DNA of 64,000 bases from Chitinophaga alhagiae. GTDB lineage: Bacteria; Bacteroidota; Bacteroidia; Chitinophagales; Chitinophagaceae. The position numbers and the translations under genes are program-made. The notes below the pieces were generated by a model. The model saw nothing but the letters and a program-made list of their open reading frames with translations. It was not told where the DNA came from and searched no databases. This document shows positions 1-64,000 of the stretch, piece after piece (position 1 is the stretch's first letter; each line of letters begins with the position of its first letter). The stretch is from assembly GCF_003568665.1 (NCBI RefSeq), contig NZ_QXMH01000001.1, positions 434,001 to 498,000 on the forward strand, read 5' to 3'.

Positions 1-26
1 TTGTAGACGAGATCTATGTGAAATAG
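1..26 (+). CDS. possible 3' tail of an upstream gene
   Basis: One frame is open from base 3 to a TAG at 24-26 (reads VDEIYVK then stop) and is followed 17 bases later by a strong terminator hairpin. This fits the last codons of a gene lying outside the window. Seven codons cannot identify it, and the reading rests only on position before the terminator. Confidence 0.3.
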
Positions 27-43
27 CCGCCCGCATGAAAATA

Positions 44-76
44 AAAAGGCCGCCCCGTTTGCCGGGGCGGCCTTTT
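44..76. terminator. bidirectional rho-independent terminator
   Basis: A 14-bp perfect stem (44-57 with 63-76) with a 5-base loop; the stem begins with four A and ends with four T, so it can work on both strands. It lies between the plus-strand gene leaving the left edge and the minus-strand gene ending at 150. Confidence 0.85.
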
Positions 77-149
77 GTTGTGTTGACCGGTACGCTAAGT
101 ACCGGCCCTTGTATACTATTCGTGACTCATTCCTACACTGTGAGCTTCT

Positions 150-554
150 TTATCTATTCACCCACAAAGTCCACTTTGCATCAAATTTGTACCATTTACC
201 ATCGGGGGCTTCCCATTTCCACTCCGGCACTTCGCTGAAGTTTTTGCCGGCGTCTATGGTCCACCACAACTTGCCGTCCCCGATCTTCAGCCAGCGGTTC
301 TCCCTGTCCGCCCACATGCCGCCTTCTACCGCGGCCCACTTTTTACCGTCTGCGCTCCACCACAACTGGGCATTCCTGTCCAGCTTGTACCAATAGGTCT
401 TCCCGCCTTTCCTGCCCGTCCAGGTACCCGTTTTGGACTTTTCCCAGTCCTGGTGGTATACCTGCCCGTAAACCGCGGCAACCGCCCGGTCTGCCGGGGG
501 CGGGCCTGCCAGCATTAACAGCATGGCGCCCGATAACGATAAGAACTTTTTCAT
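150..554 (-). CDS. small secreted Trp-rich repeat protein
   Basis: I do not recognise the family. The 134-residue product starts with a signal peptide-like segment (MKKFLSLSGAMLLMLAG), so export is likely. The rest is almost wholly aromatic and lysine-rich and falls into about three tandem units of roughly 25-35 residues, each with a W[YL]K[LIF] motif followed by LWW-S/T-x-D-x-GK or a degenerate form (WYKLD...LWWSADGKK, WLKIGDGKLWWTIDAGK, WYKFDAKWTLW). Such repeats suggest small beta-hairpins or a sugar- or surface-binding fold, but that is inference. It stands alone on the minus strand and ends near a bidirectional terminator. Confidence 0.7.
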   Translation of the reverse strand: MKKFLSLSGAMLLMLAGPPPADRAVAAVYGQVYHQDWEKSKTGTWTGRKGGKTYWYKLDRNAQLWWSADGKKWAAVEGGMWADRENRWLKIGDGKLWWTIDAGKNFSEVPEWKWEAPDGKWYKFDAKWTLWVNR

Positions 555-811
555 GGGGTGGTTTTTAATGTCAGCCGGCTAAAACATTTGGGGCAACAGC
601 ATTTTCCCTGCGTTTGCATAACCGTTCCCGCTAAAAGGCGGTTCGGTCAAATGTTCCGGAGCCTGCAACCTGATGTTTATAGTTACGTTGGTAAAATGTT
701 TTTGGATTTTAGCAAAACCTGATATTAAGTTTTCCTTTACTATAGCCCCTTTTCGATTGTGAATGATAAATTTTCCGGGAGAATCCCTGTATTTTATTTA
801 ATTTTCGGGCT

Positions 812-825
812 CGTTTTTAAAAACG
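812..825. promoter_or_regulatory. 14-bp perfect palindrome upstream of nagB
   Basis: CGTTTTTAAAAACG is a perfect inverted repeat centred about 25 bp before the nagB start codon. Its position suits an operator or a 5'-leader hairpin. No TAnnTTTG box is evident in the 289-bp region 555-843, so the promoter itself is not located. Confidence 0.4.
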
Positions 826-843
826 CATTAAAAAACTTGAACA

Positions 844-2769
844 ATGACCATCAATCACCAGGAAATTGAACTGATAGACAGTTTCGAGCAGATTTCCGTG
901 GAAATCCACCCTACAGCCAAGGATGGCTCAAAAGCAGTTGCGCAGGAGATCGCCGCACTCATTCGTGAAAAACAGGCAGCTAAAGAACCGGCCGTGCTAG
1001 GCCTGGCCACAGGGTCTACTCCCAAATACCTGTACGCAGAACTGGTGCGCCTGCACCAGGAAGAAGGACTGAGCTTTAAAAACGTGGTCACTTTTAATCT
1101 TGACGAGTACTATCCCATTGAACCGGACGCTTTACAGAGCTACAACCGTTTCATGAAAGAACATTTGTTCAATCATATCGATATTCCCGAAGGCAACTAC
1201 CACATCCCTGACGGCACCGTGCCCAAAGAGCAGATCAAAGCCCACGCAGAGGCTTACGAGCGTAAAATAGAAGAAGCCGGCGGCATAGATATCCAGATTC
1301 TGGGCATCGGCAACAACGGCCACATCGGCTTCAACGAGCCCGGCTCCAACGTCAACTCCCATACCCGCCTGGTAACGCTGGACAATTCCACCCGCCTGGC
1401 CAATGCATATGAATTTTCCAACATGAGTGCTGTGCCCCGCCTGGCAGTGACCATGGGCATCAACACCATCATGAAGGCAAAAAAAGTAATTCTCCTGGCC
1501 TGGGGCCAGCACAAAGCCAAAATTGTGCGCCGCTCCGTAGAAGGCAACAGTACAGACCAGGTGCCCGCTTCCCTGCTGCAACAGCACCGCAACTGCAAGT
1601 TTGTGGTAGACGAGCAGGCCGCCCTGGAGCTGACCCGCAATAAAGAGCCCTGGCTCACCGGAGACTGCGAATGGACGCCCAAGCTGATCCGCAAGGCCGT
1701 AATAAGCCTGGCCCTGAAGCTGAACAAGCCCATCCTGATGCTGACGGACAAAGACTACAATAACAACGGCCTTAACGACCTGATCGTTCAGTACGGCTCC
1801 GCCTACGAGCTGAACATCAAGGAGTTCAACGGCATCCGCGATACCATTACCGGCTGGCCCGGCGGCAAACCGGGAGCAGACCTTCCCAACCACCCGGAAC
1901 GCTCCACGCCCGAGCGCAAACGCGTGCTCATTTTCTCTCCCCACCCGGACGATGACATCATTTCCATGGGTGGCACCTTCATCCGCCTGCACGAGCAGGG
2001 GCACGATGTACACGTAGCCTACCAGACCTCCGGCAACATTGCCGTTACAGATGAGTTTGTGCTCCGTTTCATCGACTTTGCCGTGGGTTTTGAAGGCATG
2101 TTTGACATAGACCGCAGCAAAAGCTCCCAGATACTGGAAGACGCCAAAGCGTTCATAGCCGCCAAAAAGCCCAGCCAGAAAGACACGCCGGAGATACGCG
2201 CCATCAAAGGCCTCATCCGCCGTTGCGAGGCCAAGGCTACCTGCCGCTACGTAGGCGTAGGAGACGACCATGCCCACTTCCAGAACCTGCCCTTCTATGA
2301 GACCGGGCTGGTAGAGAAAAAACCCATGGGCCCGGAAGACGTGCAGCTGACCGTAGACCTGCTCCGCCAGCTGAAACCGCAGCAGATCTTCTGCGCAGGC
2401 GACCTCGCAGACCCACATGGCACCCACAAAGTATGTCTCGATATTATCTTTGCCGCCCTCGAAGTGGTGAAAAAAGACGATTGGGCCAAAGATTGCTGGG
2501 TATGGCTGTACAAAGGCGCATGGCAGGAATGGGACATCCACGAAATTGAAATGGCCGTGCCCATGAGCCCTGACCAGATCATGCAGAAACGCCTCGGCAT
2601 CTTCATCCACCAGAGCCAGAAAGACGTAGTGCCCTTCCAGGGAACAGACGCACGCGAGTTCTGGCAACGCGCGGAAGAAAGGAACGCCAACACTGCCGAC
2701 CTGTACGACAAGCTGGGCCTGCAGAAATACGCCGCCATGGAGGCGTTTGTTCGCTACCACTTTATGTAA
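844..2769 (+). CDS. nagB: glucosamine-6-phosphate deaminase-like protein fused to PIG-L/LmbE deacetylase domain
   Basis: This 641-residue protein joins two amino-sugar enzymes. Residues 1-270 or so are NagB-like: GLATGSTP sugar-phosphate loop near residue 53, LDEYY near 86, and GIGNNGHIGFNEP near 153-165 with the catalytic His and Glu. The Asn before Gly-His, where E. coli has Asp, is also found in Bacillus-type NagB, so it is not a sign of inactivity. Residues from about 359 form a PIG-L/LmbE Zn-deacetylase domain, with the metal motif HPDDD near 367 and a later HFQNLPFY segment. The first domain would convert glucosamine-6-P to fructose-6-P and ammonia; the second would remove an N-acetyl group. 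The same fusion is known across Bacteroidota. No Shine-Dalgarno sequence precedes the ATG. The next gene is separated by a terminator. Confidence 0.92.
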   Translation: MTINHQEIELIDSFEQISVEIHPTAKDGSKAVAQEIAALIREKQAAKEPAVLGLATGSTPKYLYAELVRLHQEEGLSFKNVVTFNLDEYYPIEPDALQSYNRFMKEHLFNHIDIPEGNYHIPDGTVPKEQIKAHAEAYERKIEEAGGIDIQILGIGNNGHIGFNEPGSNVNSHTRLVTLDNSTRLANAYEFSNMSAVPRLAVTMGINTIMKAKKVILLAWGQHKAKIVRRSVEGNSTDQVPASLLQQHRNCKFVVDEQAALELTRNKEPWLTGDCEWTPKLIRKAVISLALKLNKPILMLTDKDYNNNGLNDLIVQYGSAYELNIKEFNGIRDTITGWPGGKPGADLPNHPERSTPERKRVLIFSPHPDDDIISMGGTFIRLHEQGHDVHVAYQTSGNIAVTDEFVLRFIDFAVGFEGMFDIDRSKSSQILEDAKAFIAAKKPSQKDTPEIRAIKGLIRRCEAKATCRYVGVGDDHAHFQNLPFYETGLVEKKPMGPEDVQLTVDLLRQLKPQQIFCAGDLADPHGTHKVCLDIIFAALEVVKKDDWAKDCWVWLYKGAWQEWDIHEIEMAVPMSPDQIMQKRLGIFIHQSQKDVVPFQGTDAREFWQRAEERNANTADLYDKLGLQKYAAMEAFVRYHFM

Positions 2770-2797
2770 GTTCAACTTTGGAGATATGTTTGTAACG

Positions 2798-2827
2798 CGG
2801 TCCGGGTGTACGCCCGGACCGTTTTTT
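2798..2827 (+). terminator. rho-independent terminator after nagB
   Basis: A 9-bp GC-rich stem (2798-2806 with 2813-2821), a 6-base loop and a run of six T. It covers the GTG that could have extended the next gene upstream, arguing for the ATG at 2845. Confidence 0.85.
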
Positions 2828-2830
2828 ATT

Positions 2831-2838
2831 TAACTTTG
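2831..2838 (+). promoter_or_regulatory. TAnnTTTG -7 box of rmuC
   Basis: TAACTTTG matches the Bacteroidota -7 consensus exactly and lies 6 nt before the rmuC ATG, predicting transcription start at or beside the start codon. Confidence 0.6.
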
Positions 2839-2844
2839 AAAGAT

Positions 2845-4257
2845 ATGAGTTGGGACCTCCTATCCGCACTGATCATCGGGCTGCTTGCCGGCGGCCTGGC
2901 CAGCTATCTCTTCCTCCGTCAATACCTCAATACGCGCCTCCGGGAAGCAGAACAAAAAACGCAGGCGCTGGAAGCTGAACTGGCAAAGCGCTTCACCAAA
3001 CAGCAGGTGCAGGATGAATATGTGCTGCGCGATATGTACGATAACATGCTGTACACCCTGGGAGAAAGAGAAAAGGAAATAGCCGCCCAAACCCGCGAGA
3101 TCATCAGCCTGAGCAGCCGCCTCTCTGCCGCCAGCACAGAAAGCGGTCTGCTGGGCCAGGAGCTGAAAAAGATACATGACGCCAACCGGGAAGAGTTCCG
3201 GAACATGGCCGCAGACATCCTGAAAGAAAAAAGCCGCGATTTTGTTGACACCAATAAAACCGCCATGGACCACATACTGGCGCCACTGAAATCAGACATC
3301 GGCCAGTTCAAAAAAACCATTGAAGATACCCGCAAGGAAGATATACAAGACATTACTTCCCTGAAAAAAGAAATTGAGTCCCTGCAACGGCTCAACCTGC
3401 AGTTGAGCGAAGACGCCCGCCACCTGGCCGGCGCCCTGAAGTCTGACGTAAAAGTACAGGGCAACTGGGGCGAAGACCGCCTGCGCCTTATACTGGAAGC
3501 CGAAGGCCTGCAGCAGTATATAGACTACACCCGCGAGGCCGTGTACCGCGATGCGGAGACAGACATCAACCGCCGCCCTGACTTCATCCTGAGGCTGCCG
3601 GACGGGAAACACCTGGTAATAGACAGCAAGGTATCCCTGAACGCCTACGTGGCTTATTTCAATGCCGCAACCCCTGAAGAAAAAAAGGGCCACCTCCGCC
3701 AACTGGTCAAAAACATCAGCGAACATATTGATGGACTGGCCGCCCGCAACTATCATTCACTCACCGGCCTCCATACACCAGACTTCGTGTTCCTGTTCAT
3801 GCACTTCGAATCAGCCCTCACACTGGCGCTGAATGAAAACCCGGACATCTTCAACCGCGCCCTGCAGAAAAAGATCGTGCTGATTACCCCTTCCACCATG
3901 GTAGCCACTTTCAAAATAGTGCGGCTGCTCTGGCAGCATGAAAACCGCGCCAGGAACGTGGAAGAGATCTTCCGGCAATGCGGCTTGCTGTACGACAAGT
4001 TTGCCCTCTTCCTGGAAGAGATGCAAAGCCTGGGGCACCAGCTCAGGCAGGCGGGGCGTGCTTACGATGAGGCCATGAACAAGCTGAAAGATGGTAAACG
4101 GAAAGGAGATACCATCATAGGGCGGTTTGAGAACATCCGCCACCTGGATGCCAAAACGAATAAAACCCTGCCGCCGGATGTAACAGCGGAGATGGATGTG
4201 CTGTTTCCGGATGAGGAAGTGAGGGTAATTGACGAGGACAAAACACCCACTAACTAA
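2845..4257 (+). CDS. rmuC: DNA recombination protein RmuC homolog
   Basis: The 470-residue protein has the RmuC layout: one N-terminal membrane helix (LLSALIIGLLAGGLASYLFL), a long coiled coil to about residue 200 and then the RmuC nuclease-like domain with NWGEDRLRLILEAEGL and the PD-(D/E)xK-like stretch RPDFILRLPDGKHLVIDSK. RmuC proteins limit inverted-repeat recombination and are predicted membrane-anchored nucleases. The ATG at 2845 is preferred over a GTG at 2806, which lies inside the terminator and before the promoter box. The stop overlaps the next start by one base, so the amidotransferase is probably cotranscribed. Confidence 0.9.
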   Translation: MSWDLLSALIIGLLAGGLASYLFLRQYLNTRLREAEQKTQALEAELAKRFTKQQVQDEYVLRDMYDNMLYTLGEREKEIAAQTREIISLSSRLSAASTESGLLGQELKKIHDANREEFRNMAADILKEKSRDFVDTNKTAMDHILAPLKSDIGQFKKTIEDTRKEDIQDITSLKKEIESLQRLNLQLSEDARHLAGALKSDVKVQGNWGEDRLRLILEAEGLQQYIDYTREAVYRDAETDINRRPDFILRLPDGKHLVIDSKVSLNAYVAYFNAATPEEKKGHLRQLVKNISEHIDGLAARNYHSLTGLHTPDFVFLFMHFESALTLALNENPDIFNRALQKKIVLITPSTMVATFKIVRLLWQHENRARNVEEIFRQCGLLYDKFALFLEEMQSLGHQLRQAGRAYDEAMNKLKDGKRKGDTIIGRFENIRHLDAKTNKTLPPDVTAEMDVLFPDEEVRVIDEDKTPTN

Positions 4258-4928
4258 TGCATATCCACTATTTCCAGCACGCTCCATTTGAAGGCCTGGC
4301 CTGCATTGAAGACTGGGCCACCGCACGCGGTCATACCCTTAGCGCTACCTGCTGGTACAACAACCCTGCCCCGCCTGCCGCCGTAGAGGCAGACATGCTG
4401 ATCGTAATGGGAGGCCCAATGGGCGTTTATGAAGAAGACCAATACGCCTGGCTGGCGCCTGAAAAAGAACTGATACGCGGCGCTATTGCGGCCGGCAAGC
4501 CCGTGCTGGGCATTTGCCTGGGAGCGCAACTGATTGCGGCAGCCCTGGGCGCCAAAGTGTATCCCAACCGTGAAAAGGAAATCGGCTGGTTTCCTGTACA
4601 GTTCCATGAAGACCTGGCCCCTTCCAGCGCTACCGTGTTCCATTGGCATGGAGATACATTTGACCTGCCGGAAGGCGCGGTACACCTGGCTGAAACGCCC
4701 GCCTGCAAAAACCAGGCTTACCGCATCGGGGACAGGGTATACGGCCTGCAATTCCATTTTGAGGTAACGCCCGCCGCCATGGAAAACATGCTGCAGCACC
4801 TACGGCATGAGCTGCAACCCGCCGCCTATGTGCAAACGGCCAATGAGATCCGCGCCGGCGTCCGCTTTGCCGCGGACAACAATGTGTGGATGCAGGCCCT
4901 GCTCAACCGGTTGGAAAAATTGGTTTAA
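4257..4928 (+). CDS. class I glutamine amidotransferase (GMP synthase-like domain)
   Basis: A stand-alone 223-residue GATase. The catalytic Cys87 sits in GICLGAQLIAAALGA, and the His and Glu of the triad in LQFHFEVTP; GGPMGVYEE is the oxyanion-strand motif. Such free-standing proteins release ammonia from glutamine or act on gamma-glutamyl compounds; the acceptor cannot be told from sequence. It overlaps the rmuC stop by one base and ends 9 bases before the YpdA-like gene, so the three may form an operon. Confidence 0.85.
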   Translation: MHIHYFQHAPFEGLACIEDWATARGHTLSATCWYNNPAPPAAVEADMLIVMGGPMGVYEEDQYAWLAPEKELIRGAIAAGKPVLGICLGAQLIAAALGAKVYPNREKEIGWFPVQFHEDLAPSSATVFHWHGDTFDLPEGAVHLAETPACKNQAYRIGDRVYGLQFHFEVTPAAMENMLQHLRHELQPAAYVQTANEIRAGVRFAADNNVWMQALLNRLEKLV

Positions 4929-4937
4929 TTTTAGCGC

Positions 4938-5900
4938 ATGGCAAAACAAGTGGAATTACTCATTGTAGGCGGAGGCCCTATTGGAATGGCATGCGCTTTG
5001 GCGGCACAAAAGGCGGGCATCAATTACCTGGTAGTAGAAAAAGGTTGCCTTGTCAACTCCCTTTACCGCTACCCCATCAATATGACCTTTTTCTCCACCA
5101 GCGAGCGGCTGGAAATAGGCGGCGTACCCTTTGTTTCCAACAATGCCAAACCCACGCGGCCCGAAGCGCTGGAGTATTACAGACGGGTAGCGTCTTCCCA
5201 AAACATCCGCATCAACCTGTTTGAAAAGGTGGAAAATATTCGGCCTGATGACAATGGTTATACGGTCATTACCGGCAAGGAAATTTATCATACCCGCTAC
5301 ATCATCGTTGCCACCGGTTTTTACGACATTCCCAACCTGCTCAATATTCCCGGCGAAGACCTGGCCAAGGTAACCCACTATTACAAAGACCCGCATTATT
5401 ATGCTACGCAGAAAGTACTGGTAGTAGGGGCCAATAACTCCTCCGTGGATGCCGCGCTGGAAACCTACCGCAAAGGCGCTGAAGTCACCATGGTAATACG
5501 GGAAGGAGAAATAGGCCGCCGCGTGAAATACTGGGTAAAACCTGATATCGAGAACCGCATCAAGGAAGGCAGCATCAAGGCCTGGTTTCATTCACACCTC
5601 ACCGCCATACGTGACACGGAGGTAGACATCAATACCCCCGAAGGCCCTATCACCATTCCCAATGATTTTGTAATTGCCGCTACCGGCTATCAGCCTGATT
5701 TCAACTTCCTTGAAAAAACAGGCATCACCCTGTCTGCTGACGCTGTACGGGCCCCCTCCTACAACCCCGAAACCATGGAAACCAACCTGCCGGGCATTTA
5801 CCTGGCGGGCGTGGTATGCGGGGGGATGAATACGCATGTGTGGTTCATTGAAAATTCAAGGGAGCATGCTGACAAGATTGTGGCGCATATGAGAAGATAG
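4938..5900 (+). CDS. ypdA: YpdA-family bacillithiol disulfide reductase (putative)
   Basis: The 320-residue flavoprotein has an N-terminal FAD dinucleotide fold (IVGGGPIGMACALAAQKAG), the YpdA-specific stretch YPINMTFFSTSERLEIGG followed by NAKPTRPEALEYYRRV, and a central NADPH fold (VLVVGANNSSVDAALE). It lacks the CxxC of thioredoxin reductase, as YpdA proteins do. YpdA (Bdr) reduces bacillithiol disulfide with NADPH, so bacillithiol use by this organism is implied, not shown. TAATTTTAG just before the ATG is a near match to the -7 promoter box. Confidence 0.85.
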   Translation: MAKQVELLIVGGGPIGMACALAAQKAGINYLVVEKGCLVNSLYRYPINMTFFSTSERLEIGGVPFVSNNAKPTRPEALEYYRRVASSQNIRINLFEKVENIRPDDNGYTVITGKEIYHTRYIIVATGFYDIPNLLNIPGEDLAKVTHYYKDPHYYATQKVLVVGANNSSVDAALETYRKGAEVTMVIREGEIGRRVKYWVKPDIENRIKEGSIKAWFHSHLTAIRDTEVDINTPEGPITIPNDFVIAATGYQPDFNFLEKTGITLSADAVRAPSYNPETMETNLPGIYLAGVVCGGMNTHVWFIENSREHADKIVAHMRR

Positions 5901-5926
5901 AATTCCCGGAAAGCGCATAAATTATG

Positions 5927-5954
5927 TTTGTTACCAAGAAAAAACGTATCTTTG
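5927..5954 (+). promoter_or_regulatory. orphan promoter TTTG-N16-TATCTTTG
   Basis: TTTG at 5927-5930 and TATCTTTG at 5947-5954 match the Bacteroidota -33/-7 elements with 16-nt spacing. No plus-strand protein gene follows; a structured stretch ending in a hairpin does. Confidence 0.55.
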
Positions 5955-5960
5955 TATCAG

Positions 5961-6044
5961 AATATTCAAGGCAGTTTGCCGTCAAATTTTTGGACTGGGG
6001 TGTCCCCGATCGGTATAAAGCCAGGCGTAAGTCTGGCTTTATAC
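5961..6044 (+). ncRNA. candidate small structured RNA
   Basis: Downstream of the orphan promoter the sequence can fold into three stem-loops in a row: GGCA-GTT-TGCC (5970-5980), GGGG-TGT-CCCC (5997-6007) and a long terminal hairpin (6013-6044). The expected transcript is about 85-90 nt. It matches no RNA family I know. It ends exactly where the convergent DUF3800 gene stops, so it might also overlap that mRNA's 3' end. The call is inference from promoter, fold and terminator only. Confidence 0.4.
6013..6044. terminator. hairpin between ypdA and the DUF3800 gene
   Basis: A 12-bp perfect stem (6013-6024 with 6033-6044), extendable by two pairs to a GTAA loop. The T tract is weak (TTTATGG on plus), so it is either a modest bidirectional terminator or the 3' hairpin of the candidate RNA. 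Confidence 0.6.
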
Positions 6045-6045
6045 T

Positions 6046-6780
6046 TTATGGATATATTTTAAGACCGTACAACTTTCCTTTCTTGGCATAGATCTTTTCA
6101 CGGATAATATCAAATGAAGGATTCGGCCGGTTCTCTTCTATTACATGTCTGGCAATTGGATAAGCCACCAAATCAGCCAGCTGCAGCCCGTTAATATTTT
6201 CCCTTTTGCTTTTGAATACAATTGAAAGTTTATACCGTTGAAGCCGGTCAGGGGAGATATAGGAAGTACCTCTGGCTAATAGTCTCTGAAAATGCTCATG
6301 CAGTTGCCTGTCCTCTTTTGGCCCTCTCTTTTCAATAATGATCTGTAGCTCCTTCTGATCGTCTTTAATATCGTCCAGAAAAAAAATGGTGCGTTCAATA
6401 ATAAACGACAAAGCAATTTCATACACATCATTACCAAGCCGGCCAAATCTATTGATATATTTGTCTTTTCTTATTGCTGACGCAAAGACGATGTAGTTAT
6501 TGTCCCGTACAATGTCATTGATATTTTCATAAAATCTGCGCTTTTTGTCAAGGTCAAACAGCACAGTAAATTCTTTTTCGCATTTCCGGATATCCCGGGA
6601 ATGAAATATCACATGTGTATTGTTCCAGAAAGCCTGCTTCACGGCGTTGATGCTATTTCTGACAAGTTGATAATCTTCTTCCCGAATTAGTACGCCGCAA
6701 AGTAAAAATACCGGAAAGCTCTCGTCAATATGTGTCAATCCATGATTTCCACTTTCATCCATGTATAAGCAATACTTCAT
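6046..6780 (-). CDS. DUF3800 family protein
   Basis: The 244-residue protein starts with YLYMDESG-type sequence (MKYCLYMDESGNHG) and ends with QLADLVAYPIARHV, both hallmarks of DUF3800, a family with an RNase H-like fold predicted to act on nucleic acid. Conserved acidic residues fit a metal-dependent nuclease, but activity is not established. DUF3800 genes are often found alone or in mobile and defence regions. The gene is visibly richer in A/T than its neighbours and interrupts a run of housekeeping genes, suggesting recent gain. No partner protein gene is adjacent; a candidate small RNA converges on its 3' end. Confidence 0.85.
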   Translation of the reverse strand: MKYCLYMDESGNHGLTHIDESFPVFLLCGVLIREEDYQLVRNSINAVKQAFWNNTHVIFHSRDIRKCEKEFTVLFDLDKKRRFYENINDIVRDNNYIVFASAIRKDKYINRFGRLGNDVYEIALSFIIERTIFFLDDIKDDQKELQIIIEKRGPKEDRQLHEHFQRLLARGTSYISPDRLQRYKLSIVFKSKRENINGLQLADLVAYPIARHVIEENRPNPSFDIIREKIYAKKGKLYGLKIYP

Positions 6781-6863
6781 GAGTTTTAGTCACGTTTGGT
6801 TTAAGATATTGTTTATTTTGAATGGTTATCTGGTTGACTTTTTTGATGCCCGGGGCAGGCTTT

Positions 6864-7880
6864 TCACACCACATTCACCTCCCGCTCCAGCGCTACCCCG
6901 AACTTCTCCCGCACACTGTCCAGCACCCTGGTAGACAGTGCATAAATGTCCGCCCCATTTGCATGGCCGTAGTTTACCAGCACCAGCGCCTGCCGGCCGT
7001 GTACGCCCGCATCCCCCTCGCGGAAACCTTTCCAGCCGCATTGTTCTATCAGCCAGCCGGCTGCCAGCTTGTAACGGTTGCCGGGCAAGGGATAAGCCAC
7101 AATACCGGGGAACGCGGCTTTTAATTGTTCATATTTTTCAGCGCTGATCTCGGGGTTTTTGAAGAAACTGCCGGCATTGCCTATTTCAGCGGGGTTGGGC
7201 AGTTTGGAAGAGCGGATGTTGATCACCGCCTGGCTCACGTCGCGGATAGTGGGGTGGGATATGCCCATTCTCTCCAGTTCCTGCTCTATAGCGCCATAGC
7301 TGGTATTGATAGCCGGTTTTTTGAGCAGGCGGTAGGTAACGTGGAGGATCACGAACTGGTTTTTGTACTGCCGTTTGAACACGCTTTCGCGGTAACCGAA
7401 CTCGCAGGCGGCGTTGTTGAAATGCACCGGTTGCTGACTGGCTGTTTCCAGGGCTTCCAGTTCGTAGAAGGTATCTTTTATTTCCACGCCGTAGGCGCCG
7501 ATGTTCTGCATGGGGCTGGCGCCTACGTTGCCGGGTATCAGGGACAGGTTTTCCAGGCCGCCGAGGTCCTGCTCAATGCAGTGCATCACAAACTGGTGCC
7601 AGTTCTCCCCCGCGCCGGCCTTTACGTATACATGATCTTCGTCTTCCCCCACTTTATTGATGCCTTTGATCTCGTTTTTCAGCACCAGGCCGTCAAAGTT
7701 CTGCGTGAACAGCACGTTGCTGCCGCCGCCCAGTATCATTTTGGGTACCTGTTGCCAGCGCGGGTCTTGCAGTATTTCCTGCAGCGCGGCCATGGAATGG
7801 AAAGTGGTGAAATAACGGGCCGTAGCGTCGAGGCTGAAAGTATTGTATGGTCTTAGTGAAACATTTTCGGTTACCTTCAT
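6864..7880 (-). CDS. murB: UDP-N-acetylenolpyruvoylglucosamine reductase MurB
   Basis: MurB makes UDP-MurNAc by NADPH-dependent reduction in the second step of peptidoglycan precursor synthesis. The 338-residue length matches E. coli-type (type I) MurB. Visible motifs are the FAD-binding GGGSNVLF, NIGAYGVEI, catalytic Ser238 in AGSFFKNP, and a C-terminal Glu in LEREVNVV. The reading frame is open far upstream of the true start; ATG at 7880 is chosen because the upstream part overlaps the divergent gene and has no MurB similarity. Confidence 0.95.
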   Translation of the reverse strand: MKVTENVSLRPYNTFSLDATARYFTTFHSMAALQEILQDPRWQQVPKMILGGGSNVLFTQNFDGLVLKNEIKGINKVGEDEDHVYVKAGAGENWHQFVMHCIEQDLGGLENLSLIPGNVGASPMQNIGAYGVEIKDTFYELEALETASQQPVHFNNAACEFGYRESVFKRQYKNQFVILHVTYRLLKKPAINTSYGAIEQELERMGISHPTIRDVSQAVINIRSSKLPNPAEIGNAGSFFKNPEISAEKYEQLKAAFPGIVAYPLPGNRYKLAAGWLIEQCGWKGFREGDAGVHGRQALVLVNYGHANGADIYALSTRVLDSVREKFGVALEREVNVV

Positions 7881-7917
7881 AGCGTAGTGTTCAAATATCC
7901 TATCTTTATTACCGGAA

Positions 7918-7945
7918 CAAATATAGTCAACTATAAAATGCCAAA
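7918..7945 (-). promoter_or_regulatory. promoter of murB
   Basis: On the minus strand TATATTTG (7925-7918) fits the -7 box and TTTG (7945-7942) lies 16 nt upstream as the -33 element. The predicted leader is about 30 nt. It overlaps the first codons of the divergent gene. Confidence 0.5.
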
Positions 7946-8582
7946 AACAGCAATTGTTACGGGCGCTTCCGGTCTTATCGGGAACCTGCTGGTGCAGGCG
8001 CTGCTGCAAGACGGAACTTTTGACCGCGTGCGGGCCATCGTCCGCAAGCCCCTGCTGCTGGAACATCCCCGGCTGGAAAACGCGGTAGTGTCTTTCGAAG
8101 ATACCGGCGCGCTGGAAAAGGCCCTGCAGGGCGATGTGCTGTTTTGCTGCATTGGCACCACCATTAAAACCGCGGGCAGCCAGGCGGTTTTTGCGGCGGT
8201 AGATTTCGGCATACCGGTCAACACCGGCCGCATAGCGCTGCAAAATGGCGTTTCGCAATACCACCTTGTTTCGGCTGTAGGCGCCAATGCCCGTTCTTCC
8301 AACTTCTACCTCCGTACCAAAGGGCAAACGGAAGATGCGCTGATACAAATGGGCTTCCCTTCCCTGTTCATCTACCGCCCCTCCCTGCTGCTGGGCAACC
8401 GCAAGGAAGTGCGCTTCGGCGAGCAGGTAGCGCAGGTGCTGATGCCGGCCTTCAACTTCTTCATGAAAGGGCGGCTGCGCAAATACAAGCCTGTAAAAGC
8501 GGAAACTGTGGCGGCTGCCATGATAGCGCATGCAAAAACCGGGGAGAAAGGAGTGTCGGTGATTGAGGGTTTTGCAGACTAG
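7938..8582 (+). CDS. NAD(P)-binding atypical SDR-type oxidoreductase
   Basis: A 214-residue Rossmann protein beginning IVTGASGLIGNLLVQALLQ, with a GTTIKTAGS stretch and the YHLVSAVGANARSSNFYLRTKG segment typical of the HTATIP2/NmrA-like atypical short-chain dehydrogenase group. Substrate is unknown. The ATG at 7938 is preferred to an upstream non-ATG extension because it begins directly before the dinucleotide fold. It is divergent from murB with 57 bp between them. Confidence 0.8.
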   Translation: MPKTAIVTGASGLIGNLLVQALLQDGTFDRVRAIVRKPLLLEHPRLENAVVSFEDTGALEKALQGDVLFCCIGTTIKTAGSQAVFAAVDFGIPVNTGRIALQNGVSQYHLVSAVGANARSSNFYLRTKGQTEDALIQMGFPSLFIYRPSLLLGNRKEVRFGEQVAQVLMPAFNFFMKGRLRKYKPVKAETVAAAMIAHAKTGEKGVSVIEGFAD

Positions 8583-8635
8583 GCGGATCACACATCAACG
8601 GCGCTAGTCAGCGCTGCAAACGGATAACTCCGGCG

Positions 8636-11080
8636 TCACACCCCGTCTACATCCGGCGTGATCACTACGGAACGGAATTGTTTTTCAATGGTCAGCTGGC
8701 TAAAAAATTCTCTCAGCATTGTTTTTACCTGGGCAATACGCCGGCTGTCTCGCGGCAGCTTGATCAGCATTTCCTGCAGGTAAAAATCTCTCACCTTGCT
8801 TACCAGCGGTGCGGCGGGGCCTACCAGTTGCGCGCCCAGGTGGGGCCGGAGCCAGTTGCTCAATACCAGCGCCGCCTCGTTGACCGTTGGTTGTTTTTTA
8901 TGACGGATGGTGATCTTGATGATGCGGGAAAACGGCGGGTAGGCAAACTGTTCCCGCTCGGCTATTTCCGCCGCGTACATCGCTTTGTAGTTGTGTTGCG
9001 TAACAAATTCCAGCACGGGGTGGCGGGTGTTGCTGGCCTGGATGATCACTTTCCCCTGCCCGTCTCTCCTGCCGGAACGGCCGCTGACCTGTTCCATCAG
9101 TTGAAAGGCGCGCTCGTTCACCCGGAAGTCTGGGTAACTCAGCAGGCTGTCCGCACTCAAAATACCCACCAGGTTCACGCGCTGGAAATCGAGGCCCTTT
9201 ACCACCATTTGCGTGCCTACCAGGATGTCTATTTCCCCGTCTTCCAGCAATTGTATCATTTTGTTATGACTGTCTTTGCTGCGGATGGCGTCCATGTCCA
9301 TACGGGCAATGCGGGCTTCGGGGAACAGCTCCTGCAGGTCTTCCTCTATTTTTTCCGTACCGAAATTTTTAGGTACCAGCGTTTGGCTGCCGCAGGCGGC
9401 GCAGGTGTAAATGTATGGGTAGCGGGTACCGCAGTAATGGCAATGGAGCTTGTCCTGGTGCTTGTGGTAGGTGAGGGACACATCGCACTGCTTGCAGTTG
9501 GGTATCCAGCCGCAGGTAGTACACAGCAGAAAAGGCGCGTAACCGCGGCGGTTCTGAAAGAGGATCACCTGCTTGCCGGATTGCAGCGACTGGTGAATAT
9601 TTTGCCGCAGCACGGAAGAAAAGTTATGCACCATTTCTTTCAGCGCCGTTTCTTTTTTCAGGTCTACAATTTCGATGGCCGGCATGGCAATGCCCCCATA
9701 TCGCTCCTGCAGCTCTACCAGGGCGTATTTACCCTGTAACGCGTTGTAGTAAGACTCGAGAGACGGTGTAGCCGAGCCCAGCAACACCTTGGCCTTGAAC
9801 AGGCCGGCGTAGTAAATGGCCGCGTCCCGCGCGTGGTAACGGGGCGCGGGGTCTTGCTGCTTGAAGGAAGCGTCATGCTCCTCATCCAGGATAATTAGGG
9901 CCAGGTCCCGGAAGGGCAGCAACAGGCTGGAGCGGGCGCCCAGCAGTATCCTGATCTCCCCGCTCTTTACCTTGTTCCATATCTCCACCCGCTCGTTGTT
10001 GGAAAAGCGGGAATGATAAATACCGATCTGGCCGCCGAAGTGTTTTTGCAGGCGGCGGATGATCTGCGCGGTAAGGGCTATTTCCGGCAGCAGGTACAGC
10101 ACCTGTTTGCCGGTGGCCAGGTATTCTTCTATGAGCTTTACATAGATCTCCGTTTTCCCGCTAGATGTAACGCCATGCAGGAGGGTCACCTGCTTTTCGG
10201 TAAAACAGGCCCTGATGGCGGCCAGCGCCTTTTCCTGTACAGGGCTTAGGTCGAAGTTCAATTGCACTTCTACCTTGCCCATCCGCACGCGGCCTACAAT
10301 GCGTTTGTCTATTTGCAGGATGTTCTTGTCTACCAGCGCCTTCAATTGTGCGGAAGAAGCGCCTGACTTTTTCAGGAGTTCGCTTTGCACTACTTCTCCC
10401 TGCGTTTTGATGAAATGCAGGTAAGCCAGCAGCAGCTCCAGTTGTTTGGGTGCGCGGGCCAGCTCGTCAAACAGCGGGGCAAAGGATGCATCGCTGTCGT
10501 AAGCCGGGTTGAGCAGGATGAAGTTTTCCGTTTTTTCCTTGTATGCTTCTTTCAGTTCCTCGTATACGAGACATACTTTTTTTTCTATCAGTTTTTTGAT
10601 GACCGAGTAAACGTCTGACCGGTCAAGCACCATCTGCACCTCCCCTATCCGCAGCTCCTTCCGGATGTGCAGCGCTTCCGCCACCAGGTACTCATGTTCG
10701 TCCAGCATGGTAAAATCGTCGCCAAAAGCATCGTTGTACAGCAGCACGGTCTCGCTGGAGAGCTTGAGGTGCGCCGGCAGGGCGGCGTTGAGCACATCCC
10801 CCTCGTTACACATGTAATACTGCGCCATCCATTCCCAGAAAGCCAGTTGCGCGGGGTATACCACAGGCTCCTTGTCCATCATGTCCATAATGGGCTTGGT
10901 CTTGTAAGCGGCGGGCGCCTGTTCATGCACCGCCTTTACAATGCCGGTGTACTTTTTCTGGCGGCCCAGGGGTACGGCCACGCGGCTGCCTGGCTGAATG
11001 GAGGCTTCCATTTCAGGGGGCACGGCATACGTATAATTCCTGGGCAGTGCCAGCGGTAATATGACATCAGCATACTTCAT
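8636..11080 (-). CDS. priA: primosomal replication protein PriA (3'-5' helicase)
   Basis: PriA reloads the replisome at stalled forks. The 814-residue product has the N-terminal 3'-DNA-binding domain (from MKYADVILPLALPRNYTYAVP), Walker A GVTSSGKTEIYVKL, a DEEH box (IILDEEHDASFKQQDPAPRYHARD), the zinc-binding cysteine cluster (CTTCGWIPNCKQC, then CHYCGTRY and CAACGS) and helicase motifs V-VI (VGTQMVVKGLDF; QVSGRSGR). ATG 11080 is used; its four-base ATGA overlap with the plsC stop points to translational coupling. Confidence 0.96.
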   Translation of the reverse strand: MKYADVILPLALPRNYTYAVPPEMEASIQPGSRVAVPLGRQKKYTGIVKAVHEQAPAAYKTKPIMDMMDKEPVVYPAQLAFWEWMAQYYMCNEGDVLNAALPAHLKLSSETVLLYNDAFGDDFTMLDEHEYLVAEALHIRKELRIGEVQMVLDRSDVYSVIKKLIEKKVCLVYEELKEAYKEKTENFILLNPAYDSDASFAPLFDELARAPKQLELLLAYLHFIKTQGEVVQSELLKKSGASSAQLKALVDKNILQIDKRIVGRVRMGKVEVQLNFDLSPVQEKALAAIRACFTEKQVTLLHGVTSSGKTEIYVKLIEEYLATGKQVLYLLPEIALTAQIIRRLQKHFGGQIGIYHSRFSNNERVEIWNKVKSGEIRILLGARSSLLLPFRDLALIILDEEHDASFKQQDPAPRYHARDAAIYYAGLFKAKVLLGSATPSLESYYNALQGKYALVELQERYGGIAMPAIEIVDLKKETALKEMVHNFSSVLRQNIHQSLQSGKQVILFQNRRGYAPFLLCTTCGWIPNCKQCDVSLTYHKHQDKLHCHYCGTRYPYIYTCAACGSQTLVPKNFGTEKIEEDLQELFPEARIARMDMDAIRSKDSHNKMIQLLEDGEIDILVGTQMVVKGLDFQRVNLVGILSADSLLSYPDFRVNERAFQLMEQVSGRSGRRDGQGKVIIQASNTRHPVLEFVTQHNYKAMYAAEIAEREQFAYPPFSRIIKITIRHKKQPTVNEAALVLSNWLRPHLGAQLVGPAAPLVSKVRDFYLQEMLIKLPRDSRRIAQVKTMLREFFSQLTIEKQFRSVVITPDVDGV

Positions 11081-11841
11081 ATAGCCTGTAAAGCGGGGTA
11101 ATTGCGGTACTTGCGCAGCTCTTCTTCCATCATGTGGCGCACCTGCTTTTTCAGTTGCGGCACATCCTCCATGGTCAGCCCCTGCACCGGTACTACCGGC
11201 AGAAACACCACGCGGCACGGGCCGGGGTTCAGGGAAAGGAATTTGATCTTGGCAAGGCGGTCATGATTGTCTACATAAAGCACCGGCCTGATGGGGGTCT
11301 GCGTTTCAATGGCGATCCTGAAGGCGCCGCTGTGAAAGGGCAGCAGGGGCTGCTCCGTTTCGTTGGTGGTACCTTCGGGAAATATCAGCAGAGATACATT
11401 TTTACCTATCATATATAACATATCCCGCATGCTTTGCGCCCGCCCTTTTGCCGTGGCACGGTCTACCGGTACTACGGAGCGGCTGTAAATGAGGCCAAAG
11501 AGAGGAATGCGGGACAGTTCACTTTTACCCAGGGGGCGGAAAGGCAGCGGCATTACCTTTACGGCCAGGGCCGCGTCCAGGTAGGAGGAGTGGTTGGCCA
11601 GGTAAATGCAGGGTTCATTGGTCCTGGGGGTTTTCCAGGTCTTTTTCACAAAAATGCCCACGGCGGGGAACCATACATGCGCCCAGAAACGAAGGAAATA
11701 GAACACAATGTTCCCGCCCCTCACCTTGCCCAGGAAAGATACCAGTACAATAGGGGGCAATATCAGGAACATGATAGCCAGCCATACGATCAGGGCGTAC
11801 GCACTGTACAGCGCCTGGCAACATTTCAGTAGCACGTGCAT
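11077..11841 (-). CDS. plsC: 1-acyl-sn-glycerol-3-phosphate acyltransferase (PlsC-like)
   Basis: A 254-residue membrane acyltransferase that would make phosphatidic acid from lysophosphatidic acid. Two N-terminal hydrophobic segments (ALIVWLAIMFLILPPIVLVSF) precede the catalytic HX4D motif NHSSYLDA, and the FPEGTTNE motif binds the glycerol phosphate. It overlaps priA by four bases. Upstream, TATCTTTC followed by eight bases and the ATG is one mismatch from the -7 box. Bacteroidota have several paralogues, so exact acyl specificity is open. Confidence 0.88.
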   Translation of the reverse strand: MHVLLKCCQALYSAYALIVWLAIMFLILPPIVLVSFLGKVRGGNIVFYFLRFWAHVWFPAVGIFVKKTWKTPRTNEPCIYLANHSSYLDAALAVKVMPLPFRPLGKSELSRIPLFGLIYSRSVVPVDRATAKGRAQSMRDMLYMIGKNVSLLIFPEGTTNETEQPLLPFHSGAFRIAIETQTPIRPVLYVDNHDRLAKIKFLSLNPGPCRVVFLPVVPVQGLTMEDVPQLKKQVRHMMEEELRKYRNYPALQAI

Positions 11842-11878
11842 AAAAAGCCGAAAGATACAGAATTATAGTGCAATATCG

Positions 11879-11886
11879 TACCTTTG
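11879..11886 (+). promoter_or_regulatory. TAnnTTTG -7 box of mtaB
   Basis: TACCTTTG ends 8 nt before the ATG at 11895, so the mRNA would begin about 2 nt before the start codon. Confidence 0.65.
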
Positions 11887-11894
11887 CCCCTCTT

Positions 11895-13172
11895 ATGACC
11901 CGGGAAAAATCAGTAGCATTCCATACGCTCGGCTGTAAGCTGAACTTTTCAGAGACCTCTACCATCAGCAGGTTGCTGGAAAAGGACGGGTTTGTCAAAA
12001 AGGACTTTGACGACCTGGCAGACGTTTATGTGATCAACACCTGTTCCGTAACAGACAATGCGGACAAGGAGTGCCGGCAACTGGTGCGCCGCATACAGCG
12101 CCGCTCGCCGGAAAGCCTGGTGGTGATCACGGGTTGTTATGCCCAGCTGAAGCCGAAAGAAATTGCTGACATACCAGGGGTAGACCTGGTACTGGGGGCG
12201 GCGGAGAAATTCAACATTGCAGACCACATCCGGGAGCTGGCCAAAGGAGACAGCGCCAGGATCTGCTCCTGTGACATTGAAGAAGTGAACACCTTCCATT
12301 CCTCTTACTCGGTGAACGACCGTACCCGCACCTTCCTGAAAGTGCAGGATGGCTGTGACTACAACTGCTCCTTCTGCACCATCCCCATGGCCCGCGGCAT
12401 CAGCCGTAGCGACAGTGTGGCCAACGTAATAGGCCATGCGCAGATGCTGGCCGCCGGCGGGGTAAAGGAAATAGTGCTGACGGGCGTAAACCTGGGAGAC
12501 TTCGGCAAGGGCTACGAAGGCGGCAAAAAGCGCGAGGAGTCTTTTTACGAGCTGGTACAGGCGCTGGATGAGGTGGATGGCATTGAGCGCTACCGCATTT
12601 CTTCCATAGAGCCGAACTTGCTCAGCAACGAGATCATTGAATTTGTGGCGGGCAGCAAAAAGTTTATGCCGCACTTCCACATTCCCCTGCAAAGCGGCAG
12701 CAACGAGATACTAGGCCTGATGCGGCGCCGGTACCGCCGGGAGCTGTACGCGGAAAAGATAGGCCTCATCAAACAGTTCATGCCTCACTGCTGCATTGGC
12801 GTAGACGTAATTGTGGGTTTCCCCTCCGAGTCTGACGCGCATTTCATGGACACTTATAATTTCCTGCACGAACTGGATATTTCATACCTGCACGTTTTCA
12901 CGTATTCCGAAAGGGCCAATACCCATGCCCTTGATATACAACCGGTAGTGCCGGTGAACGTCCGGCATGAGCGGAACAAGGCCCTGCGCAACCTCAGCCA
13001 TAAAAAAATGCAGTATTTCACGGAGCAGCATGCCGGCCAGCGCCGGAAAGTGCTGTTTGAGGGCATGCAAAAAGACGGGATGATGGAAGGATATACAGAC
13101 AATTACATCAGGATATCAACGCCTTTCCGCAAGGAGTGGGAAAATAACATTGTGGAGTGGGATTTGCGGTAA
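11895..13172 (+). CDS. mtaB: tRNA t6A37 methylthiotransferase MtaB
   Basis: A 425-residue radical-SAM methylthiotransferase that converts t6A37 to ms2t6A in ANN-decoding tRNAs. The N-terminal UPF0004 domain has the three auxiliary cluster cysteines (HTLGCKLN, INTCSVT, TGCYAQ), then the radical SAM motif Cys154-x3-Cys158-x2-Cys161 in CDYNCSFCTIP, and a C-terminal TRAM-like stretch. HTLGCKLN and the lack of RimO or MiaB features favour MtaB. ATG 11895 is chosen over 11868 because the promoter box lies between them. Confidence 0.93.
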   Translation: MTREKSVAFHTLGCKLNFSETSTISRLLEKDGFVKKDFDDLADVYVINTCSVTDNADKECRQLVRRIQRRSPESLVVITGCYAQLKPKEIADIPGVDLVLGAAEKFNIADHIRELAKGDSARICSCDIEEVNTFHSSYSVNDRTRTFLKVQDGCDYNCSFCTIPMARGISRSDSVANVIGHAQMLAAGGVKEIVLTGVNLGDFGKGYEGGKKREESFYELVQALDEVDGIERYRISSIEPNLLSNEIIEFVAGSKKFMPHFHIPLQSGSNEILGLMRRRYRRELYAEKIGLIKQFMPHCCIGVDVIVGFPSESDAHFMDTYNFLHELDISYLHVFTYSERANTHALDIQPVVPVNVRHERNKALRNLSHKKMQYFTEQHAGQRRKVLFEGMQKDGMMEGYTDNYIRISTPFRKEWENNIVEWDLR

Positions 13173-13199
13173 GAACTGAACGGAAGGCACTGCGGGCGG

Positions 13200-13244
13200 G
13201 TTGGTCAAGACGCCCCGCTGCCGGGCTTTCTGACCAAAGTTTTT
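13200..13244 (+). terminator. terminator after mtaB
   Basis: TTGGTCA (13201-13207) pairs with TGACCAA (13231-13237), enclosing a smaller GCCC/GGGC stem, followed by AGTTTTT. Confidence 0.65.
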
Positions 13245-13252
13245 AAAAATTA

Positions 13253-13283
13253 TTTGGCAGAATGAAATAAGTTTTTACCTTTG
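13253..13283 (+). promoter_or_regulatory. canonical promoter of the tRNA-Val pair
   Basis: TTTG at 13253-13256 and TACCTTTG at 13276-13283 are 19 nt apart, the exact Bacteroidota consensus layout, about 50 bp before the first tRNA. Confidence 0.8.
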
Positions 13284-13332
13284 CAATCCCGTCAAACGAA
13301 AAGCGTTAGACAACACTAAAAAAACGAATATC

Positions 13333-13407
13333 GGGAGTTTAGCTCAGTTGGTTCAGAGCATCTGCCTTACAAGCAGAGGGTCGGCGGTTCGACCCCGTCA
13401 ACTCCCA
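13333..13407 (+). tRNA. tRNA-Val (anticodon UAC), copy 1
   Basis: A 75-nt cloverleaf: acceptor GGGAGTT/AACTCCC, D arm GCTC...GAGC, anticodon stem TCTGC/GCAGA with loop CTTACAA (anticodon TAC, reads GUA), T loop TTCGACC, discriminator A. CCA is not encoded. Confidence 0.97.
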
Positions 13408-13468
13408 CATCATTTTCCACACAGCCCGGAAACTGTGGTCGGAAAAGATCAAAAAACTTGAAATTACC

Positions 13469-13543
13469 GGGAGTTTAGCTCAGTTGGTTCAGAGCATCTG
13501 CCTTACAAGCAGAGGGTCGGCGGTTCGACCCCGTCAACTCCCA
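13469..13543 (+). tRNA. tRNA-Val (anticodon UAC), copy 2
   Basis: Identical in sequence to copy 1 and separated from it by 61 nt with no promoter box in between, so both are probably cut from one transcript that ends at the terminator just downstream. Confidence 0.97.
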
Positions 13544-13544
13544 C

Positions 13545-13576
13545 AAAAGGCCTTGCAGTTTGCAAGGCCTTTTTTT
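13545..13576 (+). terminator. terminator of the tRNA-Val operon
   Basis: A 13-bp perfect stem (13545-13557 with 13561-13573), 3-nt loop and T run to 13576. Confidence 0.92.
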
Positions 13577-13943
13577 GTGCCCGGCCTGCTGCACATTACT
13601 GCAGCGACTTTCAGAAAAAGGGGATCAAGCAGAAAGCTGGGGTAACGCGTGAAAAAGCCAATCGGCATTATATAGTATTGATAATCATAACTATAATGAT
13701 GGCTTAAATTTGTCATAGAAACAGGCGGCTACCTTCTTATCGCCTTCTAGTCGCCTTGCTATGGGCTTGGCCCCCCGGGCTTATCGCCTTCTAGTCGCCT
13801 TCTTATCGCCTTGTTACTGCGCTGGTCCGAAAAAGGCACACCATTTGCATCAATGTTTTACATATGTACAAAAAGTGAACTACCTATCTGCAACCGCCCT
13901 GCCTCACTTCCGGCAGAATGGCGGAACAAGCCGCACTTTCCTA
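13577..13943. other. gene-free region between tRNA operon and NHL gene
   Basis: No convincing protein gene. It holds an orphan -7-like box TAAATTTG at 13706-13713 (nearest TTG is 25 nt upstream, too far to be ideal), the 11-bp repeat tract at 13734-13822, and nothing else that I can name. Short open frames here have no coding character. Confidence 0.6.
13734..13822. repeat. degenerate 11-bp tandem repeats
   Basis: About eight units run head to tail: TTCTTATCGCC, TTCTAGTCGCC, TTGCTATGGGC, a 14-bp variant, a truncated TTATCGCC, TTCTAGTCGCC, TTCTTATCGCC and TTGTTACTGCGC. The core is TTCT(T/A)(A/G)TCGCC. It is too short and has no spacers for a CRISPR. Confidence 0.8.
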
Positions 13944-13977
13944 TAAAAAAATGATGCGCCGGTTTACAGCGCATCAT
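13944..13977 (-). terminator. terminator of the SusCD/glycosidase operon
   Basis: On the minus strand ATGATGCGC (13977-13969) pairs with GCGCATCAT (13959-13951), followed by six T. It lies 22 bp after the stop of the NHL-repeat gene and closes the minus-strand train that begins with the ECF sigma gene. Confidence 0.88.
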
Positions 13978-13998
13978 CTTCCTTGCTCAACACCTTTT

Positions 13999-15315
13999 TT
14001 ACTTCATCAGCGATATTTTCCGGATGCAGTTATTACCCAGGTCTGCCACAAAAATATTGCCTGCGGCATCTGTACATATATCTGTAGGCTGGCTGAGCTG
14101 TGCGGAGGTGCCAGGCCCGTCCAGGAAACCTTTACCCGTGCCCGCTACCGTGCTTACGGTACCGCCAGCCAGCTTACGCACTTTGTGATTGTTCAGATCG
14201 GCCACCAGTATGTTGCCGCTGCCGTCTACCGTAATGCCGTAAGGATCTGCGAACCTCGCGGCCGCCGCATCCCCGTCTTTGTATCCGGACGTGCCGTCTC
14301 CCGCCAGGGTGGTTACCTCTCCGGCCATGGTCACCTTGCGGATACGGTGATTGAGCCGGTCTGCCACCACCAGGTTACCCGCCGCGTCCAGTGAAAGGCC
14401 GCTGGGGTTTTTCAGTTTGGCGGCAGTACCCGTGCCGTCTGCATACGCGGCGGTACCATCCCCTGCCAGGGTGCTCACCGTACCGTCTGGCGTTATTTTC
14501 CGGATGCGGTGGTTCAGGTTGTCTGCCACATATATATTGCCGGCAGCGTCTACCGTTACGTCCAGCGGCTGGTTAAACATGGCGGTGGTTCTATCACCGT
14601 CCGCAAAACCCGCGGTACCCTTGCCGGCAAAGGTGCTCACCGTACCATCCGGCGTTATTTTGCGGATGCAGTGGTTATCACGGTCTGCCACAAAAATATT
14701 GCCCGCGGCATCTGCCGCGGATTTCCACGGCAGCCTGAACCTTGCAGCGGCCGCCGCGCCATTTACAAAACCGGCGGCGTCTGCGCCTGCCACCGTGCTC
14801 ATGATGCCCGCCGCGGATATCTTTCGGATGCGGTTATTGCCGCGGTCTGTAATGATGAGGTTGCCGGCGGCGTCCATTGTTACGCCTTCAGGGCTTTTCA
14901 GCCGCGCAGCGGCCACAGGGCCGTCTATCGAACCTGCATTTACATCGCCTGCAAATACCTTTACTGTGTATTCTTCCGGCGGCGCTGTGTAGGTAAACAC
15001 GGGGCCGGTTATCTCCACATTGCGCACCGCCACCGTGATGGCGCCGGTAGCGCCTGCTTTAGGGCTCACCACCTGCAGCTGCCCTTCGGCAGCCTCAATT
15101 ACAATAGCATCCGTTCCATTGAACTTCACCGTATTGTCCGTACGTACGCCGCTGAAGTGTTTGCCGCGTATGGTCACAATGGTAGATGCAGTTCCTTCCA
15201 GCGGCCATACCGTGCTGATCACCGGGCCGGGTGCGGCGGCGGGCGTTTTATCTTTATTACATGCCAGCATGACCGTTAGCAGTAACGCCAGGCAGCATTG
15301 TATCATTCTTTGCAT
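13999..15315 (-). CDS. IPT/TIG and NHL-repeat lipoprotein
   Basis: A 438-residue surface lipoprotein: signal peptide with lipobox VMLAC, an IPT/TIG immunoglobulin-like domain (about 30-110, with ISTVWPLEGTASTIVTIRGKHF) and then about six NHL units, each with a GVTMDAAGNLIITDRGNNRIRKI-like core of shorter repeated pieces (DAAGN, NHRIRKI), predicting a six-bladed beta-propeller. Such proteins often follow SusC/SusD pairs and may bind glycans at the cell surface; no catalytic residues are evident. It is the last gene before the operon terminator, 14 bp after the glycosidase gene. Confidence 0.85.
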   Translation of the reverse strand: MQRMIQCCLALLLTVMLACNKDKTPAAAPGPVISTVWPLEGTASTIVTIRGKHFSGVRTDNTVKFNGTDAIVIEAAEGQLQVVSPKAGATGAITVAVRNVEITGPVFTYTAPPEEYTVKVFAGDVNAGSIDGPVAAARLKSPEGVTMDAAGNLIITDRGNNRIRKISAAGIMSTVAGADAAGFVNGAAAAARFRLPWKSAADAAGNIFVADRDNHCIRKITPDGTVSTFAGKGTAGFADGDRTTAMFNQPLDVTVDAAGNIYVADNLNHRIRKITPDGTVSTLAGDGTAAYADGTGTAAKLKNPSGLSLDAAGNLVVADRLNHRIRKVTMAGEVTTLAGDGTSGYKDGDAAAARFADPYGITVDGSGNILVADLNNHKVRKLAGGTVSTVAGTGKGFLDGPGTSAQLSQPTDICTDAAGNIFVADLGNNCIRKISLMK

Positions 15316-15329
15316 AGCGAAAGGGATTT

Positions 15330-16241
15330 TTAAGGTTTGGAAACGATCATCCAGGCGTTGCCTACGGCCCGGTTGGTACCGTCAGACGGGCGGTTGCGCA
15401 CCTGCCATACTTCAGCCAGCGGATGTTTGATCATAAAAGTGGAAGAACCGCCGCCGTCCACGTTAATGGCTTTGGTTGCGCCGCATGCTTTCAGCATATG
15501 CCCCAGGTCTGTAATGGTAACACCGTTCGAATAATAAAAACTGCGGCCGTCCACCACCATAAAATACAGCTTGCCGTCATTGCTCAGGCCCACGCCGGTG
15601 CGCGGCTCTATGGAAAGATCTGTTTGCGTGAGCACTGCATTGTTTTCCACCAGCATGGGGCCGCCGCCCAGCGCATCCTCAAAGTCATCTTTCATGGCGT
15701 CAAAATCTTCCCGGTTGCCGATGAACAGTTCCCCGTTTTTGCGCACGCCCATGAAAGTGGCGCTGCGGGCATTGGCCCAGGTGGTTTTGAGCACCTTGCC
15801 ATTGCGGATGAGAATGCCGCGCGGCTCGCCGGTGGTGGTATTGAAGAAATCCGCGTTTACACCTGCCAGCACGCGGCCTTCAGCGGCCTGCAGGTACCTG
15901 GCCATATCCGGCACGGTTTGCATGGCATAGGCGTCTACGTTATAGGGCGTGGCGGCTTCCAGCTTCAGCTTGGGATTGGTAACGTCTATTTCCAGTATAA
16001 ACATGTGCATGGCATAGCCTGTTTTGCTGAGGTAGTGCACATCGGTTTCCCGGATGCCCTCGGCCACCTGGAACACCGTGTCTGAAAACACCTGGGCCAC
16101 CAGGCCTGTGCTGTCTGCTATACGCTGGGTAAGCGGGCTTTGTATCACGGTATGCGGCGCCTGCGCCTGTGAGTCTTTTTTGCAACTGGCCGCCGCAAAA
16201 CACAGCAGTATAAGTGCGGGTACAAGTTTCAGCTTGTTCAT
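15330..16241 (-). CDS. phosphodiester glycosidase (NAGPA family) lipoprotein
   Basis: A 303-residue lipoprotein (signal with AAASCKK lipobox) whose body is the NAGPA phosphodiester glycosidase domain (PF09992): GVNADFFNTTTGEPRGILI, LGGGPMLVENN, RTGVGLSNDGKLYFMVVDG and INVDGGGSSTFMI are its conserved blocks. The mammalian relative removes GlcNAc from GlcNAc-1-phosphodiesters; bacterial members act on glycosyl phosphodiesters in polysaccharides or teichoic-like polymers, with mostly unknown substrates. It lies 21 bp after susD in the same direction, which suggests the SusCD pair imports its product. Confidence 0.85.
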   Translation of the reverse strand: MNKLKLVPALILLCFAAASCKKDSQAQAPHTVIQSPLTQRIADSTGLVAQVFSDTVFQVAEGIRETDVHYLSKTGYAMHMFILEIDVTNPKLKLEAATPYNVDAYAMQTVPDMARYLQAAEGRVLAGVNADFFNTTTGEPRGILIRNGKVLKTTWANARSATFMGVRKNGELFIGNREDFDAMKDDFEDALGGGPMLVENNAVLTQTDLSIEPRTGVGLSNDGKLYFMVVDGRSFYYSNGVTITDLGHMLKACGATKAINVDGGGSSTFMIKHPLAEVWQVRNRPSDGTNRAVGNAWMIVSKP

Positions 16242-16262
16242 ATCTTTTTTTGATTGATAGTG

Positions 16263-17546
16263 TTAATAGTCCTCGTTCTGTTCAAGCAGGTTGTTCAGCG
16301 CCAGCTCGTTCATGGGGATAGGGTACTTTACTTCCCTGGAGGCAAGGCCCAGCTCCGCCGTTTTACCGGTGCGTACCAGGTCAAACCAGCGGTAACCTTC
16401 TCCCAGAAATTCCTTTCTTCTTTCCAGCAGCACAGCGTCCAGGTAAGCATCTTCATCAGCGGGCGCAATGGCCGCCAGCCCCCTTTCAGCACGCAGCTCG
16501 TTAAGGCGGTGCAAACCGGCCAGGCCCTGTGCTTCCGCGCTAACGAGGTACATTTCCGCCAGCCGGATGATGACCTGCGGATCTGTGCCGGACTGGCCGC
16601 TGGGGTATTTGTTGATCACGCGCAGGCCCTGGTAGGTATCTATCGATATAGCGGTGCGTTTGTCTGTTGCAGAGAACATGTCCATCACCTCCTGCGTAGG
16701 CCGGTATACGTAGCTGCCTTTCACCGGGTGCGCGTATGTATAGAACAGGGTGCTTACACGCACAGACGATTCAATGGTGAGGTTCTTGAAAGAAAATATC
16801 TCCTCTTTATTGGCAGTGGCCCTGAAGATCTTCTCAAAGGCATCCAGCTTGAAGAGGCCGCTGCCGATCACTTCTTCCGCCAGGGCAGCGGCGTCGGCCT
16901 TCTTATTTTGTGCCAGCTTCACGCGGGCCATCAATGCCTTGGCGGCTATGGAAGACACCTGGTAGTATTGCCCCGCGGCATAGGCGGGCGCGCCGTCAAT
17001 GGCCAGCTGCAATTCTTTTTCAATGAAAGCCCATACTTCCTGTTCCGTATTGCGCTTCACTTTTTCCTGGGTGTTTTTTTCCAGCACCGGCACACCACCC
17101 CAGCGGCTTGCCAGGTTGTAATAGAGGTACGCGCGGAAGAAATGGGCAATGCCTGATATTTCTGTGTTACGTTGTGTTACAGGCAACCCTTCCACCGCTT
17201 CCAGCAGGTTGTTCACCTGGTAAAGCGCGGAATAATACCCGTTCCAGGCGGAAGACATGAGGCCGTTCTCGGGGCGCAGCACGTTGCTGATAAAAGTGTT
17301 CAGCCCACCGTCACTGGTGGCGCCGGCATTAATGAGGTTGCCGCCCACTACATCGAAAGAAATATAAGACTCCGCGCCGGGCGCATTTTGCACACGGTTG
17401 TAGATACCCACCAGAAAGGCTTCCACGTCAGCGGCAGACAAGGTATTGGTGGCCACGGCGGAGTGTGATTTTACATCGAGCATCTTGCTGCAGGAAGTAA
17501 ACAGGCACAGGCCTGTGAACAACGCCGGTAATATGATCCGTTTCAT
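16263..17546 (-). CDS. SusD/RagB-like nutrient-binding lipoprotein
   Basis: A 427-residue SusD homologue. Lipobox LFTSCSKMLD at the N terminus anchors it in the outer membrane; the C-terminal half has the typical RLAEMYLVSAEAQGL, LDAVLLERRKEFLGEGYRWFDLVR and PIPMNELALN segments. It forms the lid of the SusC porin and binds the oligosaccharide or peptide to be imported. ATG 17546 is preferred to 17561 because it begins the signal peptide MKRIILPALFTGL. It follows susC by 18 bp. Confidence 0.93.
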   Translation of the reverse strand: MKRIILPALFTGLCLFTSCSKMLDVKSHSAVATNTLSAADVEAFLVGIYNRVQNAPGAESYISFDVVGGNLINAGATSDGGLNTFISNVLRPENGLMSSAWNGYYSALYQVNNLLEAVEGLPVTQRNTEISGIAHFFRAYLYYNLASRWGGVPVLEKNTQEKVKRNTEQEVWAFIEKELQLAIDGAPAYAAGQYYQVSSIAAKALMARVKLAQNKKADAAALAEEVIGSGLFKLDAFEKIFRATANKEEIFSFKNLTIESSVRVSTLFYTYAHPVKGSYVYRPTQEVMDMFSATDKRTAISIDTYQGLRVINKYPSGQSGTDPQVIIRLAEMYLVSAEAQGLAGLHRLNELRAERGLAAIAPADEDAYLDAVLLERRKEFLGEGYRWFDLVRTGKTAELGLASREVKYPIPMNELALNNLLEQNEDY

Positions 17547-17564
17547 GAGAATATTTTGCATCAG

Positions 17565-20500
17565 TTAGAAATTCAGGTTAATGCCCAGGTTGAAAGAGCG
17601 CGGCTGCGGCAGCACCAGGTTGTCTTGCCCCATATAACGGGGGTCCATGTCCGAGCTTACCTCGGGATCAAGGCCGGAGTAATTGGTGAGCAGCCACAGG
17701 TTATCCGCCTGCAGGTATACTCTCAGGCGCCTGATCCTGGCCCTTGACAGCCAGGAGGCCGGCAATTCATACCCCAGCGATACGGTACGTAGCCGGAGGA
17801 AAGAGCCGTCTTCCATCCAGCGGCTGGAATTGTACAGGTTGTAGGCATGATTGTAGATGGCGCGCGGCACGGTATTGCTGGTTCCCGGCCCCGTCCACCG
17901 GTTTTCCGCCACCCTTTTCACGAAGTTCACGGCGTTCTGGCCCAGCCTTTCAATGGTGATGCGGGAAGTAGCATATACTTCCTGGCCGTAGGTGTAGTTC
18001 AGGAAAACCGACAGATCGAAGTTCTTATAGCGGAACGTGTTATTCCATCCGCCGTAGAAAGCCGGGTTGGAGCTGCCTACTATCTGGCGGTCGTTGATAT
18101 CAATATTGCCATCGCCGTTCACATCTTCATACCGCACGTCGCCGGCGCGCACGCCGATCTTTTGCAGCGGCTCAGGCACTTCCTTGTCATCCTGGAAAAT
18201 GCCCGTCATCCTGTATACCCATATGCTGCCAATGTCGTAACCCACCTGCAGGGCACGGTTGTCTCCAATAGACAGCACATCATTGTTGCCGATCAGGGAG
18301 GTAACGCGGTTCTTGATGAAAGAAATATTGAAGTCAGACTTCCAGTTCAGTTCACCAAAATTGAAGTTGGTGCTCACGGAGGCTTCCAGGCCGTGGTTCA
18401 GCATGGAGCCGATGTTGCTGGTAATGCTGGTGAAGCCGGATGTGCCCTGAATAGGCATGTTGTACAGCAGGTTGGTAGTGTTCTTGCGAAAATAGTCTAC
18501 CGTAACATTAAGGGCGCCACGGAGCAGGCCCAGTTCCACACCGGCGTCAAACTGGTTGGCCTTTTCCCACGTGAGCAGGTTGTTGCCAAAACCCGTAATG
18601 GCAATGCCGCTTTTGCCGTCATAGTTATAACCGCCGCCGGTGAGGGATTGATAGGCGTAGTTGCTCACCCCTTCCTGGTTACCGGTAGAACCGTAGCTGG
18701 CGCGCAGCTTCAGGTCTGTTTCCGGCATGCTCCAGAAAGCCTCGCGGGATACCTGCCAGCCGGCTGATATGGAAGGGAAGTAACCGTACCGGTTGTCTGG
18801 CGAAAAGCGGGAAGAACCGTCTGTACGGATAGACATGCCCAGCAGGTATTTGCTTTTCCAGGCAAAGTTGGCGCGGCCGAAATAGGATTCCATAGCGTTG
18901 CCGTACAGGTTGGTAGAAGCGTTGTTGATCACGGATGCGGCGGCCAGCACATCAAAGGAGGGCGCGGGGAAACCGTTGCCGTCTATGCCATTGTCAGACA
19001 CCGTCATGCGTTGAAAGGAATGGCCGCCCAGCAGGTCCAGCTTCAGTTCCCCGAAGGTGCGGGAGTAGGTGAGCGTGTTTTCCAGCAGCAGGTTGGTGAG
19101 CAGCCTGCGCTCGTCTACAATGCGGCCGTTGCCGGTGCCGTAGGGGTGCTTCTGGTTGTAGTAGATATAATCATGCGTATAGCCGATGTCTGACCCGAAG
19201 GAAGTTTTAAAGGTGAGGTCTTTCGTGAACTTCAACTCCGCGAAGGCGTTGCCCAGCATGCGGTAATTCTTCAGGTTGGCCACTTCCTCTTTCAATATCT
19301 GGATGGGGTTGTGGTACACCAGGTCTGCCGTGCCACCCACATAATAATCGCCGTTGGGCTTGTAAGGCCTGTCAAACGGGCGTTGCGGCAGGCTTCTGCC
19401 CATTACGGTAGAGCCCAGGTTGGAGCCGGGCACGCGGTTGTTGTCCGAATAGCTGAAGCTGAGGTTTACACCGGTGCGCAGCCAGCTCAAAGGTTCGCTG
19501 GTGAGGTTGATGCGGCCGGTGTACTTTTTCAGGTCGTTGTAGATCACGGTGCCCTGCTGGTTCAGGAAACCGCCGGAAATGTAATAGGTAGTTTTGTCGT
19601 TGCCGCCGGATACGGAAAGGTCTACATTCTGCGTCCAGCCTTTGCGCAGCACCAGGTCCATCCAGTCGGTATCCGGGAGGCCCGGGTACGGATGGTCTAT
19701 GCCCGGGATGAACTTGCTGTTGCCGGGCATGTAGCCGTACTGTTTGTTATAGTTGTCTATGCCTTCGTTCACCACTTCGAGGTACAGCTTTGAATCCGCC
19801 ATTTCCATCTTGTGGAGATTGGGCACTTCAGACACGCCGGTGAAAGCGTTCACGGTAAGCTGCCCGCCGCCTTTGCGGCCGCTTTTGGTAGTGATGAGAA
19901 TAACGCCGTTGGTGGCCCGTGAGCCGTAAATGGCGGCGGAAGCGGCGTCTTTCAATACTTCCACGGACGCGATATCTCCGGGGTTGAGCTGCGAAAGCGG
20001 GTTCATTTTGGTACCAAAGTTGGTCATGGCCGCATCGTGCGGGATGATGGGCACCCCGTCTACCACGTACAGCGGCTCATTGCTGGCGCTGAGAGAACCG
20101 ATGCCGCGCACGCTCACACGCATAGCGCTGCCGGGCATGCCTGACGCGGAAGATACGTTTACCCCCGCCACGCGGCCCTGCAACAACTGGTCAGGGCCCA
20201 GTACGGGGCGGGCATTCAGGTCATCCGGCCGGAAGGTGCTAATAGCGCCGGTCAGTTCTGTTTTTTTCTGCGTGCCGTACCCTACTACCACCACCTGCTG
20301 CATATCCTGGCTCTCGCGTTTCAACTGTATGTTGAACTCCCTCCGCCCGCCTGCTTCAACGGCCTGCGTGGAAAACCCGATGTAGGAGAACACCAGCGTG
20401 GCGGGCAACGTTACGTTGTTCAGCACAAACAGGCCGTTGCCGTCTGTAGTGGTGCCGAGCGTAGTGCCCTTCACGCTCACGGTTACGCCGGGCAACGGGT

Positions 20501-20927
20501 CCCCGTTATCCGCGTCCTTCACGGAGCCGGTCAGTTTAACGGCCTGCTGCTGCGGGGTTTCAGGCGCTTCACCGCGCCGGACGAGAATAACGGTATTGTC
20601 TACGATCTGGTACGTGAGCGGCGAGCCTTCCAGGCAGCGGTCCATCACCTGCTCAATAGTAGCATCCTTGAGGCGCAGGGTAATTTTGGAAGCGGCTGCC
20701 GCCAGGTTTTCGTCTTTGAAAATAAAGAGGTAGTTGCTTTGCTGGCGTACAATGCGGAACACTGTTTCCAGGCTGGCGTTGCTGACCTCCACGTTCAGGC
20801 GTTTGCTTTGACCTTTGGCGGCGGCGGTGAGTTGCAGGCCCGCCACCAGCATCAACAGCAGCAATGTTTTAAAAGGCCTCCCGGCAAGCGGGCGGAAGCT
20901 GCGTTGGTTGCATAATGATCGTTTCAT
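17565..20927 (-). CDS. SusC/RagA TonB-dependent transporter with STN domain
   Basis: The 1120-residue outer-membrane transporter has a signal peptide (TLLLLMLVAGLQLTAAAKGQ), a secretin/TonB STN domain (about 45-115) that signals to FecR-type anti-sigma factors, a carboxypeptidase-regulatory-like domain (VKLTGSVKDADNGDPLPGV, about 128-210), a plug domain (VVVVGYGTQKKTELTGAI; EPLYVVDGVP) and a beta-barrel ending in the aromatic NLGINLNF. The STN domain ties its expression to the ECF/FecR pair upstream. Substrate is unknown; the glycosidase downstream hints at a phosphodiester-linked glycan. Confidence 0.95.
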   Translation of the reverse strand: MKRSLCNQRSFRPLAGRPFKTLLLLMLVAGLQLTAAAKGQSKRLNVEVSNASLETVFRIVRQQSNYLFIFKDENLAAAASKITLRLKDATIEQVMDRCLEGSPLTYQIVDNTVILVRRGEAPETPQQQAVKLTGSVKDADNGDPLPGVTVSVKGTTLGTTTDGNGLFVLNNVTLPATLVFSYIGFSTQAVEAGGRREFNIQLKRESQDMQQVVVVGYGTQKKTELTGAISTFRPDDLNARPVLGPDQLLQGRVAGVNVSSASGMPGSAMRVSVRGIGSLSASNEPLYVVDGVPIIPHDAAMTNFGTKMNPLSQLNPGDIASVEVLKDAASAAIYGSRATNGVILITTKSGRKGGGQLTVNAFTGVSEVPNLHKMEMADSKLYLEVVNEGIDNYNKQYGYMPGNSKFIPGIDHPYPGLPDTDWMDLVLRKGWTQNVDLSVSGGNDKTTYYISGGFLNQQGTVIYNDLKKYTGRINLTSEPLSWLRTGVNLSFSYSDNNRVPGSNLGSTVMGRSLPQRPFDRPYKPNGDYYVGGTADLVYHNPIQILKEEVANLKNYRMLGNAFAELKFTKDLTFKTSFGSDIGYTHDYIYYNQKHPYGTGNGRIVDERRLLTNLLLENTLTYSRTFGELKLDLLGGHSFQRMTVSDNGIDGNGFPAPSFDVLAAASVINNASTNLYGNAMESYFGRANFAWKSKYLLGMSIRTDGSSRFSPDNRYGYFPSISAGWQVSREAFWSMPETDLKLRASYGSTGNQEGVSNYAYQSLTGGGYNYDGKSGIAITGFGNNLLTWEKANQFDAGVELGLLRGALNVTVDYFRKNTTNLLYNMPIQGTSGFTSITSNIGSMLNHGLEASVSTNFNFGELNWKSDFNISFIKNRVTSLIGNNDVLSIGDNRALQVGYDIGSIWVYRMTGIFQDDKEVPEPLQKIGVRAGDVRYEDVNGDGNIDINDRQIVGSSNPAFYGGWNNTFRYKNFDLSVFLNYTYGQEVYATSRITIERLGQNAVNFVKRVAENRWTGPGTSNTVPRAIYNHAYNLYNSSRWMEDGSFLRLRTVSLGYELPASWLSRARIRRLRVYLQADNLWLLTNYSGLDPEVSSDMDPRYMGQDNLVLPQPRSFNLGINLNF

Positions 20928-20982
20928 AGATTGAGCCGGTTTTATAATTCAGTTTGATTTTTTACACATAGGCATAGCCGTT

Positions 20983-21000
20983 CCGGCAGGCGCCTGCCGG
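20983..21000. promoter_or_regulatory. 18-bp GC palindrome between fecR and susC
   Basis: CCGGCAGGCGCCTGCCGG is a perfect inverted repeat in the 102-bp fecR-susC gap. In RNA it makes a strong hairpin without a T run, fitting an attenuator, mRNA-stabilising element or processing site that lets susC be expressed more than fecR. Confidence 0.55.
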
Positions 21001-21029
21001 GTTAGCTGATGTTGCGTCTGTGATAATGT

Positions 21030-22232
21030 TTATTTTTTGCTGACAGTTACTTTTCTTCCCTGCACTTCGAAATGCAGGTCTGCTGTTAGTTCCAGTATTT
21101 TCAAGGCCTGCTGCAGGGATTCCTGCCTGCGCATGGCGCCGGATACGTGAATTTTATCATTGAGCCCTTCGCTGTAGGCAACTTCCACATCGTACCAGCG
21201 GCTGATGTCCCGCATTACGGCGGCCAGCTCATCATTTTTGAAAGTGAAGATGCCGTTCTTCCAGGCCACCGCGTTCTCCACATCCCCGGAGGAGCGTTGC
21301 AGCAGGCCGGAGCGCTGCTCCAGCGTGGTCTGCTCACCCGGCGCCAGCGTCATGCGCTGGTGGCCGGCCACTACGCGTACAGCGCCCTGCAGCAGGGTGG
21401 TGGTGAAAAGCTGTTCTTCTGAATAAGCGTTGATGTTGAAGCTGGTGCCCAGCACCTGCACCGTCATGCCGTTCACTTTTACAAAAAACGGGCGGGCGGC
21501 GTCTTGTGCTACTTCAAAATAGGCTTCGCCGGTCAGCGTTACCGTGCGCTCGCTGCTGTTGAAAGCAGCCGGGTACTGCAGGGAGCTGGCCGCGTTGAGC
21601 CATACCCGCGTGCCGTCTGCCAGTTGTACGCGGTACTGCCCGCCGTTGGGGGTAATGAGCATATTGTTGCCGCTGCCGCCCGGGCCATATATCAGCTCCG
21701 CGTCCTGTTTGTGTACCTGCTCTCCGTTGCCGGCCGCAATAGGACCGTCTGCAGCCTGGTCTAATAATACAGACCGGCCGTTGCCCAGCACCAGGCGGGC
21801 TTTGTTGCCACCGGGCGCAACATCTTGCGGCGGGAGGGCGGCCATGTGGTCCGCCGCCGGTTGCTGCCGGCCGGGGCGCAACAGGAAAACAGCCGCGGCC
21901 GCGGCCAGGCCCACCACTATGGCTGCGGCGGCTATGCCCCGCCAGCGGCGGAACATGGGTATCACCGGCGTTTGGCGGGCGGGTGGTTGTATGCGGTCAT
22001 GAATGCGAGACAATATGGAAGCTGACAGCTCCGGGGCGGGTATTTCAAATCCCTGTTGCCTGAACCGCTCCAGCATGTAGGCCTTCAACTCGGCGCCGGG
22101 CGTATGCTCCAGGTAATGGAGCAACCAGCGGCATTCTTCATCTGTCCAGCGCGGTTTGGCCAGCAGCTCGCGTATATATGTTTCAGGTTGATTCAAAAGA
22201 TCAGCTTTAGGGTAAATACACCGGGGGTGCAA
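21030..22232 (-). CDS. FecR family anti-sigma factor
   Basis: A 400-residue inner-membrane regulator. An N-terminal cytoplasmic anti-sigma region is followed by one membrane helix (IAAAAIVVGLAAAAAVFLL, about 94-112), the periplasmic FecR domain (TPNGGQYRVQLADGTRVWLNAASSL in its core, split here as conserved G-x-R/Q-L-DG-W-N-A residues) and the C-terminal DUF4974 domain (WYDVEVAYSEGL). It would hold the ECF sigma inactive until the SusC STN domain signals substrate. The frame has no early ATG: the start is TTG at 22232 or TTG at 22196, so the N terminus is uncertain. Confidence 0.9.
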   Translation of the reverse strand: MHPRCIYPKADLLNQPETYIRELLAKPRWTDEECRWLLHYLEHTPGAELKAYMLERFRQQGFEIPAPELSASILSRIHDRIQPPARQTPVIPMFRRWRGIAAAAIVVGLAAAAAVFLLRPGRQQPAADHMAALPPQDVAPGGNKARLVLGNGRSVLLDQAADGPIAAGNGEQVHKQDAELIYGPGGSGNNMLITPNGGQYRVQLADGTRVWLNAASSLQYPAAFNSSERTVTLTGEAYFEVAQDAARPFFVKVNGMTVQVLGTSFNINAYSEEQLFTTTLLQGAVRVVAGHQRMTLAPGEQTTLEQRSGLLQRSSGDVENAVAWKNGIFTFKNDELAAVMRDISRWYDVEVAYSEGLNDKIHVSGAMRRQESLQQALKILELTADLHFEVQGRKVTVSKK

Positions 22233-22301
22233 AAAAGGGGGGGTGTACGGCGCATTTTTTTTTGATTACCGGCTTTCCGGGGAAGAAATACCGGCGGCGC
22301 C

Positions 22302-22901
22302 TCAATTTCCGAGCACTTTCGCAAACAGCGGAAGTACCGCCACCAGCGCCTGCCACTCAGGCTGGAGCCGCACGTACTCGCGGATGAAACGGCTGGCTTT
22401 TGCAATATGTTCCTTTACGGTATAGTGGGATATCTGCAACTCGCTGGCCGCCTCCGCATAGGTTTTACCCTGCATCTTGCATAGCAGGAACACTTTTTTA
22501 CGCTGCGGCGGCAACTGGTCAATGGCGCGTTCCAGCATATCCAGTTGAATGGAAGTAACCTGCCACTCGTCCTGCTCCGGCTCTGCCATATCCGGGGCCA
22601 GCTCCGCCGTCTTCAGCCGCTGCCGCAGGCTGGAGCGGAGGTAATTGAGGGAGCGGTTATAGCTCACCACAAAAAGCCAGTTGCCCGCGGGCTGGCCGGC
22701 ATGCAGCAGCTTTCGTTTCTCCCACAGCCGGATGAACACTTCCTGCACAATATCCTGCGCAGCGGCTTCATCTTTCACCAGGTGGAGAATGTTGGCATAT
22801 ACTGCGGGAAAATACATGTGATAAAGGGCATCAAATGCCGCTACACTATCCTCCTGTAATGCTGCTACTAATGCTATTTCTGCGGACTCTTTGGAAGACA
22901 T
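22302..22901 (-). CDS. ECF RNA polymerase sigma-70 family factor
   Basis: A 199-residue two-domain sigma factor: region 2 with AAFDALYHMYFPAVYANIL and DIVQEVFIRLWEKR, and region 4 with LPPQRKKVFLLCKMQGKTY and helix-turn-helix ISHYTVKEHIAKA. It heads the minus-strand locus and is paired with the FecR gene 69 bp downstream. It presumably drives the susCD operon. A C-terminal hydrophobic tail (LVAVLPLFAKVL) is also seen in the second sigma factor of the window. Confidence 0.93.
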   Translation of the reverse strand: MSSKESAEIALVAALQEDSVAAFDALYHMYFPAVYANILHLVKDEAAAQDIVQEVFIRLWEKRKLLHAGQPAGNWLFVVSYNRSLNYLRSSLRQRLKTAELAPDMAEPEQDEWQVTSIQLDMLERAIDQLPPQRKKVFLLCKMQGKTYAEAASELQISHYTVKEHIAKASRFIREYVRLQPEWQALVAVLPLFAKVLGN

Positions 22902-23225
22902 GCCTCTTAGCTTGTTGATTTATGATACGGCCGGCAAATATTCTAAATATTGGTTGAATCCCTGAGCGGGTAACGGCAAGTTAATATAAAAATAATACAA
23001 CCGCGTATACATTAATCCAAATCCCTTTTCCGTTAAATGTACCCGGCAGAACCGGGCAAGCTGCTGTTTCTTTGTACCGTCATCTGTTAGCCACCCCCAA
23101 AAGATCATCTGTTGCCTACCCCAATCAATAACAGGAACGGGACGAAAATGTGCGGGAATACAAAGGGCTGACCTCCTATTGCAGGGTCAGCCCTGTTTTT
23201 ATGACAGGCTATTTATTGGTTGTTG
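22902..23225. other. intergenic region upstream of the ECF sigma gene
   Basis: No coding signal. It must contain the sigma gene's promoter, but I see no exact TAnnTTTG on the minus strand. A hairpin at 23164-23194 lies at its distal end, after the antiporter gene. Confidence 0.5.
23164..23194. terminator. hairpin after the antiporter gene
   Basis: AGGGCTGACC (23164-23173) pairs with GGTCAGCCCT (23185-23194), followed on the plus strand by GTTTTT. On the minus strand, where the antiporter gene ends at 23226, the T tract is weaker (TTTGTATT). Probably a terminator usable in both directions. Confidence 0.65.
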
Positions 23226-25406
23226 TTATTGCGCATCTTCTTCTTCAAACGGGTTTCGCTTCTCTCCTCCCTTGAATATCCGCTTCACCGCCTTGCCGAT
23301 CCTGTTAATGTTCATCAGCTGCTCCTGTATGGGGCGCAGGGTAATATCTCCCTCCTGCATGCCCGGCTCGTTGTTTTCCGTGGTGCGTTGCTCAGGGTAT
23401 ACCAATATCACGTTGTTGTCTTTGAAGTGGCGGGAGATCCGCCCCGGTATGCCTTCCAGGTAGGGCTGGTAAGAGAGTGTGCCTTTCCGGGCAGATACTA
23501 CTACCAGCAGATCGTCTCCCGATACGTTACGGGCCAGTACAAGAAAGTCTTCCAGGTTGTCCAGTTTCTTGAACGTCAGTTCCACGCTGGCTTTTGCTTC
23601 TGTTACAAAACGCTGAACGGCGGCCTGGGTACGCGCACCGCTGTACACCACTACCCTTGCGCCGGCCTGTTTGGCCAGCAGTATGATCTTCTGAACGTAA
23701 TGGGTGAAGCCCAGTTCGTACTCTGTGTTTTGCGGCAGTACCAGCACCAGTTTTTTGGTGGTATTGATAGGATGCAGGAACTGGCACACGTATACTGTTT
23801 CCCAAACGCTCTGCAGCACGTTGTCTGTAGTAGTGCCGAAAATGTTGCCGAAGAGGCGGTCTGTGGCGCTGTTCTTGTCGCTCCAACCCAATACCACATC
23901 AGATATCAGCAGTTCCTTCACGGCGCGGGAGATGCCGTCCGTCACGTTCAGGTCTACCCGGGTAACTACCTGCACATTGCTTTCGGAAGCAGCGGCATGT
24001 ATCACCGCCTTCTCCATCATTTTATTGCTGATGTATATCTTTTCCTTGGCCTCCTCATCGTCTTGCACCACCACCAGCGGGTATACGGGCGCGGCGTTGG
24101 CGGGATTTTTTACCATCAGGGCAAAATCCAGCAGGGATTCCATTCTTTCAGGGTTGGCAATGGGAATAAGAAAATGCTCCGGGCCGCCGGCTATTTCCGG
24201 TTTCTTTTCCGCCTCCCTGATGGCCAGTTTGCGGCCGGCGTTCTCTGTTACAAAAGAGCCTACCATGCAGGTGATCAGTATGAGCACAATGGTGCCGTTC
24301 AGCACGTTCTCATTAATGATGCCCATGTTGTACCCTATCAGCACCACGGCAATGGTGGCGGCGGCATGGGAGCTGCTGAGGCCGAATATCACATTGCGCT
24401 GGGTGGCGGTGTAGCCGAATGACAGCTGCGTAAAGAACGCCGCCAGCCATTTGCTGAGCAGCGCCATGGCAGTGAGCGCACCGGCCACAATAAGCGCTTC
24501 CGGGCCCTTGAGCAGCACCCGCAGGTCAACGATCATGCCTACAGAGATCAGGAAAAAAGGAATGAACAGCGCATTGCCCACAAACTCTATGCGGTTCATC
24601 AGCGGGGACGTGTGCGGTATCAGCTGGTTGAGGGCCAGCCCGGCCAGGAAGGCCCCAATAATGGCTTCCACCCCGGCCAGCTCCGCCAAAAAGGCGGCCA
24701 GGAATACCAGCGCCAGCACAAAAATGAAGTGAGATGTTTTATCGTCCTTTATCTTTTTGAAGAACCACCTGCCTATTGCCGGGAACCCCCATAGCACAAT
24801 GACGGTGAAAATGGCGAGGGAAATGCCCAGCTTCAGCCAGAAGGCCGTGTTAAGATTGCCCTGCTCCGCGCCGGTGATAATGGCCAGGATGAGGAGCACG
24901 GCGGTATCTGTAATGATGGTGCCGCCCACGGCCACGGTAACCGCTTCATTTTTAGTGATGCCCAGGCGGCTGGCCAGCGGGTAAGCCACCAGCGTATGGG
25001 TAGCAAACATGCTGGAGATGAGCAGCGAGGCCATCAGCGAAAGGTGCAGCACATACGTACAGAGCAGGTAACCCAGCACCAGCGGTATAAAAAAGGTGAA
25101 TGCGCCAAACACCATGCTGCGGTGGCGGTTCTTCCGAAATTCCGTCATATCCAGCTCAAGGCCGGCCAGGAACATGATATACAAAAGGCCTGCATTGCCG
25201 AAAAGATCGATACTTCCTTTCTCTATGATCTTGAAGCCGTGGTCCCCGATGGCCATGCCGGCCAGTATCAGTCCTATAATGCTCGGAATGCGGAACTTGC
25301 GCAGGATGATGGGCGCAAGCAGGATGATGAACAATACCAACGAAAAAATGGGCACCGGGTCTTTCAGCGGTAAACTGAAACTCATTAATAAAACCAATCC
25401 TTTCAT
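23226..25406 (-). CDS. CPA2-family cation:proton antiporter with UspA-like C-terminal domains
   Basis: A 726-residue Kef/NapA-type antiporter. About twelve membrane segments fill residues 10-385, with GLAELDM-type LAGLELDMTEFR after helix 3, SLMASLLISSMFATHTLVAYPLASRLGI and GLALNQLIPHTSP typical of CPA2 exchangers. Residues from about 400 form a cytoplasmic region resembling two universal-stress domains (FLIPIANPERMESLLDFAL; KLVLVLPQNTEYELGFTHYV). It would exchange Na+ or K+ for H+; the ion is not evident. ATG starts at 25406 and 25385 are both possible. It is divergent from clpS. Confidence 0.88.
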   Translation of the reverse strand: MKGLVLLMSFSLPLKDPVPIFSLVLFIILLAPIILRKFRIPSIIGLILAGMAIGDHGFKIIEKGSIDLFGNAGLLYIMFLAGLELDMTEFRKNRHRSMVFGAFTFFIPLVLGYLLCTYVLHLSLMASLLISSMFATHTLVAYPLASRLGITKNEAVTVAVGGTIITDTAVLLILAIITGAEQGNLNTAFWLKLGISLAIFTVIVLWGFPAIGRWFFKKIKDDKTSHFIFVLALVFLAAFLAELAGVEAIIGAFLAGLALNQLIPHTSPLMNRIEFVGNALFIPFFLISVGMIVDLRVLLKGPEALIVAGALTAMALLSKWLAAFFTQLSFGYTATQRNVIFGLSSSHAAATIAVVLIGYNMGIINENVLNGTIVLILITCMVGSFVTENAGRKLAIREAEKKPEIAGGPEHFLIPIANPERMESLLDFALMVKNPANAAPVYPLVVVQDDEEAKEKIYISNKMMEKAVIHAAASESNVQVVTRVDLNVTDGISRAVKELLISDVVLGWSDKNSATDRLFGNIFGTTTDNVLQSVWETVYVCQFLHPINTTKKLVLVLPQNTEYELGFTHYVQKIILLAKQAGARVVVYSGARTQAAVQRFVTEAKASVELTFKKLDNLEDFLVLARNVSGDDLLVVVSARKGTLSYQPYLEGIPGRISRHFKDNNVILVYPEQRTTENNEPGMQEGDITLRPIQEQLMNINRIGKAVKRIFKGGEKRNPFEEEDAQ

Positions 25407-25516
25407 CAACAAATATTTATCTTTTCAATAGTCAGGCGCTACCCGGCACATCTGCCTGGTTTCGTGGCTGTTAATTTACAACCATTCTTTCAAACCACGG
25501 CATTGCCAAAAAAATG

Positions 25517-25524
25517 TAACTTTG
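25517..25524 (+). promoter_or_regulatory. TAnnTTTG -7 box of clpS-aat
   Basis: TAACTTTG lies 19 nt before the clpS ATG, predicting a short leader of about a dozen bases. No clear -33 element at the usual distance. Confidence 0.55.
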
Positions 25525-25543
25525 TGAAAACAGTTGACTGACC

Positions 25544-25849
25544 ATGAGTTATACGGGAACAGGCGTGTCCGTGAAAGAAAAAGAAGAAATGCTGGTGGAA
25601 ACAGCCGAGCAGTTCCCCTTCAGTTTAGTGGTGTGGAACGATGACGTGAATACTTTCGAATGGGTGATCACCTCCCTGATGGAAGTATGCGGCCATACGG
25701 AAGAACAAGCGGAACAGTGTGCCCTTATTATTCACTACAACGGCAAATACGCCGTAAAGGAAGGTGAGTACCGTGAACTGAAACCGATGTGTGAGGCCCT
25801 GCTGGACCGTGGTATCAGCGCAACCATTGTTGAAACGGTATCTACTTAA
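25544..25849 (+). CDS. clpS: ATP-dependent Clp protease adaptor ClpS
   Basis: A 101-residue adaptor that hands proteins with destabilising N-terminal residues to ClpAP. Core motifs are VVWNDDVNTFEWVITSLMEVC, HTEEQAEQCALIIHYNGK and ALLDRGISATI. The binding-pocket N-D-D and the His of the I-I-H-Y-N-G segment are present. Its stop overlaps the aat start by one base (TAATG). Confidence 0.95.
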   Translation: MSYTGTGVSVKEKEEMLVETAEQFPFSLVVWNDDVNTFEWVITSLMEVCGHTEEQAEQCALIIHYNGKYAVKEGEYRELKPMCEALLDRGISATIVETVST

Positions 25850-26496
25850 TGCCCCTGTTTTATATACCTGAAGATGAACTGGTTTTTCCGCCGCTGTCTG
25901 GCGCCGAGCCTGACGGGTTACTGGCCATTGGCGGAGACCTTAGTACAGAACGGCTGCTGCTCGCTTACCGCTCCGGCATTTTTCCCTGGTACAGCCGCAA
26001 ACCCATTCTCTGGTGGGCGCCAGACCCACGCTTCGTACTTTTCCCGAAAGAGCTGAGAGTATCCCACAGCATGCGACAGGTATTGCGGAAAGGGCAATTC
26101 CAGATCAGCGTGAATACAGATTTTGAAAGCGTTATCAACCAGTGCCGCGCTATTCCCCGCAGCGGCCAGGACGGCACCTGGATCACAAAAGACATGATGG
26201 AAGCCTACCTCCGCCTGCACAAGGCCGGTTACGCCCTCTCCGTGGAATGCCGGCAGCAGGGAGCGCTGGTAGGCGGGCTGTACGGCGTAAAGCTGGGCCG
26301 CTGCTTTTTCGGCGAAAGCATGTTCTCCAAAGTAAGCAACGCTTCCAAGGCCGCCTTTATCACTTTTGTAGAACAATACCGGCAGGAGCTGGAAATCATA
26401 GACTGCCAGGTACATACGCACCACCTGGCCTCGCTGGGCGCAAGGTTCATCAGCAGGGTGAGTTTTGTAGACATGGTGCAGCGGTATGCCGGGTGA
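25849..26496 (+). CDS. aat: leucyl/phenylalanyl-tRNA-protein transferase
   Basis: A 215-residue Aat that adds Leu or Phe to proteins beginning with Arg or Lys, making them ClpS substrates. Signature segments are LLAIGGDLSTERLLLAYR, GIFPWYSRKPILWWAPDPR, GTWITKDMMEAYLRLH and GRCFFGESMFSKVSNASK. Coupling with clpS by overlapping stop and start codons places both halves of the bacterial N-end rule pathway under one promoter. Confidence 0.96.
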   Translation: MPLFYIPEDELVFPPLSGAEPDGLLAIGGDLSTERLLLAYRSGIFPWYSRKPILWWAPDPRFVLFPKELRVSHSMRQVLRKGQFQISVNTDFESVINQCRAIPRSGQDGTWITKDMMEAYLRLHKAGYALSVECRQQGALVGGLYGVKLGRCFFGESMFSKVSNASKAAFITFVEQYRQELEIIDCQVHTHHLASLGARFISRVSFVDMVQRYAG

Positions 26497-26574
26497 GCCC
26501 TGGCAAATATGCCGGAGTTGTGTTCAGAAGAGGCCTTCGGGTAGGCCAATATACCAGGAGGCTCCTCCTGCTGC

Positions 26575-27492
26575 CTATTTCTTCTTCTCCCTCTTCTTTG
26601 TATAAGACCCCTCAAAAAAACATTTGATGCCACGGTAAGCGCCGCAGCCGGTTTCAGAAATGGTGACCCTGCCGCCGCTGAACCTGAACTCCAGGATGCA
26701 GGAAGTGCGCTTGTCACGGAACTGGCCGGTAGTGGCGGAAGTGAAGCGGCCCACGCCGTCCAGCTCGCCGGTACAGGCCCCGTTGTCTTTTGAAAAGTGG
26801 ATAAAGAACTGAAATTCCTTGGGCGTTTCCCCATCCCGGATAGATACCAGGCTATGCTCGCCAGATGTGTAGTTGGCGGAGAACTTGTGTTTGCGGGGCA
26901 GGGTATCTATGGGATTATAAAGACCGGCGTTCAACGGCTCGGTAGAATTGGTGAGTATCAATATCAGGCTGCCGTCAGGGTTGGCAGCATACACATCGTC
27001 CCGGTTGCCGCGCTGCAATGCTGTAGATATGCGGATGTTAAACTTGTCGTCCAGCAGAAAACCCATGCGCGGCTTGCCGCCAATGTTCCGGGCTACCAGG
27101 TGGCGCTGCAGGAAAGTGCCCTTCTTGTCATACAAATTCAGCCAGGCCGCGCTGCCTTTTTTTGCCCGGCCTTCTACTACAAAATACAGCAGGTCTTCCC
27201 GCTCGATCAGTACCCGGGGAAAAAAGCGGGGTTTCTCCGCCGCGGTAAACACGCCTTTGGCAAGAGTATCAGGTAAAAACTGCTGCACTACCCGCGCCTT
27301 TAAAGCAAGACTGTCCGGCTGTGAGCGCCGCAGGGAGTCTGCATTGAGCCGGAAACTTTTACCGCCGGCCGGGAAAAAGCCCCGGAAATCTTCAAAAGTG
27401 AGCACACGGTCTTCATCGTTCACCTGCTTCGGTGGGTTGCTGCAAGCCGCCAGCAGGCCGGTCAATAGTGTCAGGAGTAGGATTCTGCTCAT
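26575..27492 (-). CDS. hypothetical lipoprotein
   Basis: A 305-residue protein with a clear lipoprotein signal (MSRILLLTLLTGLLAACSN). No family is recognised. The body is mixed charged beta-rich sequence with three cysteines near the C terminus (NGACTGELDG, TSCILEF, ETGCGAYRGIKCF), which may form disulfides, and a Lys-rich tail. It converges with aat and is divergent from the DtxR-family gene, sharing a 106-bp intergenic region that holds an operator-like palindrome. Regulation by that repressor is possible. ATG 27492 is preferred because it begins the signal peptide. Confidence 0.75.
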   Translation of the reverse strand: MSRILLLTLLTGLLAACSNPPKQVNDEDRVLTFEDFRGFFPAGGKSFRLNADSLRRSQPDSLALKARVVQQFLPDTLAKGVFTAAEKPRFFPRVLIEREDLLYFVVEGRAKKGSAAWLNLYDKKGTFLQRHLVARNIGGKPRMGFLLDDKFNIRISTALQRGNRDDVYAANPDGSLILILTNSTEPLNAGLYNPIDTLPRKHKFSANYTSGEHSLVSIRDGETPKEFQFFIHFSKDNGACTGELDGVGRFTSATTGQFRDKRTSCILEFRFSGGRVTISETGCGAYRGIKCFFEGSYTKKREKKK

Positions 27493-27547
27493 ATGATGCG
27501 TTATGGAGCGAAAAGGTAAATAATATTCCATATATCCGCATAGATTA

Positions 27548-27583
27548 TTGTTTTTGAAAATTATTATTTAGATTTGTCTAAAT
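27548..27583 (+). promoter_or_regulatory. promoter with overlapping DtxR/MntR-type operator
   Basis: TTG (27548-27550), 18 nt, then TAGATTTG (27569-27576) is a consensus promoter. The -7 box lies inside a perfect inverted repeat ATTTAGA-TTTG-TCTAAAT (27566-27583), the size and A/T-rich TTAG...CTAA form of DtxR/MntR operators. Binding would block the promoter, so autoregulation by the adjacent repressor is the natural reading. Confidence 0.7.
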
Positions 27584-27598
27584 TATATTTTAGATATC

Positions 27599-28258
27599 AT
27601 GAAGTTGACGGTAGCAGAAGAGAACTATATCAAATCCATCTACAAGCTGCAGGACGGCAGTACGGCGGTCAATACCAATGCCATTGCATATGAGCTGGAT
27701 ACCAAGCCGGCGTCGGTAACGGACATGGCCAAAAAGCTCAAGGAAAAAAGACTGATAGACTACGAAAAATACCAGGGTATCACCCTTACCACCGAAGGCC
27801 GCAAACTGGCATTGCAGATAGTGCGGCGGCACCGCCTGTGGGAATGTTTCCTGGTTGAAAAACTGTCTTTCAGCTGGGATGAGGTGCATGAAATTGCGGA
27901 GGAACTGGAGCATGTGGGCAGTGAAAAGCTGGTGAACCGCCTGAGCGAGTTCCTGGGCAACCCGACCACAGACCCGCATGGAGACCCTATTCCCGACGCG
28001 CAGGGAAAGATCAGCAAAAGCAAACAGCTGGTGTCTCTGGACAAGGCTACCACCCGCCGGCTGGAAGTAGCCGGGGTGAGTGACCAGTCTTCCGCCCTGC
28101 TGGAGTTCCTTCATGCCAAAGGCGTTAAGCTGGGCACGCAGATAGATGTGATAGAACGGTACGAGTTTGACAACTCCGTGGAGATCAAAATAAAGAACCA
28201 GCCCGCTTTCACCATCAGTGAGCAGGTATCCAAAACCATTATGGTGAAACCATTGTAA
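27599..28258 (+). CDS. mntR: DtxR/MntR family metal-dependent transcriptional repressor
   Basis: A 219-residue regulator. Residues 1-65 form the winged helix (YIKSIYKLQDG; KPASVTDMAKKLKEKRLIDY), 70-135 the metal-binding dimerisation domain (RHRLWECFLVEKL, EEVHEIAEELEHVGSEKLVNRL-type helix with His, Glu and Cys ligands, NPTTDPHGDPIP), and the C terminus is a FeoA/SH3-like domain. The gene directly downstream encodes an Nramp transporter, so Mn2+ (or Fe2+) is the likely corepressor. The symbol is inferred from that context. Confidence 0.9.
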   Translation: MKLTVAEENYIKSIYKLQDGSTAVNTNAIAYELDTKPASVTDMAKKLKEKRLIDYEKYQGITLTTEGRKLALQIVRRHRLWECFLVEKLSFSWDEVHEIAEELEHVGSEKLVNRLSEFLGNPTTDPHGDPIPDAQGKISKSKQLVSLDKATTRRLEVAGVSDQSSALLEFLHAKGVKLGTQIDVIERYEFDNSVEIKIKNQPAFTISEQVSKTIMVKPL

Positions 28259-28277
28259 ACGAGACGAACAATACTAC

Positions 28278-30158
28278 ATGAAAATTAAGGACCACGCCGC
28301 TTCCCTTAGTGAAGTACACCAGAGCGTAGATACAACGGGCAGGCACAAATCAGGCTTTCGCAAAATACTGGCCTTTTTCGGGCCCGCCTACCTGGTGAGC
28401 GTAGGGTACATGGACCCCGGCAACTGGGCCACAGACCTGGCGGGCGGCAGCAAATACGGCTATACGCTCATCTGGGTGCTGCTGATGAGCAACCTGATGG
28501 CCTTGCTGCTGCAAAGCCTCAGCGCGCGGCTGGGCATTGTGCGCGGCCGTGACCTGGCGCAGGCCAACCGGGAAACCTACCCCGCCCCGGTCAACTTTTT
28601 GCTGTACATATTGGCGGAGGTGGCCATTGCGGCCACAGACCTGGCGGAAGTGCTCGGCATGGCCATCGGTATACAGCTGCTCACCGGCCTGCCGCTGATG
28701 TGGGGCGTATCGCTCACCGTGCTGGACACCTTCCTGCTGTTGCTGCTGCAACGTTACGGCATCCGCAAAATGGAAGCCTTCATTATTGCCCTGGTGGCCA
28801 TTGTAGGCACTTCCTTCCTGATACAGCTGCTGCTGGCCAAACCCGATCTGCCGGAAGTGGCCAAGGGTTTTGTGCCCTCCCTGCCGGACGATACGGCGCT
28901 GTACATTGCCATTGGCATTATAGGCGCCACGGTAATGCCGCACAACCTCTACCTGCATTCCGCCCTGGTACAGACCCGTAAAATACAGAAAACAGATGCC
29001 GGCATCAAGCAGGCGCTGAAGATCAATTTCTGGGACACGGCCATTGCGCTCAACCTGGCGTTCTTTGTCAACGCCGCCATTCTCATACTGGCCGCTTCCG
29101 TGTTTTTCACCGCGGGCCATACGGAAATAGCGGACCTGCATGAAGCGCACCGTATGCTGGAGCCGCTGCTGGGCAGCAAGCTGGCTCCCATTCTCTTTGC
29201 CGTGGCCCTGATTGCCGCCGGGCAAAGCTCTACGGTAACGGGCACGCTGGCCGGGCAAATAGTGATGGAAGGTTACCTGCGCCTGCGTATCAACCCCTGG
29301 CTGCGCCGTCTGCTGACGAGGCTGGTAGCTATTATTCCCGCCCTGCTGGTAATATGGGTAGCGGGCGAGGAAAAAATAGGCGAGCTGCTGGTGTTCAGCC
29401 AGGTACTGCTGAGCCTGCAGCTGGGCTTCGCCATTATACCGCTCATTCACTTTGTGAGCGACAAACATACAATGGGCGGCTTTGCCATCAAGCCGCTTGT
29501 AAAAGCGGCCGCCTGGCTTATTTCTTCCGTGCTGGTATATCTCAACGTGCGTATGGTGTGGGCGGAAGCCGGCACCTTCATCCGCGGGAACCACGTGTGG
29601 TGGGTAGACGTGCTGATATACCTGTCCGGCTTCGCTTTCCTCGCGTTGCTGGTCATTACCGTACTGTATCCGTTCATCAGCCGCTACCGGCAAAAAGGTT
29701 CCGCGCGTATGCATGCCACCAAAGTAACACTGGGCAGCCTGGAAGCGCCTGTCTATAAAAAAATAGCCATGGCGCTGGATTTTTCCCAGCACGATGAAAA
29801 GATCATTGCCAATGCGCTGGCACAGGGGCAGCCTGATACCGAGTACATCCTCATCCACGTGGTGGAAAGTGCTTCCGCCCGTTACTTCGGGAAGGAAGCC
29901 AATGATTTTGAAACACAGAAAGACCAGGAGCAGATAGACACCTACCTTTCCCTGCTGGCCAGCAAAGGCATCAAGGCAAAGGGCGTGCTGGGGTACAAGC
30001 ACCGCGCCAAATCCATTGTGCGCATTGTGAAGCAGGAAGAGGCAGACCTGCTGGTATTGGGCGGCCACGGCCATACCGGCCTTAAAGACTGGCTGTACGG
30101 TGAAACGGTGAACTATGTACGGCATTATGTACACATCCCCGTATTGGTGATACAATAA
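28278..30158 (+). CDS. mntH: Nramp divalent metal transporter fused to UspA domain
   Basis: A 626-residue proton-coupled Mn2+/Fe2+ importer. The metal-site residues of Nramp are present: Asp46 and Asn49 in YMDPGNWATD (helix 1) and Met220 and His222 in ATVMPHNLYLHS (helix 6). Eleven or so helices end near residue 470; then a universal stress protein domain (YKKIAMALDFSQHDEKII to the end) with the nucleotide-binding G-x2-G-x9-G-type segment GGHGHTGLKDWLYGETVNY. The fusion makes it longer than the usual 400-450 residues; it is known in Bacteroidota. It starts 19 bp after the repressor gene and probably shares its operator. Confidence 0.93.
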   Translation: MKIKDHAASLSEVHQSVDTTGRHKSGFRKILAFFGPAYLVSVGYMDPGNWATDLAGGSKYGYTLIWVLLMSNLMALLLQSLSARLGIVRGRDLAQANRETYPAPVNFLLYILAEVAIAATDLAEVLGMAIGIQLLTGLPLMWGVSLTVLDTFLLLLLQRYGIRKMEAFIIALVAIVGTSFLIQLLLAKPDLPEVAKGFVPSLPDDTALYIAIGIIGATVMPHNLYLHSALVQTRKIQKTDAGIKQALKINFWDTAIALNLAFFVNAAILILAASVFFTAGHTEIADLHEAHRMLEPLLGSKLAPILFAVALIAAGQSSTVTGTLAGQIVMEGYLRLRINPWLRRLLTRLVAIIPALLVIWVAGEEKIGELLVFSQVLLSLQLGFAIIPLIHFVSDKHTMGGFAIKPLVKAAAWLISSVLVYLNVRMVWAEAGTFIRGNHVWWVDVLIYLSGFAFLALLVITVLYPFISRYRQKGSARMHATKVTLGSLEAPVYKKIAMALDFSQHDEKIIANALAQGQPDTEYILIHVVESASARYFGKEANDFETQKDQEQIDTYLSLLASKGIKAKGVLGYKHRAKSIVRIVKQEEADLLVLGGHGHTGLKDWLYGETVNYVRHYVHIPVLVIQ

Positions 30159-30163
30159 CGCGT

Positions 30164-30559
30164 ATGCAACAGATATTCAGGCCCGGCGATGTCAGGACCT
30201 TTACCCGCACCGTGCGTGCGGAAGACTGCGCCACGTTTGACAGTGGCCCTGTACACCCTGTGTACGCCACCTTTGCGCTGGCGCGGGATGCGGAATGGTG
30301 CTGCCGGCTGTTTGTGCTGGATATGAAGGAAGCAGATGAAGAAGGGATCGGCACCATGATACATGTAGAACACGTATCTCCCGCCACGGTGGGCACGGCC
30401 GTTGTTTTTACCGCCACGGTAGTGAAAGCGGAAGGGCACAGCCTGCTGTGCCGCTTTGAGGCCCATGCCGGCAGCCGCCTGGTGGCGCGGGGAGAGCAGG
30501 CGCAGAAAGTGCTCAAAAAAGATAAGCTGCTTCAACTTTTCTCGCCGCCCTTCGCTTAA
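30164..30559 (+). CDS. FlK-like hotdog-fold thioesterase
   Basis: A 131-residue protein resembling the fluoroacetyl-CoA thioesterase-like family: VHPVYATFALARDAEW near residue 28, then GIGTMIHVEHVSPATVGTAV containing the conserved His, followed by LLCRFEAHAGSRLVARGEQ. Most homologues have unknown acyl-CoA substrates and nothing here indicates fluoroacetate. It begins 5 bp after the Nramp-UspA stop, so it may be carried in the same transcript. Confidence 0.75.
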   Translation: MQQIFRPGDVRTFTRTVRAEDCATFDSGPVHPVYATFALARDAEWCCRLFVLDMKEADEEGIGTMIHVEHVSPATVGTAVVFTATVVKAEGHSLLCRFEAHAGSRLVARGEQAQKVLKKDKLLQLFSPPFA

Positions 30560-30576
30560 AAAGCTATCTTAGGTAC

Positions 30577-31782
30577 ATGAAAATTCCACCCCCTGTGACC
30601 GGCCCTGCCCCTATGCCCGCCAGAATTGTTTCCGTAGATGTATACCGCGGGTTTGTAATGCTGCTGATGATGGCAGAAGTACTGCGCCTCTCAACGGTGG
30701 CGGACGCGCTGCCCGGCAATGCTTTCTGGCAGTTTCTCGGCTGGAACCAAAGCCACGTGCCCTGGACAGGCGGTTCCCTGCATGACATGATACAGCCTTC
30801 TTTTTCCTTCCTGGTAGGCGTGGCCCTGCCTTTTTCCATTGCCAGCCGCACGGCCAAAGGCGCCACTTTCAATTCACTGCTGAAACATACGCTGGTACGT
30901 TCCCTCATCCTGGTGCTGCTGGGTATCTTTCTCCGTTCCCTGCATTCCACCCAAACCAACTTTACATTTGAAGACACGCTCACCCAGATAGGCCTCGGCT
31001 ACCCCTTCCTGTTCCTGCTCGGTTTTGCCACCCGCAGAACACAGGTGGTAACGGTGTTGCTGATACTGGCGGGTTACTGGCTGGCCTTTGTCCTCTACCC
31101 CCTGCCCGCCACCGGCTTTGACACTACGCTGGTGGGCGTTCCGGCAGACTGGCCGCACAACATGCAGGGCCTGGCCGCGCACTGGAACAAGAACACCAAC
31201 CTGGCGGCTGCCTTTGACCAGTGGTTCCTCAACCTCTTTCCCCGTGAAAAGCCTTTTGCCTATAACCGCGGCGGCTATGTTACCCTGAGCTTCATTCCCA
31301 CCCTGGGCACTATGGCGCTGGGCCTCTTTGCCGGCCGCGCCCTGAAAAGCACGGATACCCCTCAGGAGCGCATCCGGTTTTTCCTGATCACCGGCGCCTG
31401 CCTTCTGGCTGCCGCCGCGCTGCTGCACTTTACCGGCATCTGCCCCATTGTTAAACGCATCTGGACGCCCTCGTGGACGCTTTTCAGCGGCGGGTTGTGT
31501 TTCTTTTTCCTCACCTTCTTTTACTGGCTGACAGATGTTGCCGGGCGCCAAAAATACATACTGCCGCTGGTGGTAATAGGTATGAACTCCATTGCCGCCT
31601 ATGTAATTGCAGACGGGTTCGGCGGCTTTATCAGCAATTCCCTGAGCATTCACCTGGGCCAGAACTTTGACCAGGTGCTGGGCAGCGCCTATGCGCCGCT
31701 GGTAAGAGGCATACCGGTGCTGGCCATGGAATGGCTGATACTGTACTGGATGTACCGGAAAAAAATATTCATCAAGGTATAA
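30577..31782 (+). CDS. DUF5009/HGSNAT-like membrane acyltransferase
   Basis: A 401-residue protein with about ten membrane segments and the family start SVDVYRGFVMLLMMAEVL, followed by HDMIQPSFSFLVGVALPFSI. It belongs with the heparan-alpha-glucosaminide N-acetyltransferase-like (NagX, DUF5009/DUF1624) proteins that are thought to move acyl groups across the membrane onto sugars. Substrate and activity are not shown. The TATCTTAG four bases before its ATG nearly matches the -7 promoter box. It converges with the LytTR regulator gene. Confidence 0.8.
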   Translation: MKIPPPVTGPAPMPARIVSVDVYRGFVMLLMMAEVLRLSTVADALPGNAFWQFLGWNQSHVPWTGGSLHDMIQPSFSFLVGVALPFSIASRTAKGATFNSLLKHTLVRSLILVLLGIFLRSLHSTQTNFTFEDTLTQIGLGYPFLFLLGFATRRTQVVTVLLILAGYWLAFVLYPLPATGFDTTLVGVPADWPHNMQGLAAHWNKNTNLAAAFDQWFLNLFPREKPFAYNRGGYVTLSFIPTLGTMALGLFAGRALKSTDTPQERIRFFLITGACLLAAAALLHFTGICPIVKRIWTPSWTLFSGGLCFFFLTFFYWLTDVAGRQKYILPLVVIGMNSIAAYVIADGFGGFISNSLSIHLGQNFDQVLGSAYAPLVRGIPVLAMEWLILYWMYRKKIFIKV

Positions 31783-31796
31783 GCACTTGGCAGGCA

Positions 31797-32528
31797 TCAG
31801 AGCCCCAGCGCTTCTTTCAGCCTGGGGTAACCGGTTTTGCTCACCAGTATTTTACTGCCGCTTTTGAGCACGGCCAGGTAGGTTTCTTTTTCATATGGGT
31901 CGAGGCGGGTGATCTGGCTTACGTTCAGGATGTAGGAGCGGTGTACGCGGATGAACTGCAGCGCGTCCAGCGTTTTCTCAAAAAAAGCCATGGTCTTGTT
32001 CTTCAGAAAAGCGCCTTCCTGCGTTACGATCTTTACATAATCATCTGCCGCCTCCATGTAGTGAATGTCCTGCACGGGAATGATCTTGATACGGCCGTTG
32101 ATCTTTACCACCACCCGGTTGTGCTGCGTGGGCAGCTCCCGGCCCGCGGCATCCAGCAGCTCCTGCGATACTTCCGTTTTCCGCTCCAGCATCTTCTGCA
32201 GGGCCTTATCGAACCGTTCGCGGGAGAAGGGTTTCAGCAGGTAGTCTACCGCATTCACTTCAAAGGCCCGTATGGCGTATTCTTCAAATGCGGTGGTGAA
32301 TATCACGCAGGGCAGCTTGTCTACCAGCTCCAGCATCTCAAACCCGTTGATCTTGGGCATTTGTATGTCCAGGAAAAGCAGGTCAGGCTGGTATTGCTGT
32401 ATGGCCTTCAGGCCCTCAAACCCGTCGCTGCACTCTGCCACCACTTCTATTTGGGGGTAGGCCTGCAGGTATTCCCGTACCAGTTCACGGGCCAGCGGTT
32501 CATCATCTATCAACACTGTTTTTATCAT
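31797..32528 (-). CDS. LytTR-family response regulator
   Basis: A 243-residue regulator: receiver domain with IDDEPLA, phospho-acceptor Asp54 (LLFLDIQMPKINGFE) and Lys in YLLKPFS; then a LytTR DNA-binding domain (IHYMEAADDYVKIVT; FIRVHRSYILNVSQI). Its start overlaps the end of the histidine kinase gene by 26 bp, a sign of coupled translation. Targets are not visible. Confidence 0.94.
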   Translation of the reverse strand: MIKTVLIDDEPLARELVREYLQAYPQIEVVAECSDGFEGLKAIQQYQPDLLFLDIQMPKINGFEMLELVDKLPCVIFTTAFEEYAIRAFEVNAVDYLLKPFSRERFDKALQKMLERKTEVSQELLDAAGRELPTQHNRVVVKINGRIKIIPVQDIHYMEAADDYVKIVTQEGAFLKNKTMAFFEKTLDALQFIRVHRSYILNVSQITRLDPYEKETYLAVLKSGSKILVSKTGYPRLKEALGL

Positions 32529-33576
32529 GGAGCTGCGGTACTTTAATAGTGGTAGTGAATATATTCAGATCAGCTTTTGTTTCCAAAAGATCTTGCCGGC
32601 CAAAAAGCAGGAACAGCCTGCGGCGGATGGAGTTGAGCCCGAAACCGGTACCCTGCTGCGCCTGCGGGTGCATGGCAGGGTCAAACGGGTTGGAAACCGT
32701 AACCAGCAGCACATTGTTTTCCTGCCGTGCCTCAATGGTGATGTTGATGGCATCCGTTGTATCGTACAACCCGAACTTGATGGCGTTTTCTACCACCGGC
32801 TGCAGCAGCATGGGCGGTATTTGCAGGGCGGCCGCTTCTTCATGCTGTATAACTGTGGTGGTTAAACGATGCCTGAAGCGGACCTTTTCAATATCGAGGT
32901 ACAGCTGCAGGTATTGCAGTTCTTCCCGCAGCGATATCCAGAGCTGGTCTTCCTTTTTCAGCGTGCCCCGTAAAAAATCGCTCAGCTTCTGTATCATTTG
33001 CCGGGCTTCTTCGGGCCGCAGCGATACCAGCGCGTTGATGGAGTTCAGGCTGTTAAAGAGGAAATGCGGCTGCAACTGCTGGCGCAGCTTGTACAGCTCC
33101 GCCTCCTTGGCCAGTTTTTCCGCGGCCTCCTTGCGGGCCAGCGCTTCCCGCTGCTCTTCTACCTCATACATGAAAAAGCTGATGAAGCCCGTGCCGGTGA
33201 TCAGCAGCCAGCCCAGCGCAAAGCGGATGGGCAGCGTGTCAGACAACCATTGTATATAAAGGGGGTGCTGGCCGTTATTGTAAAAGAGCTTCAGCAGGCA
33301 GATCACCAGGGTAGCCCATAGCGCACTCATGACCAGTGTAAGAAAGGCCACATAAGAATACTTGCCTTTCACCGGCCGGTAATTGGCCTGCATCTGAACA
33401 ATGGCCGCCAGGGCCACAAACAACAGCACGTTGTGTATCAGGCTGTCTACCACCGCTATCATAAAATCCTGGGCCAGCCAGTAATGCACAATAATGCGGT
33501 GCAGGTTCAGGAACAGCACAAAGCCTGTAATGAAGGTCCAGCGGTAGCGTTTTTCTTTGAGCAGGTGAGTGGCCAA
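32503..33576 (-). CDS. LytS-type sensor histidine kinase
   Basis: A 357-residue kinase with four membrane helices (about 13-135), a short coiled coil, the His_kinase box with His171 in LQPHFLFNSLNSINAL, and a HATPase region (PPMLLQPVVENAIKFG; GTGFGLNSIRRRL). It has no extracellular sensor domain of note, so it may sense the membrane or a partner. The only in-frame start near the N terminus is TTG at 33576, with an in-frame stop just upstream. It forms a pair with the LytTR regulator. Confidence 0.92.
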   Translation of the reverse strand: MATHLLKEKRYRWTFITGFVLFLNLHRIIVHYWLAQDFMIAVVDSLIHNVLLFVALAAIVQMQANYRPVKGKYSYVAFLTLVMSALWATLVICLLKLFYNNGQHPLYIQWLSDTLPIRFALGWLLITGTGFISFFMYEVEEQREALARKEAAEKLAKEAELYKLRQQLQPHFLFNSLNSINALVSLRPEEARQMIQKLSDFLRGTLKKEDQLWISLREELQYLQLYLDIEKVRFRHRLTTTVIQHEEAAALQIPPMLLQPVVENAIKFGLYDTTDAINITIEARQENNVLLVTVSNPFDPAMHPQAQQGTGFGLNSIRRRLFLLFGRQDLLETKADLNIFTTTIKVPQLHDKNSVDR

Positions 33577-33586
33577 AATTTATGGT

Positions 33587-33940
33587 TTAAACGTTCAGCT
33601 CAAATAATTTCTGTGACTGGAGCTGAGCCGCTTTCATCTGCAGCAGGGCTACATAGCTGCCGGCGTTATCAGGCTCTTCCACGCGAGAATACAGTTCCAT
33701 GCCGTCTTTCAGCTCGTCCAGCGCAATCAGCTCCGGCACGTTGATAAAACGCCACTCTACCAGCTCTTCCTTCTGGTTGCGGAAGGCATATTGTTCCTGT
33801 TCCCCTATTTGCTGGGCTTTTTTCCAGGCCTCCTGTTTGCTCACCGCACTGATGAGGCGCAGTTGTTCATCGAATTGCGGGAGGTGTTCCCCCTTTCCGC
33901 AGATGATCTGGTAAACTATCTTCGCAACAAACCAATACAT
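33587..33940 (-). CDS. DUF4288 domain protein
   Basis: A 117-residue cytosolic protein with the DUF4288 pattern: WFVAKIVYQIICGKGEHLPQFDEQ split over its first 25 residues, then EAWKKAQQIGEQEQ and VEWRFINVPEL. Function is unknown. It ends 10 bp before the kinase start and follows the LiaF-like gene by 82 bp on the same strand, so it may belong to that envelope-stress group. Confidence 0.8.
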   Translation of the reverse strand: MYWFVAKIVYQIICGKGEHLPQFDEQLRLISAVSKQEAWKKAQQIGEQEQYAFRNQKEELVEWRFINVPELIALDELKDGMELYSRVEEPDNAGSYVALLQMKAAQLQSQKLFELNV

Positions 33941-34022
33941 GTTAAACGGTTTTCAGGTGATATAAGAATGGAATGGAAGGGCGGCAAAACAATGGATAAA
34001 AGAGAATGGCGAAAGGAAAGGG

Positions 34023-34739
34023 TCAATAACTTTTCAGGTCTATGCCGCCGAATGTACAGGAGCCTTTCAGCACCAGTACCTTGTTGGCGGATGCGGGCAC
34101 TATGGTACGTTTGTCTTCGATGCCGCCGAATATGGTGTTCACGTCCAGCTTCACGTCCCAGTGAGAAGGCACTACCAGTTCAACACCGCCGAACATGATG
34201 GTAATGTCCAGCACCGCTTCTCCGTTAATATCTGCCTGCATGAAGTTCAGCTCCGTACCACCAAACATGGTAGTGATGTTGCCTCCCTGGAAGTTTTTCG
34301 AAAGGATCACCTTGTTGGTGCCACTGAAAATAGTGGTGCTTTGCAAAAAATCTTCCCTGCTGGCCGTGCTGCTGCCGTCCGCTATAATTTCCTCGTACCG
34401 CTTGCTGCGGCTGCTGGCCCGGCTGATCATGTACAACCCTATCACAATGAGGATAATTGGCCAGAAGAAGCGCTGCAGGTGCCACTCGAACGGCAACATA
34501 TCGTTCAGCAGGAACACTACGCCTACAAAGGTGAGGATGAACCACCCCGCGCCCTGGAATTTGTTTTTGGCGCCCATCACAAATCCTATCAGGATCAGGA
34601 GCATGGGCCATGAAAACACCCAGTCGGGTAAATGAAGGTCCATTTTACGGAGGAGGAACACAAGACCGATCACCAGCACGATCACTCCGCCCCAAAGGCC
34701 GCTATTGCTATTATCTGGAAGACGATTATATCTGCCCAT
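34023..34739 (-). CDS. LiaF/LiaI-like membrane protein
   Basis: A 238-residue protein with four hydrophobic segments in the first 115 residues (LWGGVIVLVIGLVFLL; WPMLLILIGFVMG; WFILTFVGVVFLL; FWPIILIVIGLYMI) and a C-terminal beta-helix-like region with repeated TTMFGG, TIMFGG, NTIFGG, CTFGG motifs, as in the LiaF C-terminal domain. In Firmicutes LiaF restrains an envelope-stress two-component system; here LytS/LytTR genes follow, so a similar inhibitory role is plausible inference. Confidence 0.85.
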   Translation of the reverse strand: MGRYNRLPDNSNSGLWGGVIVLVIGLVFLLRKMDLHLPDWVFSWPMLLILIGFVMGAKNKFQGAGWFILTFVGVVFLLNDMLPFEWHLQRFFWPIILIVIGLYMISRASSRSKRYEEIIADGSSTASREDFLQSTTIFSGTNKVILSKNFQGGNITTMFGGTELNFMQADINGEAVLDITIMFGGVELVVPSHWDVKLDVNTIFGGIEDKRTIVPASANKVLVLKGSCTFGGIDLKSY

Positions 34740-34822
34740 AAATTGTATCGTTTTTTAAGTTTATGACACAAATCTACCACCACCCTGCCGGGGTAACAAT
34801 ACTGCTTAGGCAGGCATGGGGC

Positions 34823-34908
34823 TTTTACCGGTAAAATGGGGGAAATTGCCGGTGAAAATGACGAAGCGGTGCCGCTGCAAGCCGGTAAGGGGAAACTGCC
34901 GGTGAAAA
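34823..34908. repeat. two direct repeats with CCGGT cores and a palindrome
   Basis: Copy 1 (34828-34858) and copy 2 (34882-34908) share CCGGTAA...GGGGAAA-Y-TGCCGGTGAAAA, about 54 bp apart. TTTTACCGGTAAAA (34823-34836) is a perfect 14-bp palindrome. They fill the non-coding gap between the LiaF-like and flavin reductase genes, upstream of the former. Confidence 0.6.
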
Positions 34909-35002
34909 CACCAGAACGCCGGCACAAAGGGAAATGCACGACGGAGCATACCGGCAACAACCAACGCTTGCGCCTGTGCGGCAGGGAAACAGCAAACCGC
35001 CC

Positions 35003-35665
35003 CTATAGCTCTACTACAATGGTTTTGCCGCCCAGCTTCTCCAGCGTGCTTTTCAGGCCTGCCACCATGGCATCCGGCCCGCAAATGTAAAAAGGCTGGT
35101 CAAAGTCTTTGATCCGGGAACGCAGGTACACCTCGTCTATCTTGTGATTGTCGTACCCCGGTACGGCCTCTTCCGTAAGGGTGTTAATGAAATTGGGGCC
35201 CAGCATCTCCCGGAACTCATCTTCCAGGATGATGTCCGCTTTGGTCTTGTTGGAAAAAATGAGCTGGTTGCCGCCCAGCTGCCCGTCTTTCCTCAACTGC
35301 CTGAAAATGGCAATAAAGGGGGTAACGCCCGCCCCGCCGGCAATAAAAGTGCCCTCGCCGCGGTACTGGATGGCGCCCCACACATCGTGTATGCGCAGGC
35401 TGTCTCCCGGCTGCAGCAACCCCAGCTGGTTGGTAACGCCCTGTCTTTCAGGATAGATCTTGATGGTGAACTCCAGGTGGTCCCAGCTGTTCAGCGCCGT
35501 GAAAGTAAAAGGCCGCCGCTCTTTTTCCCAGCCTGGCTTGTTAACGGCCACCTCTGTGGCCTGGCCGGGTATAAAACGGTAACCCGCGGGCTTTTCAACA
35601 GTGAAACGCCTTACATTGTGGGTAACGGGGGTTACATCTAAAATTGGTACTATATGTTCTTCCAT
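35003..35665 (-). CDS. FAD-binding ferredoxin-NADP reductase-like oxidoreductase
   Basis: A 220-residue flavoprotein of the FNR superfamily: FAD-binding RRPFTFTAL (R-x-F-T variant of RxYS), NAD(P) fold FIAGGAGVTPFIAI, and a C-terminal CGPDAMV motif. There is no 2Fe-2S domain, so electrons pass to a separate partner such as flavodoxin or ferredoxin. It is divergent from icd with 114 bp between them. Substrate is unknown. Confidence 0.85.
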   Translation of the reverse strand: MEEHIVPILDVTPVTHNVRRFTVEKPAGYRFIPGQATEVAVNKPGWEKERRPFTFTALNSWDHLEFTIKIYPERQGVTNQLGLLQPGDSLRIHDVWGAIQYRGEGTFIAGGAGVTPFIAIFRQLRKDGQLGGNQLIFSNKTKADIILEDEFREMLGPNFINTLTEEAVPGYDNHKIDEVYLRSRIKDFDQPFYICGPDAMVAGLKSTLEKLGGKTIVVEL

Positions 35666-35740
35666 GGTCCCTCAGTTTATTCTTCTTCTAATTTAAGTTA
35701 ATTATCACACTTACGGCCTTCATCCCACCTTCAAATGTGT

Positions 35741-35748
35741 TACCTTTG
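35741..35748 (+). promoter_or_regulatory. TAnnTTTG -7 box of icd
   Basis: TACCTTTG lies 31 nt before the icd ATG, predicting a leader of about 25 nt. No clear -33 TTTG is seen at 17-20 nt upstream. Confidence 0.6.
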
Positions 35749-35779
35749 CGGTCAATAATTAAAACAACAAATCAGCAAT

Positions 35780-37045
35780 ATGCCGGCAGAAAAAATTCAG
35801 ATGATTGACGGGCAGATAAAGGTCCCTGCCCACCCTGTTATTCCGTTTATTATTGGCGATGGTATTGGGCCGGACATCTGGCGTGCCAGTGTACGTGTGT
35901 TTGACGCCGCTGTGGAAAAAGCCTACGGCGGTACGCGGAAAATTGAATGGAAAGAAGTACTGGCGGGTGAAAAGGCCTTCCAGGAAACGGGGGAATGGCT
36001 TCCCAAAACCACGCTGGACGCGTTGAAGGAATACCTGGTGTCTATCAAAGGCCCCCTCACCACCCCGGTAGGCGGCGGCATCCGGTCCCTGAACGTGGCC
36101 ATGCGGCAAGAGCTGGACCTCTACGCCTGTGTACGCCCGGTACGCTGGTTCAATAAAGTGCCTTCCCCGGTGAAACGGCCTGACAAGGTGGATATGGTGA
36201 TCTTCCGGGAAAACACGGAAGATATTTATGCCGGTATAGAATACATGTACGGAACGGAAGACGCCAACAAACTCCTGAAATTTTTACAGGAAGAGCTGGG
36301 CGTGAAACAGATCCGCTTCCCCGAAACCTCTTCCCTGGGTATCAAACCCGTGAGCAAGGAGGGTACTGAACGCCTGGTGCGCGCGGCCATCAAATATGCC
36401 ATTGAGCACAAACGGCCCACCGTGAGCCTCGTACACAAAGGCAACATCATGAAGTTCACCGAAGGCGGCTTCAAGAACTGGGGCTACGAGCTGGCCGCCC
36501 GCGAGTTCGGAGACCAGGTATACACCTGGGAACAGTGGGAAAAGACCAAAAAAGAAAAAAGCGAAGACGAAGCCAACCGCGAAATGAGAGTAGCACAGGC
36601 GCATAACAAGATCATCATCAACGATGTGATAGCCGACAACTTCCTGCAGCAGATATTGCTGGCGCCGCAAGACTATTCCGTGATTGCCACCCTCAACCTG
36701 AACGGCGACTATATTTCAGACGCCCTGGCGGCAGCCGTAGGCGGTATTGGCATTGCACCGGGCGGCAACATCAATTACGCTACCGGCCACGCGGTATTTG
36801 AAGCTACCCACGGCACCGCGCCCCGCTTTGCCAACACAGATACCATGAACCCCTCCTCCGTTATACTCTCCGGCGTTATGATGCTGGAATACATGGGCTG
36901 GAAAGAAGCGGCAGATATTATTGTTGAAGGCCTCAGCACCGCTATTATGCGCAAAAGGGTCACCATCGACTTCTACAAACTGATGGACGACGCCACGCTC
37001 GTGAAATGCAGCGAGTTTGCAGATGAGATCATCAAACAGTTATAG
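35780..37045 (+). CDS. icd: isocitrate dehydrogenase, E. coli-like subfamily
   Basis: A 421-residue TCA-cycle enzyme very close to E. coli Icd in outline: [17 protein letters not shown] with Ser103 (the phosphorylation-site equivalent), [32 protein letters not shown] and a C-terminal [13 protein letters not shown]. The cofactor pocket differs. E. coli uses Lys344, Tyr345, Tyr391 and Arg395 for NADP; aligned residues here are Arg349, Phe350, Ile396 and Lys400. NADP use is possible through the two basic residues but not certain. A hairpin separates it from a second IDH gene. Confidence 0.93.
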
Positions 37046-37054
37046 TTCATGAGA

Positions 37055-37093
37055 GGGTCACGAAATATGCATAAAATCCATAATTCGTGACCC
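37055..37093 (+). terminator. hairpin between the two IDH genes
   Basis: GGGTCACGAA (37055-37064) pairs with TTCGTGACCC (37084-37093), 10 bp perfect, followed by CTTATTT. A weak terminator; the downstream gene has its own promoter-like TATATTTC. Confidence 0.6.
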
Positions 37094-37168
37094 CTTATTT
37101 GAAATTCGAAATTGACTTTTGTATATTTCGTGTTTACTATCAGCACATATTAAAAAAACATTACATCG

Positions 37169-38401
37169 ATGTCACAAAAAATTAAAGTTGCAAACCCTGT
37201 GGTTGAACTGGATGGCGACGAAATGACGCGGATCATCTGGAAGTTTATCAAGGACAAACTGATCATTCCATATCTCGATTTAGATATCAAATATTTCGAT
37301 CTGGGCATGGAGCACAGGGATGCCACCAATGACCAGGTAACCATAGACGCCGCCAACGCTATCAAACAATACAACGTAGGTATCAAATGCGCTACCATTA
37401 CGCCTGACGAGCAACGTGTACAGGAGTTCAAGCTGAAACAGATGTGGAAGTCCCCCAACGGCACCATCCGTAACATCCTGGACGGTACCGTTTTCCGCGA
37501 GCCCATTGTAATGAAGAACGTTCCGCGCCTGGTGCCCAACTGGACCGCCCCTATCTGTATAGGCCGTCACGCTTTTGGCGACCAGTACCGTGCAACCGAT
37601 TTCATAGTAAAAGGAAAAGGCAAGCTGACCATCAAATTTGAAGGTGAGAACGGTGAGGTGATAGAGCACGAAGTATACCAGTTCAAGGGGGACGGCGTAG
37701 CGCTGGCCATGTATAACACAGACGAGTCTATCCGCGGTTTTGCCCGTGCCTGCTTCAACCAGGCGCTGCTGAAAAAATGGCCGCTGTACCTCAGCACAAA
37801 AAATACCATCCTCAAAAAATACGATGGCCGCTTCAAGGACATCTTTGAAGAAACATACCAGCAGGAATTTAAAGCCGAGTTTGACAAGGCCGGCCTCACC
37901 TATGAGCACCGCCTCATTGATGACATGGTGGCCAGCGCCCTCAAATGGCACGGCAACTTTGTATGGGCCTGCAAAAACTATGACGGAGACGTACAGTCAG
38001 ACACCGTGGCGCAAGGCTTCGGTTCTCTCGGCCTCATGACCTCTACCCTGGTTACGCCAGACGGTAAAACCATGGAAGCAGAAGCGGCACACGGTACCGT
38101 TACCCGCCACTACCGCGACCACCAGGCCGGCAAACCCACTTCCACCAACCCCATTGCCTCCATTTTTGCATGGACGCGCGGCCTGGAGTTCCGTGGCAAG
38201 CTGGATGGCAACCAGGAGCTGATCAGTTTCTGCCAGGCACTGGAGCAGGTTTGCATTGAAACCGTAGAAAGCGGTAAAATGACCAAAGACCTGGCCGTTT
38301 GCATCCACGGCAACAAGGTGGAACATGGTAAACACTACTTGTACACCGAAGAGTTCCTGGAAGCGCTTGACACTGCGCTGAAAGCCAAACTGAAGCAATA
38401 A
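37169..38401 (+). CDS. NADP-dependent isocitrate dehydrogenase, eukaryotic-like subfamily
   Basis: A 410-residue homodimer-type IDH of the group that includes mitochondrial and cytosolic eukaryotic enzymes: [69 protein letters not shown] with the NADP-binding Arg-His, and [15 protein letters not shown]. It makes 2-oxoglutarate and NADPH. It shares little sequence with the Icd encoded 123 bp upstream. Most bacteria carry only one of the two. Confidence 0.95.
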
Positions 38402-38426
38402 ATCCGTTTATATAGCTGATATTAAG

Positions 38427-38457
38427 AACGTCCCGTCTGCCACGGGACGTTTTTTTA
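38427..38457 (+). terminator. terminator after the second IDH gene
   Basis: A 9-bp stem AACGTCCCG/CGGGACGTT with 7-nt loop, then a run of T. Confidence 0.9.
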
Positions 38458-38542
38458 TGGCCTTAAAATCCCGCTCATCAGAAAGTCTCCCGCATGTACA
38501 GGTACTTTTCTTACATTTAATCCGTCAAAACCAACACCATTT

Positions 38543-39673
38543 ATGAAAAAGACCCACATTTTACCTGCGCTGCTGCTGTTGCCTGCCCTGGCCGGCGCGC
38601 AGGTCACGTTCACCGTTAAAGGCAAGATTGGAACACATCATTCTCCCGCAAAGGCTTACCTCCGTTACGTGCAAGACGGCAAACCGGTTATAGACTCCGC
38701 CATACTGACCAACGGCGCGTTTGAGTTCACCGGCACTATAGAAGAGCCCGTGAAAGCCCAGTTATTCCTCAACTACGGCCCCGGCACCCCGCGCGCGGTA
38801 AGCTCCACCGAAAACAAGCGGCTGTATCTGGAAAAAGACCTGATCTACGTGGAAAGCGCGGATTCCATGAAGTTTGCCCAGGTGCGGGGCGGCGCGGTAA
38901 ATAAAGATAACATGGCCCTGGAGGCAGCAGTCAAAGCCAACAATGCGCAAGACCAGGCGCTGATGAACGAGTATCTGGCCAAACCGGAAGCAGAGCGAAA
39001 AAACAAGGACTTTATTGCCAGCCTGCAAAACAGGAGCAAACAGTACTACGAAGAACGCAAGATCATTCTTAAAAAATTCTACGAAACACATATCACCACT
39101 GTAGTAGGGCTTGACGCGCTGAAAGAGTTTGCCGGCTCCACGCCTGACTATAGCGAAATACAGCCGCTCTTTGCCAAACTGGCGCCCGATGTGCGCAATA
39201 GCAAAAGCGGCGTTAGTTATGCCGAGCGGCTGCAGAAAGTAAGATCAGTAGGCATTGGCCAGGTTGCGCCTGCCTTCACGCAAAATGACCCGAACGGCAA
39301 ACCTGTGTCCCTGGCTTCCTTCAAGGGAAAATATGTGCTGATAGATTTCTGGGCCAGCTGGTGCGGTCCCTGCCGTGCAGAAAACCCGCATGTGGTAAAA
39401 GCGTACAATGATTTTAAAGATAAGAACTTCACCATCCTGGGCGTTTCGCTAGACAAGCCGGCAGACAAGGATAAATGGCTGCAGGCTATCAAAGACGATA
39501 ACCTGACCTGGACGCAGGTTTCAGACCTCGCCTTCTGGAAGAATGAAGTAGCGCAGCTGTACGCTATCAGCTCCATCCCCCAGAACTTTCTGCTGGACCC
39601 GAACGGTGTTATTGTTGCCAAAAACCTGAGAGGAGAAGCCTTGCAAAAAAAGCTGGCAGAATTGATCAAATAA
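38543..39673 (+). CDS. TlpA-like thiol-disulfide oxidoreductase with DUF4369 domain
   Basis: A 376-residue exported protein: signal peptide (ILPALLLLPALAGAQ), an N-terminal DUF4369 beta domain (FTVKGKIGTHHS to about residue 110), a charged helical linker, and a C-terminal thioredoxin-like AhpC/TlpA domain with the active site Cys274-Gly-Pro-Cys277 in DFWASWCGPCRAENPHV and the cis-Pro loop SSIPQNFLLDP. Such proteins reduce disulfides in the periplasm, for example in cytochrome c maturation. It is flanked by terminators and so is probably monocistronic. Confidence 0.9.
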   Translation: MKKTHILPALLLLPALAGAQVTFTVKGKIGTHHSPAKAYLRYVQDGKPVIDSAILTNGAFEFTGTIEEPVKAQLFLNYGPGTPRAVSSTENKRLYLEKDLIYVESADSMKFAQVRGGAVNKDNMALEAAVKANNAQDQALMNEYLAKPEAERKNKDFIASLQNRSKQYYEERKIILKKFYETHITTVVGLDALKEFAGSTPDYSEIQPLFAKLAPDVRNSKSGVSYAERLQKVRSVGIGQVAPAFTQNDPNGKPVSLASFKGKYVLIDFWASWCGPCRAENPHVVKAYNDFKDKNFTILGVSLDKPADKDKWLQAIKDDNLTWTQVSDLAFWKNEVAQLYAISSIPQNFLLDPNGVIVAKNLRGEALQKKLAELIK

Positions 39674-39700
39674 TCTGAGATCATGCTATAAACAAGCCAC

Positions 39701-39730
39701 AGGCCGCTTCCGGAAGGGAGCGGCCTTTTT
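39701..39730. terminator. terminator between tlpA-like and L,D-transpeptidase genes
   Basis: AGGCCGCT pairs with AGCGGCCT across a 10-nt loop, then five T. It ends two bases before the convergent transpeptidase stop and probably serves both genes. Confidence 0.85.
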
Positions 39731-39731
39731 G

Positions 39732-41378
39732 CTACCGAAAATACCGCATCATCACCTGGTCTTCCCCGTATACATCTTCGTAGAACTGCATTTTGCCATT
39801 TCTCAGCTCGGCGGTGAAGTAACGGATATAAATGGGCAGCCGTTTATGCATGGTATATTGTTTCTGCTGCTCCGTGTACAGCCAGGTGCGAACGCTATCG
39901 CGGATGCCGGGGCGGGGGTCGTTACGCACCATGTACATGGCTAGGCTGTCCCATTGCTGCACCCGTACGCAGCCATGGCTGAGGGCGCGGTTGGAATTGC
40001 TGAAGAGGCTGCGGTTATTGGTATCGTGCAGGTATACGCTGTACTTGTTCATGAAATTGAATTTCATGACCCCCAGCGAATTGTCCAGCCCGTCCATCTG
40101 CCGCAATACGTAAGGGAAGTATTTTTTGCTAAGCCGTTCCCATTGAATGGTATCGGGGTTTACCACGTTGCCTTTGTGGTCTACCACTTCCAGGTTCTTT
40201 TCCGCCAGGTAATACACGTTCTTTTTGATCTGGGGCAGCATTTCCTTGAACACGATGCTGTAGGGCACGCGCCAGTAAGGGTACAGCACAAAATTGGTCA
40301 TCACGGAGTTGAGCACGGGCGTGCGCGTGCGGGGGGCGCCCACTATCACGCGGGATTCCAGCATCATGGTATCATTTTCCATCACGTTCATCCGGAAGGC
40401 GGGAATGTTCACCAGCAGGTAGCGGTCCGGCAGGGAATCCGGGAACTTGCGCCAGCGGTCCAGGTTCACGGCCGCCTGCAGCAGCCAGTCGCCCGGCTGC
40501 TTGTTGAGCGTCTGGATGGTACGTTTACCGGCAATACCGTCCGGGTAAATGTTAAACTCCCGCTGAAAGGCTTTCACGGCGTTTTTGAGGGGCATGGTGT
40601 CTGTTTCGGGAATGCCCGTGGTATCGTAATGCCCGCCGGCCATCAGGCGGATGGCAAGCTGGCGGCGGAACTGTGGCGTGTCTGCATACATTTGCGGCAG
40701 GGTATCCCACTGTTTGCCGCCGTATTGGTCTCTGTACAGCCGGATGCCTTCTTTCAGGGCCATGTACCCATCATGTACCGGTTCCTGCTGCTGCAGCAAT
40801 GCGCCTACATCTCCCGCCTGCAGCGCCTGCTGCAAAAAAGCGGTGAGAACGGTATCTGAAAAAAGGGAATCTTTTCGGAGGGTGATGCTGTCTTTCGGCG
40901 CAATCCCGAAATGCAGGTCACTGGCCATTTTCATAAAAGCGTCTGTGAGCAGTACATCCATTTTGGCCCACAGGGCCGCATCTTTCCGGGAATGTTCCAG
41001 TTGCCCGCGGGCGCCCTGCAATGCGGCCAGGTGATAACGGGCCGGCGGCAGGCCATAATTGTCTGCGTTGGCGATCCAGTCCATCAGGCTGTATACGGCC
41101 TTGTGCGTGCGGCCATTGTCTGACCAGAAAGCCGCTCCCTGATGCTGACGGTAGGCGTGCTGCAGGGCGCTCAGGCGGAAGGCAGGCACGCTGTCTTCCA
41201 TCAGTCCCTCGTTACCTCCCACATACTCCAGGCGCTCGGCCACCTGGGCGGCCACCACTTCATTCAGTTGGCGCGGGTCCCTGACGATCTCCTGTTGCCT
41301 CGGTTGCCCCTTTCTGCGGCCACAGGCAGATATGCCTATGACAATCAATATGATCCAGCCTGCTCTCAAGTAATTCAT
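39732..41378 (-). CDS. YcbB-type L,D-transpeptidase
   Basis: A 548-residue envelope enzyme that makes 3-3 cross-links in peptidoglycan. It has an N-terminal lipoprotein-like signal (ILIVIGISACGRRK), an alpha-helical scaffold domain, a peptidoglycan-binding helix region (LKNAVKAFQREFNIYPDGIAG) and a YkuD catalytic domain with nucleophile Cys470 in ALSHGCVRVQQW, preceded by VYLHDTN. The large insert before the catalytic motif is usual for YcbB/LdtD. It stands alone on the minus strand. Confidence 0.92.
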   Translation of the reverse strand: MNYLRAGWIILIVIGISACGRRKGQPRQQEIVRDPRQLNEVVAAQVAERLEYVGGNEGLMEDSVPAFRLSALQHAYRQHQGAAFWSDNGRTHKAVYSLMDWIANADNYGLPPARYHLAALQGARGQLEHSRKDAALWAKMDVLLTDAFMKMASDLHFGIAPKDSITLRKDSLFSDTVLTAFLQQALQAGDVGALLQQQEPVHDGYMALKEGIRLYRDQYGGKQWDTLPQMYADTPQFRRQLAIRLMAGGHYDTTGIPETDTMPLKNAVKAFQREFNIYPDGIAGKRTIQTLNKQPGDWLLQAAVNLDRWRKFPDSLPDRYLLVNIPAFRMNVMENDTMMLESRVIVGAPRTRTPVLNSVMTNFVLYPYWRVPYSIVFKEMLPQIKKNVYYLAEKNLEVVDHKGNVVNPDTIQWERLSKKYFPYVLRQMDGLDNSLGVMKFNFMNKYSVYLHDTNNRSLFSNSNRALSHGCVRVQQWDSLAMYMVRNDPRPGIRDSVRTWLYTEQQKQYTMHKRLPIYIRYFTAELRNGKMQFYEDVYGEDQVMMRYFR

Positions 41379-41534
41379 CCGGGTTACATTCTATGATTTA
41401 TGCATCTAATGTAGAATAAATTACAAATACCGTGCAGGATTTAACGGGATGTTCACATGGCGGTGTGTTGAACAGGGGCCGTCCACGGGGAGAAACCTCG
41501 GGGTTCAAGCGTGTCTGCCATACCATATCTACAT

Positions 41535-42917
41535 CTAACGGTGCAGGGCAGGATTGATCCGCAGGTACACCTGTGCGCTTAACGGGTTTTTGCCGTAAAT
41601 ACCGTGCAGGGACTGGTCTTCCACATTTACGGTGCCCTGCGCGCCTATAGAGAGGCTGGTTTTCCAGATAGTGGCCAGCGTGCGGGCATATCCCAGGGTA
41701 AAGGCATGCACGTTAAATTTTGCATGCGGCAGCTGGTCTTCCAGGTGAAGCTCATGTGTAGATTTCTCTACAAACTCATACCGCCCGTATACCGCATTTT
41801 TCTGCAGCTGCAGGTTGCTTTCCAGCAGGAAAGAATGCTCCTTGTGGTTACCGCTCTTGCTGTTGAGGCCCCATACCGCCGCGGAAGCAATGAAACTGCC
41901 GGGGTGGCGGAACTGCGCGGTGTGTATAGCCGATGCCGTGGTACGCGTTACGTTCTCATCCGGCTCCAGCGCTTCGGGGCTGTGTACAAACGCCTGTGAA
42001 AATTGGAGGGCCCACTGGCGGGAAGGGTTGTAGCTAACGCGGTAGGCGTAGCTGTCAAACAGGGGTTTGTCAAAATTATACCGGTCTTCGTCCGGTTCCC
42101 GGCCCGTAAAGCTGGAAAACTCCGCTTTCACCTGTTTGTACCGGAACCCGAGGGTGCCTACGCCAAAGGTGATATGCGTGGCATCCTGCCAGTGGTGGCC
42201 CAGCGGGGCATCCGGGTTGTTCATAGCGGATACGCGGTGCATGAACGCCGGCGCGCTGATGGCCGGTTCCCCCGGGTAGCCGAGGTAGGCGTATACGTCC
42301 AGGTCCTTATTGATCGCGTATGTATAACCCACGCTCAGGGCGGCAAACAGATCGTGCGGGTGCTGCCGGTCTACAAGAGGCTGACCCTGCCACGTTTCAC
42401 CGGACTGGAACAGCAGGGGGTACCCCTCACCGCCCATTACGGCCCGGTCAAAACTGAGCATTACCGTTGCGTTCAGCAGGCCTTTCCGCCCAATGCGGTG
42501 GTTCATCATGCCCATCAGCCAGTTGGGCGCGTCCAGCTTGGTAGCCCCGCGGGAGCCTTTGGCCGTAAAATCAGTAGATGTATAACGCAAGAAAATATTT
42601 CCGTGGAGCATAAAAGAGGTATTGCCCTTTTGCGCCATGTACATGTACATCGGCGTATTGTCTGTCAGCCAGCTGGTGCCGGAACCGTTGCGGTTCATGG
42701 GCAGGTTCAGGGAGTAGGCGCTGGTCATGTCATGCATGGCATGGCCTCCATGCATCTGGTGAGCGCTATGATCTGCGGCGGTATCCTGTTTCTCCGGCTT
42801 GTGCCGTTGATGTTGCGCCGTGTCCTTCTTTGCCCGCATGTGGTGCTCATGCTGCGCCTGTGCTACGCCGGCCCATATAGTTAGTATTACTAATAATGAT
42901 CCTGTTGACCTTTTCAT
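41535..42917 (-). CDS. His/Met-rich outer-membrane beta-barrel protein (putative copper-linked)
   Basis: A 460-residue exported protein. After the signal peptide, residues 20-65 are packed with His and Met (HEHHMRAKK; HSAHQMHGGHAMHDM), a likely metal-binding tether. The remainder is amphipathic strands with GNIFLRYTSTDF, VSYNPSRQWALQFSQAF and the closing VYLRINPALHR, predicting a porin-like barrel. The gene is divergent from the CcoI-type copper ATPase across a 239-bp region. A role in copper (or silver) passage is inference from composition and context. No named family is recognised. Confidence 0.75.
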   Translation of the reverse strand: MKRSTGSLLVILTIWAGVAQAQHEHHMRAKKDTAQHQRHKPEKQDTAADHSAHQMHGGHAMHDMTSAYSLNLPMNRNGSGTSWLTDNTPMYMYMAQKGNTSFMLHGNIFLRYTSTDFTAKGSRGATKLDAPNWLMGMMNHRIGRKGLLNATVMLSFDRAVMGGEGYPLLFQSGETWQGQPLVDRQHPHDLFAALSVGYTYAINKDLDVYAYLGYPGEPAISAPAFMHRVSAMNNPDAPLGHHWQDATHITFGVGTLGFRYKQVKAEFSSFTGREPDEDRYNFDKPLFDSYAYRVSYNPSRQWALQFSQAFVHSPEALEPDENVTRTTASAIHTAQFRHPGSFIASAAVWGLNSKSGNHKEHSFLLESNLQLQKNAVYGRYEFVEKSTHELHLEDQLPHAKFNVHAFTLGYARTLATIWKTSLSIGAQGTVNVEDQSLHGIYGKNPLSAQVYLRINPALHR

Positions 42918-43014
42918 ACTGCTTTGTTTATTTACAGCAATTTTTCTTTACAAATAACGACCGGACGAACCGGAGTATGCTTAACATCACTTTTCCCATG
43001 GTACCAGGTTTTTA

Positions 43015-43022
43015 CAAAGGTA
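43015..43022 (-). promoter_or_regulatory. TAnnTTTG -7 box of the barrel gene
   Basis: Minus-strand TACCTTTG, about 98 bp upstream of the barrel start, giving a long leader of about 90 nt. The two divergent promoters of this region lie about 125 bp apart. Confidence 0.5.
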
Positions 43023-43144
43023 GCCCTCTTTCCAGGCCGGTATCTTATATAATTATGGGAATGTGTTACAGGATTCCCTGCTACGGCTGATGAGCATCAT
43101 TTTTTGCCTTGACGGGCCTCATCGGCCGCCAAAGGCCGCGGGTC

Positions 43145-43152
43145 TACCTTTG
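43145..43152 (+). promoter_or_regulatory. TAnnTTTG -7 box of ccoI
   Basis: TACCTTTG ends 4 nt before the ATG at 43157, so the transcript should be leaderless. Confidence 0.6.
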
Positions 43153-43156
43153 GCGC

Positions 43157-45532
43157 ATGCAAACAGCCACTGCCGTTACCCAATGCGCCCACTGCGGCGA
43201 GCCCTGTGCCAAAGGAGAGCAATTCTGCTGCCATGGATGCCAGATGGTGTACGAGCTGCTCAATGAGCACGGCCTTTGCAATTATTATACCCTCAACGCC
43301 CGGCCCGGTACCGCGCAACGCGTGCCCGTACGGCAGCATAAATTCGCGTTCCTCGAAGAAGAACCCATCCGCCGCAGGCTCATCCAGTATGAAGATGACC
43401 AGCAGGTACACGTAACCTTTTATATTCCCAACATCCATTGCAGCTCCTGCCTCTGGCTGCTGGAAAACCTGCACAAGGTAGACGCCGGCGTACAGCAGGT
43501 AAACGTGAACTTCAGTAAAAAAGAGGCCCGGGTCATTTTCATTCCCGGGCAAACCACCCTGCGGAAAGTAGTGGAAACGCTGGCCAGCATCGGCTACGAG
43601 CCTTACATCAGCCTGCAGGACCTGCAAAAGAAAAAACCGCCCGTAAACCGGCGCATCTTCTACCAGCTGGGCGTGGCGGGCTTCTGCTTTGCGAACATCA
43701 TGCTGCTGAGCTTCCCGGAATACTTTTCCGGCGAGCATCATATGGACGGTACCATGAGCCTGGTATTCCGGTACTTGAACCTGGCGCTTTCGCTGCCGGT
43801 GTTCTTCTTCAGCGCGCAACCTTTTTACGCTTCCGCATGGAAAGGCCTGAAGCATGGTTTCCTCAACATAGACGTGCCTATTGTTCTGGCCATACTGGTC
43901 ACTTTTGTACGCAGCGTTACAGATGTGCTGACGGGCGCCGGCGCCGGTTATTTTGATTCCATGACGGGCATTGTGCTGTTCATGCTCACCGGCCGCGTGC
44001 TGCAAGACAAAACCTACAAAGGACTTGCGTTTGACCGTGACTATACCGCCTATTTCCCCATAGCCGTTACCGTGGTAAAAGACCAGCAGGAAATTCCCGT
44101 GCAGCTGCCCGATGTCAAAACCGGGGATACGCTGCTCATACACCACCAGGAGCTGGTGCCGGCAGATGGCATCCTGGTAAAAGGCAAGGCCCTCATAGAC
44201 TACAGTTTTGTAACCGGCGAGTCCGCTCCCGTTGCCAAACAGATGGGCGAGATCATTTATGCCGGCGGGCGGCAACTGGAGGGGAATATGGAAATACTCA
44301 CCATCAAGGAAGTGGCGCAGAGCTACCTCACCAGCCTGTGGAACAGGGATGAAATGCAGAACAAGGAACAGAAGGCCTCCTTCATCCATTTGCTGGGCAG
44401 GAACTTTACCTGGATAGTGCTGTTCATAGCCGCTGTTACCACCATTTACTGGGGCATTTACGATACGTCTAAAATATGGCCGGCCGTTACCTCCATCCTG
44501 ATAGTGGCCTGCCCCTGTGCGTTATTGCTGGCGGCCTCTTTCACCAACGGGCATACGTTACGCATACTCAGCAGGCACCGTTTGTACCTGCGCAATGCGC
44601 AGGCTATTGAGAGCCTGGCCGGCACCACGCATATTGTATTTGACAAAACCGGCACGCTTACCGGCAAGGCCCGGTCTGCCGCTACCTGGCATGGCCGCGC
44701 GCTTACCGTAGATGAGCAGTTGGCCATTGGCGCGGTAGGCAGCCAGTCCCAACACCCCGCCAGCAGGGCCGTTGCAGCCGTTTGCGGCAAGCCCGCAAAC
44801 ACGGAAGTACTGCGTTTCACGGAAGATACCGGCCAGGGCCTGCAAGGCTGGGCAGGCCAGCTGCACATACAGCTGGGTAGCGCCGCTTATACCGGCGCCA
44901 AAGAAGGCGAAGGCAGCCAGGTGCATGTAAACGTCAACGGAGACTATGCCGGTTACTTCTTGCTGTCACATACCTACCGCGAAGGCATTGACGATATGCT
45001 GCATGCTCTTCCCTACTCGCTTACGCTGCTCTCCGGAGATCATGACGGAGATGCGCCGCTGCTCCGCAATATGATGGGAGCCGGGGCAGACCTGCGTTTC
45101 AGGCAGCAGCCCCACCAGAAGCTGGACCATATTATTTCCCTGCAGGAGCAGGGGAAGCAGGTGTTGATGATCGGGGACGGGCTGAACGATGCCGGCGCCC
45201 TCAAACAAAGCAACACCGGCATATCCCTGACGGAAAACAGCAACAACTTCACACCTGCCAGCGATGGCATTATGGAAGCCGCGCAATTGCGGCGGTTGCC
45301 GGCCTTCATCCGGCTCTGCAAAGCCAGCAAACGGGTGATCCTGATCAGTTTTGCCGTGTCTGTGCTATACAATATCACCGGCCTGTTCTTTGCCGTTCAG
45401 GGGAAGCTCTCACCCCTTACCGCCGCCATACTGATGCCGGCCAGCTCCATCAGCATTGTGCTGCTCACATGGGCGCTGAGCGAGTGGGCCGGCAACAGGT
45501 TACTGGGTGATGACAGTCATCCCCGCGCGTGA
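43157..45532 (+). CDS. ccoI: CcoI-type copper-translocating P-type ATPase
   Basis: A 791-residue P1B ATPase that delivers copper for cbb3 oxidase assembly. The N terminus is a Zn-ribbon-like cap (CAHCGEPC, CCHGCQMVYELL), followed by an HMA domain with IHCSSCLWLLENL, eight membrane helices with the CPC ion motif (IVACPCALLLAAS), TGES (FVTGESAPVAKQ), phosphorylation DKTGTLT, and MIGDGLNDAGAL. ATG 43157 is chosen over an upstream start because the promoter box lies between. Position before ccoS and ccoNO identifies it as CcoI and not a general CopA. Confidence 0.93.
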   Translation: MQTATAVTQCAHCGEPCAKGEQFCCHGCQMVYELLNEHGLCNYYTLNARPGTAQRVPVRQHKFAFLEEEPIRRRLIQYEDDQQVHVTFYIPNIHCSSCLWLLENLHKVDAGVQQVNVNFSKKEARVIFIPGQTTLRKVVETLASIGYEPYISLQDLQKKKPPVNRRIFYQLGVAGFCFANIMLLSFPEYFSGEHHMDGTMSLVFRYLNLALSLPVFFFSAQPFYASAWKGLKHGFLNIDVPIVLAILVTFVRSVTDVLTGAGAGYFDSMTGIVLFMLTGRVLQDKTYKGLAFDRDYTAYFPIAVTVVKDQQEIPVQLPDVKTGDTLLIHHQELVPADGILVKGKALIDYSFVTGESAPVAKQMGEIIYAGGRQLEGNMEILTIKEVAQSYLTSLWNRDEMQNKEQKASFIHLLGRNFTWIVLFIAAVTTIYWGIYDTSKIWPAVTSILIVACPCALLLAASFTNGHTLRILSRHRLYLRNAQAIESLAGTTHIVFDKTGTLTGKARSAATWHGRALTVDEQLAIGAVGSQSQHPASRAVAAVCGKPANTEVLRFTEDTGQGLQGWAGQLHIQLGSAAYTGAKEGEGSQVHVNVNGDYAGYFLLSHTYREGIDDMLHALPYSLTLLSGDHDGDAPLLRNMMGAGADLRFRQQPHQKLDHIISLQEQGKQVLMIGDGLNDAGALKQSNTGISLTENSNNFTPASDGIMEAAQLRRLPAFIRLCKASKRVILISFAVSVLYNITGLFFAVQGKLSPLTAAILMPASSISIVLLTWALSEWAGNRLLGDDSHPRA

Positions 45533-45564
45533 TGGCCATCATAAACCCTGCTGCCGCATACCGC

Positions 45565-45572
45565 TACTTTTG
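45565..45572 (+). promoter_or_regulatory. TAnnTTTG -7 box of ccoS
   Basis: TACTTTTG lies 17 nt before the ccoS ATG. It may give the oxidase genes their own promoter in addition to read-through from ccoI. Confidence 0.5.
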
Positions 45573-45589
45573 CCTTAAATCATTCAACC

Positions 45590-45742
45590 ATGAGCGTGAT
45601 CATACTTCTCCTGGGCGCCAGCCTCATTGTTGCGCTGTTCTTCCTCTTCGCTTTTATCTGGTCTGTCAAAGACGGGCAATATGAAGATGATTTTTCTCCC
45701 GCGCACCGCATGTTATTTGACGATAAAACCGACAACGAATAA
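45590..45742 (+). CDS. ccoS: cbb3-type cytochrome oxidase assembly protein CcoS
   Basis: A 50-residue protein: one membrane helix (VIILLLGASLIVALFFLFAF) and then the CcoS signature WSVKDGQYEDDFSPAHRML. CcoS is needed for cofactor insertion into the cbb3 catalytic subunit. It lies 57 bp after ccoI and 9 bp before ccoNO, the expected place. Confidence 0.92.
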   Translation: MSVIILLLGASLIVALFFLFAFIWSVKDGQYEDDFSPAHRMLFDDKTDNE

Positions 45743-45751
45743 ATCAACACT

Positions 45752-47872
45752 ATGTCTCTCGAAAAATTCTCGTACGACAACCGCACCGTAAAATGGTTTG
45801 CCTATGCCACCATGTTCTGGGGCCTTGTAGGTATGCTGGCAGGTTTGTGGGCGGCCACTGCCCTTGTTTATCCCGACCTGAACCTGGGCTACGCGCCCAC
45901 TACTTTTGGTCGCCTCAGGCCTGTGCATACCAACGCCGTTGTTTTCGCTTTTGTGGGCAACGGCATTTTCATGGGCGTGTATTATTCTTTACAACGCCTG
46001 TGTAAAGCCCGCATGTTCAGCGATGTACTCAGCAAGGTCCACTTCTGGGGCTGGCAAGCCATTATTGCGGGCGGGGCGCTCACGCTGCTGATGGGGTACA
46101 CCACCGGCAAGGAATACGCCGAGCTGGAATGGCCGTTCGATATTGCCATTACCCTCATCTGGCTGGTGTTTGGCGCCAACATGCTGGGCACCATTCTCCG
46201 CCGCCGCGTATCTCACCTGTACGTAGCCATCTGGTTCTACATCGGCACCTGGGTGGCTATTGCCATGCTCCACATCATCAACTCTTTTGAAATGCCGCTT
46301 TCGCTTTTCAAAAGCTACTCCTGGTACGCCGGCGTGCAGGACGCGCTGGTGCAGTGGTGGTACGGGCACAATGCCGTAGCGTTTTTCCTGACCACTCCTT
46401 ACCTGGGGCTGATGTACTACTTTATCCCGAAGGCGGCCAACCGCCCTGTTTATTCCTACCGCTGGTCCATCATCCACTTCTGGGCGCTTATTTTCATCTA
46501 CATCTGGGCAGGGCCGCACCACCTGCTGTACACGGCATTGCCTGAATGGGCGCAGTCCCTCGGCACGGTGTTTTCCATCATGCTCATAGCCCCCTCCTGG
46601 GGCGGTATGCTCAACGGCCTGCTCACCCTGCGCGGCGCGTGGGACCGCGTGCGCGAAGATGCCATCCTGAAATTTTTTGTGGTGGCGCTCACCTGCTACG
46701 GTATGGCCACGTTTGAAGGGCCCATGCTGTCTCTCAAGAACGTAAACGCCATCAGCCACTATACAGACTGGACCATTGCACACGTACACGTAGGCGCGCT
46801 GGGCTGGAACGGTTTCCTCACCTTCGGCATCCTCTACTGGATGATACCGCGCATTTTCTCCACACAACTGTATTCCCGTAAATGGGCCAACACGCACTTC
46901 TGGATAGGTACGCTGGGCATCATTTTCTACGTGGTCCCCCTGTACTGGGCCGCCTTTACGCAAAGCATGATGTGGAAACAGTTCACCGAAGAAGGCACGC
47001 TCAAATTCCAGTTCCTGGAAACAGTTACCACCATTGTGCCCATGTACGCCCTGCGCGCCGTAGGTGGCCTGCTGTATATCAGCGGCCTGGTGCTGATGAT
47101 CGTGAACCTGGCCAAAACCATCCGCCGCGGCGCCTTTGTGGCCAATGAAGCGGCAGAAGCCCCGCCGCTGGCCAAAGTAACTTCCACTTACGGCAAAACG
47201 CACTGGCATAACTGGATAGAGCGCCGGCCGGTACAAATGGTCGTATTCAGCCTTGTGGTAGTGGGTATTGGCGGCATGCTGGAAATGATACCCACCTTCC
47301 TGGTGCGCAGCAACATTCCCACTATCAGCAGCGTAAAACCGTACACCCCGCTTGAGCTGCATGGCAGGGACATCTACATCCGCGAAGGCTGCTACACCTG
47401 CCACTCGCAAATGATACGCCCCTTCCGCGATGAAGTGGCGCGCTACGGAGACTACTCCAAAGCCGGTGAGTTTGTATACGATCACCCCTTCCAGTGGGGC
47501 TCCAAACGTACCGGGCCAGACCTGGCCAGGCTGGGCGGCAAGTACCCGGACTCCTGGCACTACAACCACATGCTGGACCCCGTGTCTATGTCTCCCGGCT
47601 CTATTATGCCCGCTTATCCCTGGCTGTTCGACAACCGGGTAGACAAAGGCAAAACACCCGCTATGATCAATGTGATGCGCAAACTGGGCGTGCCTTATCC
47701 CGAAGGGTATGAGCAACAGTCTAAAGCCGACTTTGACAAACAGGCCGGCATTATAGCGGACAACCTGAAAAAAGACAAGCTGGAGATACCGGCAGACCGT
47801 GAGATAGTAGCGCTCATTGCGTACCTGCAGCGGCTGGGCACAGACATTAAAGTGAGTGAAGCAAAAAACTAA
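45752..47872 (+). CDS. ccoNO: cbb3-type cytochrome c oxidase, fused CcoN-CcoO
   Basis: A 706-residue fusion of subunits I and II. Residues 1-475 are CcoN with twelve membrane helices and heme/CuB histidines (RPVHTNAVVF; WYGHNAVAFF; WAGPHHLLYT; HVHVGALGWNGF). From about 480 comes CcoO: a membrane anchor (MVVFSLVVVGIGGMLEMIP) and a heme c site Cys547-x2-Cys550-His551 (GCYTCHSQMIRPF), with a Met ligand candidate in SPGSIMPAYPW. The high-affinity oxidase supports respiration at low oxygen. The fusion is common in Bacteroidota. Confidence 0.96.
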   Translation: MSLEKFSYDNRTVKWFAYATMFWGLVGMLAGLWAATALVYPDLNLGYAPTTFGRLRPVHTNAVVFAFVGNGIFMGVYYSLQRLCKARMFSDVLSKVHFWGWQAIIAGGALTLLMGYTTGKEYAELEWPFDIAITLIWLVFGANMLGTILRRRVSHLYVAIWFYIGTWVAIAMLHIINSFEMPLSLFKSYSWYAGVQDALVQWWYGHNAVAFFLTTPYLGLMYYFIPKAANRPVYSYRWSIIHFWALIFIYIWAGPHHLLYTALPEWAQSLGTVFSIMLIAPSWGGMLNGLLTLRGAWDRVREDAILKFFVVALTCYGMATFEGPMLSLKNVNAISHYTDWTIAHVHVGALGWNGFLTFGILYWMIPRIFSTQLYSRKWANTHFWIGTLGIIFYVVPLYWAAFTQSMMWKQFTEEGTLKFQFLETVTTIVPMYALRAVGGLLYISGLVLMIVNLAKTIRRGAFVANEAAEAPPLAKVTSTYGKTHWHNWIERRPVQMVVFSLVVVGIGGMLEMIPTFLVRSNIPTISSVKPYTPLELHGRDIYIREGCYTCHSQMIRPFRDEVARYGDYSKAGEFVYDHPFQWGSKRTGPDLARLGGKYPDSWHYNHMLDPVSMSPGSIMPAYPWLFDNRVDKGKTPAMINVMRKLGVPYPEGYEQQSKADFDKQAGIIADNLKKDKLEIPADREIVALIAYLQRLGTDIKVSEAKN

Positions 47873-47877
47873 CTGTC

Positions 47878-48069
47878 ATGAAATTCATCAAATACCTTGA
47901 AAGCATAGCAGGCGTGAGCATCTACCCGATGGCCTCCCTGCTGATATTCACCGCATTTTTTGTGCTGGCCGCCTTCTGGGCTTTAAGAGCGGACAAAGGA
48001 ATGATGGACAATATCAGCCACATTCCCCTGGACAACGACGAACCTAAAAATCAAGAACGCCATGTTTAG
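47878..48069 (+). CDS. ccoQ: CcoQ-like cbb3 oxidase small subunit
   Basis: A 63-residue protein with one membrane helix (ASLLIFTAFFVLAAFWAL) and an acidic tail, lying between ccoNO and ccoP. It matches CcoQ in size, topology and place; sequence conservation in this subunit is low. It starts 5 bp after ccoNO and overlaps ccoP by 8 bp. Confidence 0.8.
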   Translation: MKFIKYLESIAGVSIYPMASLLIFTAFFVLAAFWALRADKGMMDNISHIPLDNDEPKNQERHV

Positions 48070-49075
48070 TCTTCTCATACTATCACAAGCTCCGCCCAGT
48101 CCCTTTGCCGGTTTCAACCACCCCGTGGCCCTCATGCTGCTCTGCGTGGCCTTGGGCCTGCTGATTGCCATTGGCGCGCTGGCCTATACAGTGCTGGGCG
48201 CCATGGATATTTACCGTGAACGGATCAAAAAAACACCGGTTGTACTGGCGCTGATGGCCGCCGGCTCACTGCTGGCACAAAACGCACAGGCGCAGGAGGC
48301 AAAGAAAAACATCGTCAGCGGAATGGCAGACAGCAGCTTCTACCTGCTCATATCCGTAATAGCGCTGGAGCTGCTCGTGATCATGATGCTGCTCTACGCC
48401 CTGCGCGTGCTGACCGGCATACAGCGCAAACGCAAGCCTAAAACGGCTACCGCCAAACCCCGCGTGAACTGGCTGGAAAAACTGAATAAAACAAAAAGCG
48501 TAGATGCCACCAGCGAGGCTGATGTAGATATGGGGCATGACTATGATGGCATCAGGGAGCTGAACAACCCCACCCCGCCGTGGTGGCGCTGGGGCTTTTA
48601 CGCCAGCATGCTGTTTGCCGTAGTGTACCTGTGGCGCTACCATGTTTCTCACGCAGCCCCGCTGCAGCTGGAAGAGCTGGCCATTGCCCAGGCAAAAGCG
48701 GAGGAGGCCAAAGCCGCCTATCTGCAAAATGCCGCCAACAATATTGATGAAAACAATGTAACGCTGCTCACAGCAGCAACAGATATTGAAGATGGTAAAA
48801 AATTGTTTGGCGCCAACTGCGCCGCCTGCCACGGGCAGGAAGGACAGGGCATGGTTGGCCCGAACCTTACGGATGAGTTCTGGCTGCATGGCGGACAGGT
48901 AAAAGACATCTTTTCCACTATCAAATATGGCGTGCCGGAGAAAGGGATGAAATCGTGGAAAGAAGACTTTTCACCCAGGCAACTGGCCCAGCTGACCGCG
49001 TTTATCAAGTCCATCCACGGCACTAACCCGCCTAATCCCAAAGCAAAAGAAGGTACTATATATAATGGAGAGTAA
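48062..49075 (+). CDS. ccoP: cbb3-type oxidase subunit CcoP, monoheme
   Basis: A 337-residue protein: two N-terminal hydrophobic segments, a CcoP-type PTPPWWRWGFYASMLFAVVYL region (third helix) and one cytochrome c domain with Cys253-x2-Cys256-His257 (NCAACHGQEGQG) and a Met in EKGMKSW. Typical proteobacterial CcoP has two CxxCH sites; only one is present here. An N-terminal extension with two helices is also unusual relative to the proteobacterial form. It follows ccoQ with an 8-bp overlap. Confidence 0.92.
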   Translation: MFSLLILSQAPPSPFAGFNHPVALMLLCVALGLLIAIGALAYTVLGAMDIYRERIKKTPVVLALMAAGSLLAQNAQAQEAKKNIVSGMADSSFYLLISVIALELLVIMMLLYALRVLTGIQRKRKPKTATAKPRVNWLEKLNKTKSVDATSEADVDMGHDYDGIRELNNPTPPWWRWGFYASMLFAVVYLWRYHVSHAAPLQLEELAIAQAKAEEAKAAYLQNAANNIDENNVTLLTAATDIEDGKKLFGANCAACHGQEGQGMVGPNLTDEFWLHGGQVKDIFSTIKYGVPEKGMKSWKEDFSPRQLAQLTAFIKSIHGTNPPNPKAKEGTIYNGE

Positions 49076-49084
49076 AGCAATATA

Positions 49085-50509
49085 ATGGAAGCAGAAGAAA
49101 TTTTCAGGGACAAGCTGGCCACCGTTAATGAACAGGGCAAACGCAACTGGATCTATGCTAAAAGACCAAAAGGCAGGCTCTACAATATCAGAAGCATAGT
49201 AAGCTGGTGTTTCTTCATAGCGTTCATTAGCCTGCCGTTTGTGCAAATAGACGGCAGGCCCTTGTTCCTGTTTGATGTAACGCAGGGCCGTTTCATCCTG
49301 TTCGGCGCCATTTTCTGGCCGCAGGACTTTTTCATTTTCGGCCTGGCCATGCTGGCGTTCATTCTCTTCATTGTGCTCTTCACTATGGCTTTCGGACGGC
49401 TCTTCTGCGGCTGGGTATGCCCCCAAACAGTGTTCATGGAAATGATCTTCCGGAAAATAGAATACTGGGTAGAGGGCGATGCGCCTTCGCAACGCCTGCT
49501 GAACGCGGGGCCGTGGAATGGGGAAAAGATCAGGAAGAAACTGATCAAACATGCCTTGTTCTTTTCCCTGTCTGTAGTGATAGCCAATACCTTCCTGGCC
49601 TACATCATTGGCATTAAAGAGCTGCAGACCATTGTAGCGGCGCCGGTATCCGAACACCCCGGCGGCTTTGCGGCCATGATCATTTTCTCCGCCGTATTCT
49701 ACAGTGTGTTCGCCTTCTTCCGGGAACAGGTGTGTACGGTAGTATGCCCTTATGGCCGCCTGCAAAGCGTGCTGCTGGACAAAAATTCCGTAGTGGTGGC
49801 GTATGACTACGTACGCGGAGAGCCGCGGGGCAAATTCAAAAAGAAAACCCAGCAGCCCGTGCCGGCCCCCAACGAAGAGCCGGAAACCGCTCTGGGCGAC
49901 TGTATAGACTGCTTCCAGTGCGTGCATGTATGCCCTACAGGGATAGACATCCGCAACGGCACCCAGCTGGAATGTATTAACTGCACGGCCTGCATGGATG
50001 CCTGCGATTTTATGATGGAAAACACAGGCCGCCCCAAAGGGCTGATCCGCTATGCTTCTGAAAATGGCATTGCGGAGAAAAAACCGCTGCGTTTTACCGG
50101 CAGAATGAAGGCATACACCATGATACTGGTGCTCATCACCGGCGCTATCACCTTTTTGCTCATCAGTCGCAAACCGGTGAGCGGCACCATTATCCGCACG
50201 GCGGGCATGCTGTTCCAGGAGCGGGGAGCAGACAGTGTCAGCAACCTCTACCGCATCAAGCTGGTGAACAAAACAACGGCAAACGTACCCCTCACCCTGC
50301 GGCTGGAGCAACGTAACGGGAAGGTGGAAGTGATAGGCCACTCGCCCATTCACATCAAGGCCGAAGGGCAGGGAGAAGGCACATTCTTTATTGTACTGCC
50401 GCGCAAGGAGGTGAAGGAACGGAAAACAACGCTGACCATTGGGTTATATGAAGGTACACGGCTGCTCGGTGAAAAGGAGACCACTTTCCTGGGCCCTGTC
50501 AGTCACTAA
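49085..50509 (+). CDS. ccoG: cbb3 oxidase accessory protein CcoG (FixG/RdxA)
   Basis: A 474-residue membrane ferredoxin-like protein: several helices, FCGWVCPQTVFMEM, VCTVVCPYGRLQS, two 4Fe-4S motifs (CIDCFQCVHVCPTGID; CINCTACMDACDF) and a C-terminal Ig-like domain. CcoG is proposed to reduce Cu2+ to Cu+ in cbb3 biogenesis. It follows ccoP by 9 bp. Confidence 0.95.
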   Translation: MEAEEIFRDKLATVNEQGKRNWIYAKRPKGRLYNIRSIVSWCFFIAFISLPFVQIDGRPLFLFDVTQGRFILFGAIFWPQDFFIFGLAMLAFILFIVLFTMAFGRLFCGWVCPQTVFMEMIFRKIEYWVEGDAPSQRLLNAGPWNGEKIRKKLIKHALFFSLSVVIANTFLAYIIGIKELQTIVAAPVSEHPGGFAAMIIFSAVFYSVFAFFREQVCTVVCPYGRLQSVLLDKNSVVVAYDYVRGEPRGKFKKKTQQPVPAPNEEPETALGDCIDCFQCVHVCPTGIDIRNGTQLECINCTACMDACDFMMENTGRPKGLIRYASENGIAEKKPLRFTGRMKAYTMILVLITGAITFLLISRKPVSGTIIRTAGMLFQERGADSVSNLYRIKLVNKTTANVPLTLRLEQRNGKVEVIGHSPIHIKAEGQGEGTFFIVLPRKEVKERKTTLTIGLYEGTRLLGEKETTFLGPVSH

Positions 50510-50527
50510 CTTAAAAACATAACAGGT

Positions 50528-50965
50528 ATGAACTGGGGACATAAAATAATTATCGTATTTGTACTGTTTGCCGCCGGCATTCTCACGCTGGTGATCAAAA
50601 GCATGCGTACACGCATAGACATGGCCACAGCAGATTACTATGCCGCGGAGCTGACGCATCAGCAGAACATGGATGCGCAGGCCAATGCCCGGGCGCTCAC
50701 TGCCCCCGTGCGGATCAAACAACAGGGAGACGTGCTGGAAATTGTTTTCCCGGCGGAAATGCATGCCGAACAGATGACCGGTGAAGTACACTTTTACCGC
50801 CCTTCAGACGCACGGCAGGATTTCAGGCTGCCGTTAACGCCCGATGCGGACGGCCGCATATTTGTAGGCCGCAACCGGCTGCATAAAGGCAGCTACAACA
50901 TCAAGCTGCAATGGGAAGCAGCGGGCAAACCTTATTACCAGGAAACACAATATTACATCCAATGA
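50528..50965 (+). CDS. ccoH: FixH/CcoH family protein
   Basis: A 145-residue protein with an N-terminal membrane helix (IIIVFVLFAAGILTLVI) and a periplasmic FixH domain (DYYAAELTHQQNMDAQ; FYRPSDARQDFRLPL; GSYNIKLQWEA). CcoH assists assembly and stability of cbb3 oxidase. Its last codons overlap the next gene by ATGA. Confidence 0.9.
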   Translation: MNWGHKIIIVFVLFAAGILTLVIKSMRTRIDMATADYYAAELTHQQNMDAQANARALTAPVRIKQQGDVLEIVFPAEMHAEQMTGEVHFYRPSDARQDFRLPLTPDADGRIFVGRNRLHKGSYNIKLQWEAAGKPYYQETQYYIQ

Positions 50966-51633
50966 TACCCGCAGTGCTACTAGGATTCCTCGGAAGTTTT
51001 CACTGCATCGGCATGTGCGGCCCCATAGCCCTCACCCTGCCGGTGCAGCACCTCCGGGGCGCCAGAAAAATGGGAGGCATCCTGCTTTACAATGCCGGAC
51101 GGGTTACCACCTATATGCTGATGGGCCTGCTATTTGGCTGGCTGGGCCGGCAGTTCTACCTGGGCGGCCTGCAGCAGTGGTTGTCCATTTCCCTGGGCGT
51201 ACTGCTGCTGGCCGGCATGTTCTTTTACCGGTTCATGCCCGTGCCCAAACTGCACATCATCAAAAAAACACTGGGCGGTCTGCTGGTGCAGCAGCGCGTG
51301 AGCACACTCTATGCCATAGGCCTGCTGAACGGGTTGCTGCCCTGCGGCCTTGTATACCTGGGCGTGGCCGGCGCCCTCGCCGCCGGCGATGTATGGGAAG
51401 GCATGCTGTTCATGGGGGCGTTTGGCGCCGGCACGCTGCCGGCTATGGCGGCCGTTACCTGGTTCAGCCAGTTGGTGAGCCTGCCTGTACGCCGCCATAT
51501 ACGCCGGCTGATACCGGTTGCGGTAGCTGTTATGGCCGTACTGCTCATATTGCGGGGCATGAACCTCGGCATTCCGTACATCAGCCCGGCCATGCAGCCC
51601 GCCGCCGTCAATTGTTGTCATAAACCTTCATAA
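50962..51633 (+). CDS. TauE/SafE-like (DsbD_2) membrane protein
   Basis: A 223-residue membrane protein with about six helices; the first holds GSFHCIGMCGPIALTLP, with conserved Cys and His, and a later helix has NGLLPCGLVYLG. These Cys-containing motifs are typical of the DsbD_2 group found in cbb3 clusters, likely handling copper or reductant. The ATG at 50962 gives a 4-bp overlap with ccoH and is preferred over an upstream in-frame start. Confidence 0.87.
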   Translation: MIPAVLLGFLGSFHCIGMCGPIALTLPVQHLRGARKMGGILLYNAGRVTTYMLMGLLFGWLGRQFYLGGLQQWLSISLGVLLLAGMFFYRFMPVPKLHIIKKTLGGLLVQQRVSTLYAIGLLNGLLPCGLVYLGVAGALAAGDVWEGMLFMGAFGAGTLPAMAAVTWFSQLVSLPVRRHIRRLIPVAVAVMAVLLILRGMNLGIPYISPAMQPAAVNCCHKPS

Positions 51634-51634
51634 C

Positions 51635-52945
51635 ATGGACCTCATACAGAAATACAACATACCTGCTCCGAGATATACCAGTTACCCCACCGTTCCGTTC
51701 TGGAACAACAAGCCCGGCTGGGAAGCAGCCCTGGCGCAAAGCAGTACCGAGCCGCTGAGCCTCTACATTCACCTGCCGTTTTGCGAAAGGCTGTGCACTT
51801 ATTGCAGTTGCAACAAATACATCACCGTTAATCACGATCATGAAGCGCCTTACATAGACGCCGTACTGAAAGAGTGGGCGCTATACCTGCAACGGTTCCC
51901 CACCCGTCCGCAATTGCAGGAGCTGCACCTTGGCGGCGGCACCCCCACTTTTTTCAGCCCGCAAAACCTGCGTTACCTGCTGGAAACCATCCTTCAAAGC
52001 TGCGATGTGCTGCCCGGTGCGGCCTTTGCATTTGAAGGCCACCCCAACAACACCACTTACGAACACCTGCAAACCCTTTACGAGCTTGGGTTCAGAAGGG
52101 TAAGCCTGGGCATCCAGGATTTTGACCTGGCCGTACAGACCATCATCAACCGCATCCAGCCTTATGAAAATGTGGAGCAGGTAGTGAGGGAAGCGCGCGA
52201 GCTGGGATACACCTCCATCAACTTTGACCTCATCTACGGCCTGCCCCTGCAAACACCGCAAAGCATCAAGGCAACCATTGAAAAGGTGATGCGCCTCTAC
52301 CCTGACCGCATTTCATTTTACAGCTACGCCCACGTGCCCTGGGTGAAGGGCAACGGGCAGCGCCTGTTTACAGAACGGGACCTGCCAAAACCCGCTGTTA
52401 AAAGAGGATTGTATGAACTGGGCTGCGCCATGATGAAAGAACATTATTATGAGGAAATAGGGATGGACCATTTTGCCCTGCCTGATGACGAGCTTTACCT
52501 GGCGCAGCAGAACGGCACGCTGCACCGCAATTTTATGGGCTACACCATTCACCGCACCAGCCGGTTGCTGGGGCTTGGCATGTCTGCCATCAGTGATCAC
52601 GGCGCCGCCTACACGCAAAATGAAAAAAGCCTGACCGGGTACCAGCAGGCGCTGGAAGAAGGCAGGCTGCCGGTGATGCGCGCTCACGTGCAAAGCAGGG
52701 AAGACCTGTACCTGGGGCGCCACATCCGGGAGCTGATGTGTAATTTTGAAACGGCCTGCACGCCGTCTCCCGCTGTGATAAAACACCTGCAGGAGCCGCT
52801 GCGGGACGGTCTGGTAGTGGTACAGCCGGGGCGTGTGGCCGTTACGGAAAAAGGAAAGCCATACATACGTAACATATGTATGGCCTTTGATGCTTACCTG
52901 TGGGAAAACTCGCCCAACACACAAGTGTTCAGCGGCGCTATCTGA
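51635..52945 (+). CDS. hemN: oxygen-independent coproporphyrinogen III oxidase
   Basis: A 436-residue radical SAM enzyme for oxygen-free heme synthesis. The cluster motif Cys50-x3-Cys54-x2-Cys57, plus Cys59, lies in HLPFCERLCTYCSCNK, as in true HemN and not HemW; GGGTPTF and the C-terminal domain (GMDHFALPDDELYLAQ; NFMGYT) also agree. It starts one base after the SafE-like stop and is the last gene of the cco run, linking heme supply with low-oxygen respiration. Confidence 0.95.
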   Translation: MDLIQKYNIPAPRYTSYPTVPFWNNKPGWEAALAQSSTEPLSLYIHLPFCERLCTYCSCNKYITVNHDHEAPYIDAVLKEWALYLQRFPTRPQLQELHLGGGTPTFFSPQNLRYLLETILQSCDVLPGAAFAFEGHPNNTTYEHLQTLYELGFRRVSLGIQDFDLAVQTIINRIQPYENVEQVVREARELGYTSINFDLIYGLPLQTPQSIKATIEKVMRLYPDRISFYSYAHVPWVKGNGQRLFTERDLPKPAVKRGLYELGCAMMKEHYYEEIGMDHFALPDDELYLAQQNGTLHRNFMGYTIHRTSRLLGLGMSAISDHGAAYTQNEKSLTGYQQALEEGRLPVMRAHVQSREDLYLGRHIRELMCNFETACTPSPAVIKHLQEPLRDGLVVVQPGRVAVTEKGKPYIRNICMAFDAYLWENSPNTQVFSGAI

Positions 52946-52946
52946 A

Positions 52947-53519
52947 TCATATCTTGTCAAGCGGCTTGCGCGCGCTTTCCTTCAACTGCCGGAACTGGCT
53001 GGGCGTAAGGCCCGTTACCTTTTTGAACTGGCCGGAAAGATGCGCCACGCTGCTGTAACCCAGCTTATATGAAATTTCGCTGAGCGTCAATTCCCCATAC
53101 ATAAGCAGTTCTTTCACCCGTTCAATTTTCTGATGAATGATGTACTGCTCTATGGTGGTGTTTTCCACTTCTGAAAAAAGTTTGCTCAGCTGGTGGTAGT
53201 CCTTCTGCAGGCGTTGCGCCAGCAGGGTGGAAAAATTTTCGTTCAGCTCTTCCAGGTCTCCGTAGTGTACTGTTTCCACCACAAAATTCTTGATGCCTTC
53301 CACCAGTTGGTGGCGCTTGTCGTCCAGCAGCAAAAAACCCTCCGCTTCCAGCGCTTTGGCAATGGCCGTTGTCTGTTCCGCACCGGGCCTGCTGTTCAGC
53401 ATGGCCTTGCCCAGCCCTACGTCTGCCACATCCAGCCCTTGCTGCTCCAGTACCTGCCGTACCATTTTGATGCAGCGGGGGCATACCATGTTCTTGATAT
53501 ATAATGTGGTATTCTCCAT
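52947..53519 (-). CDS. AraC-family regulator with N-terminal HMA-like metal-binding domain
   Basis: A 190-residue fusion. Residues 1-70 resemble a heavy-metal-associated fold with MVCPRC (Cys13 and Cys16), in place of the usual GMxCxxC. Residues 95-185 are the AraC DNA-binding domain (IIHQKIERVKELLMYGELTLSEISYKLGYS; AHLSGQFKKVTGLTPSQFRQ, each given in parts). The arrangement suggests direct sensing of Cu+ or a similar thiophilic metal. It starts 2 bp after the barrel gene on the same strand and converges with hemN. Metal binding is inference. Confidence 0.85.
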   Translation of the reverse strand: MENTTLYIKNMVCPRCIKMVRQVLEQQGLDVADVGLGKAMLNSRPGAEQTTAIAKALEAEGFLLLDDKRHQLVEGIKNFVVETVHYGDLEELNENFSTLLAQRLQKDYHQLSKLFSEVENTTIEQYIIHQKIERVKELLMYGELTLSEISYKLGYSSVAHLSGQFKKVTGLTPSQFRQLKESARKPLDKI

Positions 53520-53521
53520 TC

Positions 53522-54388
53522 CTATTTTTTTCTGATGTTGAAAATATTGTGCTCCAGCTTCACCATGTAAACAGTGGTCATATTCCGGGCCATGTCTCCG
53601 AACAACTGGGTGCGGTAACTCAGGTCTACCCGGGTGGTGCTGTTGAAAATGAACTGCACGGCGGGCGCCACATCTATATAATAGTTGCGGCGGTACTGGT
53701 CAAGGTTGGACTTGCCCAGCAGCTCCACATAGAGGTTCAGGTTGGTTTGCTGGTAGCTTTTGTAAGTACGCGGCAACAGCAGGTACCCGGCAGACAGGCT
53801 GTAGTTAAGCGCATTCCGGGAAAAGAACAACGGCAGCTCGTCTTTCACGTTCTTAAAGTACCGGTCATATCCCAGCGTACCGGAAACAGCCAGCTTGTGC
53901 AGCAGCTGGGTGGCAATGAGGCCGCCGCTGACCCCGGAGGTGGTACCGTCAAGGTCCAGGTCTTCGTTGTAATACTGTTTGGCAGTATGATCATGCCCCG
54001 CGCCCATTTCCGGGTAATAGGGGTTATTGATAAGAGCGCCCTTTACAAATGCGGCCATCCTGAAGTGGGAATGCACTTCGTCTTTAGACAAAAAACGGTA
54101 TTTGGCGTACAGGCTGGCGCCTTCAAACTGGAACTGCCGCTGCATCATGTTGGAAAAATACCCGCTGGCATGCACCATCAGTTTTTTGGAAAACCCCACC
54201 ATTATCTCCGGCGCCAGGCGGTAACCGGTATAGTTGGCATGGTCCATCGGGAACAGTTTGTTAGACAACCGCAAGCCGAGAGAATTTGCCGGCATATTGC
54301 TGGCCGGCTCAGCATTTACGTACAGCTCCTGCGCCTGTGCAACGGCTCCCGTGCAGACCAGCGCCAGCAGTATAAAAATTTGCTTCAT
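53522..54388 (-). CDS. hypothetical outer-membrane beta-barrel protein
   Basis: A 288-residue exported protein: signal peptide (QIFILLALVCTGAVAQAQ) and then alternating amphipathic strands (MLVHASGYFSNMMQRQF-like, LYAKYRFLSK, NYSLSAGYLLL, RVDLSYRTQLF), ending VKLEHNIFNIRKK. No named family is recognised. It is sandwiched between the secreted HMA protein (11 bp upstream) and the HMA-AraC regulator (2 bp downstream), suggesting a role in moving or sensing the same metal. Confidence 0.72.
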   Translation of the reverse strand: MKQIFILLALVCTGAVAQAQELYVNAEPASNMPANSLGLRLSNKLFPMDHANYTGYRLAPEIMVGFSKKLMVHASGYFSNMMQRQFQFEGASLYAKYRFLSKDEVHSHFRMAAFVKGALINNPYYPEMGAGHDHTAKQYYNEDLDLDGTTSGVSGGLIATQLLHKLAVSGTLGYDRYFKNVKDELPLFFSRNALNYSLSAGYLLLPRTYKSYQQTNLNLYVELLGKSNLDQYRRNYYIDVAPAVQFIFNSTTRVDLSYRTQLFGDMARNMTTVYMVKLEHNIFNIRKK

Positions 54389-54399
54389 GCTGCCGGTTT

Positions 54400-54939
54400 T
54401 TAAATAGTAACGTGATATACGCGTTTGCCTGCGGCGCCGCCTTTACAGCAATCTGCCATGGTGCCGGTGGCGTAGCAGCTCATTTTGGTCTGGGCGCTGT
54501 ATTTTTTAAATGTTTTGGCAGACACAAAGTTCTTATCTACAATGGTAATGTCCTTTTCACCCTGCAGCACTTGCGGCGTTACGTTCAGGAAATGCAGCGT
54601 TTGGCCCGCAAAAGGAATATGCGTGTCATTTTCCACCTTTACCTTGTCAAAATTGGCCGTAACGGTGAGTTTGGCCACGGAGAAACCGGCGTTTTCCACC
54701 TTGTCCCGGATCTGGTCAAGGTTAACGGCCGCATTGGGTTTGAAATGCAGGATGAAGGTGGTATTGTTAAGGTCTGTATCTATTTTGTCTACGAACGGCA
54801 GTGTTTTCAACGCCTTGAAAGTGGCGTTGGAACACATGGCGCAGGTAAGGCCCGCGGCCTGCACGGCAGCCTTTTTATACTGCGCGGAAGCAGTGAGCTG
54901 TGCGCCAAGCAGCGCTATTGCGAAAAGAATAGTTTTCAT
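54400..54939 (-). CDS. secreted heavy-metal-associated (HMA) domain protein
   Basis: A 179-residue exported protein. The signal peptide (MKTILFAIALLGAQLTASAQ) is followed by an HMA-like domain with LTCAMCSNATFKALKTL (Cys-x2-Cys), a second beta domain and a C-terminal Cys-rich stretch (MSCYATGTMADCCKGG). This looks like a periplasmic copper chaperone. The upstream extended start is rejected because ATG 54939 begins the signal peptide. Confidence 0.82.
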   Translation of the reverse strand: MKTILFAIALLGAQLTASAQYKKAAVQAAGLTCAMCSNATFKALKTLPFVDKIDTDLNNTTFILHFKPNAAVNLDQIRDKVENAGFSVAKLTVTANFDKVKVENDTHIPFAGQTLHFLNVTPQVLQGEKDITIVDKNFVSAKTFKKYSAQTKMSCYATGTMADCCKGGAAGKRVYHVTI

Positions 54940-55023
54940 GATCATTGATTTTAATGGCAGTAGCCTGATAAATAAACGGATAACGCCTTTTCCCGGCATA
55001 GCGGCGAAAAGGGGAATACGGTA

Positions 55024-55413
55024 TCAGACAAGCAAAATGCAATGATGCAGATAGAGCGGTTGCGCCGTTATCAGCGGTGGAGCGTGCAGCGGCGCCCAGG
55101 CATGCAGCACGGGAGCCGGGTGTACGGGCTGCAACCACAGGGGCTGCGTGCTGACCGGTAATGCGATAATGGTGTTGGTGAGGCCGGCAAAAACCTTTGC
55201 AGCCTGGTGCGTATCGTCCAGCTTCAGGAACTTGGCTTCGTCCTTGCAGCAATCCCCTTTTACCGGCATGCCGCATTTGCCACAGGCCTCATTGTGGGCA
55301 TCGTGCAGGTCTACAGCAGCCAGTTCTCCCATACAATAATGCAAATTGACACTAAACCCGCTGGTTATCAGCGTGTAAAGTATTGCAATGCATATGGTTA
55401 TTAACTTCTTCAT
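55024..55413 (-). CDS. HYC_CC_PP-type small exported protein
   Basis: A 129-residue protein with an N-terminal hydrophobic signal (LITICIAILYTLITSGFSV), the HYC motif in NLHYCMGELAAVDLH, a cysteine group (CGKCGMPVKGDCCKDE) and a C-terminal PP and HHC (PLYLHHCILLV). It fits the HYC_CC_PP proteins of Bacteroidota, of unknown function. Cys and His content suggest metal binding. ATG 55413 is chosen because a promoter box lies 14 bp before it. It is first in the HMA cluster, 84 bp ahead of the HMA gene. Confidence 0.7.
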   Translation of the reverse strand: MKKLITICIAILYTLITSGFSVNLHYCMGELAAVDLHDAHNEACGKCGMPVKGDCCKDEAKFLKLDDTHQAAKVFAGLTNTIIALPVSTQPLWLQPVHPAPVLHAWAPLHAPPLITAQPLYLHHCILLV

Positions 55414-55427
55414 GTGCTGTACGGGTA

Positions 55428-55435
55428 CAAAGTTA
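55428..55435 (-). promoter_or_regulatory. TAnnTTTG -7 box of the HYC/HMA cluster
   Basis: Minus-strand TAACTTTG, 14 nt before the ATG at 55413. It overlaps the last codon and stop of the upstream YjbQ-family gene (ends 55433), so the metal cluster can be expressed on its own. Confidence 0.6.
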
Positions 55436-55879
55436 CGGTTTTTCCCCCATCTGCGCGGTTTCTCCCCAAGCCGTAACAACCAGGCGGCGGGAACCGCCGT
55501 AGTTGCGGTGCTCACAGAGGTAGATACCTTGCCAGGTGCCCAGGGCCGGCCGGCCATTGCGGATGGGGAACGTAACGGAACTGCCCAGCAGGGCGGCCTT
55601 CAGATGCGCCGGCATATCATCCGGCCCCTCGTCATTATGCACATATTGCGGGTCATTTTCAGGCACCGCTTTGTTGAAGTACGTTTCAAAGTCTTTGCGC
55701 ACCGTAGGGTCTGCATTTTCATTAATGGTGAGGGAAGCGGAGGTGTGCTGGATGAACACCTGGCAGATGCCCGCCTTGATGTTCCGCAGCTCCGGCAACG
55801 CCTGCATCACTTCAGCAGTAATGAGATGGAAGCCTCTTTTTTTGGGAGGCAGCTGGAAGAAGGCCTGGAATACTTTCAC
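55433..55879 (-). CDS. YjbQ/UPF0047 family protein
   Basis: A 148-residue protein of the YjbQ family: HLITAEVMQALPEL, IFIQHTSASLTINENAD (here VFIQHTSASLTINENAD), DDMPAHLKAALLGSSVTFPI, and GTWQGIYLCEHRNYGG with conserved His. Members have secondary thiamine-phosphate synthase activity in vitro; true function is unclear. The start is GTG at 55879, because the nearby ATG runs straight into TGA. Confidence 0.9.
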   Translation of the reverse strand: MKVFQAFFQLPPKKRGFHLITAEVMQALPELRNIKAGICQVFIQHTSASLTINENADPTVRKDFETYFNKAVPENDPQYVHNDEGPDDMPAHLKAALLGSSVTFPIRNGRPALGTWQGIYLCEHRNYGGSRRLVVTAWGETAQMGEKP

Positions 55880-55883
55880 ATGG

Positions 55884-55891
55884 CAAACCTA
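55884..55891 (-). promoter_or_regulatory. TAnnTTTG -7 box of the YjbQ-family gene
   Basis: Minus-strand TAGGTTTG, 4 nt before the GTG start, so the mRNA is predicted to be leaderless. Confidence 0.55.
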
Positions 55892-56034
55892 GGGAATAAA
55901 ACGATATTGTTCCTCCAGCGTTCGGATTAACCCGGCCCCGGTATTTGATCTTCTTCCCGTTTTTTTTAGATTTACAGGTGTTACAAACCATGCATGTTTA
56001 CCAGCCGGCAGTCTCCGGATAAAATTTACCAGGT

Positions 56035-56646
56035 ATGGACGATATGCCTTTAGAGGAGGAATTACTGGAAAAAGTGGCCCTGGGGGACCAGTCTGCGTTT
56101 GCCGTACTGTTCCACCATTACCAGCGCCGCATATATGATATTGCCATACGCCTTACGCATTCAACCATCATAGCGGAAGAAATGGTACAGGATATTTTTA
56201 CCATGATCTGGCTGAAGCGGGAAGACCTGGTGAAAATACGCGATTTCAGGTCGTACCTCTTCATCGTTACCCGCAATGAAGCCTACCGTACTTTGCGCAA
56301 CCTCTCCTCCCGCCGGGCAAGGCTCCGGGAGCTGGAGGAAGAAGAGATAACACTAGCCCATAACAACGTGCATCAGCGACTGCAGGAGAAAGAATATGCC
56401 GCGTTGCTGAAGGAAGCCGTCAACCGGTTGCCCCCCATGCAGCAACAGGTATATCATTTAATGAAAGAGCAGGCCCTGAAAAGGGACGAAGTGGCGGAAC
56501 GCCTCCACATAAGGCCAGAAACCGTTAAACGGCACATTGCCCAGGCCATGCGTAACATCCGGGCATACCTTCTTTCCCACCCCGATCTGATCATTGCACT
56601 GGTGCTGCTGCCGCCCGCCCGGCATATTTTTTTTTCCGGGCACTGA
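56035..56646 (+). CDS. ECF RNA polymerase sigma-70 family factor
   Basis: A 203-residue sigma factor: region 2 (AFAVLFHHYQRRIYDIAIRL; EEMVQDIFTMIWLKRED) and region 4 (LPPMQQQVYHLMKEQALKRDE given in part, helix-turn-helix HIRPETVKRHIAQA), ending in a hydrophobic tail (LIIALVLLPPARHIFF). It leads the second ECF/FecR/SusC/SusD locus and starts 69 bp before fecR. TAGATTTA upstream is one base from a -7 box. Confidence 0.93.
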   Translation: MDDMPLEEELLEKVALGDQSAFAVLFHHYQRRIYDIAIRLTHSTIIAEEMVQDIFTMIWLKREDLVKIRDFRSYLFIVTRNEAYRTLRNLSSRRARLRELEEEEITLAHNNVHQRLQEKEYAALLKEAVNRLPPMQQQVYHLMKEQALKRDEVAERLHIRPETVKRHIAQAMRNIRAYLLSHPDLIIALVLLPPARHIFFSGH

Positions 56647-56715
56647 CCCAACAGCCCCTCGCAAATACTCTTTATAACAAGCGCCGGTTAACGGCCTCAT
56701 TAACAATTCCGCAAT

Positions 56716-57876
56716 ATGTCTTCATCACGTATAGAATATTTACTGGCGCAGTACCAGCGCGGAGCAGCCACCCCGGGGGAAGAAGAAGAGCTGATGGCGC
56801 TGCTGGCGGAGCCATCTAACCGGCAGGCGGCCGAAGCATGGATAGATCAGGTGCTGGCAGGTGAAGACACCGGCCAGCATATGCCGCCGGAGCATGCCGG
56901 ACATATACTGGAAGCTATTTTCCAGACCGGGGAACAGCAACGTTACCCAACCGCAACAAGACGCATCCCGCGCGCCGTCCGGTGGGTGGCCGCCGCTGCC
57001 ATTGCGGGCATAGCCGCTCTGGGCACTTACCTGCTGGTGAAGCAGGATGTACCCCGGAAGACCACGGCCGCCTATACCGCAGACATTCCCCCCGGCAAAA
57101 GCCAGGCGGTGCTGGTACTGGCAGACGGCGGTACGGTTACGCTAGACAGCGCCGGCAGCCGCACGCTGCAACAAGGCAACGCCGCTGTTATGCAAGCCAA
57201 CGGCCAATTACAGTACACCGCGCAAGACGGGGCGGAAGACCGGCCGGCTTACAATGAGCTAAAAACACCGCGGGGCGGGCATTTCAGGCTGCAACTGTCA
57301 GACGGTACCACGGTATGGATGAACGCCGGTTCCTCCCTCAAATATCCCACGGCCTTTTCCGGCAATGAGCGGGTTGTGGAGCTTAGCGGCGAAGCCTATT
57401 TTGAAGTGGCGAAAAACGCCGCCAGCCCGTTCCAGGTAATGGCGGGCGGCATAAAAATACTGGTACTGGGCACTCATTTTAATATCAAGGCTTACACGGA
57501 CGAGCAAACCGTCAGCACTACCCTCCTGCAGGGCGCCGTAAAAGTAACCGGCCGGAAAGGCAGCAGTACGCTCAGGCCGGGAGAGCAGGCGCAGGTGGAT
57601 GCAGATGGCGCGCTTTCCGTAACACGGGTCAATACAACCGATGTGATGGCCTGGAAAAACGGGCTGTTCGTTTTCAAAACAGCCAACGTACAGACCGTGA
57701 TGCGCGAACTAAGCCGCTGGTACGATATAGATGTTGTATATGAAGGCGAACCTACCGCCCGCGAATTTTCCGGTAAAATATCGAGGAACTATACGCTGCA
57801 GGAAGTGCTCTCCGTGCTGGAAGCCAGCAAGGTACACTTCCGGCTGGACGGGAAAAAACTGACCGTTTTGCCATAG
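56716..57876 (+). CDS. FecR family anti-sigma factor
   Basis: A 386-residue inner-membrane protein: cytoplasmic N terminus (YLLAQYQRGAATPGEEEELM), one helix (VRWVAAAAIAGIAALGTYLLV, about 89-109), FecR domain (TPRGGHFRLQLSDGTTVWMN; GEAYFEVAKNA) and C-terminal DUF4974 (LSRWYDIDVVYEG; GKISRNYTLQEVLSVLE). It would pass a signal from the SusC STN domain to the sigma factor upstream. It has a normal ATG, unlike the first FecR gene. Confidence 0.94.
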   Translation: MSSSRIEYLLAQYQRGAATPGEEEELMALLAEPSNRQAAEAWIDQVLAGEDTGQHMPPEHAGHILEAIFQTGEQQRYPTATRRIPRAVRWVAAAAIAGIAALGTYLLVKQDVPRKTTAAYTADIPPGKSQAVLVLADGGTVTLDSAGSRTLQQGNAAVMQANGQLQYTAQDGAEDRPAYNELKTPRGGHFRLQLSDGTTVWMNAGSSLKYPTAFSGNERVVELSGEAYFEVAKNAASPFQVMAGGIKILVLGTHFNIKAYTDEQTVSTTLLQGAVKVTGRKGSSTLRPGEQAQVDADGALSVTRVNTTDVMAWKNGLFVFKTANVQTVMRELSRWYDIDVVYEGEPTAREFSGKISRNYTLQEVLSVLEASKVHFRLDGKKLTVLP

Positions 57877-57933
57877 CATAATTTAACAGAGGATAATCAA
57901 CATACAGTAACATTGCCTGAATACGCTTTGATC

Positions 57934-57958
57934 TGCCGGGAGCCCGCTTCTTCCGGCA
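57934..57958. promoter_or_regulatory. hairpin between fecR and susC (second locus)
   Basis: TGCCGG (57934-57939) pairs with CCGGCA (57953-57958) in the 130-bp fecR-susC gap. It lies in the same position as, and shares its CCGGCA core with, the 18-bp palindrome of the first locus. Confidence 0.45.
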
Positions 57959-58006
57959 TGGGGAGGTTATTTGCCGGCACTATTCTTTATCAACCAATTT
58001 TTCACT

Positions 58007-61000
58007 ATGGTCTTCAACCTACGTCAAAAGATCAGCCGGGCGGCATTATGCCGGTCCGGTAAAGTTCACAAACTGTTTTACTGGCGCTGTAAACCTGCAT
58101 GGATCATGAGAGTTTCATTTTTTCTGCTGCTGACCCTGGCCATGCACGCCAGCGGAAGGGCGCTTTCGCAAAAGATCACTATCAATGTAAAGGACGTACC
58201 GCTTGAAAAAGTATTTCTGTCAATTGAACAGCAGAGCGGCTACCTCTTCTGGTACGATGAAAAACTGCTGAAACCGGCGCGGAAGGTTAGCCTCTCCGTT
58301 AAAGACGCCAGTCTTGACCAGACATTGCAGCTCTGCCTGAAAAATCAGGACATCAGCTACAAAATTATCCGGAATACCATTGTACTTTCGCGGAACGTTC
58401 AGGAAACAAACCCGGCAGGCAACACCCCTGCCGCAGATTCCCTGATACGGGGAACGGTAAAAGTGCGTGTAAAAGGCATGCTGCAGCCCGCACCGGGTGT
58501 AAGCGTTTCGGAAGAAGGCGCCTCCGGCGGCACGTTGACGGACGAGCAGGGCAATTTTGCCATTCGTATAAAAAACGGCGCCACCCTGCAGTTTTCCATG
58601 ATCGGGTTTAAACCGCGCAAGGTGATGCCGGGGCAAGGCCCGCTGCAAGTTGTGCTGGAAGAAGATGTAAGCGAGCTGGACGCCGTAGTGGTAACAGGTT
58701 ACCAGGTACAGGCCAAACGCGCGGTTACAGGGTCTATTGCCAAGGTGAAAGGAGAAGACATCGAGAACATTCCCCTCCAGTCTTTTGACAAGGCCATACA
58801 GGGAAAGGCCGCCGGCGTGCTGGTGCAAACGGCCACCGGCGTGCCGGGCGGCGCTGTGAAGATCAGCATCCGGGGAGAAGGTTCCATAACAGCCGGTACA
58901 GAACCGCTGTATATTGTAGATGGCGTGCAGTTCAACTCGTCTTCCCTCACCTCCCGCACCTCCAACAACCCGCTGGCCTACATTAACCCGAACGATATTG
59001 AATCTATAGAGATACTGAAAGATGCCGCGGCCGCCTCCGTATACGGTGCCCAGGCCGCCAACGGCGTGGTATTGATCACTACCAAAACTGGTAAAAGCGG
59101 TAAAACGAACGTCAACCTCAATTATTACCAGGGTATTTCCATGCCCATGGCAAAGGTAGATGTGCTCAATACCCAGCAGGCGCTCGCCATGCGCCAGGAA
59201 GCACTGAAGAACCGCTACCCGGACCGTTCAGACGCAGCTATACGTTCTGAAGTACTGCAGGAGTACGGGCTAGAGCCAGGGCTCTCCGATGAAGATATTG
59301 TAGCGTTGCCCACGTACGACTGGCAAAACGCCACCTTCCGCGTGGGCCAGGTGCAGAACATTGAACTGAGCGCATCCGGGGGCAATGAAAAAACCACCTT
59401 CTATGTTTCCGGCGCATTTAACAATCACGACGGGAACGTGATCGGCATTGATTTCAAGAAGGGTACGGCCAAAGTGCGCATTGGCCACCAGGCCAGCAAG
59501 CGCCTTTCCTTTGACCTGGGCATCAACATGAGCCTCATCACACAGAACGGCAACACTGGTTCCCAGGGCAATACCAGCGGTTACGCCTCTCCACAATACA
59601 GCGCGGTATTTATGCCTCCTACGGTACCCATTTACAAGGCAGACGGCAGCTTCAACAGCTACCCCGGCATGCCCGGCACCGGCTTCAATCCCGTACAGGC
59701 CGCGGTAGTGGATGATAACCGCATACGCCACCGCGCGCTGGTAGGCAACTTCAGCGCCACTTATAAAATACTGGACAATCTTTCCTTCCGATCCTTCTAC
59801 GGGCTAGACTACCGGTATATCAAAACCGATTATTACCGCGATCACCGCACGCCCAACGGCGCCGTCTGGAATGGTTACCTGATCATAGAAGACATCGAGA
59901 ACATCAATTTCACCACCACCCAAACCCTTAACTACCAGCGTCAGTTCAACAACGCCCACAACCTCTCCGTACTGATGGGCGCAGAGTACCGCAGCGATGT
60001 GAGTGAGTATGCGTCCGCCCGCGGTGAGGGGTTTGCCACCTACCAGCTCCGCACCATGCAGTCTGCCGCCGTGGCCGCCAGTTCTACCGGCAGCTGGACC
60101 GGCTTTCGCCGGCTGGGCTTTTTTACGCAGGCTAACTACGACTTCCGGAAAAAATACATGCTGAGCGCTACCCTTCGTTACGACGGCTCTTCCCGGTTTG
60201 GCACGGATAACCAGATGGGGCTGTTCCCCGCCATCTCCGCCGGCTGGGATGTTGCCCGGGAGTCCTTCATGGAAGATCATACCTGGGTAGATCAGTTGAA
60301 ACTGCGCATAGGCTATGGCGAAACCGGTAACGACCAGATCAACAACGTTTCGTCCCGCGGCTTTTACCAGGGCGGCGGTGTTTACAACGGCAAAGCCGGT
60401 CTCCGCCTGATGACCATGGCTAATACAAAATTGGGCTGGGAAAGAAATGTGACCCTGAATCTCGGCACAGACTTTTCCCTGCTCAAAGGCCGCATTGCAG
60501 GCGCGGTGGAAGTGTACAGGAGGGCCAGCAAAGACCTGCTGCTGAACAGGCCCGTGCCCTGGCTCAGCGGTTTTGACAATATAGATGACAATGTAGGCGA
60601 AGTAGTGAACAAGGGGCTGGAAATTGAACTGAACACCGTCAATGTCAAAAGCACGCACTTCAGCTGGAACACCAGTTTCAACATTTCTTTCCTGCATAAC
60701 GAAGTAACGCAGTTGTATGACGGGCTGCAATCCATCAGCAACACCATCAGGGTAGGCCACCCGCTGAAAACCTATTTCAGGCCCCGCTATGCCGGTGTCA
60801 ACTCCGCCAATGGCAGGCCTATGTGGTATGATATCAACGGCAACATCACCTACCTGCCCGTTGCCGCAGACAACGTATCTACCGAAAAGGGCGCACTGTC
60901 AGATTACTTCGGCGGCCTCACCAATACGTTCCGGTACAAGGGATTTGAATTGAACACCATGTTCCACTTTGACATGGGCAGGTACTTGGTAAACCAGATG

Positions 61001-61411
61001 AACGCCGTGTGGTACAACCACCATGGCAATACGGTAGGCTCCAACACCTTGCTGCGGCTATACGAAAACAGGTGGACAACGCCCGGGCAGGTTACTTCCA
61101 TACCCCGGCTCATACACGGCGGGGCCGAAACCAACAGCGCCGCCCAGCACACCGCCTCCACCCGCTTCCTGGAAGACGCCTCGTTTATCCGCCTGCGGGA
61201 AGTAACGCTGGCGTACCGTTTCCAGCCTGCCCTGCTTAAACGCATACACCTCTCCTCCGCCAGGATATATTTCACCGCTGTAAACCTTCATACGTGGACG
61301 GAATGGACAGGGTACGACCCTGAAATTGCACTGACCGGCACCGTAGAGAACAACACCGGCATCATTCCGCAAACCCGCAGCTTTACAGCGGGCATTCAAG
61401 TTGGACTATAA
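58007..61411 (+). CDS. SusC/RagA TonB-dependent transporter with STN domain
   Basis: A 1134-residue outer-membrane transporter. A long pre-sequence leads to the signal helix (VSFFLLLTLAMHASGRALS), then an STN domain (about 57-125, ITINVKDVPLEKVFLSIEQQ), a carboxypeptidase-regulatory-like domain, the plug (DAVVVTGYQVQAKRAVTGSI; EPLYIVDGVQF; AAASVYGAQAANGVVLITTK) and a barrel ending FTAGIQVGL. ATG 58007 is preferred over an upstream TTG at 57971. Substrate unknown. Confidence 0.95.
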   Translation: MVFNLRQKISRAALCRSGKVHKLFYWRCKPAWIMRVSFFLLLTLAMHASGRALSQKITINVKDVPLEKVFLSIEQQSGYLFWYDEKLLKPARKVSLSVKDASLDQTLQLCLKNQDISYKIIRNTIVLSRNVQETNPAGNTPAADSLIRGTVKVRVKGMLQPAPGVSVSEEGASGGTLTDEQGNFAIRIKNGATLQFSMIGFKPRKVMPGQGPLQVVLEEDVSELDAVVVTGYQVQAKRAVTGSIAKVKGEDIENIPLQSFDKAIQGKAAGVLVQTATGVPGGAVKISIRGEGSITAGTEPLYIVDGVQFNSSSLTSRTSNNPLAYINPNDIESIEILKDAAAASVYGAQAANGVVLITTKTGKSGKTNVNLNYYQGISMPMAKVDVLNTQQALAMRQEALKNRYPDRSDAAIRSEVLQEYGLEPGLSDEDIVALPTYDWQNATFRVGQVQNIELSASGGNEKTTFYVSGAFNNHDGNVIGIDFKKGTAKVRIGHQASKRLSFDLGINMSLITQNGNTGSQGNTSGYASPQYSAVFMPPTVPIYKADGSFNSYPGMPGTGFNPVQAAVVDDNRIRHRALVGNFSATYKILDNLSFRSFYGLDYRYIKTDYYRDHRTPNGAVWNGYLIIEDIENINFTTTQTLNYQRQFNNAHNLSVLMGAEYRSDVSEYASARGEGFATYQLRTMQSAAVAASSTGSWTGFRRLGFFTQANYDFRKKYMLSATLRYDGSSRFGTDNQMGLFPAISAGWDVARESFMEDHTWVDQLKLRIGYGETGNDQINNVSSRGFYQGGGVYNGKAGLRLMTMANTKLGWERNVTLNLGTDFSLLKGRIAGAVEVYRRASKDLLLNRPVPWLSGFDNIDDNVGEVVNKGLEIELNTVNVKSTHFSWNTSFNISFLHNEVTQLYDGLQSISNTIRVGHPLKTYFRPRYAGVNSANGRPMWYDINGNITYLPVAADNVSTEKGALSDYFGGLTNTFRYKGFELNTMFHFDMGRYLVNQMNAVWYNHHGNTVGSNTLLRLYENRWTTPGQVTSIPRLIHGGAETNSAAQHTASTRFLEDASFIRLREVTLAYRFQPALLKRIHLSSARIYFTAVNLHTWTEWTGYDPEIALTGTVENNTGIIPQTRSFTAGIQVGL

Positions 61412-61423
61412 AAAAGAAGCAAC

Positions 61424-62839
61424 ATGAAAAAAAAGATCATCATCTGCATATTGAGCTGTACGGCGTTGCTGGCAGGATGTGACCGGATACTGGATGTAAA
61501 GCCGCGCCAGTCTATAGACTCCCGCGATGCGCTGAACAATGAGGCTGCCATAGAAGCCGCGCTCAACTCCGTATACGCCTACCTCCGCCAGGCAAGCCAG
61601 TATGGGAGAGACCTGGTGGCCATTCCCGAACTGCTGGCAGACAATGCCATTAATACCGGCAATTCCGGCGCGCTGGTAGCGGAAGCGCTGAACCAGCCCG
61701 GCGCCCATATCAACAACTGGCAATCCAGCTACTTTGCCATCAACGAGATCAACAACCTGTTTGAGGCCCTGCAGGCATTGAACGCTTCGCAGGAGTTCAA
61801 AGACCGCATCGGGGGACAGCTTTATTTCCTGCGGGCATTGTATTACCATAACCTGATGCGCATTTATGCCTATGACCCCACCGCCATCCGTGAAGACGTT
61901 AACAAGGGTGGCGTACCGGTAATGCGGCAGGCGGTGCGTGCGGCAGAGCAGATCTCCCTGGCCGCGCGCGAGCCCATTCATACCGTATACGAACATATAT
62001 ATCACAACCTGGATTCCGCTATCCTGCTGCTGCAGAACTACTCTACCAACAGGGCGCCCCACTATGCCACCGCCGGGGCCGCCGCCGCCCTGTACACCAG
62101 GGTAGCGCTCTACAATGGTGACTATGAAAAAGTGCTGGCAGAGGCAGACAACGCCCTCTCCTCGGGAGTGGGCATATTCCAGCCCAACAGCACTTATATC
62201 TCCGCCTGGCGCGGCGCGGTACACCCCGAGAGCATGTTTGAACTGGTGTACCTGCCTACAGACAATATCGGGGTGAACGAATCTCTCCGCGCCACGTTCA
62301 CTTCCCGCCTTACCCTCACCGCCACTACCTTCACCAACCGCGGCAACGTGGTGCTGAGCAATGAACTGTATGAACTGTACAAACCGGAAGACGTGCGCCG
62401 CCAGCTGATCATGAAAGGGCTGGGCCGTAACGCCGCGCTGAACGAGATGTACAAGTTCATCAGCAAAAACGGCACCGCCAACCTGGACAATGTACCCGTG
62501 ATCAGGATCTCCGAGGTGTACCTGAACAGGGCGGAAGCCTATGCCAGGCTGGACTTTCCGGATGAGGCCCGGGCAGACCTGAACAGGATACGCACCCGCG
62601 CCGGGTTGCCCGCTGTAGATGAAACACTGGCCGGCACGCCCCTCATCAACGAAATATTATTGCAGAGAAGGCTGGAACTGGCCTTTGAAGGCCACCGCTT
62701 TTTTGATATGAAACGGTTGGGTATGGATATCAGCAAAGAATCCGGCAAGGTATTGTTCAACGAGCATCGTATACTGGCCCGCATTCCTATCCGCGAAGTG
62801 CAGGCCAATCCCAACCTGGTGCAAAATGATGGTTACTAA
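61424..62839 (+). CDS. SusD/RagB-like nutrient-binding lipoprotein
   Basis: A 471-residue SusD homologue with lipobox LLAGCDRILDVKPRQS, the TPR-like helical core (YFLRALYYHNLMRIY) and C-terminal RISEVYLNRAEAYARL, LLQRRLELAFEGHRFFDMKR and PIREVQANPNLVQN, all typical. It pairs with the SusC encoded 12 bp upstream and would bind the imported ligand at the cell surface. Confidence 0.95.
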   Translation: MKKKIIICILSCTALLAGCDRILDVKPRQSIDSRDALNNEAAIEAALNSVYAYLRQASQYGRDLVAIPELLADNAINTGNSGALVAEALNQPGAHINNWQSSYFAINEINNLFEALQALNASQEFKDRIGGQLYFLRALYYHNLMRIYAYDPTAIREDVNKGGVPVMRQAVRAAEQISLAAREPIHTVYEHIYHNLDSAILLLQNYSTNRAPHYATAGAAAALYTRVALYNGDYEKVLAEADNALSSGVGIFQPNSTYISAWRGAVHPESMFELVYLPTDNIGVNESLRATFTSRLTLTATTFTNRGNVVLSNELYELYKPEDVRRQLIMKGLGRNAALNEMYKFISKNGTANLDNVPVIRISEVYLNRAEAYARLDFPDEARADLNRIRTRAGLPAVDETLAGTPLINEILLQRRLELAFEGHRFFDMKRLGMDISKESGKVLFNEHRILARIPIREVQANPNLVQNDGY

Positions 62840-62851
62840 ACTTAAACATGC

Positions 62852-64000
62852 ATGAAAATGAAAACAATATACCAGCCGTATTTAACGGGAAGCATGATGA
62901 CCTTTTGCCTGGCTGCCGCGCTCCTGCTCTTCTCCGGTTGCTTCAAAAAATATGAAGAAGATTTTTTCTTCCGCGACCTGCAGGTGGAGTTTGATGCCGC
63001 TACCTGGCAGAACAAGGCGCCGGGCAAAACATACCCGCTGATGCCCGTGGTGAACCGCGCCAGCGGTACCTATCATTATAAAGTAAACCTCGTGGGCGGG
63101 CAGGTGGCAACGGCTCAAAACATCGGCTACCGAATTGTACCGGAAGAGACCACAGCCCAGGAAGGTGTTCATTTCCGCCTGTTGCAGGGCGGCGCCATGC
63201 CCATGCAAGCCGCAGTCAGTATAGACAGCATTGGCGTGGAAATACTGGATTTCCCCCCTGCGTCTGGAGAGCTGATGCTGGTGCTCGAACTGACCGGCAA
63301 TGAATCCGTGAAAGCCAGTGAGAACTACAAACGCATTGGCATTCCCATCAACCGCAGAGGCATTGTTGTTCCCGGAGAACTATACCCCGGCCTCCCGCTT
63401 TACGAGCAACTGGGGGGAGACAACTACTACAATACCATTACGCTTGACCCGCTTTACCCCGGCCTCCCGCCAGACCTGCTCACGCGTTGGAACAGCGCCG
63501 CGCAGCAGGTGCTGGATTATGGCGGCCGCATACTGCAGTCATTTTCCCTGCGCTTCACCACGGACCAGACCGTGGAAGCCATTGCCTGGTATTATTCCGG
63601 TTCAGGGAAAGCACAGGCTATATGGACGTACAAATTTGAAGCAGACGCCTCCGGCAAAGGCCGCTTCGTATTTGTGTCGGGCAATACCAACGCCAACAAC
63701 CTCCGTTCCAGGATGCAGCCTTTACTGGAAGACTACCTGGAGCAATATGAGTTCAATGTGGATTGGATAGACCCGGCCATTATACCCGCACCGGCAAAAG
63801 GATATATTGGCGGCATCTTCAGGGCAGACGAGCCCGCTTCTTTCATTTTCGGGCCTATATCATCTATAGAGACCGTGAGCGCAGACGCATGGCCCCTTCC
63901 CTCTTCTCCCGCCATAGAGCAACTGTTCGGCAGGCAGGGCGCCCCGCGGTATACGTCCATTCTCATAGACCCGGCAGAAGCCGGCCAGTCGGAAGATTTC
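62852..64000 (+). CDS. lipoprotein downstream of susD, DUF4843-like (partial, runs off window)
   Basis: The frame is open for 383 codons to the window edge. A signal peptide with lipobox LLLFSGCFKKYEEDF is followed by a beta-rich N-terminal part (VEFDAATWQ; YRIVPEETTAQEGVHFRLL) resembling the DUF4843 proteins that often follow SusD; the later part (from about residue 170) has no recognised domain. It is probably a further surface glycan-binding component of the locus. ATG 62852 or 62858 could start it. Confidence 0.7.
   Translation, partial: MKMKTIYQPYLTGSMMTFCLAAALLLFSGCFKKYEEDFFFRDLQVEFDAATWQNKAPGKTYPLMPVVNRASGTYHYKVNLVGGQVATAQNIGYRIVPEETTAQEGVHFRLLQGGAMPMQAAVSIDSIGVEILDFPPASGELMLVLELTGNESVKASENYKRIGIPINRRGIVVPGELYPGLPLYEQLGGDNYYNTITLDPLYPGLPPDLLTRWNSAAQQVLDYGGRILQSFSLRFTTDQTVEAIAWYYSGSGKAQAIWTYKFEADASGKGRFVFVSGNTNANNLRSRMQPLLEDYLEQYEFNVDWIDPAIIPAPAKGYIGGIFRADEPASFIFGPISSIETVSADAWPLPSSPAIEQLFGRQGAPRYTSILIDPAEAGQSEDF

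Follow-up and report, generated by a model that had tools for sequence, protein, structure and literature searches.

DUF3800 is, by its Pfam name, a protein family of unknown function, and Weinberg and colleagues are said to have described, in 2017, RNA motifs designated DUF3800 motifs I to XI. Rfam holds DUF3800-I (RF02969) and DUF3800-IX (RF02968), as recorded in the accessible portion of the Rfam 15 paper. These Rfam motifs resemble the element described here in being structured noncoding RNAs (ncRNAs) located next to DUF3800 genes; however, the DUF3800-I model spans 115 positions compared with 65 in ours, and no Rfam DUF3800 model matched the present RNA in the scans described below. In the parts of the literature that were available for examination, the Rfam motifs were given neither a function nor a link to phages. 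The available part of one further study mentions an earlier link of DUF3800 to putative ncRNAs and presents a published model of the DUF3800 domain as an RNase H fold "with a catalytic rearrangement" (PMC10910872). Neither the RNA class nor the phage hairpins reported below are described in the titles and opening lines of abstracts of the open-access papers listed on these subjects; an overlap with a motif outside Rfam is not excluded.

Here, we analyze a small element that faces a DUF3800 gene. As judged by comparison of many genomes, it is a conserved small-RNA gene, as an earlier note on this DNA had surmised, with its transcription inferred. The presence of look-alikes of its core hairpin in phages, together with the company that the RNA keeps with DUF3800 in many bacteria, suggests an RNA-controlled antiviral module.

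The Locus and Its Predicted RNA

Between the convergent ypdA and murB genes of the window (the whole stretch of DNA that was analyzed, 64,000 nucleotides in length), a small-RNA gene (5927-6046) faces a DUF3800 gene on the minus strand (6046-6780; table 1). Among the other members of the genus, murB is present in the ypdA neighborhood at 26 of 28 loci. Of the 12 nearest empty sites, 10 have the two stop codons adjoining or almost adjoining each other; more distant species of the genus have gaps of up to about 250 nt, too small for DUF3800. The window therefore seems to carry a single insert of roughly 0.96 kb, composed of promoter, RNA, and DUF3800, whose ends are not fixed. DUF3800 is sporadic, being found in 7 of 79 genomes of the genus (two of the seven with broken frames) and in 5 of 294 genomes of the family. 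Elsewhere in the window, a closely spaced pair of tRNA genes, equal in Rfam score, lies on the plus strand (13333-13407 and 13469-13543).

Table 1. Coordinates of the features of the window discussed in the text
Feature	Position	Strand	Remark
-33 element TTTG, Bacteroidota-type promoter	5927..5930	+	Sequence pattern
-7 element TATCTTTG	5947..5954	+	16-nt gap after TTTG
Predicted small RNA, ~88 nt	5958..6046	+	Start inferred from promoter; fold z -5.9
Hairpin 1 (5'), sequence-variable, optional	5970..5980	+	Inside weak outer stem
Conserved core GGACTGGGGTGTCCCCGATCGG	5992..6013	+	Hairpin pairs 5993-6011
Hairpin 3, terminator type	6012..6045	+	Last arm ends at DUF3800 stop (6046-6048)
ypdA	4938-5900	+	Stop 5898-5900
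murB	Stop 6864-6866	-	Convergent with ypdA
Probable inserted cassette (RNA gene and DUF3800 gene)	5901..6863	.	Between ypdA and murB stops; exact ends uncertain
DUF3800 protein, 244 aa, RNase H fold predicted	6046..6780	-	PF12686; stop codon 6046-6048

Bacteroidota-type promoters have consensus elements at -33 and -7. The earlier note had read a consensus promoter (5927-5954), followed by no protein gene, as leading into three successive hairpins of which the last is terminator-like. The promoter pattern in the window is not significant by itself (3 matches versus 1.78 expected); it becomes convincing because it is conserved. The motif TAnnTTTG lies within 100 nt upstream of the core, on the RNA strand, in 49 of 63 Bacteroidota sequences (62 loci and the window, including two near-duplicate pairs), compared with 8 on the other strand and a mean of 6.6 (maximum 13) in shuffled sequences. 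The three hairpins were also borne out: the 96 nt from 5955 to 6050 fold into them with -38.9 kcal/mol (z = -5.9), and 0 of 200 shuffles were as good. The core hairpin has the form GGA-NN-GGGG-UGU-CCCC-NN-UCG (5992-6013).

Hairpin 1 is individually weak in the window (p = 0.13). Over 29 leaders its mean z is -1.7, with p < 0.05 in 11; it is absent in some, and in the short-leader loci there is no room for it. The spacing from promoter to core is only 4 nt in five loci, and hence there is no leader there that could act as a guide. Longer leaders that resemble each other, with some 65-75 nt before the core, were seen in L086, L105 (second copy), L083, L088, and L148 (for example ACAAAGGTTTC..AACGCTGA..AATCAGCGT in L086 and L105); these possibly constitute an extra RNA domain.

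Two parts of the earlier description stood only in a qualified form. The last hairpin is of the terminator type and ends at the DUF3800 stop codon, but a simple terminator scan of the window gave no site there, because the U-tract that follows is short (CTTTATGG). Nor is the RNA entirely free of coding potential, since the element is traversed by a 55-codon frame that begins with ATG (5924-6091) and is also open in part in G031 and G020. Over 81 sequences, however, this frame is not kept: it attains at least 45 codons in only 16 and has fewer than 30 codons or no start in 51. A conserved small peptide is therefore unlikely.

Association with DUF3800

When the genome of the window and those of its relatives, 59 in all, were searched at the DNA level, the element had strong matches in three apart from the window itself: G031, G020, and G017. 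Each match immediately follows the stop codon of a DUF3800 gene; in G020 and G017 the sites are other than ypdA-murB. Linkage was tested with six DUF3800 proteins as queries, and the 80 loci named here are the best 80 of 297, ranked by a protein criterion only. According to their record titles, they include Bacteroidota, Ignavibacteria, a Scalindua MAG, Saccharibacteria MAGs, Proteobacteria, a Tectomicrobia MAG, and a Gemmatimonadetes MAG. The core pattern was present in the 3' flank of DUF3800 in all of these best 80 of 297, on the opposite strand and starting 54-81 nt past the last codon, and at each 3' end it was joined by a terminator-type hairpin. Its background elsewhere in these loci was 35 occurrences in 0.98 Mb, or 0.006 per 180 nt. 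The strict form of the core, GGANNGGGGTGTCCCC, occurred in 54 of 81 sequences versus none in the background.

The RNA alignment comprises 76 of 81 rows (L087 and L100, which are duplicates, were left out, as were L144, L147, and L157), and the covariance model R1 (76 sequences, 65 positions) recovers the RNA in 80 of 80 loci, including the five rows outside the model build, two of them duplicates. The window RNA, itself part of the model, scores 74.8 bits. Downstream of DUF3800 there is a single convergent RNA in 78 of the 80 loci. In the others a second copy of the RNA or its core lies beside the first, on the minus strand, in L105 (4017-4081) and, only partial, in L138 (2387-2405); these copies are unexplained.

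Among 15 further DUF3800 loci outside the model, R1 finds the RNA at the stop codon in 10: Shinella (two), Methylorubrum, Methylobacterium, Bradyrhizobium, Sinorhizobium meliloti pSymA, Microvirga, Acinetobacter baumannii (a record of 4.1 Mb that is classified as a plasmid), and the phages Pkon1 and JBD68. This set drew on 8 of 66 plasmid and 3 of 5 phage records with a DUF3800 match, and it is not fully independent because one Shinella locus (L223) has almost the same RNA as L156, a locus used in the model. R1 gave no match in L055, L057, L162, and L229 and only a hint of 15.8 bits in L056. The protein identities of the five misses (26-38%) and the ten positives (30-37%) overlap, and thus only a part of the DUF3800 family goes with this RNA class. 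By eye, other, unrelated promoter-plus-hairpin elements face the stop codons of the distant DUF3800 genes of L055-L057; different DUF3800 clades may therefore have different RNAs, and further classes of DUF3800 RNA may exist.

Scans with Rfam at gathering scores found no family at the RNA in the window or in 31 loci, and scans by E-value (window 5900-6100 at E ≤ 5, seven loci at E ≤ 2, and seven at E ≤ 3) found no DUF3800 family. Since no Rfam family reaches its cutoff at the RNA, we class it, on the basis of these scans, as a new class of a known kind, the DUF3800-associated ncRNA; what defines that kind, a structured ncRNA beside DUF3800 genes, is met in 80 of 80 loci (the best 80 of 297) and then in 10 of 15. 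A search of 249 Pseudomonadota genomes with the DUF3800-I model gave no match; controls likewise gave none, and hence the search is uninformative. BjrC68 (RF02353) was considered and rejected as unrelated: it scores 20.6 bits against a cutoff of 39, its consensus lacks the core, and the five loci above the cutoff are without DUF3800 in the stretch examined.

In the 76 aligned sequences, 90.3% of the pairs are standard, versus 77.7% when shuffled and at most 56% when the partner is slid. Two-sided changes fill 206 cells versus 66 in shuffles, and 14 pairs change on both sides; the compensatory changes in the stems, on which the earlier note had let its proposal depend, do exist. Nearly all of them are in hairpin 3, where they affect 12 of its 14 pairs. 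This hairpin covaries strongly, the core only mildly within the alignment: the core helix has only three two-sided cells, and one of its pairs is unpaired in 19 of the 76 sequences. Beyond the aligned sequences the core helix does covary: in JBD68, a G-C replaces an A-U pair that is invariant in the alignment, and viral copies swap other pairs. The RNA variants follow the DUF3800 protein tree, with 17 changes versus 29.8 in shuffles, none of 200 being as low; the tree contains 74 of 81 rows (L087, L100, L138, L148, L152, and L154 were set aside, as was L151, on account of a stop). That the RNA is a regulator or partner of DUF3800 is thus supported by linkage and covariation; its transcription and function are not shown.

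RNAs without DUF3800

With R1 at E ≤ 1e-6, 296 Bacteroidota genomes yielded 20 matches in 18 genomes, 11 of them beside DUF3800 (two partial) and 9 without it. In four of these nine (L418, L421, L422, and L425), the end still resembles, by eye, the C-terminal codons of DUF3800. Six R1 matches above 33 bits were found in the 294 genomes of the family. Two are accompanied by DUF3800 and one by a C-terminal remnant; near the other three there is no convincing DUF3800. At E ≤ 0.01 there were matches in 76 of the 294; almost all of these are weak and were attributed to chance. RNAs with an intact core also stand beside broken DUF3800 frames (G352, G385) or a C-terminal remnant (G181). In one Bacteroidota genus, g160 (L418, L420-L423, L425, L426, and L428), RNAs that lack a detected DUF3800 and have a CUUUU loop variant are common.

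The 17-base core pattern occurs in 37 viral stretches, some nearly identical, 34 without DUF3800 and three with it, as judged only within the 2-15 kb examined of each. The constant company of RNA and DUF3800, for which the earlier note had asked a test, consequently holds in one direction only: the best 80 of 297 DUF3800 loci all have the RNA, but the RNA is without DUF3800 in 9 of 20 Bacteroidota matches and in 34 of 37 viral stretches.

Phage and Viral Copies

Some viral cores (L259, L261, and L265-L267) are flanked by a Bacteroidota-type promoter and, by eye, a terminator. Portal, tape-measure, or tail-fiber genes were found in L264, L284, and L285 (10 proteins tested, two without any match). 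In L268, L269, L282, L289, and L290, the two halves of a tRNA-Leu-like D-arm exactly flank the core; L273 and L283 have a similar appearance, and a narrower pattern for this arrangement occurs in 14 contigs. Exact bacterial core sequences were also found in phage tRNA-like genes. When the core was excised from the 37 viral stretches, ARAGORN called a tRNA across the junction in only two (L289 and L293), and most of the viral carriers are therefore tRNA-like at best and not ordinary tRNAs.

Among the matches listed, 58 of the 120 sequences inserted at this D-loop position in phage tRNA-like genes qualify as core-like hairpins, versus a shuffled mean of 0.25 and maximum of 2; the rule for "core-like" was set after the inserts had been inspected. 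These 58, again among the matches listed, include 27 with a UGU loop and 14 with GGGGTGTCCCC, and 30 are distinct. A T-arm-like sequence follows 50 of the 58 and also 30 of the 62 other inserts listed. No DUF3800 was found in the 120 insert loci listed, within the stretches examined. The D-loop hairpins vary more than the bacterial core, their first pair being TA in 22, AT in 21, GC in 10, and CG in 5 of the matches listed.

A related D-loop graft pattern was absent from 148 Bacteroidota genomes. The JBD68 cassette had no match in E. coli genomes, one proteobacterial core pattern none in viral contigs, and one L266 RNA none in named phages.

The Protein and Its Neighbors

The DUF3800 protein matches PF12686 with 70.1 bits (gathering 21; E = 4e-19), and its AlphaFold2 model has a pLDDT of 94. 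The best solved match is a class II RNase H, 1eke (TM 0.53-0.58, Z 11.9, 168 residues at 3.5 Å), with PIWI/Argonaute domains ranking lower (Z 9.1 and less). Residues D8, E9, E129, E150, and D203 are invariant in 51 sequences; D8 and E9, of the invariant DESG motif, resemble the D-E pair of RNase HII. As modeled, DUF3800 is predicted to have an RNase H fold, its nuclease activity being only inferred. A sequence search of the PDB gave one weak match, a MarR regulator (E 0.05), which was not used.

Type I restriction-modification (R-M) genes lie within about 3 kb of the pair in 18 of 78 loci (duplicates removed), between L083 and L158. Fourteen of these 18 have hsdR downstream of, and on the same strand as, DUF3800, the RNA lying between the two genes on the opposite strand; the full order hsdM-hsdS-DUF3800-hsdR is found in six loci. 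Cas9 adjoins the pair in 4 of the 78 (L103, L104, L114, and L141). One example each of the R-M and Cas9 neighbors was checked with Pfam. A small control of 25 other loci of 3 kb contained no R-M or Cas9 genes. The window's own DUF3800-RNA copy has no type I restriction or Cas9 neighbor. With PADLOC and NCBIfam, a weak Csa5-like match and one other fell below the curated cutoffs and were regarded as noise; PADLOC gave nothing convincing.

Discussion

The constant RNA-protein pair, an RNA that outlives broken genes, the defense neighbors, and the phage look-alikes are together best fitted by an RNA-restrained nuclease. The RNA would bind and restrain the RNase-H-fold nuclease of an antiviral module and phages would mimic the RNA; binding and function being inferred, we give this an even chance of being correct. 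The small-RNA gene and the convergent DUF3800 gene would constitute a two-part, sporadically spread module, in which the RNA would be made from its own promoter and its core hairpin (GGA...UGU...UCG) would be bound by DUF3800, the putative nuclease. The bound protein would be kept inactive, as by an RNA antitoxin, until phage infection or loss of the RNA released it. Whether it stands by itself or next to type I restriction and Cas9 genes, such a module may be retained as an antiviral supplement, and phages may counter it with hairpin copies of their own.

By analogy, the asymmetry would be that expected of antitoxins: none of the 80 DUF3800 loci (the best 80 of 297) is without the RNA, yet there are RNAs without an intact DUF3800. 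Against the restrained nuclease it must be said that data on transcript, binding, and toxicity are absent and that the direction of control is inferred only; moreover, there is no convincing PADLOC match, the core helix has few two-sided changes, and the neighborhood control is small. The layout is also unlike that of type III antitoxins, which are tandem-repeat RNAs on the same strand as, and upstream of, the toxin; a single convergent downstream RNA, as in 78 of the 80 loci, does not meet that description. The RNA orphans could mean that the RNA has another partner. With regard to the phages, we propose, with more doubt than conviction, that they graft the core hairpin both into small promoter-terminator RNAs and into tRNA-like genes, at the D-loop, and that the decoy, on the tRNA as a stable scaffold, titrates a widespread RNA-controlled nuclease defense. 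That these hairpins act on DUF3800 is an inference.

Activation instead of inhibition by the RNA is not excluded, and the RNA might be a cofactor or guide needed for DUF3800 activity, as with TnpB and Cas, the phage hairpins then being decoys like the RNA anti-CRISPRs. The RNase H fold and the constant linkage and co-inheritance favor this, as does the DUF3800-domain protein that, according to the accessible part of the source, accompanies a branch of Cas12a2 (PMC10910872). The variable parts of the RNA, however, are mostly self-paired and five loci are almost leaderless, leaving no obvious guide, and the RNA outlives broken DUF3800; we consider a cofactor or guide unlikely, if not negligibly so. 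Alternatively, the core could be read by some other host or phage factor, its linkage to DUF3800 being secondary, or the phage tRNA hairpins could be unrelated look-alikes. The orphan RNAs and the greater variety of the phage D-loop hairpins can be cited in support, but the linkage in 80 of 80 loci (best 80 of 297) and the exact bacterial core sequences in phage tRNA-like genes render it improbable. Control of DUF3800 expression only in cis, by an RNA antisense to the 3' end of the mRNA and a shared terminator, would account for the convergent layout and for an RNA that ends at the DUF3800 stop codon; a cis antisense RNA, however, needs no conserved core, whereas the present one persists across phyla, in orphans, and in phages, and so we attach little credence to such control. 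A chance fold at a bidirectional terminator beside a chance promoter, which the chance-level promoter pattern and weak hairpin 1 of the window might have permitted, is refuted by conservation, covariation, and promoter enrichment and can hardly be entertained.

The hairpin common to DUF3800 RNAs and phage tRNA-like genes, with restriction and Cas9 genes nearby at some of the loci, provides a concrete handle on DUF3800: a single protein, an RNA element of 22 nt, and look-alikes that occur naturally in phages. If the restrained nuclease is real, an RNA-controlled nuclease joins the defense repertoire, along with a counter-defense by RNA mimics on tRNA scaffolds. Comparable systems share some of these features, as far as the available parts of the sources extend. 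PrrC is likewise a nuclease whose gene is linked to those of a type I restriction system, but it is silenced by the R-M enzyme and not by an RNA (PMC2610378). RNA anti-CRISPRs are solitary phage copies of an RNA element of a defense system; they mimic CRISPR repeats and have been tested, whereas the phage hairpins here are without such tests (PMC10651486). In ToxIN, an RNA controls a nuclease and a phage mimic RNA, pseudo-ToxI, defeats the system, but ToxI is a repeat array of pseudoknots, whereas the RNA here is a single convergent hairpin RNA and the protein has a predicted RNase H fold (PMC3475682). AbiF-RCd22 similarly combines a phage-defense protein with a structured ncRNA that neutralizes it by direct binding, in cis and in trans; AbiF, however, is an Abi_2 protein linked to Cas13, and the neutralization of DUF3800 is only inferred (PMC12373285). 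AbiF-RCd22 and ToxIN with its pseudo-ToxI are working analogues of the present module, rather than families that contain it.
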